From an uncultured Lachnospiraceae bacterium (GTDB lineage: Bacteria > Bacillota > Clostridia > Lachnospirales > Lachnospiraceae), in contig CANRGZ010000001.1 of assembly GCA_947630295.1 (NCBI GenBank), positions 1 to 64,000 on the forward strand: a DNA stretch of 64,000 nt, read 5' to 3'. Made by a program: the position numbers and the translations under genes. How positions within the stretch are numbered: position 1 is the stretch's first letter; each line of letters begins with the position of its first letter. Of the stretch, positions 1 through 64,000 are shown one piece after another. Below the pieces are notes generated by a model. That model ran no database searches. It had not been told where the DNA came from and saw nothing but the letters and a program-made list of their open reading frames with translations.

Positions 1-860
1 CTAACAGCTTAAGCAACAAGATGGGTAATTCCTTACTGGCTGTAAGGGGTATTAACCATAAATATATTGTAGTAGAACTGCTAAAACTGTTTGACGATAA
101 CGAATTTATTGATTGGCTGTTGACATTGATTTTTGACGGGTTCAAAATCGATGTTTCGTATATGTCTGACGACGAATACGCAACATGCATGGGGGATACG
201 TTCAATAAATTGGAATACCGGTCAATCCCGAAAAACAAATTAACGGGCGAAAAGTTTATGGAAAAGTCCGTAAACATCGGAGACCAGTTATCACAGGTGA
301 TCGGGATTTATTACCCACATCGAATTGACACATATGTCAAGTATGTTCGAGGACAAAAGTTCTACGGAAGATATATGGATGATTGGTATATTATGAGTCC
401 GGATAAAGCAGAGCTGCTTGATATTTTGGAGAATATTCGAATCATCGCAAAGGAATACGGAATCCACATTAATGAGAAGAAGACGCACGTGGTTAAAATA
501 AGTGGAACTTACAGGTACTTACAAATCAAGTACACGCTTACAGGCAATGGTACGATCATTAAGCGGATTAATCCGAAACGTGTGACTGCGATGCGAAGGA
601 AATTGAAGAAACTTGCTGTTAAGGTTAAGAATGGTGATATTCTTTATGACAATGTCGAAAGTATGTTTAAAAGCTGGATGGGTAATTACCATAAATTACT
701 GTCCGATCAACAGAGGTGTAATCTGTTAATGCTCTTTGAAGAATTGTTCGATAAGCAGATTGCGATAATAAACCAAAAGATGTTTATTTTCGACACCCAA
801 ATAAAGAATATCACGAAGGTACAAGATATTGAAAGGGAGTTTGCATATGTCATTGCTTGA
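1..860 (+). CDS. Phage-type reverse transcriptase, 5'-truncated by window edge
   Basis: The frame is open to base 3, so the start lies outside the window; an internal ATG is at 21. The visible part (about 286 residues) holds the RT palm. IGDQLSQ lies near residues 86-92 counted from that ATG, and the catalytic YMDD lies in GRYMDDW near residues 117-122. A thumb-like segment with SWMGNYHKLLS follows. The [IVL]GxxxSQ form of motif 4, in place of QGxxxSP, is the form described for diversity-generating retroelement (DGR) RTs. There is no maturase or HNH domain, so it is not a group II intron protein. It sits just before the lysis genes of a prophage. A DGR template repeat would lie upstream, outside the window. 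Family call firm; DGR role inferred. Confidence 0.85.
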   Translation, partial: NSLSNKMGNSLLAVRGINHKYIVVELLKLFDDNEFIDWLLTLIFDGFKIDVSYMSDDEYATCMGDTFNKLEYRSIPKNKLTGEKFMEKSVNIGDQLSQVIGIYYPHRIDTYVKYVRGQKFYGRYMDDWYIMSPDKAELLDILENIRIIAKEYGIHINEKKTHVVKISGTYRYLQIKYTLTGNGTIIKRINPKRVTAMRRKLKKLAVKVKNGDILYDNVESMFKSWMGNYHKLLSDQQRCNLLMLFEELFDKQIAIINQKMFIFDTQIKNITKVQDIEREFAYVIA

Positions 861-1146
861 GATGATTATAACCATTATTTGTGCTGTTTTGGCCTCATCC
901 GGTTTTTGGGCATTTATTCAAAAGAAAAACGAAGCAAAAGATATTAAAACAAAGGTTCTCATTGGTTTAGGACATGATCGAATTGTGTATTTGGGAATGA
1001 AATACATTGATCAGGGCTGGATTACCCGCGCCGAGTATGAAAATTTATATGATTACTTGTACAAACCATATAAAGAGCTTGGCGGGAACGGTTCAGCCAT
1101 GAAAATTATGAAAGAAGTAGAAAAACTGGAAATACGTGAAAAATAG
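847..1146 (+). CDS. Small phage protein of the lysis region, N-terminal membrane segment
   Basis: This 99-residue product starts at ATG 847, 14 nt before the RT stop, behind an AAGGGAG site. Residues 4-20 (MIITIICAVLASSGFWAF) form one hydrophobic segment. The rest is charged and soluble, with a YLGMKYIDQGWIT stretch. Small proteins of this type sit just upstream of the holin in many Clostridia prophages. The biochemical role is not known; a holin partner or anti-holin is possible. Overlap with RT and the 10-nt gap to the holin support one late operon. Confidence 0.6.
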   Translation: MSLLEMIITIICAVLASSGFWAFIQKKNEAKDIKTKVLIGLGHDRIVYLGMKYIDQGWITRAEYENLYDYLYKPYKELGGNGSAMKIMKEVEKLEIREK

Positions 1147-1156
1147 GAGGATTACC

Positions 1157-1360
1157 ATGAAAATGAGCGATGAACTGTATAATGTATTGAAATGGATCGC
1201 GCAGTATTTACTTCCTGCCGCAGGAACTCTTTACTTTGCGTTAGCCGGTATCTGGGGTATGCCTTACGGCGAGCAGGTAGTAGGTACGATTACTGCGGTG
1301 GATACTTTTCTTGGAGTAATTCTGGGGATTAGCTCGGCTACTTATAAGAAAAATGAATAA
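1157..1360 (+). CDS. Phage holin, Dp-1-like
   Basis: This 67-residue protein is preceded by an AGGAGG site. It has two hydrophobic segments: about residues 10-28, with LLPAAGTLYFALAGIWG, and about 38-57, with VVGTITAVDTFLGVILGI. That two-segment pattern with a TITAVDTFLG motif is typical of Dp-1-like holins, which permeabilise the cytoplasmic membrane at lysis. The endolysin usually found next to such a holin is absent here. It may lie elsewhere in the prophage or be lost. The gene ends the late operon; a hairpin follows at 1388. Confidence 0.75.
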   Translation: MKMSDELYNVLKWIAQYLLPAAGTLYFALAGIWGMPYGEQVVGTITAVDTFLGVILGISSATYKKNE

Positions 1361-1387
1361 GATTTAGAAAAAGTTGATGGGAATACG

Positions 1388-1425
1388 GAAGCAGGAGGCT
1401 CGGTTAGCTTTCCTGCTTCTTCTAT
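1388..1425 (+). terminator. Hairpin after the holin
   Basis: A 9-bp perfect stem (GAAGCAGGA at 1388-1396 with TCCTGCTTC at 1411-1419) has a 14-nt loop and is followed by a T-rich run. It probably ends the late lysis transcript and separates it from xis-int. Confidence 0.65.
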
Positions 1426-1520
1426 ATTCCTGAATACATCCTCTTTTATTTTTCCCGTATTTAGGTTACGAAAAAAGTCGGTATCATACATTCAAAATGG
1501 TAACGATAGGAGTGATTGTT

Positions 1521-1724
1521 TTGGGATATAAAGACCGGGTGCCTTTGTGGGAGAAAAGTAATCTTACACTTGAAGAAGCTGCTGCTTATAGTGGGATTGG
1601 TATTAATAAGCTGAGAACTCTTTCTGATGATGAAAATTGTCCGTTTGTTCTTTGGGTTGGGAGTAAAAGATTGATTAAGCGCCGTTTATTTGATCAGTAT
1701 ATTGAGCAAGTATATTCGATCTAA
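1521..1724 (+). CDS. xis: Excisionase (Tn916 Xis-like)
   Basis: This small basic protein of 67 residues resembles Tn916-family Xis. It has PLWEKSNLTLEEAAAYSGIG followed by NKLRTL and a basic C-terminal KRLIKRR, which fits a winged-helix MerR/Xis fold. Xis bends the attachment site DNA and directs the integrase toward excision. I prefer TTG 1521, because AGGAG lies 8 nt before it; an in-frame ATG at 1497 has no such site. The gene is followed 98 nt later by the integrase, the usual xis-int order. Confidence 0.75.
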   Translation: MGYKDRVPLWEKSNLTLEEAAAYSGIGINKLRTLSDDENCPFVLWVGSKRLIKRRLFDQYIEQVYSI

Positions 1725-1770
1725 AGAACATTCTACCAAATTACTGATGTTAAAAGTGGGCTTTGTATGA

Positions 1771-1776
1771 TATAAT
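1771..1776 (+). promoter_or_regulatory. Likely -10 box of the integrase gene
   Basis: TATAAT preceded by TG one base upstream forms an extended -10. It lies 46 nt before the chosen integrase start at 1823 and makes the in-frame ATG at 1763 implausible as a start. No good -35 is visible. Confidence 0.5.
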
Positions 1777-1822
1777 GAATAAGTCATATCAAGGCTCTTT
1801 CCATTACGGAAAGGAGTTTGAA

Positions 1823-3022
1823 ATGTCTGAGAAACGAAAGGATCATAAAGGACGAATTTTAAAGACAGGAGAGAGCCAAAGAAAAGACCTGATTTACCAA
1901 TACCGCTACACAGATATTCGAGGGAAACGGCAAACTATCTATTCTTCCGATCTGAAAAGCTTGCGAGAGAAAGAAAAAGAAATTCAGAAGCAGCTTGACG
2001 ATGGGATGGATTATGCAGCCGGAAAGATTACTGTAATACAGTTATTGGAACGGTATATTAGCTTGAAGCAGGGCGTTCGTTATAACACTAAAGTTGGGTA
2101 TCGTTTTGTTTTGGATCTGATAAAAAAAGAGGATTTTGGATATAGGCAGATTCGAGACATTAAAATATCTGATGCTCAGATGTGGATCATGAAGCTTCAT
2201 AATGATGGCAAAGGATACAGCACCATTACAAGCGTTAGGGGAGTTGTCAAGCCGGCATTTCAGATAGCTTATAACGAAGACATTATCCGGAGAAACCCTT
2301 TTGATTTCAAACTAGTGGATGTCGTCTCTAATGATTCACAAAAGCGCATTGCCATGACCGAAGAACAGCAAAAAATCTGGATGAATTTTATCCGGGAGGA
2401 CAGAACCTACTGCAAATATTACGACGAATTTATTGTCCTTTTGGGAACAGGAATGCGTGTCAGTGAGTTTTGCGGCTTGACCAAGAATGATTTGGATTTT
2501 GAAAAGCGTAGAATTCGCGTGGATCATCAGCTTGTTCGGGAGAGAGGCGGCAGATATTATGTCGAGAAAACTAAAACTGAGTGCGGTATCCGTTTTATTC
2601 CTATGACGGATGAAGTATATCAAAGTATGAAAAATATTCTTGCCAACCGTCCAAAATTGAAAACCGAAATGATTGTGGATGGATACAGCGGTTTTTTGCT
2701 GATTGACAAGAATAACCATCCGAAGGTAGCTTTGCACATCGAGAATGAGATGCGGTGGGCAATGAAGAAATATAAAAAGCTGCATCCAGATCAGCCGCTT
2801 CCACATATTACCCCACACGTGTTTCGGCATACTTTTTGTACGAGTATGGCGAATGCCGGAATAGACATCAAGACTTTGCAGTATCTGATGGGACATTCCG
2901 ATGTCGGGGTAACGCTGAATGTTTATACCCATGCCAGCTATGACCGTGCTGTTGAGCAGATGGAAAAAATTGTTGATCTTAAACAGTTTGACAAACCGGA
3001 AAAGCGGAGAAAATCAGGTTGA
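1823..3022 (+). CDS. int: Tyrosine recombinase / prophage integrase (Tn916 Int type)
   Basis: This 399-residue site-specific recombinase has all catalytic residues in place: R212 in GTGMRVSEF, K251 in KTKTECGIRFIP, H332 and R335 in HVFRHTF, H358 in MGHSD, and the nucleophile Y368 in TLNVYTH. The N-terminal 60 residues resemble the arm-binding domain of Tn916 Int, followed by a core-binding SAM-like domain (about 70-160). The start at 1823 has AAGGAG at good spacing and lies downstream of an extended -10. Int is the last gene of the element. Phased repeats just after it (3051-3090) are candidate binding sites. Confidence 0.93.
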   Translation: MSEKRKDHKGRILKTGESQRKDLIYQYRYTDIRGKRQTIYSSDLKSLREKEKEIQKQLDDGMDYAAGKITVIQLLERYISLKQGVRYNTKVGYRFVLDLIKKEDFGYRQIRDIKISDAQMWIMKLHNDGKGYSTITSVRGVVKPAFQIAYNEDIIRRNPFDFKLVDVVSNDSQKRIAMTEEQQKIWMNFIREDRTYCKYYDEFIVLLGTGMRVSEFCGLTKNDLDFEKRRIRVDHQLVRERGGRYYVEKTKTECGIRFIPMTDEVYQSMKNILANRPKLKTEMIVDGYSGFLLIDKNNHPKVALHIENEMRWAMKKYKKLHPDQPLPHITPHVFRHTFCTSMANAGIDIKTLQYLMGHSDVGVTLNVYTHASYDRAVEQMEKIVDLKQFDKPEKRRKSG

Positions 3023-3240
3023 TTCTATACCAGTTTACTACACCATTTGCCCGTGAATCTGCGTAGATTTGTGTAGAATTACGTGGATTTGAGGCAAAAC
3101 AGAAAATCAGAGAAAAGCGCCGAAAAGCCCGAAATATCGGGATTTGCAGGCTTATGAAGGGATATAATATTTGAGATGGTAAAAATACTATTCGTCTGCC
3201 ATGGAAATATATGTAGAAGCCCAATGGCTGAGTTCATTTT
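3023..3240. other. Prophage-host junction (attachment region) entering the phosphatase gene
   Basis: AT-rich element sequence runs from the int stop through a small inverted repeat (CCCGA/TCGGG, about 3127-3141) and a TATAAT at 3163-3168 into the first codons of the phosphatase gene. The first about 20 codons use ATA, CTA, AGA and CCA; from about 3250 the gene switches to the GC-rich CTG/CGG usage of the host. The crossover therefore probably lies within 3200-3240. The other attachment site is outside the window, so the core cannot be defined here. Confidence 0.4.
3051..3090 (+). repeat. Four 10-bp direct repeats next to int, candidate Int/Xis sites
   Basis: Four consecutive 10-mers (CCGTGAATCT, GCGTAGATTT, GTGTAGAATT, ACGTGGATTT) share a loose NNGTRGATTT consensus and repeat with exact helical period. 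They lie 28 bp past the int stop, where arm-type integrase sites are expected. Assignment is by position and phasing only. Confidence 0.45.
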
Positions 3241-3643
3241 CAAAGACATGGTCCGCAAACGGGGCCTTTCCGACCGTTTTGAAATCGCCTCCCGGGCCAC
3301 CAGCACCGAGGAGATCGGCAATCCGGTGTATCCGCCGGCGCGGCGGGAGCTGGCGAAGCACGGACTGGGCTGCGAAGGAAAATATGCGGTGCAGATGCGG
3401 CGGAGCGATTATGACAAATATGACTATCTGATCGGCATGGACAGCGCCAATATCCGGAACATGCACCGGATTGCCGGCGGCGATCCGGATGGAAAGATAT
3501 ACAAACTGCTGTCCTTTACCGCCCGGGGCGGCGACGTGGCGGATCCCTGGTATACGGATCGCTTTGAGATTTCCTACCGGGATATTTCCGAAGGCTGCAC
3601 GGCGTTCCTGGACTGTCTGGAACGCGAAGGAAAACTGAAATAA
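3176..3643 (+). CDS. Low-molecular-weight protein tyrosine phosphatase
   Basis: This 155-residue cytoplasmic phosphatase has the family P-loop CHGNICRSP (C-x5-R-S) at residues 8-16 and the general-acid aspartate in ADPWYTDRFE near residue 122. Length is normal for the family. Such enzymes dephosphorylate phosphotyrosine or phosphoarginine proteins. The ribosome-binding site is weak (AAGGGA, 14 nt away). Base composition and codon use of the first 20 codons differ from the rest, which suggests that the 5' end was supplied by prophage integration. A strong hairpin follows the stop. Confidence 0.9.
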   Translation: MVKILFVCHGNICRSPMAEFIFKDMVRKRGLSDRFEIASRATSTEEIGNPVYPPARRELAKHGLGCEGKYAVQMRRSDYDKYDYLIGMDSANIRNMHRIAGGDPDGKIYKLLSFTARGGDVADPWYTDRFEISYRDISEGCTAFLDCLEREGKLK

Positions 3644-3652
3644 CGAAAAACC

Positions 3653-3680
3653 ACTGCGCCGGTTCCGGCGCAGTATTTAC
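3653..3680 (+). terminator. Terminator hairpin after the phosphatase
   Basis: A 10-bp perfect stem (ACTGCGCCGG / CCGGCGCAGT) with a TT loop at 3653-3674 is followed by a short ATTTAC. It is very stable, but the U-tract is short. Confidence 0.6.
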
Positions 3681-3694
3681 GAGGAGGGAGGCTT

Positions 3695-3790
3695 ATGCGA
3701 AGCAAACTTTCAATGCCTTCCGACGACATGGCAGGTGCGCTTCCCGAGCGCGCGTGCCGATACCTATTATACAAGGAACACGAAAAATGA
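3695..3790 (+). CDS. Possible 31-residue leader peptide upstream of the oxidoreductase
   Basis: A short frame starts at ATG 3695, 7 nt after a perfect AGGAGG, and ends in a TGA that overlaps the next gene's ATG (ATGA, 3787-3790). The peptide begins MRSKLSMPSDD and ends KEHEK. It reads through leader-element copy 1. The strong site and the overlap suggest translation coupled to the oxidoreductase. A similar reading of copy 3 is possible, but copy 2 is in another frame, so the peptide itself is probably not what is conserved. Confidence 0.35.
   Translation: MRSKLSMPSDDMAGALPERACRYLLYKEHEK
3712..3758 (+). promoter_or_regulatory. Repeated structured leader element, copy 1
   Basis: A conserved block starts with AATGCCTTCCGACGAC, followed by a hairpin at 3730-3758: outer GGCA/TGCC, then GGTGCGCT against AGCGCGCG (one G-G mismatch, seven pairs including one G-U), with a 5-nt loop. 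The hairpin ends 28 nt before the oxidoreductase ATG. It matches copy 3 at 30 of 33 bases in its first part, and copy 2 through the hairpin and beyond. Its function is unknown. The fixed distance to the start codon suggests translational control. Confidence 0.55.
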
Positions 3791-4866
3791 ACAGACCATT
3801 AAGATTTGTAATCGTAGGCTCCGGCTGGCGGGCCATGTTTTATGTACGGATTGCCAGAAGATACCCCGAACAGTTTCAGCTGCTGCATATGCTTTGCCGC
3901 AGCGAAGAAAAAGCGCAGGAGATGCGCACGCTGTATCAGATTCCGGCCACGGCTTCCGAGGAGGAATGTGAAGCGGCGGCGCCGGATTTTGTGGTAACGG
4001 TGATCAGCAAGGGCGTGTTGTATGAGGCGGCCATGCATTGGGCGTGGAAAGGCATCCCGGTGCTGTGCGAAACGCCGGCAGGCATAGGAATCGATCAGCT
4101 GAAAGAACTCTGGACCCTGCATACCGGTGGCAGCATCCGCATACAGATCGCGGAGCAGTACCACCGCTATCCCATGATCGCCGCCGGACTGCAGGCGATT
4201 GCAGAAGGAAAACTGGGCGATCCAAACGTGGCGTATCTGTCTGCCGCCCACGACCACCACGCCGCCAGTCTGCTGCGGCATATGCTGGCGCTGCAGCCGG
4301 GACCTGTGCGGCTGCAGGGGAAACGCTATGCATTTCCTGTGACAGAGACGGATTCCCGGGCAGGCGCCATTACCGACGGCAGGGTCAAACAGGGAGACCG
4401 CACCGTCGTCACGCTGGAATATGCCGGCGGCAAGGTGGGATTTTATGATTTTTCCGGCGTGCAGTACCACTCTTTTATCCGGGCCCGGCACGTGAACGTA
4501 CAGGGATCAAAGGGAGAATGGAATGATACGGTGCTCCGGTATGTGAATGCGGATCATTTGCCGGAAGAAGAACGGCTGCTGCCCTGGCTTTCGCAAAAAT
4601 ATGCGCCGCTGCATACAGAGGAACTGCAGCGGCAGAGCGCCGGCTGGAATCCGTTTCTGACCCTGGATCAGGCGCAGGATGAATATGCCGTTGCAACGAT
4701 GCTCTACGATCTGCGGGCATGGCTGGAAAAAGGCACAGAAGTATATCCGCTGGCGGAAGCACTGGAAGACGCCTATACCCGGCTGTTGATGCGGCAAGCG
4801 GCAGCACATCCGGAAACATGGGTCGTATCGGAGCCGATGCCCTGGCATGTGCCCACGGAGCAATGA
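3787..4866 (+). CDS. Gfo/Idh/MocA-family oxidoreductase
   Basis: This 359-residue NAD(P)-dependent sugar or inositol dehydrogenase-like enzyme has an N-terminal Rossmann motif (FVIVGSGWRA), a family CETPAG in place of the usual EKP, and a C-terminal substrate domain. The start at ATG 3787 has AAGGAA before it and overlaps the leader peptide stop. The stop overlaps an in-frame ATG of the WYL regulator gene, so the two are probably co-transcribed. The substrate cannot be told from sequence. CETP instead of EKP at the catalytic lysine position means catalysis may differ from classical members. Confidence 0.85.
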   Translation: MNRPLRFVIVGSGWRAMFYVRIARRYPEQFQLLHMLCRSEEKAQEMRTLYQIPATASEEECEAAAPDFVVTVISKGVLYEAAMHWAWKGIPVLCETPAGIGIDQLKELWTLHTGGSIRIQIAEQYHRYPMIAAGLQAIAEGKLGDPNVAYLSAAHDHHAASLLRHMLALQPGPVRLQGKRYAFPVTETDSRAGAITDGRVKQGDRTVVTLEYAGGKVGFYDFSGVQYHSFIRARHVNVQGSKGEWNDTVLRYVNADHLPEEERLLPWLSQKYAPLHTEELQRQSAGWNPFLTLDQAQDEYAVATMLYDLRAWLEKGTEVYPLAEALEDAYTRLLMRQAAAHPETWVVSEPMPWHVPTEQ

Positions 4867-4895
4867 ATTTAAACGAAAAAGAGGGAAAACGAACA

Positions 4896-5888
4896 ATGCC
4901 CAAAAGCGCGAATCAAAAACTGAAACTGCTGTATCTTCTGAAAATACTGATGGAAAATACCGACGAAGCCCACAACATGACTATGAATGAACTGCTTGCG
5001 GCGCTTGCCGCATACGATATCAGCGCAGAACGGAAAAGCATTTATTCCGATCTGGAACTGCTGCGCAGCTTTGGGATTGACATTTTATCTGCACAGAAGG
5101 ACAAAAAGTACGGATATTATATCGGCAGCCGTACTTTTGAGGCTGCGGAACTGAAATTATTGGTGGACGCGGTGCAGTCATCCCGTTTCATTACACATAA
5201 AAAGTCCAATGAACTGATCCGGAAAATCGAAGGGCTCACCGGAAAATACGAAGCGTGGCAGCTGCAGCGGCAGGTGTATATGACGGAACGCGTCAAAACG
5301 CTGAATGAAAAAATTTATTACAGCGTGGATCAGATCCATACGGCCATCGGGGCGAATGTAAAAGTACGCTTTCAGTACTTTCGCTGGAATGAGAAAAAAG
5401 AAATGGAACTGCGCAGAGATGGCGCGTTTTACTGCATCAGTCCCTGGGCGCTGACTTGGGCGGAGGAAAACTACTATATGATCGGCTACGACAGCGCGGC
5501 AGGCAAACTCAAACATTACCGGGTGGACAAGATGCTGAAGCTGTCTTTGACCGACGAAAAACGGGAAGGTAAGGAAGCCTACCGGCAAATGGATCTGGCG
5601 GTGTATACGAAGAAAATGTTCGGAATGTTCGACGGCACGGAGCAGATGGTGCGGCTGGCGGTGGACAACAGCCTTGCAGGCGTGATCATTGACCGCTTCG
5701 GCATGGAACCGTCCTTTATTCCGCTGGACGAAACCCATTTTTCCGTGACGGTGCCGGTGGCGGTGAGCCGTCAGTTTCTGGCCTGGGTGATTGCCCTGGG
5801 AGACCGGGTAAAGGTGCTGTCCCCGCCGGAGGTGCGGGCGAGGCTGCAGGAAGAAGCGAAGCGGCTGCAGGAGACGTATTCCGTATAA
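4896..5888 (+). CDS. WYL-domain transcriptional regulator (YafY type)
   Basis: This 330-residue protein has an N-terminal winged helix (about 5-65, LKLLYLLKILMENTD), a WYL domain (about 130-220, with YCISPWALTWAEENYYMIGY and the YRVDKM strand) and a C-terminal WCX extension. WYL proteins bind small ligands or nucleic acid and regulate adjacent or stress genes. I chose ATG 4896 with GAGGG upstream. An alternative ATG at 4863 overlaps the stop of the oxidoreductase (ATGA) and adds 11 residues. It may regulate the oxidoreductase operon; that is inference. Confidence 0.85.
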   Translation: MPKSANQKLKLLYLLKILMENTDEAHNMTMNELLAALAAYDISAERKSIYSDLELLRSFGIDILSAQKDKKYGYYIGSRTFEAAELKLLVDAVQSSRFITHKKSNELIRKIEGLTGKYEAWQLQRQVYMTERVKTLNEKIYYSVDQIHTAIGANVKVRFQYFRWNEKKEMELRRDGAFYCISPWALTWAEENYYMIGYDSAAGKLKHYRVDKMLKLSLTDEKREGKEAYRQMDLAVYTKKMFGMFDGTEQMVRLAVDNSLAGVIIDRFGMEPSFIPLDETHFSVTVPVAVSRQFLAWVIALGDRVKVLSPPEVRARLQEEAKRLQETYSV

Positions 5889-5995
5889 AAAAATAAGAAC
5901 ATCCGTTTGACAAGTCCGTTTTATAGGACAGCAAATCCCCTATCATGTCATCAGAAACATTCATAACATTCATAAAATGACAGGAGGGGAAACAT

Positions 5996-6256
5996 ATGGA
6001 AATATTGATTTTCGGGTGTATCGGCGCTGCAGCGTGGATTTATGTAAAACGGACGGAAAAGAAAGCGGATGCTTATGCCCATCGGCACAGGATCGACTGG
6101 GAGCGGTATCGCAAAGACCGGGCGGCCCACCGGATGTCGGACTTTGAGGCAGATCAGAAACTGTTAAACGGCGCGTACAATGCTGCCACGTTGCCCAATC
6201 GTTTCTTTTATACCATAAACGAAAAAGTACAGACAGACGGATTCCGGGAATTGTAA
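5996..6256 (+). CDS. Small hypothetical protein with N-terminal membrane anchor
   Basis: This 86-residue product has a very good ribosome-binding site (AGGAGGGG). Residues 2-16 (EILIFGCIGAAAWIY) form a membrane anchor, followed by a highly charged cytoplasmic or helical tail rich in Lys, Arg and His. I do not recognise the family. A bulged inverted repeat (TTCCGGGAATT...AATTCCGGAA) covers its stop codon and may act as a terminator. Confidence 0.6.
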   Translation: MEILIFGCIGAAAWIYVKRTEKKADAYAHRHRIDWERYRKDRAAHRMSDFEADQKLLNGAYNAATLPNRFFYTINEKVQTDGFREL

Positions 6257-6421
6257 TTCCGGAAAAAATGCGGTATGATAGAAAAGAACTTTGCGGCATA
6301 ACCCATGAACGAAATCCCTGCCGGCAGCGGCAGACATAAAAAGCACGGATCAGACAGATACTATCATTACCCTGATGCGGCTGCAGTTGAAACGCCGGGT
6401 CAGGCGGAAACGGAGGACGGC

Positions 6422-6631
6422 ATGAAGAGTTTGCTGATCAAAGATACGACAAAAGAGGAACGGGAAGCCATTATCCGGCAGTCTCTGGACTGCGGCGGCG
6501 GATGTGAAAACTGTTCATCCTGCTGGCTGGGCGGCGGAAATCCTTTTGATATCTACCAGCCATATATCGACGGAGAAAAGGAACTTTCCGAAATCAACGC
6601 GGCAGCCCGGGCAGGCTTTGTCAGAGGTTGA
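6422..6631 (+). CDS. Small cysteine-rich conserved protein
   Basis: This 69-residue product starts at ATG 6422 with GGAGG 7 nt upstream; an upstream ATG at 6305 lacks a site. Four cysteines in CGGGCENCSSC (residues 24-34) could bind metal. The C-terminus has YQPYIDGEKELSEINAA. Similar short proteins are widespread in Clostridia; the function is unknown to me. It lies 28 nt upstream of the YdcF-type gene and may be in its operon. Confidence 0.65.
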   Translation: MKSLLIKDTTKEEREAIIRQSLDCGGGCENCSSCWLGGGNPFDIYQPYIDGEKELSEINAAARAGFVRG

Positions 6632-6659
6632 CGGACGAAAAAAGAAGGAGTGTGACCGA

Positions 6660-7415
6660 ATGACAGCGGCAGTGATTTTTCTGATACTGGCGGTTTTCTG
6701 CCTTGTCTATTACCTGTTTGCGGCATTGTATGCGGGGTTCGGTTCCTCCTTCCTTTCTTTCTGGCTTTTTGCAGCGATTGTATTTTTCGGGCTGGCCTTT
6801 GTATTTGCACCGTTTCACAAAAGACCGGTTCTGGCGGCCGTACCCCATGGCGTAAAAGTCGCTGCGGCGGTTGTGGCTGCGGCAGGCTGTATTTTTTTCT
6901 GTACGATGGAAGGGCTGATTATCAGCGGTATGACGGAAGCAGCCGGGCCGGGAGCCCAGTATGCAGTGGTGCTCGGCGCCCAGGTGCGGGGCAGGCGGAT
7001 TACCAAATCTCTGAAGAAACGTCTGGAAGCAGCCAGGGATTATCTGCAGGAAAACCCGGAAACCATCGCCGTCTGCTGCGGCGGACAGGGTACCGGGGAG
7101 GATGTGCCGGAGGCGGAAGCGATGCGAGACTGGCTGGTGGAGCAGGGCATTGACGAAGCGAGGGTATGGATGGAAGACCGTTCCGCTTCCACCCGTGAAA
7201 ATCTGAAATTTGCATTGGATCTGATCGGCGACCCCGATGCACGGATTGCAGTGGTCAGCAATAATTTTCATATATACCGGGCAAAACGGATTGCGAAAAG
7301 AGTTGGCTTTACGAACGTGGAAGGCATTGCGGCTGCGTCAGATCCCAAACTGTTTATCAATTATATGGTCAGAGAAGCCTTTGCGCTGGCAAAAGACCTG
7401 ATGATAGCGAGGTAG
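6660..7415 (+). CDS. YdcF/SanA-family (DUF218) membrane protein
   Basis: This 251-residue protein has three N-terminal hydrophobic segments (about 2-25, 30-48, 58-80) and a DUF218 domain (about 95-245). The domain contains VVLGAQVRGRRIT, CCGGQGTGEDVPEA, EDRSASTRENL and VVSNNFHIYRA, all typical of this family. Members act in envelope biogenesis, but the reaction is not settled. The start at 6660 follows AAGAAGGAG. The 4-nt gap to the next gene suggests co-transcription with the formate/nitrite channel. Confidence 0.85.
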   Translation: MTAAVIFLILAVFCLVYYLFAALYAGFGSSFLSFWLFAAIVFFGLAFVFAPFHKRPVLAAVPHGVKVAAAVVAAAGCIFFCTMEGLIISGMTEAAGPGAQYAVVLGAQVRGRRITKSLKKRLEAARDYLQENPETIAVCCGGQGTGEDVPEAEAMRDWLVEQGIDEARVWMEDRSASTRENLKFALDLIGDPDARIAVVSNNFHIYRAKRIAKRVGFTNVEGIAAASDPKLFINYMVREAFALAKDLMIAR

Positions 7416-7419
7416 AAAA

Positions 7420-8259
7420 ATGGCAGATACAAAAACTCCGAAAGAAATCATTCAGACTACCATGAAAGCGGGAGAGGCAAAGACAAAGCTGCCGCTTCCG
7501 AAGATGATTTTACTTGGCATCCTGGCGGGCGTGTTCATTGCCGGCGGTGCGGCGGCCAGCAATGTGATTATGCACAATATTGAAAATGTCGGCATAGCCC
7601 GACTGCTGGGCGGCGCCTGTTTCCCGGTGGGACTGATGATGATTGTGCTGACGGGATGCGAACTGTTTACCGGCGACAATCTGATGATTATGGGTTTGCT
7701 GGACAGACGATATAAACTGACCGCCATGCTGAAGGTACTGATTGTTGTGTACATAAGTAATCTGGTCGGCTCTGCCGTCGCGGCACTGTTCGTGTATCTG
7801 AGCGGGCAGTTCTCCTATACGGATCAGCTGCTGGGCGCGTATACGATCAAGGTGGCATACGGCAAGATTTCCCTTTCCTTCAGCAAGGCCATGTTTTCAG
7901 GCATCCTGTGTAATATCTTTGTCTGTCTGGCGGTATTTATGGCTACGGCTTCCGAGCAGGCAGCCGGCAAGATACTCGGGATTTTCTTCCCGATTATGGC
8001 CTTTGTTGTCAGCGGATATGAGCACTGCGTTGCGAATATGTATTATATTCCGGCGGGCATACTGGCAGCCGGCAATTCTGCATTTGCTGCAAAAGCCCAG
8101 GAGGTCTACGGCTATTCGGCTGCAGAACTGGGACGGCTGAATATCGGAAATTATTTTGTGAAAAATCTGCTGCCGGTCACACTGGGCAATCTGATCGGCG
8201 GGATGCTGTTTGTAGGGACGGTTTACTATATTGCTTACGGAAAAGAGAAGGCAAAATGA
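7420..8259 (+). CDS. Formate/nitrite transporter (FNT family)
   Basis: This 279-residue protein has six hydrophobic segments and the FNT signatures GCELFTGDN, SGILCNIFVCLAVFMA, SGYEHCVANMYYIP (with the central conserved histidine) and NLLPVTLGNLIGG. It forms a pentameric channel for formate, nitrite or a similar small anion across the cytoplasmic membrane. In a fermenting Clostridia, formate export or uptake is the likely use. Its stop overlaps the start of the first ABC exporter gene (ATGA). Confidence 0.92.
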   Translation: MADTKTPKEIIQTTMKAGEAKTKLPLPKMILLGILAGVFIAGGAAASNVIMHNIENVGIARLLGGACFPVGLMMIVLTGCELFTGDNLMIMGLLDRRYKLTAMLKVLIVVYISNLVGSAVAALFVYLSGQFSYTDQLLGAYTIKVAYGKISLSFSKAMFSGILCNIFVCLAVFMATASEQAAGKILGIFFPIMAFVVSGYEHCVANMYYIPAGILAAGNSAFAAKAQEVYGYSAAELGRLNIGNYFVKNLLPVTLGNLIGGMLFVGTVYYIAYGKEKAK

Positions 8260-10001
8260 GTAAATACCTGAAGAAATACTGGATATTTGCGGTGCTTGCA
8301 CCGCTTTTTATGCTGGGCGAGGTGACAATGGATCTGCTGCAGCCCAGACTGATGAGCACCATTGTGGATGAGGGCGTGCTGGGTCTGCACAATCACAATG
8401 TCGGAAATCTGCAGCTGGTCATTTCCACGGGGCTGCAGATGATCGGGCTGGTACTGATCGGCTGCTGCTGCGGTATTTTATCCGGGGTGTTCGCCAATCT
8501 GTGCAGCCAGAACTTCGGAAATGACCTCAGAAAAGACGCATTCCGGCGGATCATGTCCTTTTCCTTTGAACAGACGGAAGGATTCTCTACCGGGTCGCTG
8601 ATTACCCGGGTGACCAACGACATCACGCAGGTGCAGAATCTGGTGATGCAGTCCATCAGAGGCTTTGTAAGAACCTTTTTATTATTTGGCGGCGGCATTT
8701 TTTTTATGCTGGGACTGGATTTGAGTTTCGGCGTTGTCGTGGCGTGCGCACTCCCGCTGGTGATTTTGTGCGCCGCTTTTTTTATTGGAAAGGCAAGTCC
8801 GAAGTTCAGCGTGCTGCAGAGCCGTCTGGACCGGGTCAACAGCATTCTGCAGGAAAATCTTTCCGGCGCCAGAGTGGTGAAAGCCTATGTAAAAGAACCC
8901 TATGAACAGGCGCGTTTTCAGACGGCGAATACACAGTTGGTGGGAACGCAGGTGGATATCCTGCTGCTCTTTTCCTATATGACGCCGATCATGAATATTA
9001 TTTTGAATATTTCGGTGGCGGCGGTGATCAAAGTGGGTGCCATCCATGTGCAGGCCGGTACGATTACGCCGGGCAATGTCATGGCGGCCATCACCTATGT
9101 TTCCCAGATTTTAAATGCGGTGGTCCGGGTCTCCATGATTTTTCAGACGATTTCCAGGGGCGCCGCTTCCGGCCGGCGGATCAGCGAGGTTTTGCGCTGC
9201 GCGCCGGTGATTACCGACGGCAGTTTTTCCGGAGATACGAAGGAAAAGGGAACGGTGGAATTCAGAGATGTTTCCTTTGCATATCCTGGCATGGGCACGG
9301 AACAGGTGCTGCAGCATATCAATCTGCGGATTGCCGCAGGAGAGACTATCGGCATCCTGGGTTCCACCGGATGCGGAAAATCCACGCTGGTCAGCCTGAT
9401 TCCCCGTTTTTATGATGTGACGGAGGGAAGCGTTCTGGTTGACGGGGTGGATGTAAAAGATTACCGGCTGAAGGAACTGCGGGACAAGGTTTCTTTTGCC
9501 CTGCAGAAGAGTGAGATTTTCAGCACCAGCATTGCGGAAAATATCCGCTGGGGCAAACCGGAGGCGTCGGCGGAGGAACTGGCGCAGGCGGCTTCATCCG
9601 CCCAGGCCATGGAGTTTATACAGCAGAGAAGCGACGGATTTGAGACGGAAGTGGCCCAGCAGGGCATGAGCCTTTCCGGCGGACAGAAGCAGCGGCTGGC
9701 CATCAGCCGGGCGCTGGTGAAGCCGGCGGAAATATTGATTTTAGATGATGCGACGAGCGCCCTGGATCTGCGCACGGAGCACAGGCTGTACGAGGCGCTG
9801 GAAACCTATCATCCGGAGATGACCAAAATCATTATCGCACAGCGGATCCATTCGGTGATGGACGCCGATCGGATCGTGGTGCTGGAAAACGGAGAAATCG
9901 CGGACGTGGGAACCCATGCTGAACTGCTGGAAAACAGTGAGGTTTACCGGGAAATATACCGCTCACAGCTTAAGACCGGAGGTGAGACGGATGTCCGGTG
10001 A
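8256..10001 (+). CDS. ABC exporter half-transporter, first subunit
   Basis: This 581-residue protein has a six-helix membrane domain (about 10-305) fused to an ATPase domain (about 335-575). Walker A is GSTGCGKST, the signature is LSGGQKQR, Walker B is ILILDDATSALD. Walker B ends in Asp-Asp rather than Asp-Glu, so this is probably the non-canonical site of a heterodimeric exporter of the BmrCD/LmrCD kind. The next gene supplies the canonical ILILDEAT partner. The start overlaps the FNT stop. Confidence 0.9.
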   Translation: MSKYLKKYWIFAVLAPLFMLGEVTMDLLQPRLMSTIVDEGVLGLHNHNVGNLQLVISTGLQMIGLVLIGCCCGILSGVFANLCSQNFGNDLRKDAFRRIMSFSFEQTEGFSTGSLITRVTNDITQVQNLVMQSIRGFVRTFLLFGGGIFFMLGLDLSFGVVVACALPLVILCAAFFIGKASPKFSVLQSRLDRVNSILQENLSGARVVKAYVKEPYEQARFQTANTQLVGTQVDILLLFSYMTPIMNIILNISVAAVIKVGAIHVQAGTITPGNVMAAITYVSQILNAVVRVSMIFQTISRGAASGRRISEVLRCAPVITDGSFSGDTKEKGTVEFRDVSFAYPGMGTEQVLQHINLRIAAGETIGILGSTGCGKSTLVSLIPRFYDVTEGSVLVDGVDVKDYRLKELRDKVSFALQKSEIFSTSIAENIRWGKPEASAEELAQAASSAQAMEFIQQRSDGFETEVAQQGMSLSGGQKQRLAISRALVKPAEILILDDATSALDLRTEHRLYEALETYHPEMTKIIIAQRIHSVMDADRIVVLENGEIADVGTHAELLENSEVYREIYRSQLKTGGETDVR

Positions 10002-11802
10002 GACCAATGCGCAGATCAGCAATTATAAAATTCCCGGTATGCGGGGACCCCGCAGCCGGCAGGCGGCGGAGAAAGCAAAGGACAAAAAGGGAACGCTGCG
10101 GCGGCTGGTGCAGTATTTTGCAAAGGAAAAGAAAATCGTTCTGTTTCTGCTGATTGCGGTGCTGCTTTCCGTCGTCTGCTCTGTTTACGCGCCGAAGCTG
10201 CAGAGCGACGCCATCGATCTGATCGCGGAAGGACGGTTTACGGGACTGAATGATATTTTGATCATTATGATTCTCATACATACCGGCAACAGCTTCTGCA
10301 CCTTTATTCAGGGCAGGTACAGCGCCATATTAAGCCAGAACATTGTCAGCAGGATGCGGAAAGACCTGTTCGATAAAATCGTCAATCTGCCGGTAAGCTA
10401 TCTGGACCGGCATTCCCACGGCGATATGATGAGCCGGATGACCAACGACGTGGAAAACATTTCCAATACGGTTTCCCAGTCTATGAGTTCTCTGTTTTCC
10501 GGGGTATTTACTGTCATCGGAACGGTGGGAATGATGCTGTATCTTTCCTGGAAACTGGCCCTTCTGTCCTGTTTTACGATTGTATTGACGGTGACGGCCA
10601 CAAAGTTTCTTTCGGCGGCCATGCGGCGCTTTTATACGAAACGGCAGATTCTGCTGGGCAGCTTAAACGGTACCGTGGAGGAAATGGTGACGGGGTACAA
10701 AACCGTCGTCGCCTACAACCGGCAGGAAGCCGTGATGGCGGCGTTTGACAGCAATTCAGACGAACTGACCAAAACGGGTATCGCGGCGGAAATTCTGGGC
10801 GGTTCCATGGGGCCGGTGATGAACGTCATTAACAATATCGGATTTGTAATTATTGCCGCCTTCGGCGGATATTTCGCGATTAAGGGAAGTATTTCCGTGG
10901 GAATTATTTCCGCCTTTATCGTTTACGCGAAGCAGTTCGGACGGCCCATCGACGAAATCGCGCAGATTTACGGGCAGATTCAGACCGCCATTGCAGGCGC
11001 GGAACGGGTGTTTGAGATCATGGACGAGGCGGACGAGGACCGTGCGGGGACCTTAAGGTTGGGAGAGGGCGCCGGCGTTATCCGGTTTAAGAACGTAAAT
11101 TTCTCGTATCTTCCCGGCAAACAGGTCATCTATGATTTTGACTTTGAGGTGCGGGCTGGACATAAGATTGCGCTGGTGGGGGCCACCGGCAGCGGGAAAA
11201 CCACCATGGTCAATCTGCTGATGCGTTTCTATAACGTGGACAGCGGAGAAATCTTGATCGACGGCGTCAATATCCGGGATATTGATCGGGATACGCTGCG
11301 TAAGAATATTGCCATTGTACTGCAGGATACGATTTTGTTTGCGGACAGCATTCGCAGCAATATTGCTTATTCCAGAGAAGACGCCACCATGGAGGAAGTG
11401 GTCGCGGCGGCGAAGATGAGCCATGCCCACCGGATGATTCGGCATTTGCCCCGGGGCTATGATACGGTGCTGACGGAGTCCGGGTACAATCTTTCCCAGG
11501 GACAGCGGCAGCTTCTGGCTATTGCCCGGGCATTTCTGGCCAATCCGAAAATATTGATTCTGGATGAGGCCACTTCCAGCGTTGATACCCGGACGGAGAA
11601 GCATATTCAGGACGCGATGATCCGGCTGATGAAGGATCGCACCAGTTTGATTATTGCCCACCGGCTTTCCACGATCCAGGACGCGGACTGTATTGTGGTG
11701 ATGGATCAGGGAAGAATTATCGAAACAGGCAATCACGAAGAGCTGCTTGCAAAAAAAGGAAAGTATTATGAACTCTACACCAGCAATGATGTTGAAGAAT
11801 AA
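9991..11802 (+). CDS. ABC exporter half-transporter, second subunit
   Basis: This 603-residue protein has a basic N-terminal extension of about 45 residues, a membrane domain (about 50-335) and an ATPase domain (about 360-600). It has Walker A GATGSGKTT, Walker B ILILDEATSSVD and signature LSQGQRQ. It carries the catalytic Glu missing in its partner, so the pair is likely one heterodimeric multidrug or lipid exporter. The start at 9991 has GGAGGTGA upstream and lies inside the end of the previous gene. The substrate is not determinable. Confidence 0.9.
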   Translation: MSGETNAQISNYKIPGMRGPRSRQAAEKAKDKKGTLRRLVQYFAKEKKIVLFLLIAVLLSVVCSVYAPKLQSDAIDLIAEGRFTGLNDILIIMILIHTGNSFCTFIQGRYSAILSQNIVSRMRKDLFDKIVNLPVSYLDRHSHGDMMSRMTNDVENISNTVSQSMSSLFSGVFTVIGTVGMMLYLSWKLALLSCFTIVLTVTATKFLSAAMRRFYTKRQILLGSLNGTVEEMVTGYKTVVAYNRQEAVMAAFDSNSDELTKTGIAAEILGGSMGPVMNVINNIGFVIIAAFGGYFAIKGSISVGIISAFIVYAKQFGRPIDEIAQIYGQIQTAIAGAERVFEIMDEADEDRAGTLRLGEGAGVIRFKNVNFSYLPGKQVIYDFDFEVRAGHKIALVGATGSGKTTMVNLLMRFYNVDSGEILIDGVNIRDIDRDTLRKNIAIVLQDTILFADSIRSNIAYSREDATMEEVVAAAKMSHAHRMIRHLPRGYDTVLTESGYNLSQGQRQLLAIARAFLANPKILILDEATSSVDTRTEKHIQDAMIRLMKDRTSLIIAHRLSTIQDADCIVVMDQGRIIETGNHEELLAKKGKYYELYTSNDVEE

Positions 11803-13027
11803 CGGTACGCCGGAAAAGGATCCGTACAAAAGGACCCTGTATGCCTCCTATCTGGACTATGTGGTGCAGGGCATCGTCAACAATGTAAACCCGATCCTGC
11901 TGATTTATTACCAGCGTCTGCTGGGACTGCCGCTGACAAAGATCAGCGCACTGATTGCAGTGAATTTCGCGGTGCAGATTGCCACGGACCTGCTTTCGTC
12001 CCGGTATGTGGGAAAAGTGGGGATTCGTAAATGTATGCTGCTTGCCAACGGGATTTCGGCACTGGGACTGATCGGGATCGCGGTTTTTCCCATGCTGGGC
12101 GGCAATGCATATCCGGCGCTGCTTGCGGCCACGATACTGAATGCGGTGGGCGGCGGTTTGATTGAAGTGCTGGTCAGCCCCATCGTAGAGGCCATTCCCG
12201 GCAAACATAAGGACAAACGAATGAGTATGCTGCATTCCTTTTACAGCTGGGGCTGTGCGGTGTTTATCGCGATTTCCACGCTGCTTTTAAAGCTGCTGGG
12301 TGCTGAGCGCTGGTATATGGTCCCGGCCCTCTGGGCGCTGGTGCCCATGGTGGATATGATTTTGTTCTGGAATGCGCCGATCTGCAGAACGCCGGAAGAA
12401 AAAGGGAAAAACTCCATCGGTGCGCTGTTAAAAAACCGGCTGTTTTGGGCGGCCTGTCTTCTGATGGTCTGCGCCGGTGCGGGAGAAATGGCCATGTCTC
12501 AGTGGGCTTCCTATTTCAGCGAGGTGGGCCTCGGCGTGGACAAGACCCTGGGCGATTTGCTGGGACCGGGCTGTTTTGCGGTACTGATGGGCCTTTCCCG
12601 TGTGATTTACGGAAAATCCGGCGGCAAGGTGCGGCTGGAGCGTGTCATGAAAAACAGTGCGCTGCTTTGCCTGGCCAGCTATCTTCTGGCGGCCTTTGCG
12701 CCCCATCCCCTGCTGGGGCTGGCTGGCTGCGCCCTCTGCGGACTGGCCTGCGGCATTTTCTGGCCGGGGACTTACAGCATTGCCGCGAAGCGCTTTGCGA
12801 CGGCAGACGCCGCATTTTTTGCCATACTTGCCTTTTTCGGAGACGTAGGCTGCTTTTCGGGACCGCAGCTGGTCAGTCTGTCCTCCGGGATTTTTCCCGG
12901 CGCGGGACTGAAAGCGGGACTTTGCGCGGCGGCGGTCTTTCCCCTGGGATCTTTTTTACTGCTGCAGTTTGGGCTGAAAAAAGAAAAAATCAAAGAACCA
13001 AAGCAAAAAAAGACCGGGGCTGATTGA
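11768..13027 (+). CDS. Major facilitator superfamily permease
   Basis: This 419-residue protein has about 12 hydrophobic segments and a basic tail after the last one (KKEKIKEPKQKK). It resembles sugar or fucose-type and FPN-like MFS members of Firmicutes. The start at ATG 11768 has AAGGAAAG upstream and overlaps the ABC gene by 35 nt, so the three transporter genes are probably one operon. The substrate is unknown. A strong bidirectional terminator follows directly. Confidence 0.82.
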   Translation: MNSTPAMMLKNNGTPEKDPYKRTLYASYLDYVVQGIVNNVNPILLIYYQRLLGLPLTKISALIAVNFAVQIATDLLSSRYVGKVGIRKCMLLANGISALGLIGIAVFPMLGGNAYPALLAATILNAVGGGLIEVLVSPIVEAIPGKHKDKRMSMLHSFYSWGCAVFIAISTLLLKLLGAERWYMVPALWALVPMVDMILFWNAPICRTPEEKGKNSIGALLKNRLFWAACLLMVCAGAGEMAMSQWASYFSEVGLGVDKTLGDLLGPGCFAVLMGLSRVIYGKSGGKVRLERVMKNSALLCLASYLLAAFAPHPLLGLAGCALCGLACGIFWPGTYSIAAKRFATADAAFFAILAFFGDVGCFSGPQLVSLSSGIFPGAGLKAGLCAAAVFPLGSFLLLQFGLKKEKIKEPKQKKTGAD

Positions 13028-13047
13028 TTCAGTCCCGGTCTTTTTTT
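13005..13047. terminator. Bidirectional terminator
   Basis: A-tract, GACCGGG stem, loop, CCCGGTC and T-tract form a symmetric intrinsic terminator between the convergent MFS and coat-protein genes. The stem plus A/T tails pairs over more than 12 bp. Confidence 0.9.
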
Positions 13048-13063
13048 CGGTCAGGCGAAGGCG

Positions 13064-13339
13064 TTATACCGCTGCCTGATAGCTGCATTCAAATTTTTGT
13101 TTTGCCTGCTGTACCTTGTTGTTTTCCGCATCCGGCGTCGGGTAGTAGCCTTTATCATGCATGATATTGAATACCTCGAACTGGATGTCATGCTCCTTTT
13201 CCAGCAGATCCATCATGGTGTCCCGCAGACCGCTGTTTACGCATTCGTTTGCTCCCAGGTTGTAGAGACTGGTTGCTGCCTTCTGGGCGTAGAGAGCATC
13301 TTGTAATACTTCTTTTTCTTCATAAACTTGTTTTTCCAT
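13064..13339 (-). CDS. CotF-like spore coat protein
   Basis: This 91-residue helical protein belongs to the CotF/ferritin-like coat family. It has MEKQVYEEKEVLQDALYAQK at the N-terminus, then SLYNLGANECVN and EKEHDIQFEVFNIMHDKGYY. Such small proteins are made in the mother cell and deposited on the spore. The start at 13339 has AAAGGAAA upstream on the minus strand. It is paired with a second small member just upstream, as is common in Clostridia. Confidence 0.82.
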   Translation of the reverse strand: MEKQVYEEKEVLQDALYAQKAATSLYNLGANECVNSGLRDTMMDLLEKEHDIQFEVFNIMHDKGYYPTPDAENNKVQQAKQKFECSYQAAV

Positions 13340-13373
13340 GCCAACATTTCCTTTCCGTCCCTCTGACATCTGA

Positions 13374-13553
13374 TTACAGGTAAGCGTACAGGGCATTAAA
13401 ATGACCCTGATGCTGTGCGGAGATCTGTTCCAGCTTGTTTTTCAGATCTTCTTCCTGACAATGTTCCGCGAGCATTTTAAACTTTTTGACAAGCAGCGCT
13501 TCTTCGTTTAAAATGTCATTCATTTGTGACAATTCTTTTTCGGATAAACTCAT
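13374..13553 (-). CDS. Small CotF-like / ferritin-like coat-associated protein
   Basis: This 59-residue helical protein has MSLSEKELSQMNDILNEEAL and a C-terminal HQGHFNALYAYL. It is preceded by AGGAGG on the minus strand. It resembles the N-terminal half of CotF-family proteins and lies 34 nt upstream of the CotF-like gene, so the two are probably one sporulation operon. Confidence 0.7.
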   Translation of the reverse strand: MSLSEKELSQMNDILNEEALLVKKFKMLAEHCQEEDLKNKLEQISAQHQGHFNALYAYL

Positions 13554-13669
13554 TTTTCCGGCGCCTCCTATATTTAATTTACAAGGATAGTATGGACGGA
13601 AAAATGCGGTTTTATGACCGGAAACAGCAGAGGAAAATGGAAAATTTTGGCAGTTTTTCATTATATTTT

Positions 13670-14344
13670 TCAGAAACCGTATTTGGTATGGATCCGTTCC
13701 AGCTTCTTTCCGACAGGGCGGGTCAGCAGGAGCAGGAAAAGAACATTGGAAATCACATACAGGATGGTGGTGCTCATGGAGGTCAGCGTCATGGCGCCAT
13801 AGCGGGCGATGGAAAATTCGCCGCCAAACCAGAGGGTGCTGTAGAGATCCATCAACAGGGAATAGAGGACGCCGCTGACAGCGCCGTAAAGGACGGTGAG
13901 GGGCAGGCTTTTTTGCAGCGGCTTATGCAGCAGACCGGCAAAACAGCCGATGATGCCCCAGGAAAACATCTGCATAGGGGTCCATGCGCCCTGTCCGAAC
14001 AGGAAATTGGAAATCAGCGCGGACAGCGCCCCGGTGACAAAACCGGATTCAGCCCCCAGATAGATACCGGTAATGATAATGAGCGCGGTAATGGGCTTAA
14101 AGTGCGGAATATAAGCAAAGACTATGCGGCTGGCGGCAGACAGCGCCGTCATCACGGCAATCAGGATCAGCCGTTCGGTACGCAGATCCTTTTTTTCAAA
14201 ATTTAAGAAAACGGGAACCAGCGAAAGCAGGGCAATACAGACGGCCAGCCAGGTGTAGCTTTGTTCCCGGAACATGAACCCTCCCAACACAATCAGCGCC
14301 GGAATGAAAACAATGATAATCAAAAGACCGAAGATGCGTTTCAT
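13670..14344 (-). CDS. ECF transporter substrate-binding (S) component, cobalamin-type candidate
   Basis: This 224-residue membrane protein has about six hydrophobic segments. The stretch HFKPITALIIITGIYLG followed by SALISNFLFGQGAWTP matches the S-components I associate with corrinoid (CbrT-like) uptake. The start at 14344 overlaps the stop of the ATPase gene (ATGA). It completes an EcfT-EcfAA-S operon. The divergent neighbour is a corrinoid-protein activator, which supports cobalamin as substrate, but no cobalamin riboswitch is visible upstream of the operon. Confidence 0.75.
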   Translation of the reverse strand: MKRIFGLLIIIVFIPALIVLGGFMFREQSYTWLAVCIALLSLVPVFLNFEKKDLRTERLILIAVMTALSAASRIVFAYIPHFKPITALIIITGIYLGAESGFVTGALSALISNFLFGQGAWTPMQMFSWGIIGCFAGLLHKPLQKSLPLTVLYGAVSGVLYSLLMDLYSTLWFGGEFSIARYGAMTLTSMSTTILYVISNVLFLLLLTRPVGKKLERIHTKYGF

Positions 14345-16029
14345 TTGTGATTGCCTTTCATCAGTGCGCATACCTGCGCAACGGTTACGGTGTTTTGGAA
14401 AATGCCTCTGGAAATACGGCTTGCCGCAGTGGTATAAAAATGATTTTCCGCGAAAAAGCGCTCCGGCGGCGCAGCGGCCATGATTTCCCCGTCAAACATC
14501 AGGGCGCAGCGGTCTGCAGCCAGCGCGGCAAACTCCACGTCGTGGGTGACGCAGAGAATAGTCATGCTTTTGGCAGGCGGTTTCGTCTGTCCGCCGCCTT
14601 CCGAGGGACCCCTGCGGACATAGGAAGAAAGAAAGGCCAGCAGTTCATTTTTTGCAAAGGCGTCCAGGCCTTTGGTGGGCTCGTCCAGCAGCAAAATGTC
14701 GGGTCGGCGCAGCAGCAGCTTGGCCAGCGCGCATTTTTGCTGTTCTCCGCCGGACAGGTCGAAGGGGTGCTGCGCAAGCAGATGCGAGATGCCCAGATCG
14801 TTGGCGATCTGCGTAATGGCGGCTTCCTGTTCTTCTTTTGTATAGCCAGCCATTGCACACATATCCTGCAGGTCTTCCAGAATACTGTCCTTTAAAAACA
14901 GATCCAGCGGATTTTGCGGCAAAAGCGCAATGCGCCTGCCGGATTCGGGATCTTTTGGCTTCTGTACCTTTCCGTGTATCAGCAGTTTTCCGCGGACAAG
15001 GCGTTCCGTCCCTGCGAGAATGCGCAGCACCGTGCTTTTTCCGGCGGCGTTTGCCCCCAGCAGACAGAACAGTTCCCCTTTTTGCACCTGCAGACAGGTG
15101 TTTTTCAGAATATCTTTGCCCTCCCGTTCATAACGAAACCACGCGTCCTTCAGCTCCAGTACGGTTTCTTCGGAGAGACTGCGGGACTGCAGCGGATAGA
15201 TGGCGGGACGGGCGGCGTCGGCCAGCATACGCCGGCCCTCGTTGACCGTCAGGGGACAGCTGCCGGAACCGCCGGCGGTCTGCCAGATGCGGGAAGCGGT
15301 GGGAAAACCGGCAGTATATCTGGCATCCGTCAGTGTCCGGCATACGTGGCGGGGATCGTCAAACGCAACGATTTTTCCCTCGTCCATGACCATGACCAGA
15401 TCGGACAGACAGAAGGCTTCCTCCAGCCGGTGCTCCGCCAGGATTACCGTAATGCCCAGTTCCCGGTTCAGTTTTTTGATGGTATTTAAAAATTCGGAGG
15501 CCGCAATGGGATCCAGCTGGGAAGTCGGTTCGTCCAGCAGCAGCAGCTCTGGCGACATGGCCATGACAGCGGCCAGATTGAGCAGCTGTTTCTGCCCGCC
15601 GGAAAGCCGGTCCGTGCTTTCATGGAACCATTCCGTAATGCCGAAATAGCTGGACATTTCTCCGACGCGCAGCCGGATGACGTCGGTATCAAATCCCGCA
15701 TTTTCCAGCCCGAAGGCCAGTTCATGCCAGACCTGATCAGTGACGATCTGATTGTCAGGATTTTGCAGAACGTAGCCGATTTTTACGGCTTTGTCTTTGT
15801 CGGAAAGATGTTCCAGCGGCATGCCCCGGTAGAGAATGGTCCCGGTTTTCTGCCCGTGGGGGGTTAGCGCGGGTTTGAGATTTTTCAGCAGGGTGGTCTT
15901 GCCGCAGCCCGAAGGCCCGCAAAGCGTGACAAACGCCCCCTGGGGAATATTGAAACAAAGATCCCGCAGCACGTCCTCTGTTTGCGTGGGATAACGAAAG
16001 CTCAGATTCTCGATATGTAATAATTCCAT
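14341..16029 (-). CDS. ECF transporter ATPase, fused EcfA1-EcfA2
   Basis: This 562-residue protein has two ABC domains. Domain 1 (about 3-225) has [16 protein letters not shown] and LLLLDEPTSQLD. Domain 2 (about 290-540) has GANAAGKST, LSGGEQQK and ILLLDEPTKGLD. Both have Q-loops and catalytic glutamates, so both sites look active. It energises vitamin uptake with EcfT and the S component. The start at 16029 follows AAGGAG and overlaps EcfT by 28 nt. Single-chain double ATPases are common for dedicated (group I-like) ECF systems. Confidence 0.9.
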   Translation of the reverse strand: MELLHIENLSFRYPTQTEDVLRDLCFNIPQGAFVTLCGPSGCGKTTLLKNLKPALTPHGQKTGTILYRGMPLEHLSDKDKAVKIGYVLQNPDNQIVTDQVWHELAFGLENAGFDTDVIRLRVGEMSSYFGITEWFHESTDRLSGGQKQLLNLAAVMAMSPELLLLDEPTSQLDPIAASEFLNTIKKLNRELGITVILAEHRLEEAFCLSDLVMVMDEGKIVAFDDPRHVCRTLTDARYTAGFPTASRIWQTAGGSGSCPLTVNEGRRMLADAARPAIYPLQSRSLSEETVLELKDAWFRYEREGKDILKNTCLQVQKGELFCLLGANAAGKSTVLRILAGTERLVRGKLLIHGKVQKPKDPESGRRIALLPQNPLDLFLKDSILEDLQDMCAMAGYTKEEQEAAITQIANDLGISHLLAQHPFDLSGGEQQKCALAKLLLRRPDILLLDEPTKGLDAFAKNELLAFLSSYVRRGPSEGGGQTKPPAKSMTILCVTHDVEFAALAADRCALMFDGEIMAAAPPERFFAENHFYTTAASRISRGIFQNTVTVAQVCALMKGNHK

Positions 16030-16892
16030 GTCAGCTTCTCCTTGCATTCAATGATAAAGGGTAAAAATGAAAGAAGCGCAAAAGCGGCAAATACAACGTA
16101 AGAGGCGGCATTCCAGCTGCAGCGGACGGCAGGATAAAAGAAAAACCGGATGCTGCCCGTCGCCATGCCGGTGAAAACAACGGCGCTGCAGGCCAGATCT
16201 GCGCAGATCAGAAGAAGATCCCGCCTCGTAAATCGATAAATCGAAAAATGACTGCGGCCGGGCAGGCCGTAACCTCTGGCCAGCATGGAAGCGCCGGTGT
16301 CAATGGCATTTTCCAGCGCACGGGAAACCAGCGCGCCGAATACCATGGCGGAGGCTTTGATCTGATCTGTCCAGCCCTTGCCGGAGAACAGGCCGATGGC
16401 CTTCTGGGTCCGGGCAATCTGACGGTAGCGCCGTAAAAACGCCGGCAGCAGCCGCAGCGCCATGGAAAGAATCAGGGAAAGCCGCGGAATGACCCGTCCG
16501 AAGAGATAAATGAACTTTTCGGAGGTCATAAGGACATTGAAACATTTGAACCAGTACAGCACCGCTACAATCATAAAGGCGGTTTCCAGACCATAGAAAA
16601 AGGCCTCCAGCGTGACCGGCTGATGATTGAGGTAAAACAACGGCGTTTCTCCGTTATGGGAAAACAGCGGATTGCTCAGGGCAATCAGCAGAAACATGAT
16701 CAGGTAAAATCCGGCGTGACGGAAAAAATCCCGCAGACCGAAGCGGGCAAGGGCCAGACAAACTGCGCCTGCAAAAGACAAAAGCGTAATGACGGGATTC
16801 ATCGAAAACATGGAAACGATGAAAATAGATACGAACCACAGCATAAGTGCAAGCGGGTGAAAAGCGCCGAACCCGGAAGTAAAGTTTTGCAT
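16002..16892 (-). CDS. ECF transporter transmembrane component (EcfT)
   Basis: This 296-residue protein has four to six hydrophobic helices. The coupling-helix signature is present as SMLARGYG (about residue 205-212), and another Arg-rich coupling segment lies near ALRLLPAFLRR. It links the double ATPase to the S component. It is the first gene of the minus-strand operon; its start is 127 nt from the divergent corrinoid activator start, so the two share a short promoter region. Confidence 0.88.
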   Translation of the reverse strand: MQNFTSGFGAFHPLALMLWFVSIFIVSMFSMNPVITLLSFAGAVCLALARFGLRDFFRHAGFYLIMFLLIALSNPLFSHNGETPLFYLNHQPVTLEAFFYGLETAFMIVAVLYWFKCFNVLMTSEKFIYLFGRVIPRLSLILSMALRLLPAFLRRYRQIARTQKAIGLFSGKGWTDQIKASAMVFGALVSRALENAIDTGASMLARGYGLPGRSHFSIYRFTRRDLLLICADLACSAVVFTGMATGSIRFFFYPAVRCSWNAASYVVFAAFALLSFLPFIIECKEKLTWNYYISRI

Positions 16893-17019
16893 GGATACCT
16901 GTCTCCTTCCAGTTCTTTATAATAGCATTAAAATAAAAGCCCAGGCAACAAGTAATTGAAGGGTTTGGGAAAATGTGTTAAAATATTTCAGAAATTTTTG
17001 TAAACAGAGGTTTGCCGAT

Positions 17020-18561
17020 ATGATTTGCAAAGTATTGCCGGAAAACAAAAACATCGAATGTCGGCCCGGAGAAACGCTGCTTGCGGCGCTGCATCGCGGC
17101 GGTATTCTGCCTGCTTCCCCCTGCGGAGGCAAAGGCGTCTGCGGAAAATGTGCCGTACAGGTCACGAAGGGAAGGCTGCCGGTCAGCGCGGAGGACGCGC
17201 GGATGTTTTCTCCGGAATCCCTTGCGAAGGGGTTCCGGCTGTCCTGCTGCGCCGTTTTGCAGGAAGATATTACGATACGGATCGAAACGGAAGAAAGAGA
17301 TCTGACGCAGATTTCCGCAAAACTTTATGGGTTGGATAAAATTGCGCCCGGCAGTGAAGCGGATATCCTGGCGGTGGATATCGGTACAACCACCATTGCC
17401 TTTGCCCTTTACAGCGGAAAAGACAGACAGGTGCGGGCCATCCACACCATGAGCAATCATCAGCGCGCTTTCGGGGCGGATGTGATTTCCCGGATTGCTG
17501 CGGCAGGCGAGGGCAGGGCAGAGGAACTGATGCAGTGTGTCAAAGCGGATATTCTGGAGGGAATCCGGGTGATCGGACGGCGGTGCATCCTTTCCGGCGC
17601 GCGGCTGTGCATCACCGGAAATACGACGATGGAACATCTGCTTCTGGGTTACGATACAAAAGGACTGGGGGTCTTTCCCTTTACTCCGGTCAGTGTGGAA
17701 ACCTATGAATGCAGCTGGGAACAGCTGTTTCATAATCAGGAATATACAATGCCGGTGACGGTGATGCCGGGCTTTACCACCTATGTAGGGGCGGATATTC
17801 TGGCGGGAGTGCTTTCCTGCGGTATGCTGCAGCAGGAAAAACCGTCTCTGCTGATCGATCTGGGAACCAACGGGGAAATGGCCCTTTGCGCCGGCGGGAA
17901 GCTGTATGTGACTTCCACCGCCGCGGGACCAGCCTTTGAAGGCGGCAATATTTCCTGCGGTATGGCGGGGATCGACGGAGCGATTTCCAAGGTGCGCTGT
18001 GACGGCAGCACATTTTGCTGTGAGACCATCGGAGGCGGCGCGCCGGAAGGCATCTGCGGTTCCGGTTTGGTGGATGCGGTGGCAGAATGTGTCCGGCACA
18101 AACTGATAGACGAAACGGGCCTGCTGGACGAAGACGCGTTTGACGATGGCCTGCTTTTGGCTGTGGCGGCGGACGGCCGGGAAATCCGGCTGACTCAGCA
18201 GGATATCCGGCAGATGCAGCTGGCAAAATCCGCCGTGCGCGCCGGGATGGAAACCCTGATCAAACGGGCGGGGTTAAGCCATGCGGACATCGGAACCGTA
18301 TATCTGGCCGGTGGTTTCGGACAGTATATCGATTTGGACAGCGCCGTGGAAATCGGCATGTTTGACGCGGATCTGAAAGATAAAATGATGACGGCGGGCA
18401 ATACCGCATTGTCGGGGGCTCTGTATTTTGCGGCGGCCTCTGACGGACCGTCCCTGGCGGCCCAGGCAAAGGCGGCGGCAGAGGAAATCGATCTTTCCGG
18501 TGATCCGGATTTTGGAGAAGGCTACATGGAATATATGATGTTCGGAGAGGATGTTTTCTGA
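17020..18561 (+). CDS. Corrinoid-protein reductive activator (RamA-like, 2Fe-2S plus ASKHA domain)
   Basis: This 513-residue protein begins with a ferredoxin domain holding CGGKGVCGKC (C-x5-C-x2-C) and a later CC pair (near residue 84). It continues with a DUF4445-type ASKHA ATPase domain with AVDIGTTTIAFAL, LIDLGTNGEMAL and VYLAGGFGQYIDL. Such proteins use ATP and an electron to return corrinoid methyltransferase cofactors to Co(I). The start at 17020 has AGAGG upstream; an in-frame GTG at 16975 is less likely. No methyltransferase is nearby. Its divergent partner is a possible corrinoid ECF transporter. Confidence 0.88.
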   Translation: MICKVLPENKNIECRPGETLLAALHRGGILPASPCGGKGVCGKCAVQVTKGRLPVSAEDARMFSPESLAKGFRLSCCAVLQEDITIRIETEERDLTQISAKLYGLDKIAPGSEADILAVDIGTTTIAFALYSGKDRQVRAIHTMSNHQRAFGADVISRIAAAGEGRAEELMQCVKADILEGIRVIGRRCILSGARLCITGNTTMEHLLLGYDTKGLGVFPFTPVSVETYECSWEQLFHNQEYTMPVTVMPGFTTYVGADILAGVLSCGMLQQEKPSLLIDLGTNGEMALCAGGKLYVTSTAAGPAFEGGNISCGMAGIDGAISKVRCDGSTFCCETIGGGAPEGICGSGLVDAVAECVRHKLIDETGLLDEDAFDDGLLLAVAADGREIRLTQQDIRQMQLAKSAVRAGMETLIKRAGLSHADIGTVYLAGGFGQYIDLDSAVEIGMFDADLKDKMMTAGNTALSGALYFAAASDGPSLAAQAKAAAEEIDLSGDPDFGEGYMEYMMFGEDVF

Positions 18562-19898
18562 TGAGCGATATATTCAGCTTTATGCGGGAGAACACTTTAA
18601 AAAAAGAATCGCCGCTGGCGGTTCGGATGCGTCCGAAAACGCTGGAGGACATTGTGGGGCAGGAGCATATTCTCGGGAAAGGCAAGATGCTTTACCGGGC
18701 CATTGCGGCGGATCAGCTCCATTCTCTGGTGCTTTACGGCCCGCCGGGAACCGGAAAAACCACGGTGGCCCAGGTCATTGCGGGAACCACCAGCGCTGCA
18801 TTTGTGCGGCTGAATGCAACCACTGCCGGGAAAAAGGATATGCAGGAGGCGGTGGAGACCGCCCAGTCCAATCTGGGCATGTACGGAAAGAAAACCATTT
18901 TGTTTATCGATGAGATCCATCGCTTCAATAAGGCCCAGCAGGATTATTTGCTGCCCTTCGTGGAAGACGGCACGGTGATTTTGATCGGCGCCACCACGGA
19001 GAATCCGTATTTTGAGGTAAACAGCGCGCTGCTTTCCCGCTCTATGGTGTTTGAATTAAAACCCCTTTCCGAAGAAAATATCAGGACGCTGCTGCGCAGG
19101 TGCATTGCCGACCGGGAAAACGGACTGGGCGTGTACAACGCGGTATTGGAGGAAGAGGCCCTTGCATTTTTGGCCGCAAAAGCCGGCGGGGACGCCCGCA
19201 GCGCCCTCAATGCGCTGGAACTGGGGGTGCTGACTACGCCGGTTTCCGACGACGGAAAAATCCACATTACCCTGGCAGTGGCGGAGGAATGTATACAGAA
19301 ACGGGCGCTGCGTTACGACAAAAAGGGCAGCAATCATTACGATGTGATATCGGCGTTTATCAAAAGTATGCGGGGGTCCGACCCCGATGCGGCGGTATAT
19401 TATCTGGCGCGGATGATCGAAGCGGGAGAGGATCCTGCCTTTATCGCCCGGCGGATGATGATCTGCGCTTCCGAGGATGTGGGCAATGCGGATCCCCAGG
19501 CGCTGTGCGTGGCGGTGTCCGCGGCCCAGGCGGCGGAGCGTGTGGGCTGGCCCGAGGCGCGGATCATTCTGGCCCAGGCAGCGGTTTATATCGCCACGGC
19601 GCCGAAGAGCAACGCCTCTTATCTGGCCATTGCCGCGGCCCAGGCGGAAGTCGAAAAAAGCGGCAGTCTGCCGGTGCCGGTGCATTTGCAGAACAATCAC
19701 TGCTTTGGCGAAGGCGAGACGGAGCGGCCCGCGTATCAGTACGCCCATGACTTTAAAAATCATTACGTAAAACAGCAGTATCTTCCCGACGGCGTCAAAG
19801 ACCGGCAGTTTTATACGCCTTCGGAAAACGGCTATGAACAAAGGATTTCCCAATGGATGCAAAAAATCAAACAGGAGGCTTCAACCTATGATCGCTGA
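18561..19898 (+). CDS. rarA: RarA/MgsA AAA+ replication-associated recombination ATPase
   Basis: This 445-residue AAA+ protein has YGPPGTGKTTVAQVIAG (Walker A), ILFIDEIHRFNKAQQD (Walker B with family HRFNKAQQD) and the C-terminal helical tetramerisation region typical of RarA. It acts at stalled replication forks. Its ATG shares one base with the previous TGA, and its end overlaps the aminotransferase start, so the four genes from 17020 to 21577 look co-transcribed. Confidence 0.93.
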   Translation: MSDIFSFMRENTLKKESPLAVRMRPKTLEDIVGQEHILGKGKMLYRAIAADQLHSLVLYGPPGTGKTTVAQVIAGTTSAAFVRLNATTAGKKDMQEAVETAQSNLGMYGKKTILFIDEIHRFNKAQQDYLLPFVEDGTVILIGATTENPYFEVNSALLSRSMVFELKPLSEENIRTLLRRCIADRENGLGVYNAVLEEEALAFLAAKAGGDARSALNALELGVLTTPVSDDGKIHITLAVAEECIQKRALRYDKKGSNHYDVISAFIKSMRGSDPDAAVYYLARMIEAGEDPAFIARRMMICASEDVGNADPQALCVAVSAAQAAERVGWPEARIILAQAAVYIATAPKSNASYLAIAAAQAEVEKSGSLPVPVHLQNNHCFGEGETERPAYQYAHDFKNHYVKQQYLPDGVKDRQFYTPSENGYEQRISQWMQKIKQEASTYDR

Positions 19899-21072
19899 AA
19901 AAATGGTTTCATTTGTGAAAAATTCATCTGCCATCCGGGCGATGTTTGAGGAAGGAAAGAAAATGGCAGCGCAGTACGGCGCCGAAAACGTCTATGATTT
20001 CAGCCTCGGCAATCCCAACGTGCCCGCGCCTGAAATTTACCGGCAGACTATGATGCGGCTGCTGGAGAAGGAAGATCCGGTGTATCTGCACGGATATATG
20101 AACAATGCGGGCTTCGAAGAAGTGCGCGCGGCCATTGCCGAAAGCCTGAACAGGCGGTTTCAGACGGCTTTTTCCATGCAGAATATTATTATGACGGCCG
20201 GCGCCGCGGCGGGGCTGAATATCATTCTCAAGACCCTGCTCAATCCCGGAGATGAGGTGATCACCTTCGCGCCGTATTTCGGAGAGTACCGGAATTATGT
20301 GCAGAATTATGACGGGGTCCTGGTGGAGGTTTCTCCGGACTGTACCAGCTTTCAGCCGAATATAAAGGAACTGAAAGAAAAAATCACAGCGAAGACCAAA
20401 GCGGTGATCATCAATACGCCCAACAATCCCACCGGCGTGGTTTATTCCGCGGAGACCCTGTCTGCCATGGCGGCGGTACTGGAAGCAAAACAGCGGGAGC
20501 TGGGGACGGATATTTATCTGATTTCGGACGAACCCTACCGGGAACTGGTTTACGGCGGGGTGGAGGTCCCTTATGTCACAAAGTTTTATCCCAATACGAT
20601 TGTGGGATATTCTTACAGCAAATCCCTGTCGCTGCCCGGCGAACGTATCGGCTATCTGGTGATTCCGGACGAAGCTGCCGACGCCGAAAACATCATCAGT
20701 GCCGCGGCGGTGGCGGGCAGGATCTTAGGCTTTGTCAACGCGCCGTCGATCCAGCAGCTGGCGGTGGCACAGTGCCTGGATGCCAGCACCGATATCACGT
20801 ATTATGACAGGAACCGGGAAACCATCTATCAGGCGCTGAAAAAGCTGGGATTTTCCTGCACCAAACCTGAAGGCGCGTTTTATCTGTTTATCCAGTCCCC
20901 GGTGGCGGATGAAACGGCGTTCTGCGCGGAAGCGAAGAAGCAGCATATCCTGATTGTGCCGGGGTCTTCTTTTGGCTGTCCCGGCTATGTGCGGCTGGCA
21001 TATTGCGTATCTTATGAGACCATATGCGGCTCCATTCCTGCATTTGAAAAACTGGCGGCAATCTATTTTTAA
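19888..21072 (+). CDS. Class I/II PLP-dependent aminotransferase
   Basis: This 394-residue fold-type I enzyme has AGAAAGLNIILKTL, NTPNNPTGVVYS, LISDEPYREL and the PLP lysine in SYSKSLSLPGERIGY. It probably transfers the amino group of an aspartate- or aromatic-like substrate; specificity cannot be read. The start at 19888 follows AGGAGG and overlaps the rarA end by 11 nt. Length is normal. Confidence 0.88.
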   Translation: MIAEKMVSFVKNSSAIRAMFEEGKKMAAQYGAENVYDFSLGNPNVPAPEIYRQTMMRLLEKEDPVYLHGYMNNAGFEEVRAAIAESLNRRFQTAFSMQNIIMTAGAAAGLNIILKTLLNPGDEVITFAPYFGEYRNYVQNYDGVLVEVSPDCTSFQPNIKELKEKITAKTKAVIINTPNNPTGVVYSAETLSAMAAVLEAKQRELGTDIYLISDEPYRELVYGGVEVPYVTKFYPNTIVGYSYSKSLSLPGERIGYLVIPDEAADAENIISAAAVAGRILGFVNAPSIQQLAVAQCLDASTDITYYDRNRETIYQALKKLGFSCTKPEGAFYLFIQSPVADETAFCAEAKKQHILIVPGSSFGCPGYVRLAYCVSYETICGSIPAFEKLAAIYF

Positions 21073-21082
21073 GGAGGACGAT

Positions 21083-21577
21083 ATGGACAGTATTGTCAGA
21101 TGGGCGGCGGAAAATATCGCGATCGATCCGCGTCTGCTTATATTTATTATTTCTTTGTTTCCCATTCTGGAATTAAGAGGCGGCCTGATAGCGGCGGCGC
21201 TGTTAAAGGTACCGATGTGGCAGGCGATCCCGATCTGCGTTTTGGGCAATATCATTCCCATTCCGTTTATTCTGTTGTTTATTAAACAGATTTTTGAGTG
21301 GCTCAAAAAAATCAGGCCGATCCGTCCGCTGATCGAACGGCTGGAACGGCGGGCGGAAAAGAAAAGCAAAAAGGCGGAATCAGGTGAATTTCTGGCGCTG
21401 GTGGGATTTGTGGGCATCCCGCTGCCCGGAACCGGCGCATGGACCGGCGCATTGGTGGCGTCCTTTCTGGAAATGAAACTGAAAAAATCAGTGCCGGCGA
21501 TTCTGCTGGGGATCATTATCGCAACTGTGATTATGACCCTGGTGTCCTATATCATTCCGGGATTTTTCTTCTCTTAA
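21083..21577 (+). CDS. Small multidrug-export family membrane protein (PF06695 type)
   Basis: This 164-residue protein has hydrophobic segments near residues 17-40, 45-68, 103-128 and 137-160. It has the family pattern LFPILELRGGLIAAAL and VGFVGIPLPGTGAWTGALVA. These proteins are annotated as small exporters, but the substrate is uncertain. AGGAGG lies before ATG 21083, and a strong terminator follows at 21690. Confidence 0.82.
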   Translation: MDSIVRWAAENIAIDPRLLIFIISLFPILELRGGLIAAALLKVPMWQAIPICVLGNIIPIPFILLFIKQIFEWLKKIRPIRPLIERLERRAEKKSKKAESGEFLALVGFVGIPLPGTGAWTGALVASFLEMKLKKSVPAILLGIIIATVIMTLVSYIIPGFFFS

Positions 21578-21689
21578 ACAGACTGTACAATTTATATAAA
21601 AAAATTCAGCAAATTACACAAAGACAAAAAACGACGAAAACTTACCACATAATGTGGGGCAAAGGGGAAAAAACAGCACAAAATATTGA

Positions 21690-21731
21690 GAAATGCCTTG
21701 ATTTTTGACGAAATCGGGCGTTTCTTTTTTT
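21690..21731 (+). terminator. Terminator upstream of mraZ
   Basis: GAAATGCC at 21690-21697 pairs with GGCGTTTC ending at 21724 (one G-U). The inner arm extends the stem with one bulge, and seven Ts follow. Confidence 0.85.
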
Positions 21732-21764
21732 ACTTTAAATTTTCGAAAAAACACTTTACAAGAC

Positions 21765-21793
21765 TTGAATTTGTCAAATGAATCGTTTAAAAT
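21765..21793 (+). promoter_or_regulatory. SigA-type promoter of the dcw cluster
   Basis: TTGAAT (21765-21770), a 17-nt spacer and TAAAAT (21788-21793) form a good housekeeping promoter 106 nt before mraZ. The MraZ operator begins 9 nt after the -10, where a bound repressor would block initiation. Confidence 0.7.
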
Positions 21794-21801
21794 GGGTGCG
21801 T

Positions 21802-21841
21802 AGTGGTGAAAAGTGCCACGAAGTGAAACGAAGTGGGGGAA
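21802..21841 (+). promoter_or_regulatory. MraZ operator (four AGTG repeats, 10-bp period)
   Basis: AGTG occurs at 21802, 21812, 21822 and 21832, each exactly 10 bp apart: AGTGGTGAAA, AGTGCCACGA, AGTGAAACGA, AGTGGGGGAA. MraZ in other bacteria binds short GTG/TGGG-type repeats with this spacing upstream of its own gene. The site follows the -10 directly and should mediate autorepression of the cluster. Confidence 0.8.
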
Positions 21842-21898
21842 ATGAAGCAAAAAATCCCATTTCATTTCCATTTACAGACAGAAAGGCAGGTGAGGCAG

Positions 21899-22330
21899 AT
21901 GTTTATCGGCAGATACGAGCATTCCATCGACGCGAAGAACCGACTGATCGTTCCCGCAAAGTACCGGGAAGAACTGGGAAGCTCCTTTGTGATCACACAG
22001 GGACTGGACGGCTGTCTTTACATTTTGCCTCAGAAGTCTTTTGAAGATATGGCGGAAAAGTTGTCCTCATTGCCTTTGACAGACAGAGACAGCCGGTCGC
22101 TGCTCAGACATTTGGTTTCCAATGCCACGTACTGTGAGCTGGACAAGCAGGGCAGGGTGCTTTTGACCCCGTCCCAGAAGGAACATGCGCACATTGTCAA
22201 AGACGCGCTGATTCTCGGTATGCTCAGCAAAATTGAAATCTGGGGCAAGGAAGCCTACAGGGAGTTTGAGGAAAATTCCGACATCGAAATGATCGAACAG
22301 CATCTGGCCTCCCAGGGACTGAGTATCTAA
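21899..22330 (+). CDS. mraZ: MraZ, transcriptional regulator of the dcw cluster
   Basis: This 143-residue protein has two AbrB-like MraZ repeats. The first holds [19 protein letters not shown] and the second [20 protein letters not shown], each with the DxxxR motif. It forms a ring that binds the repeats upstream. The start at 21899 has AGGTGAGG; an in-frame ATG at 21833 lies in the operator and is rejected. It is the first gene of the cluster. Confidence 0.95.
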
Positions 22331-22341
22331 AGGATGATTTT

Positions 22342-23310
22342 ATGGAGTTTCAGCATCGTTCCGTACTGCCTGACGAATGTATGGCGTATCTGAATATTAA
22401 ATCGGACGGTATTTACGTGGACGGGACCCTGGGCGGCGGCGGACATGCTTTGCGGGTGTTGCAGCAGCTTTCCGAAAACGGCCGTCTCATCGGCATCGAC
22501 CGGGATGCGGCCGCCGTCGAAGCGGCAGGGAAGCGTCTTTCAGCCTATGGGGACAGGCTTACCATTGTCAGAGATAACTATACCTGTATCAGAGATATTC
22601 TGGACGCACTGAAAATAGAACAGGTGGACGGTATTTTATTGGATCTGGGGGTGTCCAGTTATCAGCTGGATGCGCAGGAACGGGGATTTTCCTATCGGTT
22701 CGACACACCGCTGGACATGCGTATGGATCAGCGGCAGAGCAAGACGGCCAGAGACATCGTCAACACCTACAGTGAAGAACGGCTTTACCGGATCATCCGG
22801 GATTACGGCGAGGAGCGTTATGCGAAAAATATCGCCCGCAATCTGGCAGAGGCACGCAGCAAAGCACCGGTGGAAACCACCGGACAGCTGGTGGAAATCA
22901 TACGCCGTTCCATACCGGTGAAAGCACAGGTGTCCGGTGGACATCCTGCAAAGCGGACCTTTCAGGCCATCCGCATCGAATGCAATGCAGAACTGGAAGG
23001 ACTGAAAAACAGTATCGATCCCATGATCCGAGCTCTGAAACCGGGCGGCAGGCTGTGTATTATCACCTTTCATTCCCTGGAAGACCGGATCGTGAAAACG
23101 GCGTTTAAGACAGCCCAGGATCCGTGCATCTGTCCGAAAGATTTTCCGGTATGCGTCTGCGGCCGCAAACCGCTGGGACGCGTCGTCACCAGAAAGCCGG
23201 TATTGCCGCAGGATGCGGAAATGGAAGCAAATCCGAGAAGCGCCAGCGCAAAGCTGCGCGTATTTGAAAGAACAGAGGAATCAACAGGAGGGGAAAATGG
23301 CAGAGTTTGA
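22342..23310 (+). CDS. rsmH: 16S rRNA m4C1402 methyltransferase RsmH
   Basis: This 322-residue SAM-dependent enzyme has [16 protein letters not shown] (SAM site), [46 protein letters not shown] and [15 protein letters not shown]. It N4-methylates C1402 in the ribosomal decoding centre. It keeps its usual place after mraZ, with an 11-nt gap, and overlaps ftsL by 14 nt. Confidence 0.96.
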
Positions 23311-23794
23311 TTATAGCGGTTATCCGGTCAGAAACAAAAATGCATATATGTACGGCACAGCAGTGCCAAAGCCTTCGTATCCGCAGAGAGAAGAAGCGCC
23401 GCAGCCGAAACAAAGACCGCGCCGCCGGGTCGTCAAAGTGGAAAAGATCCATCCCGCGGTACTGGCTTCCTGGATCGTGGCCAGTCTGGTGCTGGTGGGG
23501 GCCTGCGGATTTCTGCTGAAGGGAGAAATGAAATTAAACAATTATCTGGATACCGTGTCCGGCCTGGAAGCGCAGATTGAAGAAAAGAAATCGGAAAATG
23601 ATTTTGCATATGCAAGAATCAGCGAATCCATCGATTATGAGGCGATTCAGCAGGAAGCGGAGCGTCTCGGCATGGTCAAACTGACGCCGGACAAAATTAT
23701 CGACGTGGAGTATGCCGGAAGCGACTATGTCAGACAGTATAAAAATGTGCCGGATGCCGAATCATCTTCATCCGATCTTTTGAACGGAAGGTAA
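23297..23794 (+). CDS. ftsL: Cell-division protein FtsL-like
   Basis: This 165-residue bitopic membrane protein has a basic cytoplasmic N-terminus (to about residue 55), one transmembrane helix (about 57-77) and an extracytoplasmic coiled coil (about 80-125, [20 protein letters not shown]), ending in an acidic tail. FtsL joins FtsQ and DivIC in activating FtsW/FtsI. Sequence conservation is low, so the call rests on topology and place between rsmH and ftsI. The start at 23297 follows GGAGGGG. Confidence 0.85.
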
Positions 23795-23799
23795 TGCCG

Positions 23800-25710
23800 A
23801 TGCAAAGGAAAGGCAGAAAAAAACCCGCACAGCTCAGTATCGGGAAAATCATGAACATCGCTCATAAAAAAATGGTGTTCCTTTTGATTGCGGTGCTGCT
23901 GGTCCTTTTGATTCTGAGCCTGAATCTGGGTTATATCAGTGCTTCCAGCGGTGAAAACTATTCGAAGGTCGTGCTCAATTCAAGAAATTATGCGAGCAAG
24001 ACCATTCCTTACCGGCGGGGCACCATTACGGATATCAACGGAGAGACCCTGGCGGTCAGCGAAAAAGTCTATTATGTAATTCTGGACTGCTCTGTTTTAA
24101 ATGATGATAAGGTAGACGAAGAAGCGAGAAATGAAACCGTGATGGCACTGGTTTCCTGCTTTGGCGATCAGGGCATTACCGAGGAAATGATTCGGACGTA
24201 TCTGACCGAACAGCCGGACAATGCCTATATCCGTCTGCTTTCCGAGCAGACCGCGGAACAGATCGCGCCCTTTCAGGAAAAGCAGAATGCCGAAGATTCC
24301 AAAATCATCGGCGTCTGGTTTGAAGACGCCTACAAGCGCCTGTATCCCCAGGGAGAGCTGACTTCCCATGTGGTAGGATATACGATCAAAAGCGAGGTCG
24401 GACAGTGGGGCGTAGAGGCGGCCTACGATGCGCAGCTGGTGGGCAGCAACGGGCGGACTTACGGATATCTGAATTCCGATGACTATCTGGAAACCACCAC
24501 CAAGGAAGCAACGGACGGCAATACGGTGGTCATGAGTCTGAATGCAGGCGCCCAGCGGATCATCCGCAAACATGTCATTGCATTCAACGAGGAACACCGG
24601 GATGAGGCCCATGACGGCCCGGGCAGCCTGGACACTTCGGTGCTGGTGATGGACCCCAATACCGGGGCGATCATTGCCATGTACAATTATCCGGAATTTA
24701 ATCCCAATGATTATACCAATCTGCTGGCCAGCGGCCTTTACACCCAGGAACAGATCGACGCCATGACGGAAGAAGAACGCAATGACGCGAGAAGCCGGAT
24801 GTGGACCAATTACTGTATCAGCAGCACCTATGAGCCGGGCTCGGTGGTCAAGCCTTTTACGGTGGCGGCGGCGCTGGAATCCGGGGCGCTGGACGGAAGC
24901 GAAAGCTTTTACTGCGACGGCGGTGAAAATTTCGCGGCGGCAGGCTACTATGTCAGCTGCCATCTGCGCAGCGGCCATGGGACCTTAAGCCTTTCCGGTG
25001 CGGTTGCCCAGTCCTGCAACGACGCAATGATGCAGATTTCCAGGAAAACCGGCGTAAAGAATTTCACGAAATATCAGTCGATTTTCGGCTTCGGAAAGAA
25101 GACCAATATCGATCTGCCGGGAGAGGCAAATGCCGCCGGACTTCTGTTTGACGCGGATAATATGAAAGAAATCGACCTGGGAACCAATTCCTTCGGTCAG
25201 AATTTTAACGTTACGATGATCCAGACGGCTTCCGCCTTTGCATCGCTGATCAACGGCGGAAAATATTATCAGCCCTATGTGGTGCAGCGGATCGAAACGG
25301 CGGCCGGGGAACCGGTGAGCAATACAAAGCCGGTGCTGGTGAAGGAGACCATCTCGGAGAAAACTTCGCAGATGCTTAAATCCTATATGCGGGAAACCAT
25401 GACGGTGGGTACCGGCAAGACCGCCAATATCGATCACTATATGATCGGAGCAAAAACCGGAACGGCGCAGAAGCTGCCGAGAGAGGCAGAAAATTATCTG
25501 CTGTCCTTTATGGGCTACGCGCCTGCCGACAATCCCGAGGTGCTGCTTTACGTAGTGATTGACCAGCCCAACGCGGCCCAACAGGACAACAGCCTTTATG
25601 TTACCGGGCTGGCAAAAAATATTATGACGGAACTGTTTCCGTATCTGGAAATCACCAGTTCCGATGAACAGACGGCAGCGGACGATGCCATCTGGCAGTA
25701 CAACGAATAG
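23800..25710 (+). CDS. ftsI: Class B penicillin-binding protein, division transpeptidase FtsI/PbpB
   Basis: This 636-residue septal transpeptidase has one N-terminal helix (about 25-47), a PBP dimerisation domain (RRGTITDINGETLAVS) and a transpeptidase domain. The catalytic motifs are SVVK (in TYEPGSVVKPF), SCN and KTGT. There are no C-terminal PASTA domains. The start at 23800 fits the GGAAGG spacing better than ATG 23794, which overlaps the ftsL stop. It cross-links peptidoglycan at the septum with FtsW. Confidence 0.92.
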   Translation: MQRKGRKKPAQLSIGKIMNIAHKKMVFLLIAVLLVLLILSLNLGYISASSGENYSKVVLNSRNYASKTIPYRRGTITDINGETLAVSEKVYYVILDCSVLNDDKVDEEARNETVMALVSCFGDQGITEEMIRTYLTEQPDNAYIRLLSEQTAEQIAPFQEKQNAEDSKIIGVWFEDAYKRLYPQGELTSHVVGYTIKSEVGQWGVEAAYDAQLVGSNGRTYGYLNSDDYLETTTKEATDGNTVVMSLNAGAQRIIRKHVIAFNEEHRDEAHDGPGSLDTSVLVMDPNTGAIIAMYNYPEFNPNDYTNLLASGLYTQEQIDAMTEEERNDARSRMWTNYCISSTYEPGSVVKPFTVAAALESGALDGSESFYCDGGENFAAAGYYVSCHLRSGHGTLSLSGAVAQSCNDAMMQISRKTGVKNFTKYQSIFGFGKKTNIDLPGEANAAGLLFDADNMKEIDLGTNSFGQNFNVTMIQTASAFASLINGGKYYQPYVVQRIETAAGEPVSNTKPVLVKETISEKTSQMLKSYMRETMTVGTGKTANIDHYMIGAKTGTAQKLPREAENYLLSFMGYAPADNPEVLLYVVIDQPNAAQQDNSLYVTGLAKNIMTELFPYLEITSSDEQTAADDAIWQYNE

Positions 25711-25778
25711 ACAGCCGCCGGTGCATAGCCTGTGCGGGAAAAGCATATACATAAGCAATATGGTTTTCGGAGCAGGGC

Positions 25779-27503
25779 ATGCAGAGAAAGAAGGCTTACA
25801 ACAGAAAAAAGTTTTTCTTTGTGGCGGCGGCCGTTGCTTTGATTCTGACGGCACTGGCAGCACGGCTGGTGTATCTGATGGTATTCTGTTCGGAGTATTA
25901 CGGCGTGCAGGCAAAGGATCTGCACCAGCGGGAGCGCAGCATCAAAGCGGCCCGCGGGGAGATCACCGACAGGAACGGAACGGTACTGGCTACCAACAAA
26001 ACCGTCTGTACGGTTTCGGTGATCCACAGTCAGATCAAAGCGCCGGATGAAGTGACGAAGCAGCTGTCACAGATTCTGGAAATGGATCCGGAAGAAGTCC
26101 GCAAAAAGGTAGAAAAGGTTTCCTCTATGGAAATCATTAAAAAAAATATAGACAAGGCGACCGGAGATGAAATCCGGCAGCTTTCCCTGGACGGCGTCAA
26201 GGTGGACGAGGATTTTAAGCGATATTACCCTTACGGGGAACTGGCTTCCAAGGTCATTGGGTTTACCGGTGCGGACAATCAGGGAATCATCGGACTGGAA
26301 GTCAAATATGACGATGTGCTGAAGGGCAGCGACGGGAAGATTCTGACGCTGACCGATGCCAGAGGCATAGAGATTGAAGACGCGGCGGAAGAACGGGTGG
26401 AGGCGGTTGCCGGAAAGACGCTGCGCTTAAGTATAGACCTGAATATACAGCAGTTTATACAGCAGGAAGCTTACCGGACCATGGAGGAAAAAGGCGCCGG
26501 ATACGTTTCGATTCTGGTAATGAACCCGCAGAATGGCGAGATACTCGGCATGTCCAACGTACCGGAATTTGATCTGAACGATCCCTTTACCTTAACGGCG
26601 GCAGAGGGACTTTCCGAAGAAGAAAAACAGGATGCTCTGAACCAAATGTGGAGAAACCAATGTATCAACGATACCTATGAACCCGGCTCCACATTTAAGA
26701 TCATCACCATGGCGGCCGGCCTTTCGGAAGGCGTGGTAACGCCGGAGGACCGGTTTTACTGTCCCGGATATAAAATTGTGGAAGACCGGCGGATCCGCTG
26801 CCACCAGACCAGAGGGCATGGCGCGGAAAGCTTTGTGGAAGGCGCAATGAATTCCTGCAATCCGGTATTTATCGAAGTGGGTCTGCGTCTGGGCGCGGAC
26901 CGGTATTACAAGTATTTCAAACAGTTTGGCCTTCTGGAAAAAACCGGTATTGATCTGCCCGGAGAAGCCGGCACCATCATGCACAAGCAGGAGAATATCG
27001 GTGAGGTAGAGTTAGCAACTATTGCCTTCGGGCAATCTTTTCAAATAACTCCTATACAGCTGGCAACAACGGTTTCCTCTATTATCAATGGAGGAAACCG
27101 CGTGGTGCCACACTTCGCGGTCTCCGCGAAGGACAGCCGGGGAAAGGTTTCCGCGTTCCCGTTTACGTCAAAAGAAATCGGGATCAGCAAGGACGTCAGT
27201 GAAACCGTAAAGGGTATTCTGCGTCAGGTGGTTGCGGAAGGAACCGGGAAAAACGCGAAAGTGGAAGGCTTTTCCATTGGCGGGAAAACCGCCACGTCAC
27301 AGACGCTTCCCCGCAGCGCAAACAAGTACATTGCTTCGTTTCTCGGATTTGCGCCGGCGGAAGATCCCCAGGTACTCGTGCTGGTTATAATCAATGATCC
27401 GCAGGGCATATATTATGGAGGAACCATTGCGGCGCCTGTGGCAAACCGGATTTTTGAGAATATTTTACCATATTTGAATATCGGCAGAGAAACTGCCGGG
27501 TGA
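25779..27503 (+). CDS. spoVD: Class B penicillin-binding protein, SpoVD-like
   Basis: This 574-residue second class B PBP has one N-terminal helix (about 11-33), an ARGEITDRNGTVLAT dimerisation motif and a transpeptidase domain with STFK, SCN and KTAT in place of the usual KTGT. In Bacillus, spoVD follows pbpB and builds spore cortex; the order here is the same. No PASTA domain is seen. The 68-nt gap before it holds a weak GCATATACAT that resembles a SigE -10, but I could not find a convincing -35. Confidence 0.85.
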   Translation: MQRKKAYNRKKFFFVAAAVALILTALAARLVYLMVFCSEYYGVQAKDLHQRERSIKAARGEITDRNGTVLATNKTVCTVSVIHSQIKAPDEVTKQLSQILEMDPEEVRKKVEKVSSMEIIKKNIDKATGDEIRQLSLDGVKVDEDFKRYYPYGELASKVIGFTGADNQGIIGLEVKYDDVLKGSDGKILTLTDARGIEIEDAAEERVEAVAGKTLRLSIDLNIQQFIQQEAYRTMEEKGAGYVSILVMNPQNGEILGMSNVPEFDLNDPFTLTAAEGLSEEEKQDALNQMWRNQCINDTYEPGSTFKIITMAAGLSEGVVTPEDRFYCPGYKIVEDRRIRCHQTRGHGAESFVEGAMNSCNPVFIEVGLRLGADRYYKYFKQFGLLEKTGIDLPGEAGTIMHKQENIGEVELATIAFGQSFQITPIQLATTVSSIINGGNRVVPHFAVSAKDSRGKVSAFPFTSKEIGISKDVSETVKGILRQVVAEGTGKNAKVEGFSIGGKTATSQTLPRSANKYIASFLGFAPAEDPQVLVLVIINDPQGIYYGGTIAAPVANRIFENILPYLNIGRETAG

Positions 27504-27522
27504 GGATTCAAAAGGAGAAAGC

Positions 27523-28497
27523 ATGCATTATACAACCCCGATTCTGATATCGTTTGCAGTGAGTGTAGTTCTGAGTCCCTTTGTCATTTCCGCATTAAGG
27601 CGCATGAAATGCTCCCAGACGGAGCGGGAGGAGCTCAAAGAACATCTGAAAAAGCAGGGGACTCCCACGATGGGCGGACTGGTCATCATCGCCGGGATTA
27701 TTGTCACCTGTCTGTGGTACGGAATCCGGGAGAAAAACAACGATATCTGGCCGATCCTGTTTATGACGGCAGGATTCGGGACCGTGGGATTTCTGGATGA
27801 TTTCCTGAAGGTTGTCCTGCGGAGAAAAGACGGACTGAAGGCCGGCCCCAAGATGATACTGGAGTTTCTGATTGCGGCCGTGTTTATTTATTATCATATA
27901 TTTATTGCAAAGGAAAGTACGGCGATGCTGATTCCTTTCGGCGGCGGAAAAACGCTGGACGTTGGGTTTTTAACGATTCCCATGATGCTGTTTGTGATTC
28001 TGGGCACGGTCAACGCGGTGAATTTTACAGACGGACTGGATGGGTTAAATTCCAGCATTACGCTTTTGGTCAGCGTATTTTTTGCGGTTGCGGCCCTGCT
28101 GCTGCGGCCGGATATCTATCCGGTGATCGGCGCGGTGATCGGCGCGCTGATGGGATTCCTGCTGTTTAACGTATATCCCGCCAAGGTTTTTATGGGGGAT
28201 ACGGGCTCGCTGGCGCTGGGCGGTTTTGTGGTATCCGTTGCGTATATGCTGCGGATGCCGCTGTTTATTCTGATCGTCGGGCTGGTTTACGTCTGTGAAA
28301 TCCTGTCGGTGATGATTCAGGTGCCATACTTCAAAATTACGCATGGAAAGCGGGTATTTCGAATGACGCCCATCCATCATCATTTTGAGCTGGGCGGCTT
28401 CACGGGAAAAGGCGAGCCCTGGTCGGAGACAAGGGTTGTGGCAGTCTTTTCCGTCGTTACCGCGGTCATGTGTCTGATTGCGTACATGGCAATGTAG
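27523..28497 (+). CDS. mraY: MraY, phospho-MurNAc-pentapeptide transferase
   Basis: This 324-residue polytopic enzyme forms lipid I on undecaprenyl phosphate. Signatures are KKQGTPTMGG, FLDDFLKV (catalytic Asp pair), NFTDGLDGLNS, FMGDTGSLALGG and MTPIHHHFELGG. It has about ten transmembrane segments. A good AAAGGAG lies before the ATG. Confidence 0.97.
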   Translation: MHYTTPILISFAVSVVLSPFVISALRRMKCSQTEREELKEHLKKQGTPTMGGLVIIAGIIVTCLWYGIREKNNDIWPILFMTAGFGTVGFLDDFLKVVLRRKDGLKAGPKMILEFLIAAVFIYYHIFIAKESTAMLIPFGGGKTLDVGFLTIPMMLFVILGTVNAVNFTDGLDGLNSSITLLVSVFFAVAALLLRPDIYPVIGAVIGALMGFLLFNVYPAKVFMGDTGSLALGGFVVSVAYMLRMPLFILIVGLVYVCEILSVMIQVPYFKITHGKRVFRMTPIHHHFELGGFTGKGEPWSETRVVAVFSVVTAVMCLIAYMAM

Positions 28498-28542
28498 CAA
28501 AAGAGAATAGAATGGTTTGTTTGTACGGAGAGGGAAAACCGG

Positions 28543-29919
28543 ATGCAGATAGAAGGAAAAACAGTTTTGGTGGCAGGTACAGGCGTCAGCGGTCTGGCTG
28601 CGGCGCGATTATTAAATGAAAATCATATTCAGACAATTCTGTACGACAGCAACGCGAACAAAAGCAAAAGAGAAATTTACGCCAGTTTTGATGAAATCGG
28701 AGATATGCAGCTGATTTTCGGCGAGCTGGACGATGCGGTACTGGACTCTATTTCACTGGCGGTTTTGAGTCCCGGCATTCCGCTGGAGCAGCCCTTTGTG
28801 CAGAAAATCAGAGAACGGGGGATCCCGGTCTGGGGCGAAATCGAGCTGGCCTGGTATTTTGAAAAAGGCAGCGTGATCGCCATTACCGGAACCAACGGCA
28901 AAACCACAACTACGACGCTGGTGGGTGAGATCATGAAAGCCTGGCGAAAGAACGTGTTTGTGGTGGGCAATATCGGACTGCCCTATACCTCTCAGGCAGA
29001 CAAAACCGATGCGGACAGCATCACTGTGGCGGAAATCAGTTCGTTCCAGCTGGAAACCATCGATGCCTTCCGTCCGCACATCAGCGCGATTCTCAATATT
29101 ACGCCGGATCATCTCAACCGGCATCATACCTTTGAAAATTACTGCAGGGCAAAATTCGATATTACGAAAAATCAGGGAATATCGGATGTCTGCGTTTTAA
29201 ATTATGACAACGAAGAAACCCGGCTGTTCGGCGAGCGTCAAAAATCCGTACAGACGCTGTTTTTCAGCAGAAAACAAAGCCTGCAGCGGGGCATTTGTCT
29301 GGGACCGGATCATGACACCATCGTTTACCGGACCGCAAACAGCAGCCAGGGGATCGTCAAGGTTTCCTCTATTCAGCTGATGGGAAAGCACAATGTGGAA
29401 AATGTCATGGCGGCCGTGGGCATTGCCGTCAGTATGCAGGTGCCGGTGGAAATCATCCGCCGGGTGGTCTGCGACTTTACGGCAGTGGAACACCGTATCG
29501 AATACGTATGCGAAAAGAATAATGTGAAATATTATAATGATTCGAAAGGAACCAATCCGGACGCGGCCATTAAGGCCATCGAGGCTATGGTCAGACCCAC
29601 TGTGCTGATAGCCGGCGGATACGACAAAAAATCCGAATATGACGAATGGATCGCCGCCTGCACCGGAAAGGTCAAGGCGCTGGTTTTGATCGGCGCCACC
29701 GCAAAAGCTATTGAAGCGGCGGCCAGACGGCATCACATCGAGGACGTGACCATCGTGGAAACGCTGGAAGAAGCGGTAGCCCTTTCGGCAAAAAAAGCCG
29801 CGCCGAAGGATGCGGTCTTGCTGTCCCCGGCCTGTGCCAGCTGGGATATGTTCACGAGCTACGAGGAAAGAGGAAAGCTGTTTAAGGCATATGTACATAA
29901 GCTGCCGGACGGGGTCTAA
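28543..29919 (+). CDS. murD: MurD, UDP-MurNAc-L-alanine:D-glutamate ligase
   Basis: This 458-residue cytoplasmic Mur ligase has an N-terminal Rossmann domain (VLVAGTGVSGLAAAR), the ATP site ITGTNGKTTTTTL, NITPDHLNRH and the C-terminal NDSKGTNPDAAIKAI with LLSPACASWD. It adds D-Glu in lipid precursor synthesis. It lies 45 nt after mraY and 22 nt before ftsW. Confidence 0.96.
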   Translation: MQIEGKTVLVAGTGVSGLAAARLLNENHIQTILYDSNANKSKREIYASFDEIGDMQLIFGELDDAVLDSISLAVLSPGIPLEQPFVQKIRERGIPVWGEIELAWYFEKGSVIAITGTNGKTTTTTLVGEIMKAWRKNVFVVGNIGLPYTSQADKTDADSITVAEISSFQLETIDAFRPHISAILNITPDHLNRHHTFENYCRAKFDITKNQGISDVCVLNYDNEETRLFGERQKSVQTLFFSRKQSLQRGICLGPDHDTIVYRTANSSQGIVKVSSIQLMGKHNVENVMAAVGIAVSMQVPVEIIRRVVCDFTAVEHRIEYVCEKNNVKYYNDSKGTNPDAAIKAIEAMVRPTVLIAGGYDKKSEYDEWIAACTGKVKALVLIGATAKAIEAAARRHHIEDVTIVETLEEAVALSAKKAAPKDAVLLSPACASWDMFTSYEERGKLFKAYVHKLPDGV

Positions 29920-29941
29920 AATAATCACGGAGTAAACCCGG

Positions 29942-31054
29942 GTGAAGCAAATAAAAGATTCGCTTCCTGCGCCCGATAAAAAGACAGATGTATGGCTGCT
30001 GGCAGCGGTGCTGATACTGGTTGCTTTCGGTCTGGTCATGATCTACAGCACCTCGGCATACAATGCGGCACTGCATTTCGATGACAAAACATATTATCTG
30101 AAAAAACAGTTTTTTGCCACGTCGCTGGGCCTGCTGGTGATGTATATCATGAGCAGAGTTCCCTGCCGGTTCTGGAGAAAATATGCGTTAGCGGCGTATG
30201 TGGCCGCCAATCTGCTGTCCATTGCGGTGCTTTTTTTCGGCACAACGGTCAACGGTTCAAAACGATGGCTGGCACTGGGGCCTTTGTCCTTTCAGCCGTC
30301 GGAATTTGCAAAACTGGCAGTGATTGTTTTTCTGGCCCATCTTATCAGCAGCAGAGAAAACCGGAAAAATCAGCTGCGTTTTTTAATATCCTGCTTTGTA
30401 CTGATCCTTCCGATCGTAGGACTGGTGGGTTCCAATAACTTAAGCACCGCGATCATTATTTTGGGGATTGCGGTGGTTATGATTTTTATTGCGTATCCCA
30501 AAAGTCTGCCGTTTCTCTGGGTCGCATTGGCCGGTATTGTGATGATGGCGGTATTTTTGAGCCTGGAATCCTACCGTATGGAGCGGCTGCTGATCTGGAA
30601 AAATCCGGAGATGTATGAAAAAGGATACCAGACGCTGCAGGGCTTGTTTGCCATCGGTTCGGGCGGCCTGTTTGGAAAAGGTCTGGGACAGAGCCTGCAG
30701 AAGCTGGGCTTTGTGCCGGAAGCGCAGAATGATATGGTGTTTTCCATTGTCTGCGAAGAACTGGGTCTTGTGGGCGCGCTGCTGGTGTTAGGCGTATTTG
30801 CCGTCATGCTCCGGCGATTTTACGTTATCGCAAAAAACAGCCGGGATCAGTATGCGTTTCTGATCTGCAGCGGCGTGTTCGCGCATATTGCAATTCAGAT
30901 CATTTTAAACGTTGCAGTCGTCACCAATTCGATTCCCAATACGGGAATTACCTTTCCGTTTGTCAGCTACGGGGGAACCTCCGTGGTATTTCTGCTGGCG
31001 GAAATGGGTCTGGTGCTGAATATATCAAAGGAAGGGCATTCCTTAAATGCCTGA
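29942..31054 (+). CDS. ftsW: FtsW/SpoVE-type SEDS peptidoglycan glycosyltransferase
   Basis: This 370-residue polytopic SEDS protein starts at GTG 29942. It has NGSKRWLALGPLSFQPSEFAK, SNNLSTAIIILG and NTGITFPFVSYGG, with the catalytic-type Asp region. It polymerises septal glycan with the class B PBP. Since both ftsI and spoVD are present, it could serve as FtsW, SpoVE or both. The family is clear; the FtsW versus SpoVE role is by position. Confidence 0.93.
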   Translation: MKQIKDSLPAPDKKTDVWLLAAVLILVAFGLVMIYSTSAYNAALHFDDKTYYLKKQFFATSLGLLVMYIMSRVPCRFWRKYALAAYVAANLLSIAVLFFGTTVNGSKRWLALGPLSFQPSEFAKLAVIVFLAHLISSRENRKNQLRFLISCFVLILPIVGLVGSNNLSTAIIILGIAVVMIFIAYPKSLPFLWVALAGIVMMAVFLSLESYRMERLLIWKNPEMYEKGYQTLQGLFAIGSGGLFGKGLGQSLQKLGFVPEAQNDMVFSIVCEELGLVGALLVLGVFAVMLRRFYVIAKNSRDQYAFLICSGVFAHIAIQIILNVAVVTNSIPNTGITFPFVSYGGTSVVFLLAEMGLVLNISKEGHSLNA

Positions 31055-31131
31055 AGGGACAGACACGAAAGAAAAGCATGCCGAATAAGATAGAAACATA
31101 GATGTGGTTTCTTTTGAAGGAGAAGCATGCT

Positions 31132-32406
31132 TTGAAAATATTGAAGGTGACCGGCGGGAACACGCTTTCAGGCGGGATTGAGATACAGGGATCCAAAAAC
31201 GCGGTGCTTCCCGTGCTGGCAGCGTCGCTTCTTACAGAGGAAAAGGTACGGATTTATCACTGCCCGCGGATATCGGATGTTGCGGATATGCTTTCGATCC
31301 TGGAATACGTGGGCTGCAAATGTGTCTGGCATAAAGATTGTCTGGAATTACAGGCGGCGTGTCTGAACAATGAAGCCATTTGCGGTGCGCTGACCAGGAA
31401 TCTGCGGGCGTCCATTCTGTTTCTGGGGGCATTACTTGCCAGAAAGCAGGAAGTAAAGCTTGCCTATCCGGGCGGGTGTAAGATCGGGGCACGCCCCATC
31501 GATATCCATCTGGACGCGCTTGCGCGCCTGGGCGTTGCGCTGTCGGATGAAAACGGAGAGATCTGCGCGAAGGGAAAACTGCACCCGGGGCACGTGAATC
31601 TCAAGTTTCCCAGTGTGGGCGCGACGGAAAATCTGCTGCTGGCGGCAGCACTGAGTGAAGGAACGGTCCATATTTCCGACGCCGCCAGAGAACCGGAGAT
31701 CGTGGCGCTGTGTGAATTTCTGACCCTGATGGGCGCGGAGATTACAGGGGCGGGAAGCCGGGAAATCGAGATTCACGGGAAAAAGAGACTGCATGGAGCA
31801 GAATATACCATTCCGGCAGATCGGATCGTGGCAGGGACCTACGCGCTGGCAGCGCTGGCCTGCGGCGGAAACCTGCAGCTGCATGGGTCGGCGGCGCCGG
31901 ATCTGGCAGGACAGTATCCGGTGATTGCAAAAGCAGGGGCCCACATGTTTTTCCGGAGAAATACATGGCATGTGGAAGCCTCCGGGTATCCAAAGTCTGT
32001 AGGATCCATCCGGACGGGCCCGTTTCCATCGTTTCCCACGGATATGCAGTCGCCGATGCTGGCGGCGATGCTCCGCTCGGAAGGCTGTACAAGTATTGCG
32101 GACACGATTTACCCGGAGCGTTTCGGCATTGTGGGAGAACTTCGAAAAATGGGCGCAGATGTTTCCCGGGAAGGTACGGTGGTACGTATCTGCGGGACAA
32201 AACAGCTGCATGCCGCCGCGCTTTGCGCCGGTGAACTGCGGGGCGCTGCAGGGCTCGTTATTGCGGGACTGCAGTCCGAGGGGGAAACCGTGATTTCCGG
32301 GGTTCCCTATATTGAACGGGGGTATGAGGATATCTGCAGAGACCTGCAGCAGGTCGGTGCGGATATCAGAATGGAAGAAACAGGAGTGTTCCTGTCGAAA
32401 GCGTGA
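31132..32406 (+). CDS. murA: MurA, UDP-GlcNAc 1-carboxyvinyltransferase
   Basis: This 424-residue EPSP-synthase-fold enzyme has IQGSKNAVLPVLAA and PGGCKIGARPIDIH; the latter holds the catalytic Cys modified by fosfomycin. It performs the first committed step of peptidoglycan synthesis. I prefer TTG 31132 (MKILKVTGGN) because GGAG lies 10 nt before it; an in-frame ATG at 31102 lacks a site. The 77-nt gap from ftsW shows no clear promoter. Confidence 0.94.
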   Translation: MKILKVTGGNTLSGGIEIQGSKNAVLPVLAASLLTEEKVRIYHCPRISDVADMLSILEYVGCKCVWHKDCLELQAACLNNEAICGALTRNLRASILFLGALLARKQEVKLAYPGGCKIGARPIDIHLDALARLGVALSDENGEICAKGKLHPGHVNLKFPSVGATENLLLAAALSEGTVHISDAAREPEIVALCEFLTLMGAEITGAGSREIEIHGKKRLHGAEYTIPADRIVAGTYALAALACGGNLQLHGSAAPDLAGQYPVIAKAGAHMFFRRNTWHVEASGYPKSVGSIRTGPFPSFPTDMQSPMLAAMLRSEGCTSIADTIYPERFGIVGELRKMGADVSREGTVVRICGTKQLHAAALCAGELRGAAGLVIAGLQSEGETVISGVPYIERGYEDICRDLQQVGADIRMEETGVFLSKA

Positions 32407-33179
32407 GAAAATTGGCAAATCGGGCAGACAGACAAATTGCATATAAGAAATTTGCCAGAAAACGGCGGAGGATCCGCCTTTTCAGAGGCGTTTCCATTAC
32501 CCTTGCCGTCCTTGCGGCCGCAGCGCTGGTTGTCTGGCTGTGTCAGGCAAGGAAGATCACGGTCAGCGGCAACGCATCCTGTCCGGCCGATATGATACAG
32601 TCCGATATCATCCGCAATACCGCGGAGAAAAATACGCTGTACCAGCGGGTGCTGGGGCTGCTGAAAAAACGTCCGAAGCTTCCCTATCTGGATGATTACG
32701 AGATCGAGTACAGCGGTATCAACCGGATGAATATCCGGGTATATGAAAAACAGCCGGTGGCATACGTTATGATCGAGCAAAGCTGCGTGCTGTTTTCGAG
32801 AGACGGCGTGGTGCTGAAAATCACCAGTGAACCGCCGGCGGATCTTCCGCGGATCGAAGGACTGGAACTGGATACCATTATCCTGTACCAAAGTCTGCAG
32901 GCGAAGGATGCCGGCGTGTTTAAGACGGTCAAAAGTCTGGTGGAGATCATTAAGAAAAATGATCTGAAACCAGACCGGATCCTGATGAATCAGGACAATG
33001 CGATCGAACTTTATTTTGCAGGCGTGCAGGTGCTGCTGGGAACGGATAAGGCATTAGAGGATAAAATGGCGAAGCTGATTGCGATCCTGCCGAGCCTGGA
33101 AGGCAGAAACGGAACGCTGTATATGCAGAACGTGGATGAAAACACGGATGAAGTATCATTTATCAAGGCAAAGCCTTAA
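32403..33179 (+). CDS. ftsQ: FtsQ/DivIB division protein
   Basis: This 258-residue bitopic protein has a basic cytoplasmic N-terminus, one transmembrane helix (about 30-50), a POTRA-like domain starting KITVSGNASCPADMI and a beta domain. The GTG start overlaps the murA stop (GTGA). With FtsL and DivIC it forms the division regulatory subcomplex. It is the last gene before the ftsZ promoter; murG, murB and ftsA are not in this cluster. Confidence 0.88.
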   Translation: MRKLANRADRQIAYKKFARKRRRIRLFRGVSITLAVLAAAALVVWLCQARKITVSGNASCPADMIQSDIIRNTAEKNTLYQRVLGLLKKRPKLPYLDDYEIEYSGINRMNIRVYEKQPVAYVMIEQSCVLFSRDGVVLKITSEPPADLPRIEGLELDTIILYQSLQAKDAGVFKTVKSLVEIIKKNDLKPDRILMNQDNAIELYFAGVQVLLGTDKALEDKMAKLIAILPSLEGRNGTLYMQNVDENTDEVSFIKAKP

Positions 33180-33208
33180 AACAAGCGAAAAACTCGCTCT
33201 ATTATGAC

Positions 33209-33237
33209 TTGACAGGCTGAAACGGATAGTTTATCAT
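33209..33237 (+). promoter_or_regulatory. SigA-type promoter of ftsZ
   Basis: A perfect TTGACA (33209-33214), 17-nt spacer and TATCAT (33232-33237) lie 82 nt before the ftsZ start. The leader contains a small hairpin ATAGG/CCTAT (about 33266-33282). This makes ftsZ a separately transcribed unit. Confidence 0.8.
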
Positions 33238-33318
33238 AGAACTAATTATAGATAATCAGGTGAACTATAGGGTTTTTGCCTATCAGCGAGTTAGAATAAC
33301 ATAAAGGAGGAAAGACTC

Positions 33319-34515
33319 TTGTTGGAGATTATGACAGACGAAAGCGGCAATATAAACGCCGCGAAAATTATTGTAATTGGTGTTGGCGGCGCCGGCAATA
33401 ACGCAGTAAACAGAATGATCGAAGAAAGCACCGGCGGCGTTGAATTTATTGGAATAAATACGGATTTACAGGCCCTTCGGCTCTGTAAGGCTCCGAAGAC
33501 GATACAGATTGGCGAAAAGATCACCAAGGGCCTTGGCGCAGGCGCAAAACCGGAAGTCGGTCAGCAGGCGGCAATGGAAAGCCAGGAAGAGATCACGAAA
33601 GAAATCGAAGGCGCAGACATGGTGTTTGTTACCTGCGGTATGGGCGGCGGCACCGGTACCGGCGCGGCACCCATTGTTGCAAAGCTGGCAAAGGATATGG
33701 GTATCTTAACCGTAGGCGTTGTGACAAAGCCGTTTCGTTTTGAAGCAAAGCGCCGTATGGAAAATGCCATTGCGGGCATTGATAATCTGAAAGAAAATGT
33801 AGACACACTGATCGTCATTCCCAACGATAAGCTGCTGGAGATCGTAGACAGAAGAACTACCATTCCGGAAGCCCTGAAGAAAGCGGATGAGGTGCTGCAG
33901 CAGGCTGTGAAGGGTATCACGGATCTGATCAATGTACCGGCACTGATCAATCTGGACTTTGCAGATATCCAGACGGTTATGACAGACAAAGGCATCGCGC
34001 ATATCGGTATCGGTTACGGCAGCGGCGACGACAAAGCCACAGACGCTGTCAAACAGGCGGTTTCCAGTCCGCTGCTTGAGACCACCATTGAGGGCGCCAG
34101 CCATGTGATTATCAATATTTACGGCGATATCTCCCTGATGGATGCCAATGACGCGGCATGTTATGTACAGGAACTGGCAGGCGACGAGGCCAATATCATC
34201 TTCGGCGCCATGTATGATGCGGAGGCCACAGATGAAGCGACGGTTACGGTGATCGCCACAGGCATTGAAGATGTTTCCATTCGTGCCCCGAAGACCAATC
34301 CGGGATTTACGGGATTTACCGCACCGCTGAAAACCGCGGCGTCTTCCGCAGCGAAGCCGGCGCAGGCACCGCAGAAACCCAGATATCAGGGCAATGCTTA
34401 TACGCCGGCCCGTGAAAAGCCGGAAAGCGTATCCGCACCCGTTTCCCATACCGGCACCAGTAAGGTAAGCGAGAAAAATATTCAAATACCGAAATTTTTA
34501 AACAATAAAAAGTAA
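33319..34515 (+). CDS. ftsZ: FtsZ, tubulin-like cell-division GTPase
   Basis: This 398-residue protein has [15 protein letters not shown], the GTP signature [10 protein letters not shown], and [11 protein letters not shown] at the T7 loop. The flexible linker (about 325-385) is followed by the C-terminal peptide [11 protein letters not shown] that binds partners. I chose TTG 33319 because AGGAGG lies 9 nt before it and MLEI matches the Bacillus FtsZ N-terminus. It builds the Z ring. It has its own promoter and terminator. Confidence 0.97.
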
Positions 34516-34524
34516 TGGCAGTCC

Positions 34525-34563
34525 GATGAAAAAATGCTCCGCTTTTGCGGAGCATTTTTCATC
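34525..34563 (+). terminator. ftsZ terminator
   Basis: TGCTCCGC/GCGGAGCA with a TTTT loop, flanked by A and T tracts that extend the pairing to GATG/CATC, forms a strong intrinsic terminator. Confidence 0.9.
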
Positions 34564-34589
34564 ATGGAGGCGGTAAGCGCGGAGGAACT

Positions 34590-35153
34590 ATGCTGATTGT
34601 AGCAGGACTTGGAAATCCCGGTCATAAATATGCAAAGACAAGACATAATGTAGGATATGAGGTCATAGACGAACTGGCAAAGGTATTGGATATCCGCATG
34701 AAGGACCGCCGGTTTCGCGGACTGACCGGCAGCGGATATCTGGAAGGACAGAAGGTGCTTCTGCTCAAACCGGAAACCTTCATGAATTTAAGCGGCGACA
34801 GCATAGCGGAAGCCGTGCAGTATTATAAAGCGGATCCCGCGCAGGATCTGATCGTGATTTCGGACGATATCAATCTGCCACTGGGCGCTTTACGGCTCCG
34901 CAGAAAAGGCAGCGCCGGCGGGCACAACGGACTGAAGCATATCATCAGCCGGCTGGAAAGCGATGCGTTTTTGCGGGTCAGAGTCGGCGTGGGTGACAGA
35001 GCATCGGCAGAGGAAGACCTGGTTTCCCATGTGCTGGGACATTTTAACCGGGATGAAAAACGACAGATGGCCGAGGCGACGGCAAGGGCCGCGGAAGCGG
35101 TGCGCTGCATTGCAGCGGAAGGCATCGACCGGGCCATGAACAAATATAATTAA
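34590..35153 (+). CDS. pth: Peptidyl-tRNA hydrolase
   Basis: This 187-residue enzyme has VAGLGNPGHKYAKTRHNVGY (catalytic His in TRHNVG), LLKPETFMNLSG and RRKGSAGGHNGLKHI. It frees tRNA from dropped peptidyl-tRNA. ATG 34590 follows GGAGG. It precedes mfd by 21 nt, the conserved pth-mfd order of Firmicutes. Confidence 0.97.
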   Translation: MLIVAGLGNPGHKYAKTRHNVGYEVIDELAKVLDIRMKDRRFRGLTGSGYLEGQKVLLLKPETFMNLSGDSIAEAVQYYKADPAQDLIVISDDINLPLGALRLRRKGSAGGHNGLKHIISRLESDAFLRVRVGVGDRASAEEDLVSHVLGHFNRDEKRQMAEATARAAEAVRCIAAEGIDRAMNKYN

Positions 35154-35174
35154 TCAATCAATAAAGGAAAACAT

Positions 35175-38100
35175 ATGGAAGCATTGACATCCCCCTTTAC
35201 ACAGCTGGTGGAAATGCAGGAGGTGCGCCGCGGTTTAAAACAAAATCGCGGCTTAAAGTCTGTGTCCGGCTGTGTGGATTCGCAAAAACTGCACTGGATT
35301 TACGGCTGCAGCGAAGATTTTAAAAGGAAGCTGATCCTTACCTTCAGCGACCAGAGAGCGAAAGATCTGTATGAGGAATACCGGTTTTACGATCACAGGG
35401 CGCTTTTGTATCCGGCCCGGGATCTGCTTTTTTACCAGGCGGATGTACACGGCAATCTGCTGACCAGACAGCGCCTGCAGGTGGTCAGACGTCTGCTGCA
35501 GGATGAGGACGCAACGGTGGTCACCAGTTTTGCAGCGCTGATGGACCGCGTCATTCCGCTGGAAATATACAGAAAAAATGTGATTCACATCGATATGGAT
35601 CACGGGCCGGCCTTTGACGGTATTGCGCAGCAGCTGGCGGATCTGGGGTATGAACGGACCGGGCTGGTAGAACAGGAAGGGCAGTTCTGCATCCGCGGCA
35701 ATATTGTAGACGTGTTTTCCCTGGTGGAAGCAGCACCGTACCGGATCGAATTTTGGGGAGACGAGATCGATTCTATTCGTTCTTTTGATCCGGCGACGCA
35801 GCGCACCATCGAAAATCTGACGGAAATCGACATTTTTCCTGCGACGGAGCTTTTGATCGGGCAAAAACAGCTGCAGGCGGGCGCAGAACGGATGGAAGCC
35901 GAAGAAAAACGGCAGAGTGCAAAACTGCGGAAAGAGGGCCGGATCAAAGAGGCCGCCTATCTGCGGGAGAAAATCAAAGAACAGAGTCAGAGTCTGCAAA
36001 CCCGGGGAAACTTTGGGGGAATGGAAGGCTTCATTGCGTATTTTTTTGATGAAAAGCTGGGCTTTTCCGATTATTTTCTTCCGGAGGATACGCTGGTGCT
36101 GATCGACGAGCCCATGCGGGCATACGAGCAGGGCAGGGGTGTGGAACTGGAATTTACCGAAAGCGTCAAAAACCGGCTGCTGGCCGGAGAAATGCTGCCC
36201 GGGCAGGCGGATCTGGTTTTCGGCGCCAAAGAAACGGCGGCGCGCCTGATGCGTTTTTCCTGCGTAGGGCTTTCTGCCATTGATAATGTAAAATCGCCTT
36301 TTGCGGTGCAGACCCGCAGCTTCATCAACGCGGTTTCCATTGCGCCCTATCACAACGACTTTCTGCAGCTGATCAGGGATCTGAAACGGTATCGGAAAGA
36401 GGAATATGCTGTGCTGCTGGTGTCGTCTTCGGAGCAGAGAGCCAGGCGGCTGGCCGCGGAACTCTTTGACGAAGGACTGTCTGCGGCCTACAGCGGCAGT
36501 CTGGACCGGGCGGTTCGCCCGGGAGAAATCATGACCGTAAAAGGAGGAATCCGGAAAGGATTTTCCTATCCGCTGATCCATTTTGCAGTGATCTGCGAAG
36601 CGGACATTTTCACCAAAAACAAACAGAAACGAAAACCCAAAAAGGAATTTTCCGGGAAGGGGCTTTCTGATTTTAATGAACTGAAAACCGGGGATTATGT
36701 CATCCACGAAAGTCACGGCGTCGGCATTTACCGGGGCTTAAAAACCATGACGGTGGACGGCGTGGAAAAAGAATATCTGCAGGTGGAGTTCGCAGGGGGC
36801 AGCTGTTTGTACGTGCTGGCGACCCAGCTGGAGAAAATTCAGAAATACAGCGGCGGCGAAGGCAGAAAGCCGAAGCTGAACAAGCTGGGCAGCCCGGAGT
36901 GGAATAAGACAAAGACAAGAGTCAAAACGGCGGTGGAGGCGCTGGCAAAAGATCTGGTGGAGCTCTACGCCATCCGTATGAGCCGCAAGGGCTATGCATA
37001 CGGGAAGGATACCGTATGGCAGACGGAGTTTGAAGAAATGTTTCCCTTTGAAGAAACCGGCGACCAGCTGCGGGCCATTGCCGCCACCAAACGGGATATG
37101 GAAAGCGACCATATCATGGACCGGATTATCTGCGGCGACGTGGGATTCGGCAAGACGGAAATCGCGCTGCGCGCTGCCTTCAAGGCTGTACAGGAAAACA
37201 AGCAGGTGGCCGTGCTGGTGCCCACCACGATCCTGGCGCAGCAGCATTATCAGACCTTTTCCCAGCGGATGAAGGATTTTCCGGTCTCCGTAAAGATGCT
37301 GAGCCGTTTCCAGACCCGGCCCCAGCAGGAACAAATCGTTAAAGAACTGGCCCAGGGAGGCGCGGATATTGTCATCGGAACCCACCGGATCTTGTCGGAG
37401 GACGTTTCCTTCCGGGATCTGGGACTGCTGGTCATCGATGAGGAACAGCGCTTCGGCGTCCGTCATAAGGAAAGAATCAAGAAGCTGAAAAATGAGGTGG
37501 ACGTACTTACATTAAGTGCCACACCCATTCCCCGGACCCTGCATATGGGGCTTTCCGGCATCCGGGATATGAGCGTGCTGGAGGAGCCGCCGCAGGACCG
37601 GATGGCGATCCAGACCTACGTCTGCGAATTTCGGGAAGAACTGGTCCGGGAGGCGATCCACCGGGAGATCGGCCGGGGCGGACAGGTGTATTATGTGTTC
37701 AACCGCGTTGCGGGGATCGATGATATTACGGCAAAGATCATGGAACTGGTGCCGGAGGCAAACGTGGCTTTTGCCCACGGGCAGATGCCTGAACGGCAGC
37801 TGGAATCCATTATGTACCGTTTTATCAACGGAGAAATCGATGTGCTGGTCTCCACCACCATCATTGAGACCGGTCTGGACATTCCGAATGTGAATACCAT
37901 CATCATTCACGATGCGGACCGTTTCGGTTTGTCCCAGCTGTACCAGCTGAAAGGGCGGGTGGGCCGCTCCAACCGGACGGCCTATGCCTTCCTGCTGTAC
38001 CAGCGGGATAAAATACTGAAGGAGGAGGCCGAAAAACGGCTGTCTGCCATCCGGGAATTTACGGCGCTGGGTTCGGGCGTCCGGATTGCCATGAAGGATC

Positions 38101-38693
38101 TGGAGATCCGGGGCGCCGGCAACGTGCTGGGTACCAGCCAGCACGGCCATGTGGAAGCTGTGGGGTATGACCTGTATGTCCGGATGCTGCAGAAAGCGAT
38201 TCAGCAGGAACGGGGACTGCCGGTGAAGGAGGAAGCGGATACGGTGGTGGATATCCCTATCAACGCACTGATTCCGTCGGCCTACGTACCAAATGAATTT
38301 GTCAAGCTGGATCTCTACAAACGGATCGCCGGTTTGAAGGATGAAGAAGAATGCGACGATATGCTGGATGAACTGACGGATCGTTTCGGAACGCCGCCGG
38401 AGGAAGTGCTGAATCTGCTGCTGGTGTCCAGAATCAAGGCGCTGTGCAGAAAGCTGGATATCACGGAAATCAGCGGGAATCAGAAACGTATTCTGCTGTA
38501 TATGGATCCGGAGGCGCATATCAAAGTCGAGAATATCCCGGCGATGCTGCAGGCGTACCGGGGACGGATCCTGTTCCGGGCGGACGTGCGGCCTTATTTC
38601 AATATCGCGCTGGAAAAAAAGCGGGAAAAGGACTGGAAAAAAAGTTTTCTGGAGATTCTGTCTGCCATGGCAAAATATCTGCAGGAAGCATAA
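35175..38693 (+). CDS. mfd: Mfd, transcription-repair coupling factor
   Basis: This 1172-residue DNA translocase has an N-terminal UvrB-homology region, an RNA-polymerase-interaction domain (about 500-570, [20 protein letters not shown]) and a RecG-like motor with [31 protein letters not shown] and [14 protein letters not shown], followed by the TRCF C-terminal domain. It removes stalled RNA polymerase and recruits UvrA. Length is typical. Confidence 0.97.
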
Positions 38694-38699
38694 AAGGAC

Positions 38700-38728
38700 T
38701 TGCGAAGACGGCGCAAAACCATTATACT
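38700..38728 (+). promoter_or_regulatory. Promoter of the foldase gene
   Basis: TTGCGA, a 17-nt spacer and TATACT lie just after mfd and 44 nt before the foldase ATG. Confidence 0.6.
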
Positions 38729-38772
38729 GTTATGAGTAAAATTTTCAGGACATTTCAGGAGGTCAGTATCAG

Positions 38773-39807
38773 ATGAAAAAGCGTGCGATAGCGCTGCTGG
38801 CAGTGCTGACGGTGCTGCTGACATTATGCGCGGGATGTACAAAGAAAACAGGCGCCGAGAAGCTGGATTTTGAATCGGTGGTATTGAACGTCGGAGATCA
38901 TGACATTACGCTCAGAGAAGCATACTTTATAATGAAATGGCGTCAGGCACAGTATCAGACCATGGCGTCTTCCCTTTACGGAGATGATTGGTACAACCAG
39001 GATGTAACGGGTACCGGAACCTTTATTGATTATATCAAGGGTTCGGTGATCGATGAACTGGAAACCATGTACATTCTGGCGGACAATGCCGATACCTACG
39101 GCGTTTCTCTGGAGGATGCGGATAAAGAAGCCATTGAAACCACGGTAAAGGCATTTATGGATGCCAATACGGAGGAAGCGCAAAATGCCATGGGCGCAAC
39201 AGAGGATATTGTCCGGAAGGTCATGACCAATTACAGAATCTACAATCTCGTGTACAGTGCGATGCTGCAGGATGTGGATACTTCGGTCACTATGGAGGAA
39301 GCGGCACAGAAGACCTTTGAGTATGTATATCAGCCGCTGACGGAAACGGACGAGGACGGTGATACCGTGGATATGCCGGCAGAACAGCAGAATACCTACC
39401 GTGCCACCTTTGAGGCCATCAAAAATGCAAAAACCGGAGATACCAGTTTTGAAGACGCCGCGAAAGAGTATGGCTTCTCGGTATCTTCACATTCTTTCGG
39501 ATCACAGGACGACGGCGATTTTGCAGACATCGACGCACAGGCGGATGCACTGGAGGTTGGAGAGGTTTCGGATCCGATTCCGGTGGAAGGCGGTCTGTTC
39601 CTGCTCTGCAAGGTTTCCGATTATGATGAGGAAGCGACGCAAAATGCCCGCCAGACCATTGCCGATGAAAAACTGGCGGAAGCCTTTGAAACGGCCTATG
39701 AAGCACTGAAAAAAGACGTAGACATCGAACTGGATGAGGATCTGTGGGCCACCGCAAACTTTGACCGGACGGTCGAGGCTTACAGAGAAGAAGCCAATCA
39801 GAATTAA
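38773..39807 (+). CDS. Lipoprotein peptidyl-prolyl isomerase / PrsA-SurA-like foldase
   Basis: This 344-residue exported lipoprotein has a signal peptide MKKRAIALLAVLTVLLTLC and lipobox cysteine in CAGC near residue 22. An N-terminal SurA-like helical domain precedes a parvulin-like region (about 190-290) with EYVYQPLTE and ALEVGEVSDPIPVEGGLFLL. It should help fold exported proteins at the outer face of the membrane. The parvulin domain is divergent, so isomerase activity is uncertain. Confidence 0.8.
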   Translation: MKKRAIALLAVLTVLLTLCAGCTKKTGAEKLDFESVVLNVGDHDITLREAYFIMKWRQAQYQTMASSLYGDDWYNQDVTGTGTFIDYIKGSVIDELETMYILADNADTYGVSLEDADKEAIETTVKAFMDANTEEAQNAMGATEDIVRKVMTNYRIYNLVYSAMLQDVDTSVTMEEAAQKTFEYVYQPLTETDEDGDTVDMPAEQQNTYRATFEAIKNAKTGDTSFEDAAKEYGFSVSSHSFGSQDDGDFADIDAQADALEVGEVSDPIPVEGGLFLLCKVSDYDEEATQNARQTIADEKLAEAFETAYEALKKDVDIELDEDLWATANFDRTVEAYREEANQN

Positions 39808-39856
39808 ATATAATCAAACGCTGTGGTGTTTGGACAACCGCAGAAAGCAGGATGAG

Positions 39857-39903
39857 AAAAGGCGTTCACAGTTTCCCTTATCGGGAATCCATGAACGCCT
39901 TTT
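39857..39903. terminator. Bidirectional terminator
   Basis: AAAAGGCGTTCA pairs perfectly with TGAACGCCTTTT over 12 bp, and an inner TTCCC/GGGAA hairpin sits in the loop. It separates the convergent foldase and prs genes. Confidence 0.85.
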
Positions 39904-39936
39904 GCTGTGGTTCTTTTACAGTGACAAAGGAAGAAA

Positions 39937-41109
39937 TTACTTTTCCTGATATTTCTGCAGAAGGTTCTGAATCCGTTCCGTGGGATCCAGATATTCGCTG
40001 ATGGATTCGTCGTGGTTCAGCGCATCGATCAGCAGAGCAATGTATTTGCTCATGTCGCATTCAATAAAGTATTTTTTGCTGTATATTTCAGGAGGCAGAT
40101 AAGTCAGGTTTGTGGTGATAATATTGGTGATCACACCGTTTTCATAAGCTTCGTCAAATTTCTCAAAGCCCTTTGTAAAGATGCCGAAGGTCGCTGCGAC
40201 AAAGACGCGGTTGGCGCCGCGTTTCTTGATTTCGGTGGCGACTTCGATCATACTCTCGCCGGAGCAGATCATGTCATCCAGAATGATAATATCTTTTCCT
40301 TCCACATTGGGGCCCAGATATTCATGACTGACAATGGGGTTGCGGCCGTCGATCACAACGGAGTAATCGCGGCGTTTGTAGAAAATACCCATATCGAGGC
40401 CCAGTACGTTGGCCATATAAATGGCACGGTTGGTACCGCCTTCATCCGGGCTCAGCACCAGCATATGTTCGCTGTCCACCTGCAGATCCGGACGGCGGCG
40501 CAGCAGATATTTGATAAACTGGTAAGCGGCGTTGGCGCTGTCAAATCCTTTCAGAGGGATTGCGTTCTGTACGCGGATGTCATGGGCATCAAAGGTAATG
40601 ATATTGTCAACGCCCATGGCCACCAGTTCCTGCAGCGCGGTGGCGCAGTCAAGGGATTCTCTTGCCGAACGCTTATGCTGACGGCTTTCATAAAGGAACG
40701 GCATAATCACGTTGATTCTCCGGGCCTTTCCGCCGATGGCTGCAATCACACGCTTCAGATCCTGAAAATGGTCATCCGGCGACATGTGATTTTCGATCCC
40801 GCGGAGAGAGTAGGTAATCGAGTGGTTCAAAACGTCTACCATGATAAAAATGTCGTCGCCCCGGACAGAAGAACGGATAAATCCCTTGCCTTCCCCCGAA
40901 CCGAAGCGGGGTGTGGCGACATCCATGATATAAGAGTCTCTGCTGTACCCGGCGAGTACCAGGGAAGTTTCGCTGGCGCCGCGTTCGGAACGCCATTTGG
41001 AAAGATAGGAGTTGACCTTCTCTCCCAGTTCCGCACAGCTTTGCAGCGGAATCAGTCCCAGGGGACCCACCGGCATTCTGTCCAGAATCTTACCGTCAGA
41101 TGATTTCAT
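39937..41109 (-). CDS. prs: Ribose-phosphate pyrophosphokinase (long form)
   Basis: This 390-residue enzyme makes PRPP from ribose 5-phosphate and ATP. It has a PRPP loop IILDDMICSGESM, a pyrophosphate region with SPDEGGTNRAIYMA, and FLYESRQHKRSARE. It is about 75 residues longer than usual Prs, and the PRPP loop differs from the standard DDMIDTG form. It may be a second, divergent Prs; which role is primary cannot be told. A GGAGG site lies before it. It follows the helicase-loader gene by 19 nt. Confidence 0.88.
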   Translation of the reverse strand: MKSSDGKILDRMPVGPLGLIPLQSCAELGEKVNSYLSKWRSERGASETSLVLAGYSRDSYIMDVATPRFGSGEGKGFIRSSVRGDDIFIMVDVLNHSITYSLRGIENHMSPDDHFQDLKRVIAAIGGKARRINVIMPFLYESRQHKRSARESLDCATALQELVAMGVDNIITFDAHDIRVQNAIPLKGFDSANAAYQFIKYLLRRRPDLQVDSEHMLVLSPDEGGTNRAIYMANVLGLDMGIFYKRRDYSVVIDGRNPIVSHEYLGPNVEGKDIIILDDMICSGESMIEVATEIKKRGANRVFVAATFGIFTKGFEKFDEAYENGVITNIITTNLTYLPPEIYSKKYFIECDMSKYIALLIDALNHDESISEYLDPTERIQNLLQKYQEK

Positions 41110-41128
41110 GTAATATGTCCTCCTTCAT

Positions 41129-42136
41129 TTATCTTTTACCGGTACCGGTATGTATGGTTTTTGTTTTTATCAGAAGCCGTATGTCGTCGCCGTCCAGATG
41201 CAGGAAGCTGTAATCTGCGATCAGCCTGGAAAAAACCCGGTCCTGGTACTGCGCTTTGAGTTCCGCAGGCCCCAGATTGGTGGTAAAAACCGTGGATTTT
41301 CCGTGCAGGCGGCGGTATTCGATGCATTCACACAGACTGCTGACGACAAAACTGTTCAAAAGCTCGGCGCCCAGGTCATCCACAATCAGGCAGTCGCAGG
41401 CAGAGAATCCTGCGGCACTGCCGTCATCCTCTTTGCTGCGAAAATGATCGTCGGCCAGCGCTTTGAAAAAGGCCGGCGCATCCAGATGGACCACCGAGTG
41501 AATGGTATCGATGAGATATTTGGCAATACTGTTTGCAAGAAAAGTTTTTCCGACGCCCGTAGGACCGTAGAGAATCAGATTTCCATGTTTCTGATCCAGT
41601 TCCGCCGCAAACCGCCGGCAGGCCAGGAACGCTTCCTTTGCCTGCTGCCGCATGTTTTTTCCGGAAACCGGATCGATCCGGGTATCGGAATAATAATCCA
41701 GTGAAAAGGTTTTGAAGTTTTCTCTTTTGTAGATGTCCTGCCGGGCGCTCTGATCGTAGAGCAGCGCCACCGCCGCTTTGCGGAAGCAGGAACAGGGGGT
41801 TACATCGTCAATGTAACCGGTGTCGTGACATTTGGGACAGCTACAGGGCGTGTCCAGATAGTCGGCCGGATACCCGTGCTGTACCAAAACGAAGGATTTT
41901 TGTTCATCAATATGGCGCAGCGCCTCGGAAAGCGCCTCTGATGCGCCGGACGCACCATGCAGCATCTGTTCGCCGTAACGCAGCGTGACGGCCGATTCCT
42001 CCTGTGCAAGTGCGGCAAAGGCAGGAATGGTTTTGCAGATTTCTTCATAGCGCCGGTCGGCGATCCGTTTATTCGCAAACTGTTTCCTGTTGTAGTCGCG
42101 CATAATGGCGTCATACTGATAATTTGCAAGTGACAT
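41129..42136 (-). CDS. DnaI/DnaC-type replicative helicase loader
   Basis: This 335-residue AAA+ protein has an N-terminal zinc-binding CSCPKCHDTGYI...CSC (about residues 97-116), Walker A GPTGVGKT and Walker B CLIVDDLGAE. It should load the replicative helicase. It sits directly downstream of a DnaD-domain gene, so primosome function is likely. An IstB-like transposition helper is unlikely because no transposase is near. Confidence 0.87.
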   Translation of the reverse strand: MSLANYQYDAIMRDYNRKQFANKRIADRRYEEICKTIPAFAALAQEESAVTLRYGEQMLHGASGASEALSEALRHIDEQKSFVLVQHGYPADYLDTPCSCPKCHDTGYIDDVTPCSCFRKAAVALLYDQSARQDIYKRENFKTFSLDYYSDTRIDPVSGKNMRQQAKEAFLACRRFAAELDQKHGNLILYGPTGVGKTFLANSIAKYLIDTIHSVVHLDAPAFFKALADDHFRSKEDDGSAAGFSACDCLIVDDLGAELLNSFVVSSLCECIEYRRLHGKSTVFTTNLGPAELKAQYQDRVFSRLIADYSFLHLDGDDIRLLIKTKTIHTGTGKR

Positions 42137-42188
42137 GATAATTTCCTCTCTGCAGATCAGCTGCCGGTGCCTGGATGCACATCCTGCG

Positions 42189-43238
42189 TCATGACATACT
42201 GCTGCCGGATGAAATCAGTTGTTTCTCCAGTTCTTCCATATCGTAATTCCGGGAAGAACGAAGCGAGGTTCTGCGTTTTGCGGTTTTTCCGGTTTCGGAT
42301 ATCCGCTGCTGGTGTTTTTCATCCAGCAGCGCCACGTCCTTCATGGACTGCACGCCGCCGGAGTACCAGTTCTTCAGAATGGAATCCGCATAGGCAAACT
42401 CCGGTTTGCCGGTGGCGCGGATGGTTCGCTTGCAGGCTTCCAGAATCAGCTCCTCCGAAAGACGGTAGGAGGAGATCCACTTGTCCACAAAGGCACGTTC
42501 TTCTTCTACCAGCGAACGATTGGAGATACCGAAGGTTTTGATCACACCATAATAGATGCAGCTGTTTAAGGAAGTCATGGACTTCGCTTCCGCAACGGTG
42601 GAAATGCCTTTTTTCTTCCATTCAATGGCAACGGCTTCCGCGTAGCGCATACTTCGTTTGCCGCGGGCCGTGCAGTATTCGATCAGATAATCGATCATTT
42701 CACTGTCAAAACCCAGCTGGTCATAAATGAAAATCAGAGATTCCAGCTGGGAGGGTCCCAGAAGCCGTTTGAAGTAAGTCTGGGTGACAAAGGAGGCTTT
42801 TTCAAAATCCTTGTCGTGCAGGAAACGGTCCTTTTCATCGGCCGAGTAGCTTCTGCGTTCATAAAGAACATCCGGAATTTCCGCAGAGGTATCCGCGATG
42901 GTGGCAGCGGTCTCTGCGGTTGCTGCCTGTGCTTCCGAGGTATCAAAGTGATCCAGAAATTCAATAGACTGCAGCTCTTTGCCGTCATAGCGCAGACGAA
43001 TCAGCCCCGCTTTCTCCCAGTACTCCAGTGCTGTCAGAATATAGGATACCGTATGGTCAAAGCGCATGGCAAGTTCTTTGATCGACAGGGAAGAATCTGT
43101 GTGATTGACACAGCGAAGGACAAACAGATAGATCTTTACATACTCTCCGTTTGCCTGCAGCATATATTGATCAATGAACTGATTGGACACCACCGTCGTA
43201 TTCATCTGGTGGTTCATGATGATTTTTAAATTTCCCAT
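42189..43238 (-). CDS. DnaD-domain replication initiation protein
   Basis: This 349-residue protein has an N-terminal winged helix (about 20-85, SLSIKELAMRFDHTVSYIL) and two C-terminal DnaD/DnaB-like regions, the second with FAYADSILKNWYSGGV. It remodels DNA at initiation and brings the helicase loader. ATG 43238 is chosen: the in-frame ATG at 43283 overlaps the -10 box of the promoter and cannot be transcribed as a start. The unit dnaD-dnaI-prs follows. Confidence 0.87.
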   Translation of the reverse strand: MGNLKIIMNHQMNTTVVSNQFIDQYMLQANGEYVKIYLFVLRCVNHTDSSLSIKELAMRFDHTVSYILTALEYWEKAGLIRLRYDGKELQSIEFLDHFDTSEAQAATAETAATIADTSAEIPDVLYERRSYSADEKDRFLHDKDFEKASFVTQTYFKRLLGPSQLESLIFIYDQLGFDSEMIDYLIEYCTARGKRSMRYAEAVAIEWKKKGISTVAEAKSMTSLNSCIYYGVIKTFGISNRSLVEEERAFVDKWISSYRLSEELILEACKRTIRATGKPEFAYADSILKNWYSGGVQSMKDVALLDEKHQQRISETGKTAKRRTSLRSSRNYDMEELEKQLISSGSSMS

Positions 43239-43281
43239 AATACGCTCCCCACACCGGTAACAGATTTCCTTCGAGAGACCC

Positions 43282-43309
43282 ATTATAGCATGAAAAAATC
43301 AAAAAGCAA
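43282..43309 (-). promoter_or_regulatory. Promoter of the dnaD operon
   Basis: On the minus strand, TTGCTT (43309-43304), a 16-nt spacer and an extended TGCTATAAT (-10 at 43287-43282) form a good SigA promoter 44 nt before the chosen dnaD start. Confidence 0.75.
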
Positions 43310-43345
43310 ATACCGCAGCGCCGTCAAAACCGGTGATGCAGCGAA

Positions 43346-43520
43346 TGTGGAAAATGTGGAAAACGCAGGCAAACCGCTATGGAAGCATTTTCAAAAAGTA
43401 ATAAAATTGTCGGAAAAACCGGCAATTTGGAAAATGAAAGCAGCGGAAATCACGGAGGGGAAAATATCCACATTTTATGACAAAAAAAGCGGTGAAGAAA
43501 TCTGTGGAAAATGTGGAAAA
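43346..43520. promoter_or_regulatory. Cluster of DnaA-box-like 9-mers between murC and dnaD
   Basis: TGTGGAAAA (TTTTCCACA on the other strand, which fits the relaxed DnaA consensus TTWTNCACA) occurs four times as two tandem pairs without spacer, at 43346-43354, 43355-43363, 43503-43511 and 43512-43520. A fifth, ATATCCACA, is at 43464-43472 in the opposite sense, with one mismatch. The cluster lies upstream of the dnaD promoter and stops exactly at the murC stop. Confidence 0.6.
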
Positions 43521-44900
43521 CTATTTTCCGAGAAGATGTTCTCCAATATTTACCACGTCTCCTGCCCCCATAGTTATTAACATGTCGCCGTGGATAGAAT
43601 TTTCCAATAAAAATTTTTCGACATCGGAAAATGATGAAAAATATTTGCAGGTTGTACCCAGTGCCTGGATGGCTGCCTGCAGATCTTTTGAGGAAATCCC
43701 GGTGGTATTGATTTCCCGGGCGGCATAGATATCCGTCAGCACCACAAGATCCGCTTTGCCAAGGGCCGCTGCGAAGTCCTTCAGAAAGGCCTTGGTCCTT
43801 GTGTAAGTGTGGGGCTGGAATACAACCACCAGCCGGTCAGGATGGAGTTTCCGTGCTGTGGCAATCGTGGAGGCAATCTCCGTGGGATGGTGGGCATAGT
43901 CGTCGTAAATGGAAATACCCCCCAGTTCCCCTTTGCGTTCAAAGCGGCGGTGGGTTCCGCAGAAAGCCGCAAGGGCGTCCCGGATGCAGTCGAAAGGAAT
44001 GTCAAGGGCGCAGGCTGCCGCAACGGCCGCTAAGGAATTGAGCAGATTGTGTTCTCCCGGAACCCGCAGGGAAATCCTGCCCGCAAAAGACTGCGCAATA
44101 TACAGATCATAGGAAGCGCAGCCGCCGGCGTCGTAAACGACGTTCTTTGCCGTATAGGTGTCGTCCGGTGCAAGGCCGAAGGTGACCAAACGGCAGGGCA
44201 GCGCATCGGTTAAGTATTCCGGATGCGGAATGCTGCCGTTTAAGATCAGAAGGCCGTCTGCCGGAAGGTTTTCGGTGAATTTTTTGAAAGAATGGCGGAT
44301 ATCGTCCAGATCCTTAAAGAAATCCAGATGGTCTTCTTCAATATTTAAAATGATTTCAATGGTTGGATAAAAGTTTAAAAAGCTGTTGGTGTATTCGCAG
44401 GCTTCAGTCAGGAACAGTTCGTGACCGCCGATTCTGAGATTGCCGCCGATACTGGGCAGCAGACCGCCGATGCTGACCGTGGGATCCAGTCCTGCCCGGA
44501 CATACAGCTCCGTCAGCATGGAAGTCGTGGTGGTCTTGCCATGGGTACCGGAAACAGCCACGGACTTGTGATAGTTTTTCATCAGCTGTCCCCAGGCTTC
44601 CGCCCGGGTCAGCATCGGGATCTTTCGCGCTGCCGCTTCCGAAAGTTCTTCGTTTTCACTGTGGATGGCCGCGGTATACACGATCAGATCGATATCGTCT
44701 GTGATATTGGCTTTCCGGTGCCCGATGCGGATGTCGGCGCCCAGGGCCTCCAGCTGGTCGGTAAGTTCGGACTGCCGCAGGTCGGATCCGGAAATGGAAA
44801 ATTTCCTGTCAAGCAGGATGTGGGCAAGGGCGCTCATACTGATGCCGCCGATGCCGATAAAATGTATATGGATTGGATGATGAATATCCAGTTGAAACAT
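43521..44900 (-). CDS. murC: MurC, UDP-MurNAc:L-alanine ligase
   Basis: This 459-residue Mur ligase has IHFIGIGGISMSALAHIL, the ATP site SGTHGKTTTTSML, LNIEEDHLDFF, IYDDYAHHPTEI and a C-terminal MGAGDVVNIGE. It adds L-Ala to UDP-MurNAc. ATG 44900 follows AAAGGAG; the longer frame from 45002 starts in promoter sequence. It lies outside the dcw cluster, about 10 kb away, next to the replication-initiation operon. Confidence 0.95.
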   Translation of the reverse strand: MFQLDIHHPIHIHFIGIGGISMSALAHILLDRKFSISGSDLRQSELTDQLEALGADIRIGHRKANITDDIDLIVYTAAIHSENEELSEAAARKIPMLTRAEAWGQLMKNYHKSVAVSGTHGKTTTTSMLTELYVRAGLDPTVSIGGLLPSIGGNLRIGGHELFLTEACEYTNSFLNFYPTIEIILNIEEDHLDFFKDLDDIRHSFKKFTENLPADGLLILNGSIPHPEYLTDALPCRLVTFGLAPDDTYTAKNVVYDAGGCASYDLYIAQSFAGRISLRVPGEHNLLNSLAAVAAACALDIPFDCIRDALAAFCGTHRRFERKGELGGISIYDDYAHHPTEIASTIATARKLHPDRLVVVFQPHTYTRTKAFLKDFAAALGKADLVVLTDIYAAREINTTGISSKDLQAAIQALGTTCKYFSSFSDVEKFLLENSIHGDMLITMGAGDVVNIGEHLLGK

Positions 44901-45202
44901 AAATGCCGCTCCTTTTGCCGCGGCGGATCGAAAGGATACGGGATCGCCGCTTGTTCTTTTTTTCAATTTCAGTATATCATTTTTCCCAAAAAAGAAAAGC
45001 AAAAACTAAGGCTGCAGCCGGCTTTTCCCGGGCTTTTTTCCCGCATTGTCGAAAAATGGGAATAATACACAAAATTTTTTTGAAATCTATCTTTTTTTTA
45101 TAAATATTATTTATTTATTTGGAAAGATATGCTATACTTACGTAAATACAGCGAACGATCGTTACAGCGGACATGCTGTGTAAATAAGGAAGAGGTGAGA
45201 GC
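44901..45202. other. Divergent promoter region between murC and glgC
   Basis: This 302-bp AT-rich region has a minus-strand extended -10 for murC (TATACT, complement of 44971-44976) and a plus-strand extended TGCTATACT (-10 at 45133-45138) for glgC. The glgC leader has a perfect palindrome AACGATCGTT (about 45154-45163) and an ACAGC/GCTGT hairpin. I saw no gene. Confidence 0.65.
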
Positions 45203-46477
45203 GTGATACGCAAGGAAATGATCGCCATGCTTTTAGCAGGCGGGCAGGGCAGCAGACTTGGAGTCCTGACAGAACATGTAGCCAAACCGGCGGTGGCCTT
45301 TGGCGGTAAATACAGAATTATTGATTTTCCACTGAGTAACTGTATTAATTCCGGGATCGATACCGTAGGCGTACTGACCCAGTATCAGCCGCTGCGGCTG
45401 AATACCCACATCGGCATCGGTATCCCCTGGGATCTGGACAGAAATGCCGGCGGCGTGACCATTCTGCCGCCCTATGAGACCAATGCAAATAACGACTGGT
45501 ATACCGGAACAGCCAACGCGATTTATCAGAACATGAACTATATGGAGAGTTTTAATCCTCAGTATGTTCTGATTCTTTCGGGTGATCATATTTACAAGAT
45601 GGATTATGAAGCGATGCTGGACTACCACAAGGCAAACAAGGCGGACGTAACCATTGCCTGTCTTTCGGTTCCGATGGAGGAAGCCAGCCGCTTCGGCATT
45701 GTTGTGACGGATGCTTACGGCAGGATTACGGAATTTCAGGAGAAACCGGAGAAGCCGAAGAGCAATCTGGCCTCTATGGGCATCTATATCTTCTCCTGGG
45801 AGGTGCTGAAGGAAGCGCTGACCACATTGAAAAACCAGAGCAACTGTGATTTCGGCATGCATGTCATCCCTTATTGCAAGGAGCAGGGCAAGCGGCTGTT
45901 TGCCTATGAATTTTCCGGTTACTGGAAAGACGTGGGAACCTTAGGCTCCTACTGGGAAGCCAATATGGAGCTGGTGGATATTATTCCGGAGTTCAATCTG
46001 TACGAGGCATTCTGGAAAATCTATACCAAGACGGAAATCATCGATCCGCAGTACATTTCGGCGGAGGCACATATCGAGCGCAGTATCATCGGCGAGGCCT
46101 CCTGCATTGAAGGAAAGGTTGATCATTCGGTCATCGGTTCAGAGGTGCATATTGGAAAGGGCAGCGTAGTGAAGGACTCCATCATCATGGAGGGCGTCAC
46201 GATCAACGAAGGCTGTTATATTGATCACGCTATTATTGCGGAGGATACCGTCATCGGCGCACGGACGAAGATCGGCGTCGGGGAACCTGCGGAATCGAAG
46301 TTAAATCCCAAGATCTATTCCTTTGGTCTGGCGACCATCGGAGAAAATTCTGTGATCCCCGAGGACGTAAGCATCGGGAAAAATACGGCGGTTTCCGGAA
46401 AGACCCGGCCAGAGGATTATCCCGGCGGCGTACTGGAAAGCGGAGGTTATATTACCAGGAAGGAGGAGGACCAATGA
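45203..46477 (+). CDS. glgC: Glucose-1-phosphate adenylyltransferase GlgC
   Basis: This 424-residue protein starts at GTG 45203 behind GAGGTGA. It has [22 protein letters not shown] (nucleotide site), [33 protein letters not shown] and a C-terminal left-handed beta-helix. It makes ADP-glucose for glycogen. It is followed by its regulatory paralogue glgD, overlapping by 4 nt. Confidence 0.96.
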
Positions 46478-47601
46478 GGGCCATCGGTATTATCTTAGCA
46501 GGCGGCAGCAACGGCAGGATGCAGAACCTGACGGAAAAGCGCGCGGTTGCAGCGATGCGCGTGGCGGGCAGTTTCCGCAGCATTGATTTTGCACTCAGCA
46601 ATATGTCCAACTCGCACATTAAAAAGGTAGCGGTACTGACCCAGTACAATTCCGTTTCATTAAACGAGCATTTAAGTTCCTCCAAGTGGTGGGATTTTGG
46701 CCGCAAGCAGGGCGGATTGTACGTCTTTACCCCTACGATCACCTATGACAACTGCCATTGGTATCAGGGCACGGCGGATGCGATCTATCAGAATATTGAT
46801 TTTTTGAAAGAATCCCATGAACCTTATGTGGTGATTGCTTCCGGCGACGGCATTTACAAGCTGGACTATGAGGAACTGCTGGAGTACCATATTGCGAAGA
46901 AAGCGGATATTACAGTGGTTTGCCACAGCCTGCCGGAGGGAGAGGATCCCGGCAGATTCGGCCAGGTAAAGACGGACGGCGACGGCCGGATCACCGAGTT
47001 TGCGGAGAAGCCTTTAAGCCACGTCAGCGACCTGGTGTCCGCAGGCATTTACGTGCTTCGGAGAAGGACGCTGATCGAATTGCTGGAGATCAATTCCAGA
47101 GAGGGCAGAAATGATTTTGTACAGGATATCCTGATCCGCTATAAGGACAGGAAAAATATTTATGCTTACAAGCTGGAAACTTACTGGAGAAGTATTTCTT
47201 CGGTGGATGCGTATTACCGGGTCAATATGGATTTCCTGAAACCGGAAGTCAGACAGTTCTTCCGGGAGTATCCCGGCATTTACTCCAAGGTGGAGGATCT
47301 GCCCCCCGCAAAATACAATCCCCATGCGAATGTGAAAAATTCGCTGATTTCCAGCGGCAGTATTATTAACGGTACGGTGGAAAACTCCATTCTCTTCAAA
47401 AATGTATTCGTCGGCAGCAATTGTGTGATCAAAGACGCGATTATCTTAAATGACGTATACATTGCGGACGACGCGATTGTGGAGCACTGTATCATTGAAA
47501 GCGGCAGCACCATCAAATCCGGCCGGATTTACCGTTCCGATGAGGAGGGAATCCGGGTATTTCGGTCGGGAACCAAGAGTACGGTACGATTTGACGCGTA
47601 A
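46474..47601 (+). CDS. glgD: GlgD, regulatory subunit of ADP-glucose pyrophosphorylase
   Basis: This 375-residue paralogue of GlgC has a changed N-terminal motif ([20 protein letters not shown]) and [10 protein letters not shown] where GlgC has [10 protein letters not shown]. GlgD subunits are weakly or not catalytic and tune GlgC in Firmicutes. The start overlaps the glgC stop (ATGA), so the two should be made in step. Confidence 0.94.
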
Positions 47602-47622
47602 AACAATATGGAAAGAAATCCG

Positions 47623-47655
47623 AAAGGCAATGGCTCGTGAGGGTCATTGCCTTTT
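47623..47655. terminator. Bidirectional terminator after glgD
   Basis: AAAGGCAATG (47623-47632) pairs with CATTGCCTTT (47645-47654) over 10 bp. It serves the convergent glgD and DUF885 genes. Confidence 0.85.
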
Positions 47656-47677
47656 GGACGTTTTTCGGTTTCTCATT

Positions 47678-49459
47678 TTACCGGGAGGTATCCTCTGCCT
47701 GCATCAGTTTTGCTTCTACAATCGCAAAGGGGGCTTCGATACAGTCCAGAAAGGCTTTGTGAAATTCGTCCTCACTGTGCCCCGCTGCCATATAGCTGCG
47801 TTTGAGCTGTTCCACATTGGTATAGCCCAGGTAATAGGTCATATAATTGGCGGGTTCGCTGACAATGTAATCGTAAATCTGCTGTACGGTACCGCTGTCG
47901 GTAATGCCATAGGAGGAAAGCAGTATGGCGGCGTCATCTGCAGTCCAGTAGTTGTAATGAATATTGTAATCCAGCAGCGCATAAAGACAGAGAGTCAGCT
48001 TGCGGTAGGTCTGCAGGACGCCGGCCACTTCGCTGACGGGAAAATCCCCTGCCAGTCCCATCGTCTCCACGGCCAGCGGATAGGTATACAGTTCGCAGTA
48101 GCTGGCCCAGCCTTCGGCGTAGCCTGTGCAGGAAAACAGTCTGGAAATCAGATTGCCTTTCTGTACATGGTTTTGCAGCAAATGGCCCGGAAAGCCTTCA
48201 TGCGCAAGGGTGGTAAAGAGGTCGAAGGGGGAAAAGGCGGTCTGCGGATTGATGTAGATGCCTGGATTATTCTGATCGTCCGCCGGAGGAATCAGGAAAA
48301 AGGCGCTGCTGAAGCGGGAGGCCAGTGCCGGTGCAATGAACTGTACCGTGTAATCACAGCGGGCTGTGCCGAAGGAGGCTTCCGTCAGTTTGCTTAAACA
48401 CGCCAGATCATTTTTAGCGGCGGAAAGGGCAGCGTCTCCCTGCAGGGTCTGGCGCAGATCACTGGTCAGAAGCAATTCCCAAAGCTGGGGATTTTCCGTC
48501 AGTGCTGTGGTCAATGCATCGGCCAGCGCCGGGAGATCCTGTTCCAGTTGGGTGCCGATTTCTTCCATGGGACGGCTGTCGCCGGTCTGATCCTTCACCA
48601 GCAAGGCAAAGTAGTCCCGGCCATTGGGCAGCGAACACAGACCGGTATTGTGAAATACTGTATTTTCGGATAGGGCGGCGGCCGCATCCGCAAGGACCGT
48701 ATAGGCAGGAAAAACCGCATTTGTCAGGAGATCCAGATGCTGCTGCCGGAGGGCTTCCTTTTCGGCATCGTCCATAGAAAGGGCCGCCAGTTTCTCATCA
48801 AAGGCAGCGGACAGAAAGTGGGATTCGGCGGGCTCTGCAGGGAAGGCGTGACAAAATTCCAAAAGGCTTGTGCAGGCGGATTGGGACATGAAACAGCCTG
48901 CGGCGGCTTTTTGGGTTTCATATGCGGTGATTTCCGCAAAATAGTCCGGAAGCAGCTGCAGCAGATCCAGATAATCCCTTACGTCCTGCGCATCGGCAAA
49001 GCGGTATTCCGAAAGCATCAGCGGAAGCTGTACGTGGAGACCGCTGTGGGAAGATAAGGGTTCATACAGATAAGGAAAAGCAAGCAAAGCGGTATGATTC
49101 TGCAAAGCGGTACATAAGATGTCATAGAGATAAGCATTTTCTTCAGACAGCAAAGCGCGGTCAATGCCGGCAAGACGGACAAGCGTCTGTTGGTCACGGT
49201 TTTGCTCGGCGGCAAAGGCATCGGAAGAGAGGTGTCCGAGACTGGCGGCAGGCTGCTGTATACCCAGCTTTGCCGGGTCGGAGAGACAGAAATGCAGATC
49301 CAGCGTATTTTCGGACAGAATGGATGCGGAAAGCTCCTGACAAAGGTCTGAAAAGGCCTGATCGGCGTCCTTTGCGGCAGGACTGCTGCAGCCGGCGCAG
49401 GAAACGCACAGGAGAATTACAAGACAAAGCGGCAAAAGTTTCTTCAGGACAAAGGGCAT
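47678..49459 (-). CDS. DUF885-family putative metallopeptidase lipoprotein
   Basis: This 593-residue protein has a signal peptide and lipobox (CVSCAGCSS), so it should be anchored outside the membrane. The DUF885 metal motif HEGFPGH (about residue 425) and the downstream YAEGWASYCEL give the expected His, His and Glu ligands. Members are M32/thermolysin-like peptidases of unclear substrate. It is a single-gene unit with AGAGGTAA before the ATG. Confidence 0.85.
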   Translation of the reverse strand: MPFVLKKLLPLCLVILLCVSCAGCSSPAAKDADQAFSDLCQELSASILSENTLDLHFCLSDPAKLGIQQPAASLGHLSSDAFAAEQNRDQQTLVRLAGIDRALLSEENAYLYDILCTALQNHTALLAFPYLYEPLSSHSGLHVQLPLMLSEYRFADAQDVRDYLDLLQLLPDYFAEITAYETQKAAAGCFMSQSACTSLLEFCHAFPAEPAESHFLSAAFDEKLAALSMDDAEKEALRQQHLDLLTNAVFPAYTVLADAAAALSENTVFHNTGLCSLPNGRDYFALLVKDQTGDSRPMEEIGTQLEQDLPALADALTTALTENPQLWELLLTSDLRQTLQGDAALSAAKNDLACLSKLTEASFGTARCDYTVQFIAPALASRFSSAFFLIPPADDQNNPGIYINPQTAFSPFDLFTTLAHEGFPGHLLQNHVQKGNLISRLFSCTGYAEGWASYCELYTYPLAVETMGLAGDFPVSEVAGVLQTYRKLTLCLYALLDYNIHYNYWTADDAAILLSSYGITDSGTVQQIYDYIVSEPANYMTYYLGYTNVEQLKRSYMAAGHSEDEFHKAFLDCIEAPFAIVEAKLMQAEDTSR

Positions 49460-49543
49460 GGCGTTACCTCTTTTTTAAGATCATACAAAGCTATGCCCGC
49501 GGAAACGGCACTAGAACTTTTCGCGATTAAGTTTTCTCGTGAC

Positions 49544-49572
49544 TTGTATATAAAAATTCGTTATGGTATACT
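49544..49572 (+). promoter_or_regulatory. Promoter of the DUF4364 gene
   Basis: TTGTAT, a 17-nt spacer and TATACT, with an extended TGG before the -10, lie about 30 nt before the start. Confidence 0.7.
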
Positions 49573-49602
49573 AAAAAACGGTTTGAATGGAGGGGGATGT
49601 GT

Positions 49603-50121
49603 ATGGCAAAACCGCTGACACTGTACAAACTGATTATTCTGTACATGCTGGACCGGGTTTCCTTTCCAATGACAAATGACCAGCTGTCGGAGTACATTCT
49701 GACAAAGGGATATATGGACTATTTCAAGTTCCAGCAGACAATGTCGGAGCTGAAAAGCACGGGACTGGTCAAAGCGGAAATCATACGGAACAATACGCAT
49801 TATACGATCGAGCCAAGAGGAAGAGAGGTCTGTCATTATTTTCAGGGAAAGGTTTCCCATGAAATCCGGGAGGATATCAAGGCATATCTGAAGGAAAATG
49901 AATATGAACTCCGGGAGGAAGTGTCCGTTTTTGCAGATTATCACCGGACCGTGGAATCGGAATACATGGTAGAGTGCACCGTCAGGGAGCAGGGAGAGGA
50001 TCTTATGAAGCTGCAGCTGCGGGTGCCTTCCGAAGCGCAGGCCAACACGATCTGCAATCAGTGGAAGGAAAAATGCAGCGGCATTTACGCTTACCTGGTA
50101 AATACGCTGGCGGACCAATGA
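49603..50121 (+). CDS. DUF4364-family putative DNA-binding regulator
   Basis: This 172-residue protein has an N-terminal winged-helix region (LTLYKLIILYMLDRVSFPMT, then ELKSTGLVKAE) and a C-terminal domain of unknown role, matching DUF4364 of Clostridia. ATG 49603 has GGAGGGGG at good spacing; ATG 49597 is too close. Its stop lies directly at leader-element copy 2, upstream of the CdaR-type gene, and the two may share a transcript. Confidence 0.75.
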   Translation: MAKPLTLYKLIILYMLDRVSFPMTNDQLSEYILTKGYMDYFKFQQTMSELKSTGLVKAEIIRNNTHYTIEPRGREVCHYFQGKVSHEIREDIKAYLKENEYELREEVSVFADYHRTVESEYMVECTVREQGEDLMKLQLRVPSEAQANTICNQWKEKCSGIYAYLVNTLADQ

Positions 50122-50128
50122 GCAGAAA

Positions 50129-50168
50129 CGGACGATTTGGCAGGGGCGCCCTTTTAGGCGCGCGTGCC
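50129..50168 (+). promoter_or_regulatory. Repeated structured leader element, copy 2
   Basis: The hairpin at 50139-50168 has outer GGCA/TGCC, then inner GCGCC/GGCGC with a six-base loop. The inner pair differs from copy 1 (GCGCT/AGCGC) in a compensating way. It shares GCGCGCGTGCCG and a following TAC with copy 1. It ends 28 nt before the CdaR-type ATG, the same distance as copy 1. Confidence 0.55.
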
Positions 50169-50196
50169 GCTACATTATTGAGGATGAGGAAAAGAT

Positions 50197-51282
50197 ATGA
50201 AAGTGACACAGGCAATACAGAAAACCGCAGAGGATTTTCATGCAATTACCAAAAAAGGCATTGCAGTCTATGACAGTGACGGGATGCGGATTGCCGGCGT
50301 TCTGATACAGAAGGAACCGTCGGAGGAAGCGCTGAAGCTCTTTTTCGGATCCACAGCGGAAAATCAGGAAGTGGCGGGAATGCATTTCTTTAAAGTATAC
50401 GAGGAGGACGCGCCCTGCTATATTCTGCTGATTCAGGGCTACGGCGACGACATTCACCTGCTGGGCAAGGTGGTTGCCGCGCAGCTGGAGCATATCATTT
50501 CGATTTTCCGGGACAAGGAAAACAAATCTTCGTTTATCCAGAGCCTGCTGATGGACAATCTCCTGCAGGTGGATATATACAATAAGGCAAAACGTCTGCG
50601 CATCCCGATGGAACGGCGCAGACTGGTCTATCTGATTGAAACGAAAAACGCGAAGGACAGAAACGCGCTGAAGGTGCTGGAACAGATCTTTGTGGACCGG
50701 GCATTTGTCACCTCTGTGGACGAGCACGCCATTGTGCTGGTCATGGAGCTGGATGACAAAGACGATGAGCAAAGTATGAAAAATATCGCGCATACGGCCA
50801 TGGACATGCTGAATTCGGAAACTATGTCTTCGGTGCGCATCGGGTACGGATCGGTAACGCCGCAGCTGAAGGATATATCTCGTTCCTATAAGGAAGCCAA
50901 GCTGGCGCTGGATGTGGGACGTATTTTTTATCCTTCCCGGCCGATCATTTCCTACAGCTCTCTGGGGATCGGAAGACTGATCTATCAGCTGCCGATGCAT
51001 CTGTGCGAGCTGTTTATGAAAGAGACCTTTACCGAAACGCCTATGGAAAGCCTGGATGAGGAAACGATTCAAAGCGTCATCAAGTTTTTTGAAAACAGCC
51101 TGAATGTGTCGGAAACAGCCAGACAGCTGTTTGTACACAGAAATACGCTGGTTTACCGGCTGGAAAAGCTGCAGAAAATGACCGGGCTGGACGTCAGACA
51201 GTTTGAGGACGCGCTGACTTTCCGGATTGCGATGATGGTCAGCAGCTATATGGATTATATGAAGAATAACAAAACCAATTGA
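50197..51282 (+). CDS. CdaR/PucR-type transcriptional regulator
   Basis: This 361-residue protein has a sugar-diacid-recognition-like N-terminal region (to about 120), a GGDEF-like middle region with [21 protein letters not shown] and a C-terminal PucR helix-turn-helix with [16 protein letters not shown]-type sequence ([20 protein letters not shown]). CdaR proteins sense organic acids and activate their catabolic genes. It lies 16 nt before an aconitase-family gene, which is a likely target. Confidence 0.88.
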
Positions 51283-51298
51283 GAAAGGAATCGATAAG

Positions 51299-53581
51299 AT
51301 GATTGTACTACATGAAGAAGGCGGATTTTTGCTGAACGGCCGACTGGTTTTGGAGGGGGAACAGGTCCGTCTGCCGGATGGAAGCACGGCGGACAAAGCG
51401 GCAGGCCGCAAAGGCACCATGGCTTATCAGATTTTAAAGAGCCACAACCGGTCCGAAAATATGGAACAGCTGAATATCCGCTTTGACAAGCTGACTTCCC
51501 ATGACATTACTTACGTGGGCATTATACAGACGGCCAGAGCCAGCGGGCTGGAAAAATTTCCCATGCCCTACGTACTGACCAACTGCCACAATTCCCTCTG
51601 CGCAGTGGGCGGCACTATCAATGAAGACGATCACATGTTCGGCTTAAGCTGCGCCAAAAAATACGGCGGCATCTACGTACCGGCGCATCAGGCGGTCATT
51701 CATCAGTATGCCCGGGAAATGCTGGCGGAAAGCGGCGCAATGATTCTGGGCTCCGACAGTCATACCCGTTACGGCGCCCTGGGCACCATGGCCATCGGCG
51801 AAGGCGGCCCCGAACTGGTGAAGCAGCTGCTGGGACAGACCTATGACGTGAAAATGCCCGCGGTGGTCGGCGTGTATCTGAAAGGAAAGCCGAAAAAAGG
51901 CGTTGGTCCCCAGGATATCGCCTTGGCCATCATCGGCGCGGTATTTAAAAATGGATTCGTCAATAACTGCGTCATGGAGTTCATCGGCGAAGGCATCGGA
52001 AACCTGACGGTGGACGAACGCATCGGCGTGGACGTTATGACCACGGAAACTACCTGCCTTTCGTCCATCTGGCAGACCGATGAAAATGTAAGGGAATTTT
52101 ATGAGATTCACGGAAGGCCGGAAGCCTTTGCTGCGCTGGCCCCTGCGGAAGGCGCCTATTACGACCGGATCATCGAGGTGGATCTGGACAAGATTGAATG
52201 TATGATCGCCATGCCCTTCCATCCCAGCAATGTCTATACGATTCATGAAGTTATGGAGCATCCGGCGGATATTCTGGCGGAATGTGAGAAAACGGCCATT
52301 GAAACCCTGCATGCGCCGAAGGACTTCTCTCTGCGCAGCAAGATCAAAAACGGCGCGCTGATGGTGGATCAGGGCATCGTCGCGGGCTGTGCCGGCGGCG
52401 GTTTTGAAAACATCTGCGCGGCAGCGGATATCTTAAAGGGCAGAAGTATCGGAAACGGCGCCTTTACCATGAGCGTTTATCCGGCCAGTATGCCGGTTTA
52501 TATGGAACTGGTGAAAAACGGCGTGGCAGCCGATCTGATGGCATCGGGCGTCGTCCTGAAGACCGCCTTCTGCGGCCCCTGCTTCGGCGCGGGAGATACG
52601 CCGGCCAACAATGCCTTCAGTATCCGGCATTCCACGAGAAACTTCCCGAACCGGGAGGGCAGCAAGGTACAGAACAGCCAGATGTCGGGCGTGGCGCTGA
52701 TGGACGCTCGTTCCATCGCGGCGACGGCGGCCCGTCAGGGGGCCCTTACGGCGGCCACGGATCTGGATACGAATTATCAGAAACGAAGCTATTATTTTGA
52801 TAAGAGCATTTACGAAAACCGGGTATTTGACAGCCACGGGGTGGCTTCCCCGGAAACGGAAATCGTGCTTGGCCCCAATATCAAGGACTGGCCGAAGATG
52901 CCTGCTTTGACAAAGCACCTGCTGCTGAAGGTGGTGTCGGTGATCGAAGATCCGGTGACCACCACGGACGAGCTGATTCCTTCCGGCGAAACCTCATCCT
53001 ATCGTTCCAATCCGTTAGGACTGGCGGAGTTTGCCCTGTCCCGGAGAGACCCTGCCTATGTGGGCAGAGCAAAAGAAATCTTCGCGGCGGAACAGGCGAG
53101 AGAAGTGGGAGACTGTCCGGCAGAAGCCGTACCGGAGTTAAAAGCGGTTTTTGCGCGGATTGCAGAAGTTTATGGGGAAGAGGTGCTGAAAGATACAGGC
53201 ATCGGCTCCGCCATTTACGCGAGAAAACCGGGGGACGGTTCCGCCAGAGAGCAGGCGGCTTCCTGCCAGAAGGTGCTGGGCGGCTGGGCGAATATCGCCA
53301 GGGAATATGCCACCAAGCGGTATCGTTCCAATCTGATCAACTGGGGCATGCTGCCGTTCTTACTGGAAGAGACGGAACTTCCCTTTGCCAATGGCGATTA
53401 TCTCTTTGTTCCGGACGCCGCGGCGGCGGTCAGGGACAAGACGGAGGAAATCAAAGCGTATATTGTGGGAAAGGCGTGGACGGAAATCACCCTGAAACTG
53501 GGCAGTCTGACGGAAGAAGAGCGGGAAATCATCTTAGACGGCTGTCTTATCAACCATCACAGAAAGGCAATGAAAGGCTGA
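51299..53581 (+). CDS. Aconitase-family hydratase
   Basis: This 760-residue Fe-S hydratase of the aconitase superfamily has [21 protein letters not shown], a CGPCFGAG cysteine pair and TCLSS supplying 4Fe-4S ligands, with a C-terminal swivel domain ([12 protein letters not shown]). It resembles the uncharacterised hydratase group rather than AcnA or AcnB, so citrate/isocitrate may not be the substrate. It is downstream of, and likely controlled by, the CdaR-type regulator. AAAGGAA precedes the ATG. Confidence 0.85.
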
Positions 53582-53594
53582 GAATAAAGGAAAA

Positions 53595-53618
53595 GGCGGC
53601 GGGCATTGGCCCGCCGCC
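53595..53618. terminator. Bidirectional hairpin after the hydratase
   Basis: GGCGGCGGGC pairs perfectly with GCCCGCCGCC around a four-base ATTG loop, followed by AAATTTT. It separates the convergent hydratase and phosphoglucomutase genes. Confidence 0.85.
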
Positions 53619-53623
53619 AAATT

Positions 53624-55309
53624 TTAAAGCAGCGACTGCAGATCTGCTTTTAAATCGGCAAGCATCTGCTGCGCATCAGAAGCGGAGTTTCCGCGAACTC
53701 CCACATAGAGCTTGAGTTTCGGCTCCGTCCCGGAAGGACGGATGCAGAACCAGGCTTCCTGATCCAGTGAAAAATACAATACGTCCGAGGGAGGCAGACC
53801 GGTTTTGGCGCTGTCCAGATAATCCCGGATTTCAAAAACCTGATGTGATCCGATGCTGTGGGGCGGTTCGGCCCGCAGGGCGCACATCAGGTTTTTCATA
53901 TATACCGCGCCGTCCTCGCCGGGATAGGATTTGGTGAGGATGTCTTCCATATAATATCCGTAGGTTTCGTACAGATGCAGAACCTGCTGCCAGAGACTGC
54001 TGCCCTGGGACTGGTACCAGGCGGCGGCTTCGCATAAAGCCAGGCTGGCGGTCACTGCGTCCTTGTCCCTTGCGTGGGTGCCGATAAGGCAGCCGTAGCT
54101 TTCTTCATAACCGAAGAGAAAGCTGTGGCTGTTTGTTTCCTCGAAGCGTTTGATCTGTTCGCCGATATATTTAAAGCCGGTCAGGGTTTCGATCAGTTTG
54201 ACATGGTATCTTTGGGCAATTTTTTTGGAAATATTGCCGGTGACGATGGTTTTGACCACTGCGCCGTCGGCAGGGAGCTTCTGCAGCGCCTGCCTTTGGG
54301 ACAGCTCATATTCCATCAGAAGGGCCCCGGAGAGATTGCCGCTTAAAGCATGATATTCACCGGCGGTATCTTTGACATAGACGCCGAGACGATCCGCGTC
54401 CGGATCTGTGGCCAGCACCAGATCGGCGTCTTTTTCTTTTGCCAGTGCCAGCGCCAGGGCAAAGGCGTCTTTGTCTTCCGGATTGGGCAGCTTGACAGTG
54501 GGAAAATCCCCGTCGGGCTGCGCCTGGGCGGCAACTACATAAACCTGTGTAAAGCCGCATTCTTTCAAAAGGGAAGTGACCGGCACGAGCCCGGTGCCGT
54601 GCAGGGGCGTATAGACGATTTTCAGCCGGTGCTTTTCCTGTTGGATGGCCTCCGGCCGGAGAATGATCTTTTTGACCGCTGCCAGATAAGCCCGGTCAAG
54701 GTCCTCGCCGATCCTGTGCAGCAGGCCCTGTTCTTTTGCCTGTGCTTCGCTGATATGGCGCACGTCCCGAAACAGATCCACGCGGTTGACAAAGGAAATG
54801 ATTTTGTGGTCCAGAGGCGGGGTGATCTGGCCGCCGTCTTCCGCGTAAACTTTATAGCCGTTGTATGCCGCGGGATTGTGGCTGGCCGTGATGACGACCC
54901 CTGCCGCGCAGTGCAGGTGCCGGATGGTAAAGGACAGCTGCGGTGTGGGCCGCAGGCCCTCATACAGGTATGTTTTAATGCCGTTGGCACATAATACAAG
55001 TGCGGTTTCCATGGCGAAAGTATCGGACATATGACGGGAATCGAAGGCAATGGCCACGCCCTGGGATTGTTTGTGCACGGAACAGATATAGTCCGCCAGT
55101 CCCTGGGTGGCTTTCCGGACGGTGTAGATATTCATCCGGTTGCTGCCTGCGCCTAAAATGCCCCGCAGGCCTCCCGTGCCGAAGTTCAGATCCCGGTAAA
55201 AACAGTCGCGCATTTTTTCCGGATCATTTGCCATTTCAGCCAGCGCTTTTTTTGTGCCGGCATCCAGTCCGCGGGCATTCACCCATTCCTGATATTTTTC
55301 CTGATACAT
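53624..55309 (-). CDS. Phosphoglucomutase / phosphomannomutase
   Basis: This 561-residue alpha-D-phosphohexomutase has FGTGGLRGILGAGSNRMN, the phosphoserine loop TASHNPAAYNGYK, the metal loop DPDADRLGV and a C-terminal phosphate-binding RPSGTEPKLKLY. It interconverts glucose 1- and 6-phosphate and would feed the glgCD pathway. ATG 55309 follows GAGGAAG; an in-frame ATG at 55372 lacks a site. Confidence 0.93.
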   Translation of the reverse strand: MYQEKYQEWVNARGLDAGTKKALAEMANDPEKMRDCFYRDLNFGTGGLRGILGAGSNRMNIYTVRKATQGLADYICSVHKQSQGVAIAFDSRHMSDTFAMETALVLCANGIKTYLYEGLRPTPQLSFTIRHLHCAAGVVITASHNPAAYNGYKVYAEDGGQITPPLDHKIISFVNRVDLFRDVRHISEAQAKEQGLLHRIGEDLDRAYLAAVKKIILRPEAIQQEKHRLKIVYTPLHGTGLVPVTSLLKECGFTQVYVVAAQAQPDGDFPTVKLPNPEDKDAFALALALAKEKDADLVLATDPDADRLGVYVKDTAGEYHALSGNLSGALLMEYELSQRQALQKLPADGAVVKTIVTGNISKKIAQRYHVKLIETLTGFKYIGEQIKRFEETNSHSFLFGYEESYGCLIGTHARDKDAVTASLALCEAAAWYQSQGSSLWQQVLHLYETYGYYMEDILTKSYPGEDGAVYMKNLMCALRAEPPHSIGSHQVFEIRDYLDSAKTGLPPSDVLYFSLDQEAWFCIRPSGTEPKLKLYVGVRGNSASDAQQMLADLKADLQSLL

Positions 55310-55412
55310 GGTTTCTTCCTCCGTCGGCGCATGTGATGCGCTTATTCTACACCGAATCCGGAAACGGAACAATGACTTTTTTGTGAAAAAGATGGCAAAA
55401 GGAAAAATGTGG

Positions 55413-55421
55413 TGTTATAAT
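55413..55421 (+). promoter_or_regulatory. Extended -10 promoter before leader copy 3
   Basis: TGTTATAAT gives a perfect -10 (55416-55421) with a TG extension and no clear -35. Transcription should begin near 55428, so the RNA would start at the CGACGAC block of the leader element. Confidence 0.6.
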
Positions 55422-55464
55422 GCCTTCCGACGACACAGCAGGGGCGCTTCCTTACGGGCGTGCT
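55419..55464 (+). promoter_or_regulatory. Repeated structured leader element, copy 3
   Basis: It matches copy 1 at 30 of 33 bases from AATGCC to CTTCC. The outer stem is AGCA/TGCT, a G-C to A-U change that keeps pairing. The inner stem is weaker; an alternative GCGCTTCC/GGGCGTGC fold with one mismatch is possible. It ends 24 nt before the glycosyltransferase ATG. Confidence 0.5.
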
Positions 55465-55488
55465 TGTCTTTACAGTGGAGAAACGAGT

Positions 55489-56616
55489 ATGAAAATTGGA
55501 ATCGACATTTCAGCCATGGCCAAAACCCTGGCCGGCATCGGGCAGTACTGCGTACAGATGCTCAAAGAACTCTATGCGATGGATCAGGAGAATGCGTATT
55601 ATCTGTTCGCTCCAACAGAGGTTGCGCTGCCGGTTGCGGAAAATGACCACTGGCATCTGATCAATTACGGCGGAAAGCGGGGCAGCACCCTGCGCTATAT
55701 GACGGAAGTACCGAAGATTTTGAAAAAAGAGGGAATTGAGGTATTTGTGGGCACCAGACATTATCTGCCGCCGTTTCATCCGGAAATTCGCTATATCGGC
55801 GTGGTACATGATCTGATCCCGCTGTATATGCCGGAGCTGTTTACCTTTTTTCACCGGCTGCGGTTTCGTATGTTTACCCGGCTGTGCGCCCGGAAAGCGG
55901 ATCACATCGTGGCCGGGTCCAAGGCCACGGCAGCGGACGTGGTAAAATACATGCATGTTCCGGAAGAAAAAATTACCGTACTTTACTATGGCGCAGACGC
56001 GCGGTTTGGCCCTGAACGGGATGAGGCAGGAATTGGCGCGGCCATGGAAAAATACCATATAAAAACGCCCTATGTGCTCTGCCTTTCTACGGTGGAACCC
56101 CGGAAAAATATGCTGCGGACCATACAGGCTTTTGAAGCGTTGACCAGGGAAGAACTGCAGGGGGTGCAGCTGGTCATCGTGGGGGGCAGCGGCTGGAACA
56201 ACGGGGAGATTTATGACTACGTGAAGCAGCACCGGATGGAAGAACAGGTATTGTTTACCGGTTATGCATCGGATGAAGAAATCCGGCATATCTATGCGAA
56301 TGCCGGCGTATTTGTCTATGCGTCCCTTTGCGAGGGCTTCGGCATTCCCATTGTGGAAGCGATGCAGAGCGGAACGCCGGTGATCACCTCCAATCTGTCG
56401 TCCATGCCGGAAGTGGCGGGAGACGCCTGCCGACTGGTGGACCCGTATTCGGTAGAGGAAATCAAAGAGGCGATGAAAGAAATCTTAACAGACGAGGCGC
56501 TGCAGCAGCAGATGCGCGTCAAAGGACTGAAGCAGGCCGCGGCATTTTCATGGAAGCGCTGTGCGGCCGGACTGCATGATATTATCTTGGAAACGGAAGG
56601 AAAATCACATGCTTGA
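55489..56616 (+). CDS. GT4-family glycosyltransferase
   Basis: This 375-residue GT-B enzyme has an N-terminal IDISAMAKTLAGIGQY, VHDLIPLYMPE, YVLCLSTVEPRKN and the nucleotide-sugar motif SLCEGFGIPIVEAMQSGTPV (E-x7-E). It is cytoplasmic or peripheral and likely transfers a sugar to a lipid or polysaccharide precursor. ATG 55489 is chosen with GGAG upstream; the longer in-frame start at 55420 overlaps the -10 box and the leader element. It overlaps the next ABC gene by 8 nt. Confidence 0.88.
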   Translation: MKIGIDISAMAKTLAGIGQYCVQMLKELYAMDQENAYYLFAPTEVALPVAENDHWHLINYGGKRGSTLRYMTEVPKILKKEGIEVFVGTRHYLPPFHPEIRYIGVVHDLIPLYMPELFTFFHRLRFRMFTRLCARKADHIVAGSKATAADVVKYMHVPEEKITVLYYGADARFGPERDEAGIGAAMEKYHIKTPYVLCLSTVEPRKNMLRTIQAFEALTREELQGVQLVIVGGSGWNNGEIYDYVKQHRMEEQVLFTGYASDEEIRHIYANAGVFVYASLCEGFGIPIVEAMQSGTPVITSNLSSMPEVAGDACRLVDPYSVEEIKEAMKEILTDEALQQQMRVKGLKQAAAFSWKRCAAGLHDIILETEGKSHA

Positions 56617-59566
56617 ATTAAAGGGAATTGTCAAGGATTATATTACCGGAAACGAGACGGTCCATGCGCTGCGGGGCATTGATATTGCATTCCGGGAAAA
56701 CGAATTTGTGGCCGTTTTGGGACATTCCGGCTGCGGCAAGACCACGCTGTTAAATATCATCGGCGGGCTGGACCGGTATACCAGCGGCGTGCTGAAAATC
56801 AACGGCCGTTCCACAGAGGAGTTTTCGGATCGGGACTGGGACGCTTACAGGAATCATTCCGTGGGATTTGTGTTCCAGAATTACAACCTGATCCCCCATC
56901 AGACGGTACTGAAAAATGTGGAACTGGCGCTGACTTTAACCGGCGTGAAGCGGGCGGAACGAAAGAAGCGGGCGAAGGAAGCGCTGGCGCAGGTGGGTCT
57001 GGAAGATCAGATCAACAAAAAACCAAACCAGCTTTCCGGCGGACAGATGCAGCGGGTGGCCATCGCAAGAGCGCTGGTGAATGATCCGGACATTCTGCTG
57101 GCGGACGAACCTACGGGCGCGCTGGATTCGGAGACTTCAGTGCAGGTCATGGACATTCTGAAAAAAATATCGGAAAACAAGCTGATCATCATGGTAACCC
57201 ACAATCCGGAACTGGCGGACACCTATGCCAACCGGATCGTGCGGATCGTGGACGGCACCGTGGTAGAGGATTCGAGACCTTTTGCGGCGGAAGATGTTCA
57301 GCCGAAGGAACTGCCGCAGAAAAAGGTGAAAAAGCCGTCCATGTCCTTCCTGACGGCCTGCGGGCTGTCCATGACAAACCTGCTGACCAAGAAGACCAGA
57401 ACCATTCTTACTGCCTTTGCAGGCAGCATCGGTATTATCGGTATCGCGCTGATTTTGTCCATGTCCAACGGAATCCAGAATTATATCGACGATGTACAGG
57501 AAGAAACGCTGTCCAACTATCCTTTGAGCATCGAGTCGGAAACGGTGGACATGTCCGACATGATTACCCAGATGATGGGGGACAATGCCGAGGAAAACGG
57601 CGGTGTGAAGCATGATAAGGATAAGGTCTATTTCAGTACGGTGATGTATGACCTCATCAATTCCATGACTTCGGTGGAAGTAAACAAAAACAACCTGAAG
57701 GATTTCCGCAAATTTCTGGACGGCGATCAGGAAGTGCAGACCCATTCCAGCGCCATCCAGTACAATTACGGCCGGAAGTTTGATATTTATACCAAAGATG
57801 CAGACGGCAAAATCGTCAAAGCAGACGTGATGACGCTGCTGCAGGACACGATGAAAACCATGTACGGCGCCGATTTCAGCTCCTATTTTTCGAATTTCGG
57901 ACAGATGTATGAAAATTATGACGTCTGGGAGGAACTGCTGACGGATATTGACAGCGGTGATTTAAGCAGCATTTATGAAAAACAGTATGATCTTCTGTAC
58001 GGCAAATGGCCCGAAAACAAAGATGAGCTGGTACTGATCGTGGATCAGAACAATGAGATCAGCGATATGGTCATGTATGCCCTGGGACTGCGCAGCAGTG
58101 CGGAAATGGCGGACGCCATGGATGCGGCCATGAACATGGAACAGATCGACATCTCGGAAAACGGCTGGGAATACAGCGAAATCTGCGACCGGCAGCTGAA
58201 GATGATCCTGCCGGCGGATTATTATCAATATGAAGAAGCGACCGGAAATTATGTAAACCTTTCAGAGACCGACACCGGCCTTTCCTATCTGTACGGCAAT
58301 CAGGAAATCGGCCTTCCCCTGAAGATCGTGGGGATCGTGCGGATGGATCAGGACGCCATGAGCAACCGGACCACCGGCGCCATCGGCTATACCAAAGCGC
58401 TGACGGATTATGCGCTGGAGCAGGTGGAAAAGCAGGAAATTGTGAAAAAACAGCTGGCGGACGAGAAAACGGACGTGATCAGCGGTTTGCCTTTTAAAGA
58501 TCCGGATGCGCCGGAGCCTTCGGCAGAAGAAAAGAAAGCAGCTGTGGAGGCATATGCCGAGAAGCTGGATATTTCGGAGAAGGCGGATTTGTACCGGTAT
58601 ATTATGACCGTGCCGGATGAGGCCTATGTCAACGGAATCGTAGAGCAGCAGATTGCGGGACTGGACCGGGCCACCATCGAGGAACAGGTGAAGCAGCTGT
58701 ATGCGCAGGATATGGGCGTGGACGCCGCGACGGTGGAAAGCTATATCGCGGAAATGGATGACGAGACGCTGTTTGAAAATGTGAGAGAGTCCATTCGACA
58801 GCAGGTGAAAGCGCAGTATGCGGAGCAGGTCAACGCCCAGCTGGTAACGATGCAGGACATCGCGCTGGCCGGGGCCTATGACGCGGCCACCTGGGCAGAC
58901 TGGCAGTATGGGGAAATCTATGACAATTATATGCCGTCCCAGGTTTCGGATTCTACCTATGAAGACAATCTGGAACTTTTGGGGTATATGCGGAAAGATA
59001 CCCCCGAGTCGATCCTGATCTATGTGTCCAGTTTTGAAGATAAGGAAATCATCAACGACGCCATCGCGCGCTACAATCAGAAGGCGGCGGAAGAGGACAA
59101 AATCGATTACACGGACTACATTCAGCTGTTGATGAGCTCCATTACGACCATCATCGATGCCATCAGTTATGTACTGATTGCCTTTGTGGCGGTTTCCCTC
59201 GTGGTATCGTCCATCATGATCGGTATCATTACCTATATTTCCGTACTGGAACGGACCAAGGAAATTGGTATCCTGCGGGCCATCGGCGCCAGCAAAAAGG
59301 ATATTTCCAGAGTCTTTAATGCGGAAACCATATTGATCGGCCTGGTGTCCGGCGTCTTCGGTATCGGGCTGACGCTGCTGCTGATTTTGTCCATCAACTA
59401 TATCATACACCGGCTGACGGATATCTACACCATCAATGCGGCGCTGCCGGCTGCAGGAGGTGTGATTCTGGTCGTTATCAGTATACTGCTGACCTTTGTG
59501 GCGGGGCTCATTCCCTCCAGAATCGCGGCCCGGAAAGATCCGGTGGAGGCACTGCGAACGGAATAA
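56609..59566 (+). CDS. MacB-type ABC transporter, fused ATPase and permease
   Basis: This 985-residue protein has an N-terminal ATPase (about 1-225: [29 protein letters not shown]), a first transmembrane helix (about 270-290), a long extracytoplasmic domain (about 300-820) and three C-terminal helices of the FtsX permease with [17 protein letters not shown]. MacB-type proteins use ATP to drive movements outside the membrane, for example peptide or lipid extrusion. The extracytoplasmic domain is unusually large and acidic. The substrate is unknown. Confidence 0.88.
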
Positions 59567-59583
59567 AAGACAACAACCAATTC

Positions 59584-59622
59584 GCGTCTGCATGGAAAAA
59601 AAGCCATGCAGGCGCTTTTTTT
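59584..59622 (+). terminator. Terminator after the MacB-type gene
   Basis: GCGTCTGCATGG pairs with CCATGCAGGCGC (one G-U) around an A-rich loop, followed by seven Ts. Confidence 0.92.
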
Positions 59623-59915
59623 GTGCCTGAAGCCAAGTCCGATGGCAGTTGATTTTGCGGAAAATGTCGATGATTGTCGAAAAAAGAGATCAAAACGGCA
59701 GAAAAAAATGCAAATTATCTGATATACATAAGCCCGTAGGACAGTATGCTAGAATACAACTATCACATATTAATAAAGAATAAACACTAACAAATTGAAA
59801 ATTAAGAAAACGATACAGCGTGTATACAAAATTAAAGAAAGGAAGGAGAGGTATATATTTAAAAATCAAAACAATGCAGTTTGTGTACGGTGTTTATTCA
59901 GAAAGAAGGTGTACG
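59623..59915. other. AT-rich leader of the Tad operon
   Basis: This 293-bp stretch between the MacB terminator and tadZ holds an extended TGCTAGAAT (-10 at 59750-59755), then about 160 nt of A-rich leader. An unused GGAGAGG site lies near 59845. I saw no protein gene or clear RNA structure in it. Confidence 0.6.
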
Positions 59916-60920
59916 TTGAATCATTGTTTTGCAGTGTGTGATTCACAGGGGGTATTTGCTGAAAAAATGGCAGGATATGTCAATAGAAATCACCTGTGTC
60001 CGTATATGATGGAGTCGTTTACCAAACAGTCTGTGCTGGTTGAATACGGACGGAATCACTATATCGACGTTTTGCTGATCGATGAGGCGCTCTATACAGA
60101 CGAGGTCTGTGAACTGCACGCCGGAAAGGTGTTTCTGCTGACAGAAGAACAGCCGTCAGAGGACAGCACAGCGCCGGTGCGGCTTTACAAGTATTCATCG
60201 ATACCCGATATCATGAGAAAGGTAATGTGTGATTTTGCAGATCGTAATTCCGCATCCGTAACGGCACAAGGCGGAAACAGAAGGCTGCAGGTCATCGGGG
60301 CATTTTCACCGGCGCCGGATTACAGACATTCCTCCCTGGTACTTACAATGGCCATGATTATGGCGGAAAACACAAAGGTAATTTATCTGCATGCAAACAG
60401 CGCATACGGGTATCGAAGTTTATTAAAAGGCGCGTCTGAGCTGGATTTGTCCGATGTAATGTATGAAATACAGAACGGTCACGACCGTCTGGAAGACTGG
60501 AGAGACGGCATGATTCTGCAATACGGGAATCTGCATTACGTTCTTCCTGCGGTATCTGCAAGGGATCTGCAGTCTGCAGAAACAAAAGACTGGATGGCGC
60601 TGATCGACGCAATTATCCGAAGCGGCAGATATGATCGTATCATTTTGGACATCGATGAAAGCATAGAAGCGTGCTTTGAACTGCTGGCCCGCTGTGACAG
60701 GATCTACAGCTTTTCGGAGAAAAATACGTTTTGTGACGCAGCCTTTCCGGCTTTTGCGGATGCGGCGGAAAAACTGGGGTTTGACAGAATTACAGGAAAA
60801 ATGATCAGACTTCCCGTACCGGCGCAGACAGAAGACATACCTACGGATCATTTTCTGGAGACTTTGAAAGAGGGAAACAGCGAAATCTATGTCAGAAAAC
60901 TGCTTGCGGGAAAAATCTGA
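59916..60920 (+). CDS. tadZ: TadZ/CpaE-like protein with degenerate P-loop
   Basis: This 334-residue protein has an N-terminal receiver-like domain (about 1-110: HCFAVCDSQGVFAEKMA, YIDVLLIDEALY) and a MinD-like domain (about 125-330). The P-loop position reads GAFSPAPDYRHSS, lacking the usual GKT/S. It places the Tad secretion machine in the cell. TTG 59916 has AAGGTG 5 nt before and gives the expected N-terminus; an in-frame ATG at 59874 adds 14 residues. It overlaps tadA by 32 nt. Confidence 0.75.
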   Translation: MNHCFAVCDSQGVFAEKMAGYVNRNHLCPYMMESFTKQSVLVEYGRNHYIDVLLIDEALYTDEVCELHAGKVFLLTEEQPSEDSTAPVRLYKYSSIPDIMRKVMCDFADRNSASVTAQGGNRRLQVIGAFSPAPDYRHSSLVLTMAMIMAENTKVIYLHANSAYGYRSLLKGASELDLSDVMYEIQNGHDRLEDWRDGMILQYGNLHYVLPAVSARDLQSAETKDWMALIDAIIRSGRYDRIILDIDESIEACFELLARCDRIYSFSEKNTFCDAAFPAFADAAEKLGFDRITGKMIRLPVPAQTEDIPTDHFLETLKEGNSEIYVRKLLAGKI

Positions 60921-62055
60921 CGCGGAAACAGCGCTGACTGCTGAGATTCAGGAGGATGTGATTGCGGAGCTGGACTGTTCAAATGAAGTGGATGACGCGC
61001 AGATTCTCCGCATCATTGATGACAGGATCCTTTGCAGAAGCGAGGAAACGCATATCGGACTGCAGAAAAAGCAGCAGATCCGAAAAGATATTTTCAATTC
61101 CCTCAGAGGCTACGATATTCTTCAGGAACTGATGGACGACGATACCGTGACAGAGATTATGGTCAACGGCACCCGGAATATTTTTTATGAAAAAAAAGGG
61201 TGCATGTACTGCTGGGACAGGCATTTTGGCACATCGGAGCATCTGGAAGATATTATCCAGCGGGTGATTTCGGGCACAAATCGCAGTGTCAATGAACGTT
61301 TTCCGATTGCGGATGCCAGACTGGCGGACGGTTCCAGAATCAATGTCGTGCTTTCGCCGGTGTCTTTAGACGGCCCGGCGGTGACCATCCGGCGTTTTCC
61401 GAAGGACCGGATCGATATGAAAAAGCTGATTGCATACGGTACTTTGTCCGATGCGGAAGCAAATTTGCTGGAAACCATCGTCAGGGAAAAGAAAAATGTG
61501 CTGATCAGCGGAGGAACGGGCACCGGGAAAACCACTTTTTTAAATGCGCTTTCCGATTTTATCGGAGCAGACGAACGGGTGATTACAATTGAAGATTCCG
61601 CTGAACTCCAGCTTTGCGCGATGCCCAATATCGTGCGAATGGAATGCCGCAATGCCAATACGCAGGGCATCGGGGAAATCAGCGTTCGAACGCTGATACG
61701 AACCGCCCTGCGGATGCGGCCCGACAGAATCATCATCGGTGAAGTCCGGGGCGCGGAAGCAGTGGATCTTCTGCAGGCATTAAACACAGGGCATGCCGGT
61801 TCCCTGTCAACCATTCACGCAAACAGCTGTGCAGATGTGTTCAGCAGATTTGAAACCATGGTGCTGACCGGCATTAATATTCCGGTGGAAGCAATTCGCA
61901 GACAGATGGCTTCCGCACTGCAGATTTTGATCCATCTGGAGCGGGAACCGGACAAAAGCAGAAAACTGAGCGAGATCGTGGAAATAGAAACGTATGAAAA
62001 CGGAAAATTTACCCTGAAACCCCTCTATCAAAGAAAAAAAGAAGGAAACGGATGA
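60889..62055 (+). CDS. tadA: TadA/CpaF secretion ATPase
   Basis: This 388-residue hexameric ATPase powers Tad pilus assembly. It has an N-terminal helical domain (DILQELMDDDTVTEIMVNG), Walker A SGGTGTGKTT, the Asp box VITIEDSAELQL, Walker B RIIIGEVRGAEAVDLL and the His box GHAGSLSTIHANS. Spacing and length are normal. The stop overlaps the tadB ATG. Confidence 0.94.
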   Translation: MSENCLREKSDAETALTAEIQEDVIAELDCSNEVDDAQILRIIDDRILCRSEETHIGLQKKQQIRKDIFNSLRGYDILQELMDDDTVTEIMVNGTRNIFYEKKGCMYCWDRHFGTSEHLEDIIQRVISGTNRSVNERFPIADARLADGSRINVVLSPVSLDGPAVTIRRFPKDRIDMKKLIAYGTLSDAEANLLETIVREKKNVLISGGTGTGKTTFLNALSDFIGADERVITIEDSAELQLCAMPNIVRMECRNANTQGIGEISVRTLIRTALRMRPDRIIIGEVRGAEAVDLLQALNTGHAGSLSTIHANSCADVFSRFETMVLTGINIPVEAIRRQMASALQILIHLEREPDKSRKLSEIVEIETYENGKFTLKPLYQRKKEGNG

Positions 62056-62819
62056 AGATGCTGAAACAAACAGGGAACAGGCAAAGCCTTCTGCGGGAAA
62101 AGCGTCCGGATCGCCGGCTGCTGCTGCAGGCCCTGAAAAATGCAGGAATCATCCTTCTGCTGGCGGATTTGTTTTATGATCATCTGTTTTGCAGCATGCT
62201 GTTGTTTCCGGGATTTATTTTGCTGATGCGCCGGGATATCAAAAAGAACAGGATGCAAAAGGAAGCGCTTTGCATACGGCAGTTTCAGGATATGCTCATT
62301 TTGCTTTCCCAGAATCTGCAGGCAGGCAGCGCGGTGGAAAATGCGTTTGTGTATGCGCAGAAAGAGATTGCGAAGCTGTATTCCGCCGAAACAGTCTTTA
62401 TGCGGGCCCTCCGGAATCTGGTACAGGGTTTGCAGATCAATATACCGGTGGAAAAGCTGGTGCAGGCCATGGCAGAGGAAACAGATTATGAAGAAATCCG
62501 GACATTTTCGTTTGTGTTCGGTACGGCAAAACGCAGCGGCGGAGATCTGGTGGAAACCATAGCATTCAGCGCCACTACCCTGATTGACAAAATAAAACTC
62601 AACAGAGAAATGATGAATATCATCAGCGCAAAAAGAATGGAACAGCAGATTATGAGTCTGATTCCCATGGGAATCCTTGGATACATAAAGCTCTGCTGCC
62701 CCACATTGATTGATGCGCTTTACAATAATCTGCCGGGAGCAGTGGTTATGACGGTGTTTTTGCTGATTTATGCAGGCGCCTGGCTGTGGTCCGGCACCAT
62801 AATCGATATTAAGGTGTGA
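62052..62819 (+). CDS. tadB: TadB, inner-membrane platform protein
   Basis: This 255-residue T2SSF-domain protein has two N-terminal hydrophobic segments (about 30-58), the GspF-like domain (about 75-195, with LSQNLQAGSAVENAF and FGTAKRSGGDLVETI) and two C-terminal segments. It forms the membrane platform with TadC. ATG 62052 overlaps the tadA stop (ATGA) behind GGAAACGG. Confidence 0.88.
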   Translation: MKMLKQTGNRQSLLREKRPDRRLLLQALKNAGIILLLADLFYDHLFCSMLLFPGFILLMRRDIKKNRMQKEALCIRQFQDMLILLSQNLQAGSAVENAFVYAQKEIAKLYSAETVFMRALRNLVQGLQINIPVEKLVQAMAEETDYEEIRTFSFVFGTAKRSGGDLVETIAFSATTLIDKIKLNREMMNIISAKRMEQQIMSLIPMGILGYIKLCCPTLIDALYNNLPGAVVMTVFLLIYAGAWLWSGTIIDIKV

Positions 62820-62823
62820 AACA

Positions 62824-64000
62824 ATGGGGTATTTGTACTTGCTGCCTGCGGCAGGCGTTCTCCTGTTTCTGATATCTGCCCGGAAGGAACCTGCAGCGCG
62901 GGGAAAAAGAAACAATTTTTTGTCTGCCGTATTTGAAAAAGCCGGAAAACGGCTGCTGCGGATGCGCCCCTTTGCAAAAATCTGTAAGCGCTGGATACAA
63001 AAGCAGACAGAAGATCTGCCGCTGGGACACAGCATGCTTGCTGCGGCAGAACAGCGATGCGTCAGATGCATGGCTGAAATTCTGCTGATTCTGCTGGCTG
63101 GAAGCCTGCTGGCGTTTGCCGCATGGTGTATGTCAAAACAGGACGAAACCGTGACGGCGCTGCCAAGGAAAGAGGCCGGGGAAGGAAGCGTTCTGTATGA
63201 ACTGGAAACGGAAATCAATGGCATCCGAAAGCAGATTCCGGTGACGGTCAATGAAAAAACGTACAGCAGTTTGGAGCGAAACCGGTGGTTTTCCTATGCA
63301 AAAACCCATCTCGGAACACTGATATTAGGAGAGAACGAATCCCTGGATGCGGTGACTTCTGATCTGCACCTGATCCGTACCATTCCGGGCTCTGCCATTC
63401 AGGTAGAATGGCAGTCGGATCATGAGGAACTGCTGTCATCTTCCGGAACACTGCAGACGGAACGTCTGACAGAAACCGGAACACCGGTGCTGCTCACAGC
63501 CATACTGCGGTATGGAAGCTATGAGGAACGCATGGAACTGAAAGTCCGTGTCCGGAAAAAGGCGCTGTCCGGGGCGGAAAAGGATTTTGCACAGCTGGAA
63601 ACCGAAATTCAGGAGAAAGAAGCGAAAGGAACCGAAAAAGCAGTTTATACGCTGCCTTCGGAAATCAATGGAGCAAAGGTACGTTACCGGATCAGAAAAA
63701 CCGATTCCGCCGCCGTGATCATGGCGCTGACGCTTCTGCTGGTTCTGCTGCTGCCGCTGGAAGAAAAATCGGCGGCAGAAAGAAAGAGGAAGAAGAAGGA
63801 AACGCAGATGCTGATCGAATATCCGGAGCTGGTCTGCGCATTGAGCCTGCTGCTGGGCGCCGGGATGCATATCACCCGGGCATGGGAACGGATCGCCCTG
63901 TCTTATATTGACAGGAGCAACGGGAAGGAAATCAGCGGCTGCCGGGAAGAAGTGATTTATACCTATCGGCAGCTGAAAAGCGGAATGCAAAACGGCGCGG
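62824..64000 (+). CDS. tadC: TadC-like platform protein with inserted Ig-like domain, 3'-truncated by window edge
   Basis: The open frame runs from ATG 62824 (AAGGTG upstream) to the window end, 392 residues visible. Transmembrane segments lie near residues 3-17, 84-102 and 296-312. Between the last two is an extracytoplasmic stretch of about 190 residues. Its residues 190-245 (VEWQSDHEELLSSSG, TPVLLTAILRYGS, MELKVRV) match the pattern of atrophied bacterial Ig-like domains. The T2SSF domain starts after 325 (IEYPELVCALSLLLGAGMHI). TadC proteins usually lack such an insert. Confidence 0.82.
   Translation, partial: MGYLYLLPAAGVLLFLISARKEPAARGKRNNFLSAVFEKAGKRLLRMRPFAKICKRWIQKQTEDLPLGHSMLAAAEQRCVRCMAEILLILLAGSLLAFAAWCMSKQDETVTALPRKEAGEGSVLYELETEINGIRKQIPVTVNEKTYSSLERNRWFSYAKTHLGTLILGENESLDAVTSDLHLIRTIPGSAIQVEWQSDHEELLSSSGTLQTERLTETGTPVLLTAILRYGSYEERMELKVRVRKKALSGAEKDFAQLETEIQEKEAKGTEKAVYTLPSEINGAKVRYRIRKTDSAAVIMALTLLLVLLLPLEEKSAAERKRKKKETQMLIEYPELVCALSLLLGAGMHITRAWERIALSYIDRSNGKEISGCREEVIYTYRQLKSGMQNGA

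Follow-up and report, generated by a model that had tools for sequence, protein, structure and literature searches.

We found that a phage reverse transcriptase (RT) gene of the diversity-generating retroelement (DGR) kind has very probably been broken by the insertion of an IS110-family element after its first catalytic motif, which would have inactivated this copy. The gene lies at the left edge of the window, i.e., the whole stretch of 64,000 bases that was analyzed. DGRs alter a phage binding protein: the RT copies a template RNA with adenine errors, and the variable repeat (VR) of the target gene is then exchanged for the mutated cDNA. The prophage in question would formerly have carried a standard phage DGR, which would have included a target gene with a C-terminal VR, Avd, a template repeat (TR), and the RT of the window. 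An IS110-family element would have entered the RT gene just past the motif named above, leaving in the window the RT sequence that follows the insertion point.

Lacking its first catalytic aspartate along with all else in the N-terminal half, the window copy should yield no active enzyme; its function has probably been lost. The left flank of the insertion was not found. Thus we infer an insertion (and not a deletion, or a rearrangement that stops at a copy of IS110), together with the loss of activity and the former presence of a TR and a VR in this very prophage. It could also be supposed that the element is a reversible switch, i.e., that its precise excision would restore the RT gene and that the DGR is off during lysogeny rather than dead. 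We consider such a switch very unlikely.

Truncated reverse transcriptase at the right end of a prophage

The features of the left part of the window are listed in Table 1.

Table 1. Features at the left end of the window and the evidence for them
Feature	Position	Strand	Comment
Terminal 74 bases of an IS110-family element	1..74		End upstream of its transposase, which would be leftwards on the - strand
C-terminal remnant of a phage DGR RT	75..860	+	Motif 4 IGDQLSQ, motif 5 YMDD, and the C-terminal region kept; N-terminal half with DFSKFYDN missing
Small phage protein, phrog_4105, function unknown	847..1146	+	Between RT and holin
Holin, Dp-1 type	1157..1360	+	PF16938 E 1.2e-30, phrog_881
Excisionase, Tn916 type	1497..1724	+	PF09035 E 5.6e-23
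Tyrosine integrase of the prophage	1823..3022	+	PF00589 E 4.7e-34, PF02920 E 1.3e-22
Probable right attachment region	about 3176-3235	+	Would lie in the 5' end of the host low-molecular-weight phosphatase gene

An earlier note on this DNA reported, at the left edge of the window, an RT whose motif 4, IGDQLSQ, is of the DGR type and whose catalytic site is YMDDW. This is confirmed. Both motifs are found in a frame (3..860, + strand) that runs open to the window's left edge and matches both RVT_1 (PF00078, E 2.1e-9, above the Pfam cut-off) and phrog_1423, “Reverse transcriptase” (E 1.5e-23). The earlier note, however, took the RT to span bases 1-860. This is correct for bases 75-860, but bases 1-74 belong to the end of an IS110-family element, and the break in the gene was overlooked.

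The RT begins at base 75 with GAA CTG, the codons of the E-L pair that follows ...AKR in intact relatives. In the alignment with full-length RTs, the window protein starts after DFSKFYDNIIHEIAKR and retains all conserved blocks from there to the C-terminus. Everything ahead of “ELLKLF” is absent, including the DFSKFYDN motif of the relatives, so the RT is not full-length; this N-terminal half is missing from the assembly as well as from the copy itself. The remnant contains no stop codon or frameshift, and the frame happens to run open from the IS end into the RT. Therefore the remnant may be young, or it may be an assembly join. The first base of the window is also the first base of contig C1 (100,930 bases) in an assembly of 1,916,736 bases and 121 contigs; thus the contig boundary truncates the RT.

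The genes downstream of the RT, which encode a holin, a Tn916-type excisionase, and an integrase, mark the right end of a prophage and verify the suggestion that the RT gene lies within one. The RT had also been described as adjacent to lysis genes. This is true of one such gene, the holin; no other lysis gene was recognized downstream, and the immediate neighbor of the RT is the phrog_4105 gene. The latter follows the RT in 59 of the 86 relatives that have more than 700 bases downstream. In the host phosphatase gene, the first codons differ from those of genus relatives in DNA, with the protein start kept; past these codons, DNA identity to genus relatives is ~92-93% over the matched stretch.

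Kinship with the reverse transcriptases of DGRs

The motif definition of DGR RTs, as given in the DiGReF survey, is (I/V/L)GxxxSQ in motif 4 combined with YxDD (PMC3521204). The window RT has IGDQLSQ and YMDD at these positions.

The earlier note proposed to place the RT in a phylogeny. In a 41-row tree, for which the program flagged long branches, including that of BPP-1, and a bootstrap not yet fully settled, the window RT was placed among SQ RTs, inside a 28-row IGxxxSQ clade that includes the bRT of BPP-1 (support 100/99). It also belongs to a 19-row subclade (100/100). Thirteen GxxxSP rows from relatives, 12 of them QGxxxSP, are split from the SQ clade at 100/99. A frame was extracted from 83 of the relatives, and 20 of these entered the tree, which includes no named defense or retron RT; two RVT_1 rows (L161, L164) were dropped beforehand, and some RVT_1 loci have no row because the motif filter selected no frame in them. 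A profile built without BPP-1 had the BPP-1 bRT (PDB 8ub7) as its best PDB match with 76.7 bits, whereas a group II intron RT scored 55.6 bits.

The relatives comprise 88 loci, 51 from viral contigs and 37 from genome contigs, and several of them are near-duplicates. Self-comparison revealed a TR/VR-like pair in 73 of these loci. Adenines make up 1775 of 6584 TR columns, and 1144 of the 1190 TR/VR mismatches fall on them; this share of 96% is conditional on the filter, which accepts only pairs in which A or T of one copy accounts for 70% or more of the mismatches. When the filter was run for other bases, it accepted pairs in 0 (C), 4 (G), and 2 (T) of the 88 loci. Among the 15 relatives with no TR/VR pair, nine start too near the match (less than 1.8 kb ahead of it), unlike the other six (L057, L064, L065, L072, L090, L130). 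Avd is found upstream of the RT in 80 of the 81 relatives with room for it.

The closest known systems include DGRs in prophages of Lachnospiraceae and of related Clostridia. The example that we describe is from Hungatella hathewayi DSM 13479 (CP102274.1; L034/L117). Its order is a target gene (324 aa) with the VR, Avd (phrog_3206), the TR, the RT (398 aa), and a phrog_4105 gene; 13 of 13 TR/VR mismatches are at A. Its RT is 73% identical to that of the window over 241 residues, and the phrog_4105 gene is downstream of the RT in both. The H. hathewayi locus is complete, but for the window copy no RT N-terminal half, Avd, TR, VR, or target is present in the assembly that is available.

The position on the tree, the TR/VR pairs beside most relatives, and the match of gene order to the H. 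hathewayi DGR bear out the DGR nature of the RT that was initially suggested by its motif. The assignment of the window RT to DGR RTs is strongly supported.

The same data bear on two other origins of the gene. It is extremely improbable that the RT is a defense (DRT/Abi/UG), retron, or CRISPR-linked one. Such an RT is hinted at by weak matches to PADLOC models (the best is RT_UG4, E 5.9e-12), but NCBIfam Drt3a, Drt4, and Drt5 gave 25.6, 16.8, and 19.9 bits against cut-offs of 200, 450, and 550 for a query that is a partial protein. The NCBIfam retron matches are far under their cut-offs too, and the SQ motif, the tree position, and the TR/VR pairs of the relatives all disagree with this origin. 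Even less probable, in our view, is that the RT is what is left of a group II intron protein that had inserted into the prophage: the orthologues have TR/VR, the motif is IGxxxSQ instead of QGxxxSP, and the GxxxSP rows are separated from the SQ clade on the tree. The TIGR04416 match on which a group II intron origin could be based has 40.6 bits and does not reach the cut-off of 300 bits, the query again being partial. The window RT is thus best read as a DGR RT.

DGR targets are known to be lectin-like. The AlphaFold2 model built from 29 targets of the relatives has a pLDDT of 83.8. Its residues 113-324 match a domain of the T. ramosa IgA peptidase (Z 12.5, rmsd 2.6, 162 aligned), the C-terminal domain of Legionella Lcl (Z 7.5, rmsd 4.9, 125 aligned), and many C-type lectin chains (Z ~4-6), and the model also matches a Bacteroides fimbrial protein (Z 8.3, rmsd 3.9, 157 aligned). 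With Foldseek alone, the IgA peptidase was the single match with E no higher than 0.001, and a Pfam search with the target and Avd gave nothing. The model is consistent with a lectin-like C-terminal domain in the targets of the relatives, though it is not proof of one.

The IS110 terminus and the missing left half

The first 73-77 bases of the window are identical to the ends of four other contigs of the same assembly (C29, C26, C101, C104). The five contig ends diverge after ...TTGTAGTA, which corresponds to base 74 of the window. Similar sequence was found in 14 of the 98 genomes searched, including the genome under study. In one related genome (G034), the same 77 bases are located 170 bases upstream of an IS110 transposase gene (L037:955-2202), whose product scores 189.5 bits against NF033542 (cut-off 140); hence an IS110 transposase does lie beside this terminus. 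The terminus seen in the window is also common to two copies of a 1.6-kb element in H. hathewayi DSM 13479. Based on the shared contig ends, the occurrence in other genomes, and the adjoining transposase, bases 1-74 are identified by sequence as an IS110 terminus and not as a part of the RT.

The other end of the element is found at the ends of three contigs of the studied genome (C14, C78, C89), and AGTCT precedes GCAAATAAAAAG in all three flanks. Altogether the assembly is broken by an IS110-family element in at least five places. No IS110 transposase was found in this assembly, as is expected if the body of the element was left out of the bin.

The break could alternatively be an artifact: the real genome would have an intact DGR, the IS110 end at the contig start would be an assembly join, and the left half of the prophage would be in an unbinned contig. 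The assembly does consist of 121 contigs, the shared ends of 73-77 bases resemble what k-mer overlap in an assembly graph would presumably leave, and the left genes of the prophage are missing from the bin. However, the shared bases form a genuine IS110 terminus, which is found inside contigs of other genomes, and the RT continues in frame directly after the last IS110 base, as an insertion predicts. We therefore consider an assembly join unlikely and retain the insertion into the RT gene as the preferred reading.

The IS110 end was also sought in the 88 related loci, and the only match was one of 15 bases in L116. Recurrent IS110 hits at the same RT site were considered as well and rejected. 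The starts of two loci, L116 and L076, lie ~70 bases away from this RT position, yet ordinary RT sequence is found there.

The TR and the VR had been expected just to the left of the RT. For this genome their presence is not shown, since the contig ends in IS110 within the RT gene and the searches of the assembly returned only a distant DGR on contig 6. In particular, the N-terminal part of the RT, with the contig-6 and H. hathewayi RTs as queries, had matches in the assembly only on contig 6 and contig 1. Avd and the target gene of the relatives matched only the contig-6 DGR, and the TR, searched as DNA, matched contig 6 and two further places at chance level. Tail proteins of the H. hathewayi prophage gave no match in the assembly, in a search that had no positive control in this genome. 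No direct repeats of at least 25 bases were found in bases 1-3300 of the window, the DNA upstream of the RT being missing from the contig.

The DGR on contig 6 (C6; L007:8635-11776) is complete. It consists of a 321-aa target with a VR, an Avd-like phrog_3206 protein, a TR, and a 410-aa RT, and 11 of its 13 TR/VR mismatches fall on TR adenines. Its RT is 44% identical to the window RT; unlike the window copy, it is complete, and it belongs to another DGR lineage on the tree. Its neighbors we take, from their translations, to be rpsB/tsf/topA-like genes.

Comparison with known systems

The DGR locus of the Bordetella phage BPP-1 (NC_005357) is complete and experimentally active. Its RT, with IGSLTSQ and YMDD, falls in one clade with the window RT, and its gene order, target-Avd-TR-RT, is that of the relatives of the window RT. 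Sequence identity between the two RTs is only 21%.

In the DiGReF survey (PMC3521204), SQ-motif RTs are described in which no TR/VR can be detected, either because the RT is truncated or because the DGR is lost at the end of a contig. The window RT resembles them in being an SQ-motif RT with no detectable TR/VR and adds a likely cause, the IS110 terminus. DGR genes in prophages of gut Clostridia have been reported as well (PMC11318856, PMC11792537). A search of the available literature gave no paper that combines IS110 with a diversity-generating retroelement, which says little because such an event is unremarkable.

The window RT is thus a real, partly preserved case of a well-known kind of system, and the broken copy is new. 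It demonstrates that orthologues can reveal the DGR nature of an SQ-motif RT located at a contig end, even though its own repeats are missing. The copy also exemplifies the decay of a prophage DGR, with a likely cause. The view of how DGRs work is unchanged.

Decayed DGR RTs are found among the relatives too. In L132 (H. hathewayi WAL-18680; 5875-6486), RT residues 1-234 are missing and the TR adjoins the remainder. In L090 (5880-6429), residues 1-254 are missing and apparent Avd sequence is joined to the remainder.

Two further observations concern individual relatives. The locus L127 (JAFURY010000084.1) encodes a close relative of the window RT (66%) in a record named Succinivibrionaceae (Pseudomonadota), which may reflect either transfer or a misbinned contig. 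In the viral contig L067 (4231-4312 and 10257-10338), the TR has a second VR-like copy, which lies in another gene (9480-10355), with 16 of 20 mismatches at A.

What the first reader, a model, noticed from the sequence alone, without database searches (positions are those of the whole stretch)
43346..43520. DnaA-box cluster upstream of the dnaD-dnaI operon
Four TGTGGAAAA 9-mers (TTTTCCACA in the other sense) occur as two spacer-free tandem pairs 157 bp apart, plus one ATATCCACA between them. The consensus TTWTNCACA for relaxed DnaA boxes is met by the four. They lie upstream of the promoter for replication-initiation genes and fill the gap to the murC stop. The two pairs are read in different codons by the spurious frame there, so the repetition is at DNA level. 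DnaA may regulate dnaD-dnaI, or the site may titrate or reactivate DnaA, like datA or DARS.
Basis: partly seen in the sequence, partly recalled or inferred. Interest (0 to 1): 0.7.

Follow-up and report, generated by a model that had tools for sequence, protein, structure and literature searches.

The report
DnaA-box switch before dnaD–dnaI operon
Between a cell-wall gene and the genes that load the replication helicase, this gut-bacterium family keeps a fixed array of binding sites for the replication starter protein DnaA, partly built into a transcription-stop hairpin and set at a preferred distance from the promoter, so DnaA probably controls its own partner proteins there.

Summary
Four TTTTCCACA boxes lie as two spacer-free pairs (43346-43363, 43503-43520), and the 18-mer occurs only there in the 1.9-Mb genome. 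In 135 murC–dnaD loci (nearly all separate genera: Lachnospiraceae plus other families of its order), TTWTCCACA is 76 times denser in the murC–dnaD gap than in flanking sequence (337 boxes against 2.2 in shuffles), nearly all co-oriented with dnaD. Cluster 2 sits at a preferred distance (mode 69 bp; 58 here) upstream of a conserved extended −10 promoter of dnaD. The box variant tracks the variant at the same genome's oriC. DnaA is the only protein with a DnaA DNA-binding domain in the genomes checked. GC skew excludes an origin in two relatives. Best reading: a DnaA-controlled promoter and terminator for the primosome operon, specific to this order and tied to murC–dnaD synteny. DnaA binding and the sign of regulation are untested; titration or a datA/DARS-like role is not excluded.

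The parts
43521..45002 (-). murC (UDP-N-acetylmuramate-alanine ligase); its stop codon TAG is 43523-43521
   Evidence: Pfam Mur_ligase, Mur_ligase_M and Mur_ligase_C
43503..43520 (-). DnaA-box cluster 1: TTTTCCACATTTTCCACA, abutting the murC stop codon
   Evidence: In relatives the first box starts at the base right after the murC stop in 58 of 126 loci, and 1 base later in 18 more
43508..43517 (-). 5' arm of terminator-like hairpin (TCCACATTTT), made of box 1 core and the start of box 2
   Evidence: (RNA fold -13.7 kcal/mol, z -2.5)
43467..43476 (-). 3' arm of the hairpin (AAAATGTGGA), followed by TATTTT at 43466-43461
   Evidence: box 2 core to 3' arm end is 42 nt, the commonest span among relatives
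43464..43472 (+). inverted relaxed DnaA box ATATCCACA, overlapping the hairpin 3' arm
43346..43363 (-). DnaA-box cluster 2: TTTTCCACATTTTCCACA, 58 bp upstream of the -10 hexamer
   Evidence: both boxes identical in the two congeners while the neighbouring spacer diverges
43282..43290 (-). extended -10 promoter element TGCTATAAT of dnaD
   Evidence: identical in the congeners; an extended -10 (TGN before the hexamer) is present in 110 of 121 relatives with a good -10
42189..43238 (-). dnaD-like primosomal gene, probable start ATG 43238
   Evidence: Pfam DnaB_2 / DDBH2, 2e-37; RBS and start
41129..42136 (-). dnaI/dnaC-like helicase-loader ATPase, next gene of the operon
   Evidence: Pfam IstB_IS21 and Bac_DnaA AAA+

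Best explanation
The 282-bp murC-dnaD gap is a DnaA-responsive control region for the primosome operon dnaD-dnaI. DnaA binds the tandem boxes of cluster 2 just upstream of an extended -10 promoter and modulates transcription of dnaD-dnaI. The upstream position at a preferred distance fits an activator contact more than a repressor that covers the promoter. DnaA binds cluster 1, which is also part of a terminator-like hairpin right after murC; hairpin and bound DnaA would together insulate dnaD from murC read-through. Shown here: the boxes, their conservation, their preferred distance to the promoter, the hairpin with covariation, and co-variation with the genome's own oriC boxes. Inferred: occupancy by DnaA, the direction of regulation, termination, and any feedback loop. 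From published work in B. subtilis, DnaD inhibits cooperative DnaA binding, so a DnaA-DnaD feedback is plausible.
For: Own genome: 18-mer only here; boxes and promoter unchanged in congeners apart from one T-to-A that keeps the W of the consensus, while the spacer diverges. 135 relatives: 8.99 boxes/kb in the gap against 0.118/kb in flanking sequence; 324 co-oriented, 15 inverted; at least 1 box in 115 loci, at least 2 in 98; 337 observed against a shuffle mean of 2.2, maximum 6. Last box to -10 hexamer: 48 of 111 loci in 66-70 bp, smaller peaks near 49, 52, 58-59 and 78-79, although the murC-to-promoter length has IQR 177-254. Box variant (TTTT or TTAT) correlates with the same genome's dnaA/oriC locus, rho 0.53, p 0.009, n 23; own oriC is 5 TTTT and 0 TTAT. 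Only DnaA itself carries a Bac_DnaA_C domain in 8 genomes with a match, and own DnaA keeps the RDHTT signature. Hairpin: CCAC/GTGG stem in 81 of 125 loci; extension pairs beyond the box paired in 82-85% against 38-58% when slid.
Against: No DnaA binding or transcription data. Box pairs here have spacer 0, whereas oriC loci of the same family mostly use 2-3 bp and E. coli double boxes use 2-3 bp (PMC11317965). About 15% of relatives lack a strict box, mostly those whose gap is very short, so the site is dispensable in some lineages. The terminator scan finds no classic terminator in this genome, and its T-run is short (TATTTT).
Confidence: 0.72

Rival explanations
1. The array is mainly a DnaA reservoir or DnaA-nucleotide site (like the B. 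subtilis DnaA-box clusters, datA or DARS) whose place beside dnaD is incidental.
For: Several boxes in fixed geometry with an inverted box 42 bp away; oriC-proximal in two genomes, 46 kb and 139 kb from dnaA. B. subtilis has six such clusters that restrain initiation (PMC5295017, PMC13220808).
Against: Cluster 2 keeps a preferred distance to the dnaD promoter in many genera; in the class the boxes follow murC-dnaD synteny rather than mere distance to oriC; no IHF or Fis type sites were looked for or seen.
Confidence: 0.15
2. Another regulator, not DnaA, reads the spacer-free tandem 9-mer.
For: Spacer 0 dominates at dnaD (148 pairs) but is rare at oriC (1 in 30 loci, leaving out L087); the same 18-mer recurs at one other conserved locus.
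Against: The repeat is the DnaA box itself and its variant follows the oriC variant; no second Bac_DnaA_C protein in the genomes checked.
Confidence: 0.08
3. Only an RNA element: the repeats matter as arms of the murC terminator, and the DnaA-box likeness is a by-product.
For: Hairpin after murC with covariation beyond the box.
Against: In most relatives box 1 and all of cluster 2 lie outside the hairpin yet are conserved; the W at position 3 tracks oriC; the hairpin span is kept at 41-42 nt, which a terminator does not need.
Confidence: 0.04
4. The cluster is a (second) replication origin.
For: Two DnaA-box clusters beside replication genes.
Against: GC skew flips at dnaA, not at dnaD, in two relatives with long contigs.
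Confidence: 0.01

Closest known systems
E. coli nrdAB promoter double DnaA box (and other double-box targets, PMC11317965)
   Same: Two co-oriented DnaA boxes upstream of a promoter of a replication-linked operon.
   Different: Spacer 2-3 bp there, 0 bp here; different target genes; here a second cluster lies in a hairpin.
E. coli asnC transcript termination by the DnaA/DnaA-box complex (Schaefer and Messer 1988, seen as a reference in PMC11317965)
   Same: DnaA boxes at the 3' end of a gene that could stop RNA polymerase.
   Different: Here the box is itself an arm of a terminator-like hairpin, conserved over many genera; blocking is not tested.
B. subtilis DnaA-box clusters outside oriC (Okumura et al. 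2012, as described in PMC5295017 and PMC13220808)
   Same: Non-origin clusters of DnaA boxes in a Bacillota (Firmicutes) chromosome, some with transcriptional roles.
   Different: I know of none at dnaD, dnaB or dnaI there (own knowledge); a search of PMC4447404 for these gene names gave no such target.
E. coli datA, DARS1 and DARS2
   Same: Several DnaA boxes in fixed geometry outside oriC.
   Different: No evidence for IHF or Fis sites or for nucleotide exchange or hydrolysis; a promoter-linked position here.

Membership tests
DnaA-regulated promoter | DnaA boxes close upstream of or in the promoter | tested here: met
   Cluster 2 is 58 bp from the -10 here, mode 69 bp in relatives
DnaA-regulated promoter | DnaA occupies the site and alters transcription | not testable with these tools
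   Needs ChIP-seq, EMSA or reporter assays
DnaA-regulated promoter | Boxes match what the organism's own DnaA reads at oriC | tested here: met
   Variant correlation rho 0.53, n 23; own oriC uses TTTTCCACA. Not corrected for phylogeny or GC
intrinsic terminator | Stable hairpin right after a stop codon, followed by a T-run | tested here: inconclusive
   Hairpin and T-run clear in most relatives; in this genome a 10-bp stem, -13.7 kcal/mol, short T-run TATTTT, and no hit in a simple scan
replication origin (oriC) | Lies at the GC-skew switch | tested here: not met
   Skew flips at dnaA, 46 kb and 139 kb away, in two relatives
datA / DARS | Stimulates DnaA-ATP hydrolysis or nucleotide exchange, with IHF/Fis | not testable with these tools
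   Biochemical property
Rfam RNA families | Match to a known RNA family | tested here: not met
   No match at E up to 1 in 43100-43700

The most novel reading that the evidence does not exclude
A composite DnaA switch: one conserved DnaA box serves both as DNA site and as hairpin arm, with a near-constant 41-42-bp (about four-turn) inverted partner, so that bound DnaA gates murC termination while cluster 2 sets dnaD-dnaI initiation, making a DnaA-DnaD feedback loop that defines one bacterial order.
Probability: 0.2. Interest if true: 0.8.

Novelty: new variant of a known kind. Interest (0 to 1): 0.6.

Why it matters
It offers a conserved, testable cis-element by which the replication initiator may set the level of its own helicase-loading partners in Lachnospiraceae, a major family of gut bacteria for which I found no published DnaA-box work (held library only). 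It would extend the DnaA regulon to the primosome operon, and the box-in-hairpin layout makes a DnaA-responsive terminator directly testable.

Tried and rejected
Replication origin: rejected by GC skew. Known RNA family: none. DnaA paralogue as reader: none found. Phasing between cluster 1 and cluster 2: spacing runs from about 100 to 190 bp with no evident helical pattern, judged by eye. Helical phasing of box-to-promoter distances outside the main peak: R 0.3-0.46 for periods 9 to 10.5, but the 9-bp tandem repeat confounds it, so it is only suggestive. Spo0A-like TTCGACA motifs in the spacer of some relatives: seen, absent in this genus, enrichment not tested. The genome-contig scan returned only the two congeners, both uncultured Lachnospiraceae MAGs. 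Two paper searches for DnaA boxes with dnaD in Lachnospiraceae or a Firmicutes DnaA regulon gave no relevant paper.

Full report
OBSERVATION. The 9-mer is expected 0.69 times in the 64-kb window and occurs 5 times; no shuffle of 100 reaches that. The tandem 18-mer occurs only at these two places in the 1.92-Mb genome, with no match of the reversed control.

SETTING. On the minus strand the order is murC, the gap, dnaD (DnaB_2 domain), dnaI-like ATPase, prs. The likely dnaD start is ATG 43238 with RBS GGGGAG; an extended -10, TGCTATAAT, lies at 43290-43282. Cluster 1 (43503-43520) abuts the murC stop; cluster 2 (43346-43363) ends 58 bp upstream of the -10 hexamer (sequence; bin 58-60). The nearest relatives by name are uncultured Lachnospiraceae.

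CONSERVATION. In two congeners the boxes are unchanged except one T-to-A that keeps the W of the consensus, while the spacer next to cluster 2 diverges. In 135 loci with murC followed by dnaD (61 genomes of the first set plus a sample of one per genus from the family), the gap holds 8.99 TTWTCCACA per kb against 0.118 in the flanking sequence of the same loci, 324 co-oriented with dnaD and 15 inverted. Dinucleotide shuffles of 125 gaps give a mean of 2.2 and a maximum of 6 boxes against 337. Of 62 tandem 18-mer places, I count 37 in murC-dnaD gaps. Relatives with very short gaps have lost the boxes. In a class-wide sample, the four other family members in the fetched set have murC and boxes; 25 loci outside the family have no murC there, 24 of them no box and one a single inverted box (upstream 1500 bp only). 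So the element goes with the murC-dnaD arrangement.

PROMOTER. An extended -10 was found before dnaD in 110 of 121 loci with a good -10. The distance from the last box to the hexamer is 66-70 bp in 48 of 111 loci, mode 69, with smaller peaks near 49, 52, 58-59 and 78-79, although the murC-stop-to-promoter length varies widely (IQR 177-254). Helical phasing of the side peaks is suggestive only, because tandem 9-mers mimic it.

HAIRPIN. Right after the murC stop most relatives can form a hairpin whose stem begins with the box core ATCCACA and its complement TGTGGAT, followed by T's: CCAC and GTGG in the arms in 81 of 125 loci. Among loci with this hairpin the TCCAC-to-GTGGA span is 42 nt in 48 and 41 in 17, with variable loops. 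Pairs beyond the box are paired in 82% (42-nt class) and 85% (41-nt class), against 39-53% and 39-58% when the partner is slid, and show several pair types, so the pairing is selected. In this genus the best stem uses box 1 (TCCACATTTT/AAAATGTGGA, -13.7 kcal/mol, z -2.5), yet the 42-nt distance from box 2 to the inverted box is kept. Termination itself is inferred; the simple scan finds no terminator here.

WHY DnaA. The 9-mer is the DnaA box; own oriC/dnaA locus carries TTTTCCACA (5) and no TTATCCACA, and across 23 genomes the share of TTTT at dnaD follows that at dnaA (rho 0.53, p 0.009). GC content correlates with the oriC share too, and relatedness was not corrected. Only DnaA itself has the Bac_DnaA_C domain in the genomes checked. 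A caution: pairs here have spacer 0, which is rare at oriC of the family and differs from E. coli double boxes (2-3 bp; PMC11317965).

NOT AN ORIGIN. In G057 and G007 GC skew flips at dnaA, 46 and 139 kb from dnaD. In both, and in the window (skew +0.11, dnaD on minus), dnaD lies on the lagging-strand side.

LITERATURE. The held library gave no paper on DnaA boxes at dnaD in this family. Relevant neighbours: double DnaA boxes in E. coli (PMC11317965, which also lists the asnC termination work of Schaefer and Messer 1988), DnaA-box clusters of B. subtilis and inhibition of DnaA cooperativity by DnaD (PMC5295017, PMC13220808), and DnaA recruitment of DnaD (Smits et al. 2011, listed in PMC4447404).

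VERDICT. A conserved DnaA-box control region for the primosome operon, confidence 0.72 for that reading; DnaA occupancy, sign of regulation and termination are untested.

Noticed in passing
L038-L052 (for example L043:1946-2016): A second conserved non-origin DnaA element: TTATCCACA, 44 bp, then TTATCCACATTATCCACA, often preceded by TTATACACC, between an SH3/NlpC-like gene and hpf or trmB in many family members (gene names judged by eye from translations). No such tandem in the window's own genome.
   Followed up: partly
L007, L009, L010, L011, L024, L028, L058 (spacer after the T-run): A conserved GTTTACATAA-like motif follows the hairpin T-run in many relatives; function unknown.
   Followed up: no
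L087 / L044 (G018 dnaA region): Very dense oriC: 29 TTATCCACA in a 3.6-kb dnaA locus, with tandem spacer-free boxes unlike other oriC loci examined.
   Followed up: no
L026, L059, L076, L078, L201, L211: Relatives whose murC-dnaD gap is 0-23 bp have lost the boxes, suggesting the operon came under murC transcription.
   Followed up: no
L007, L010, L018, L024, L028, L060: Spo0A-box-like TTCGACA (or its complement) lies in the spacer of some relatives; absent in this genus, enrichment not tested.
   Followed up: no
G057:C1 and G007:C37 samples (L114-L153): Single TTWTCCACA boxes are strand-biased across each replichore (mostly on the C-rich strand), so orientation alone is weak evidence.
   Followed up: partly
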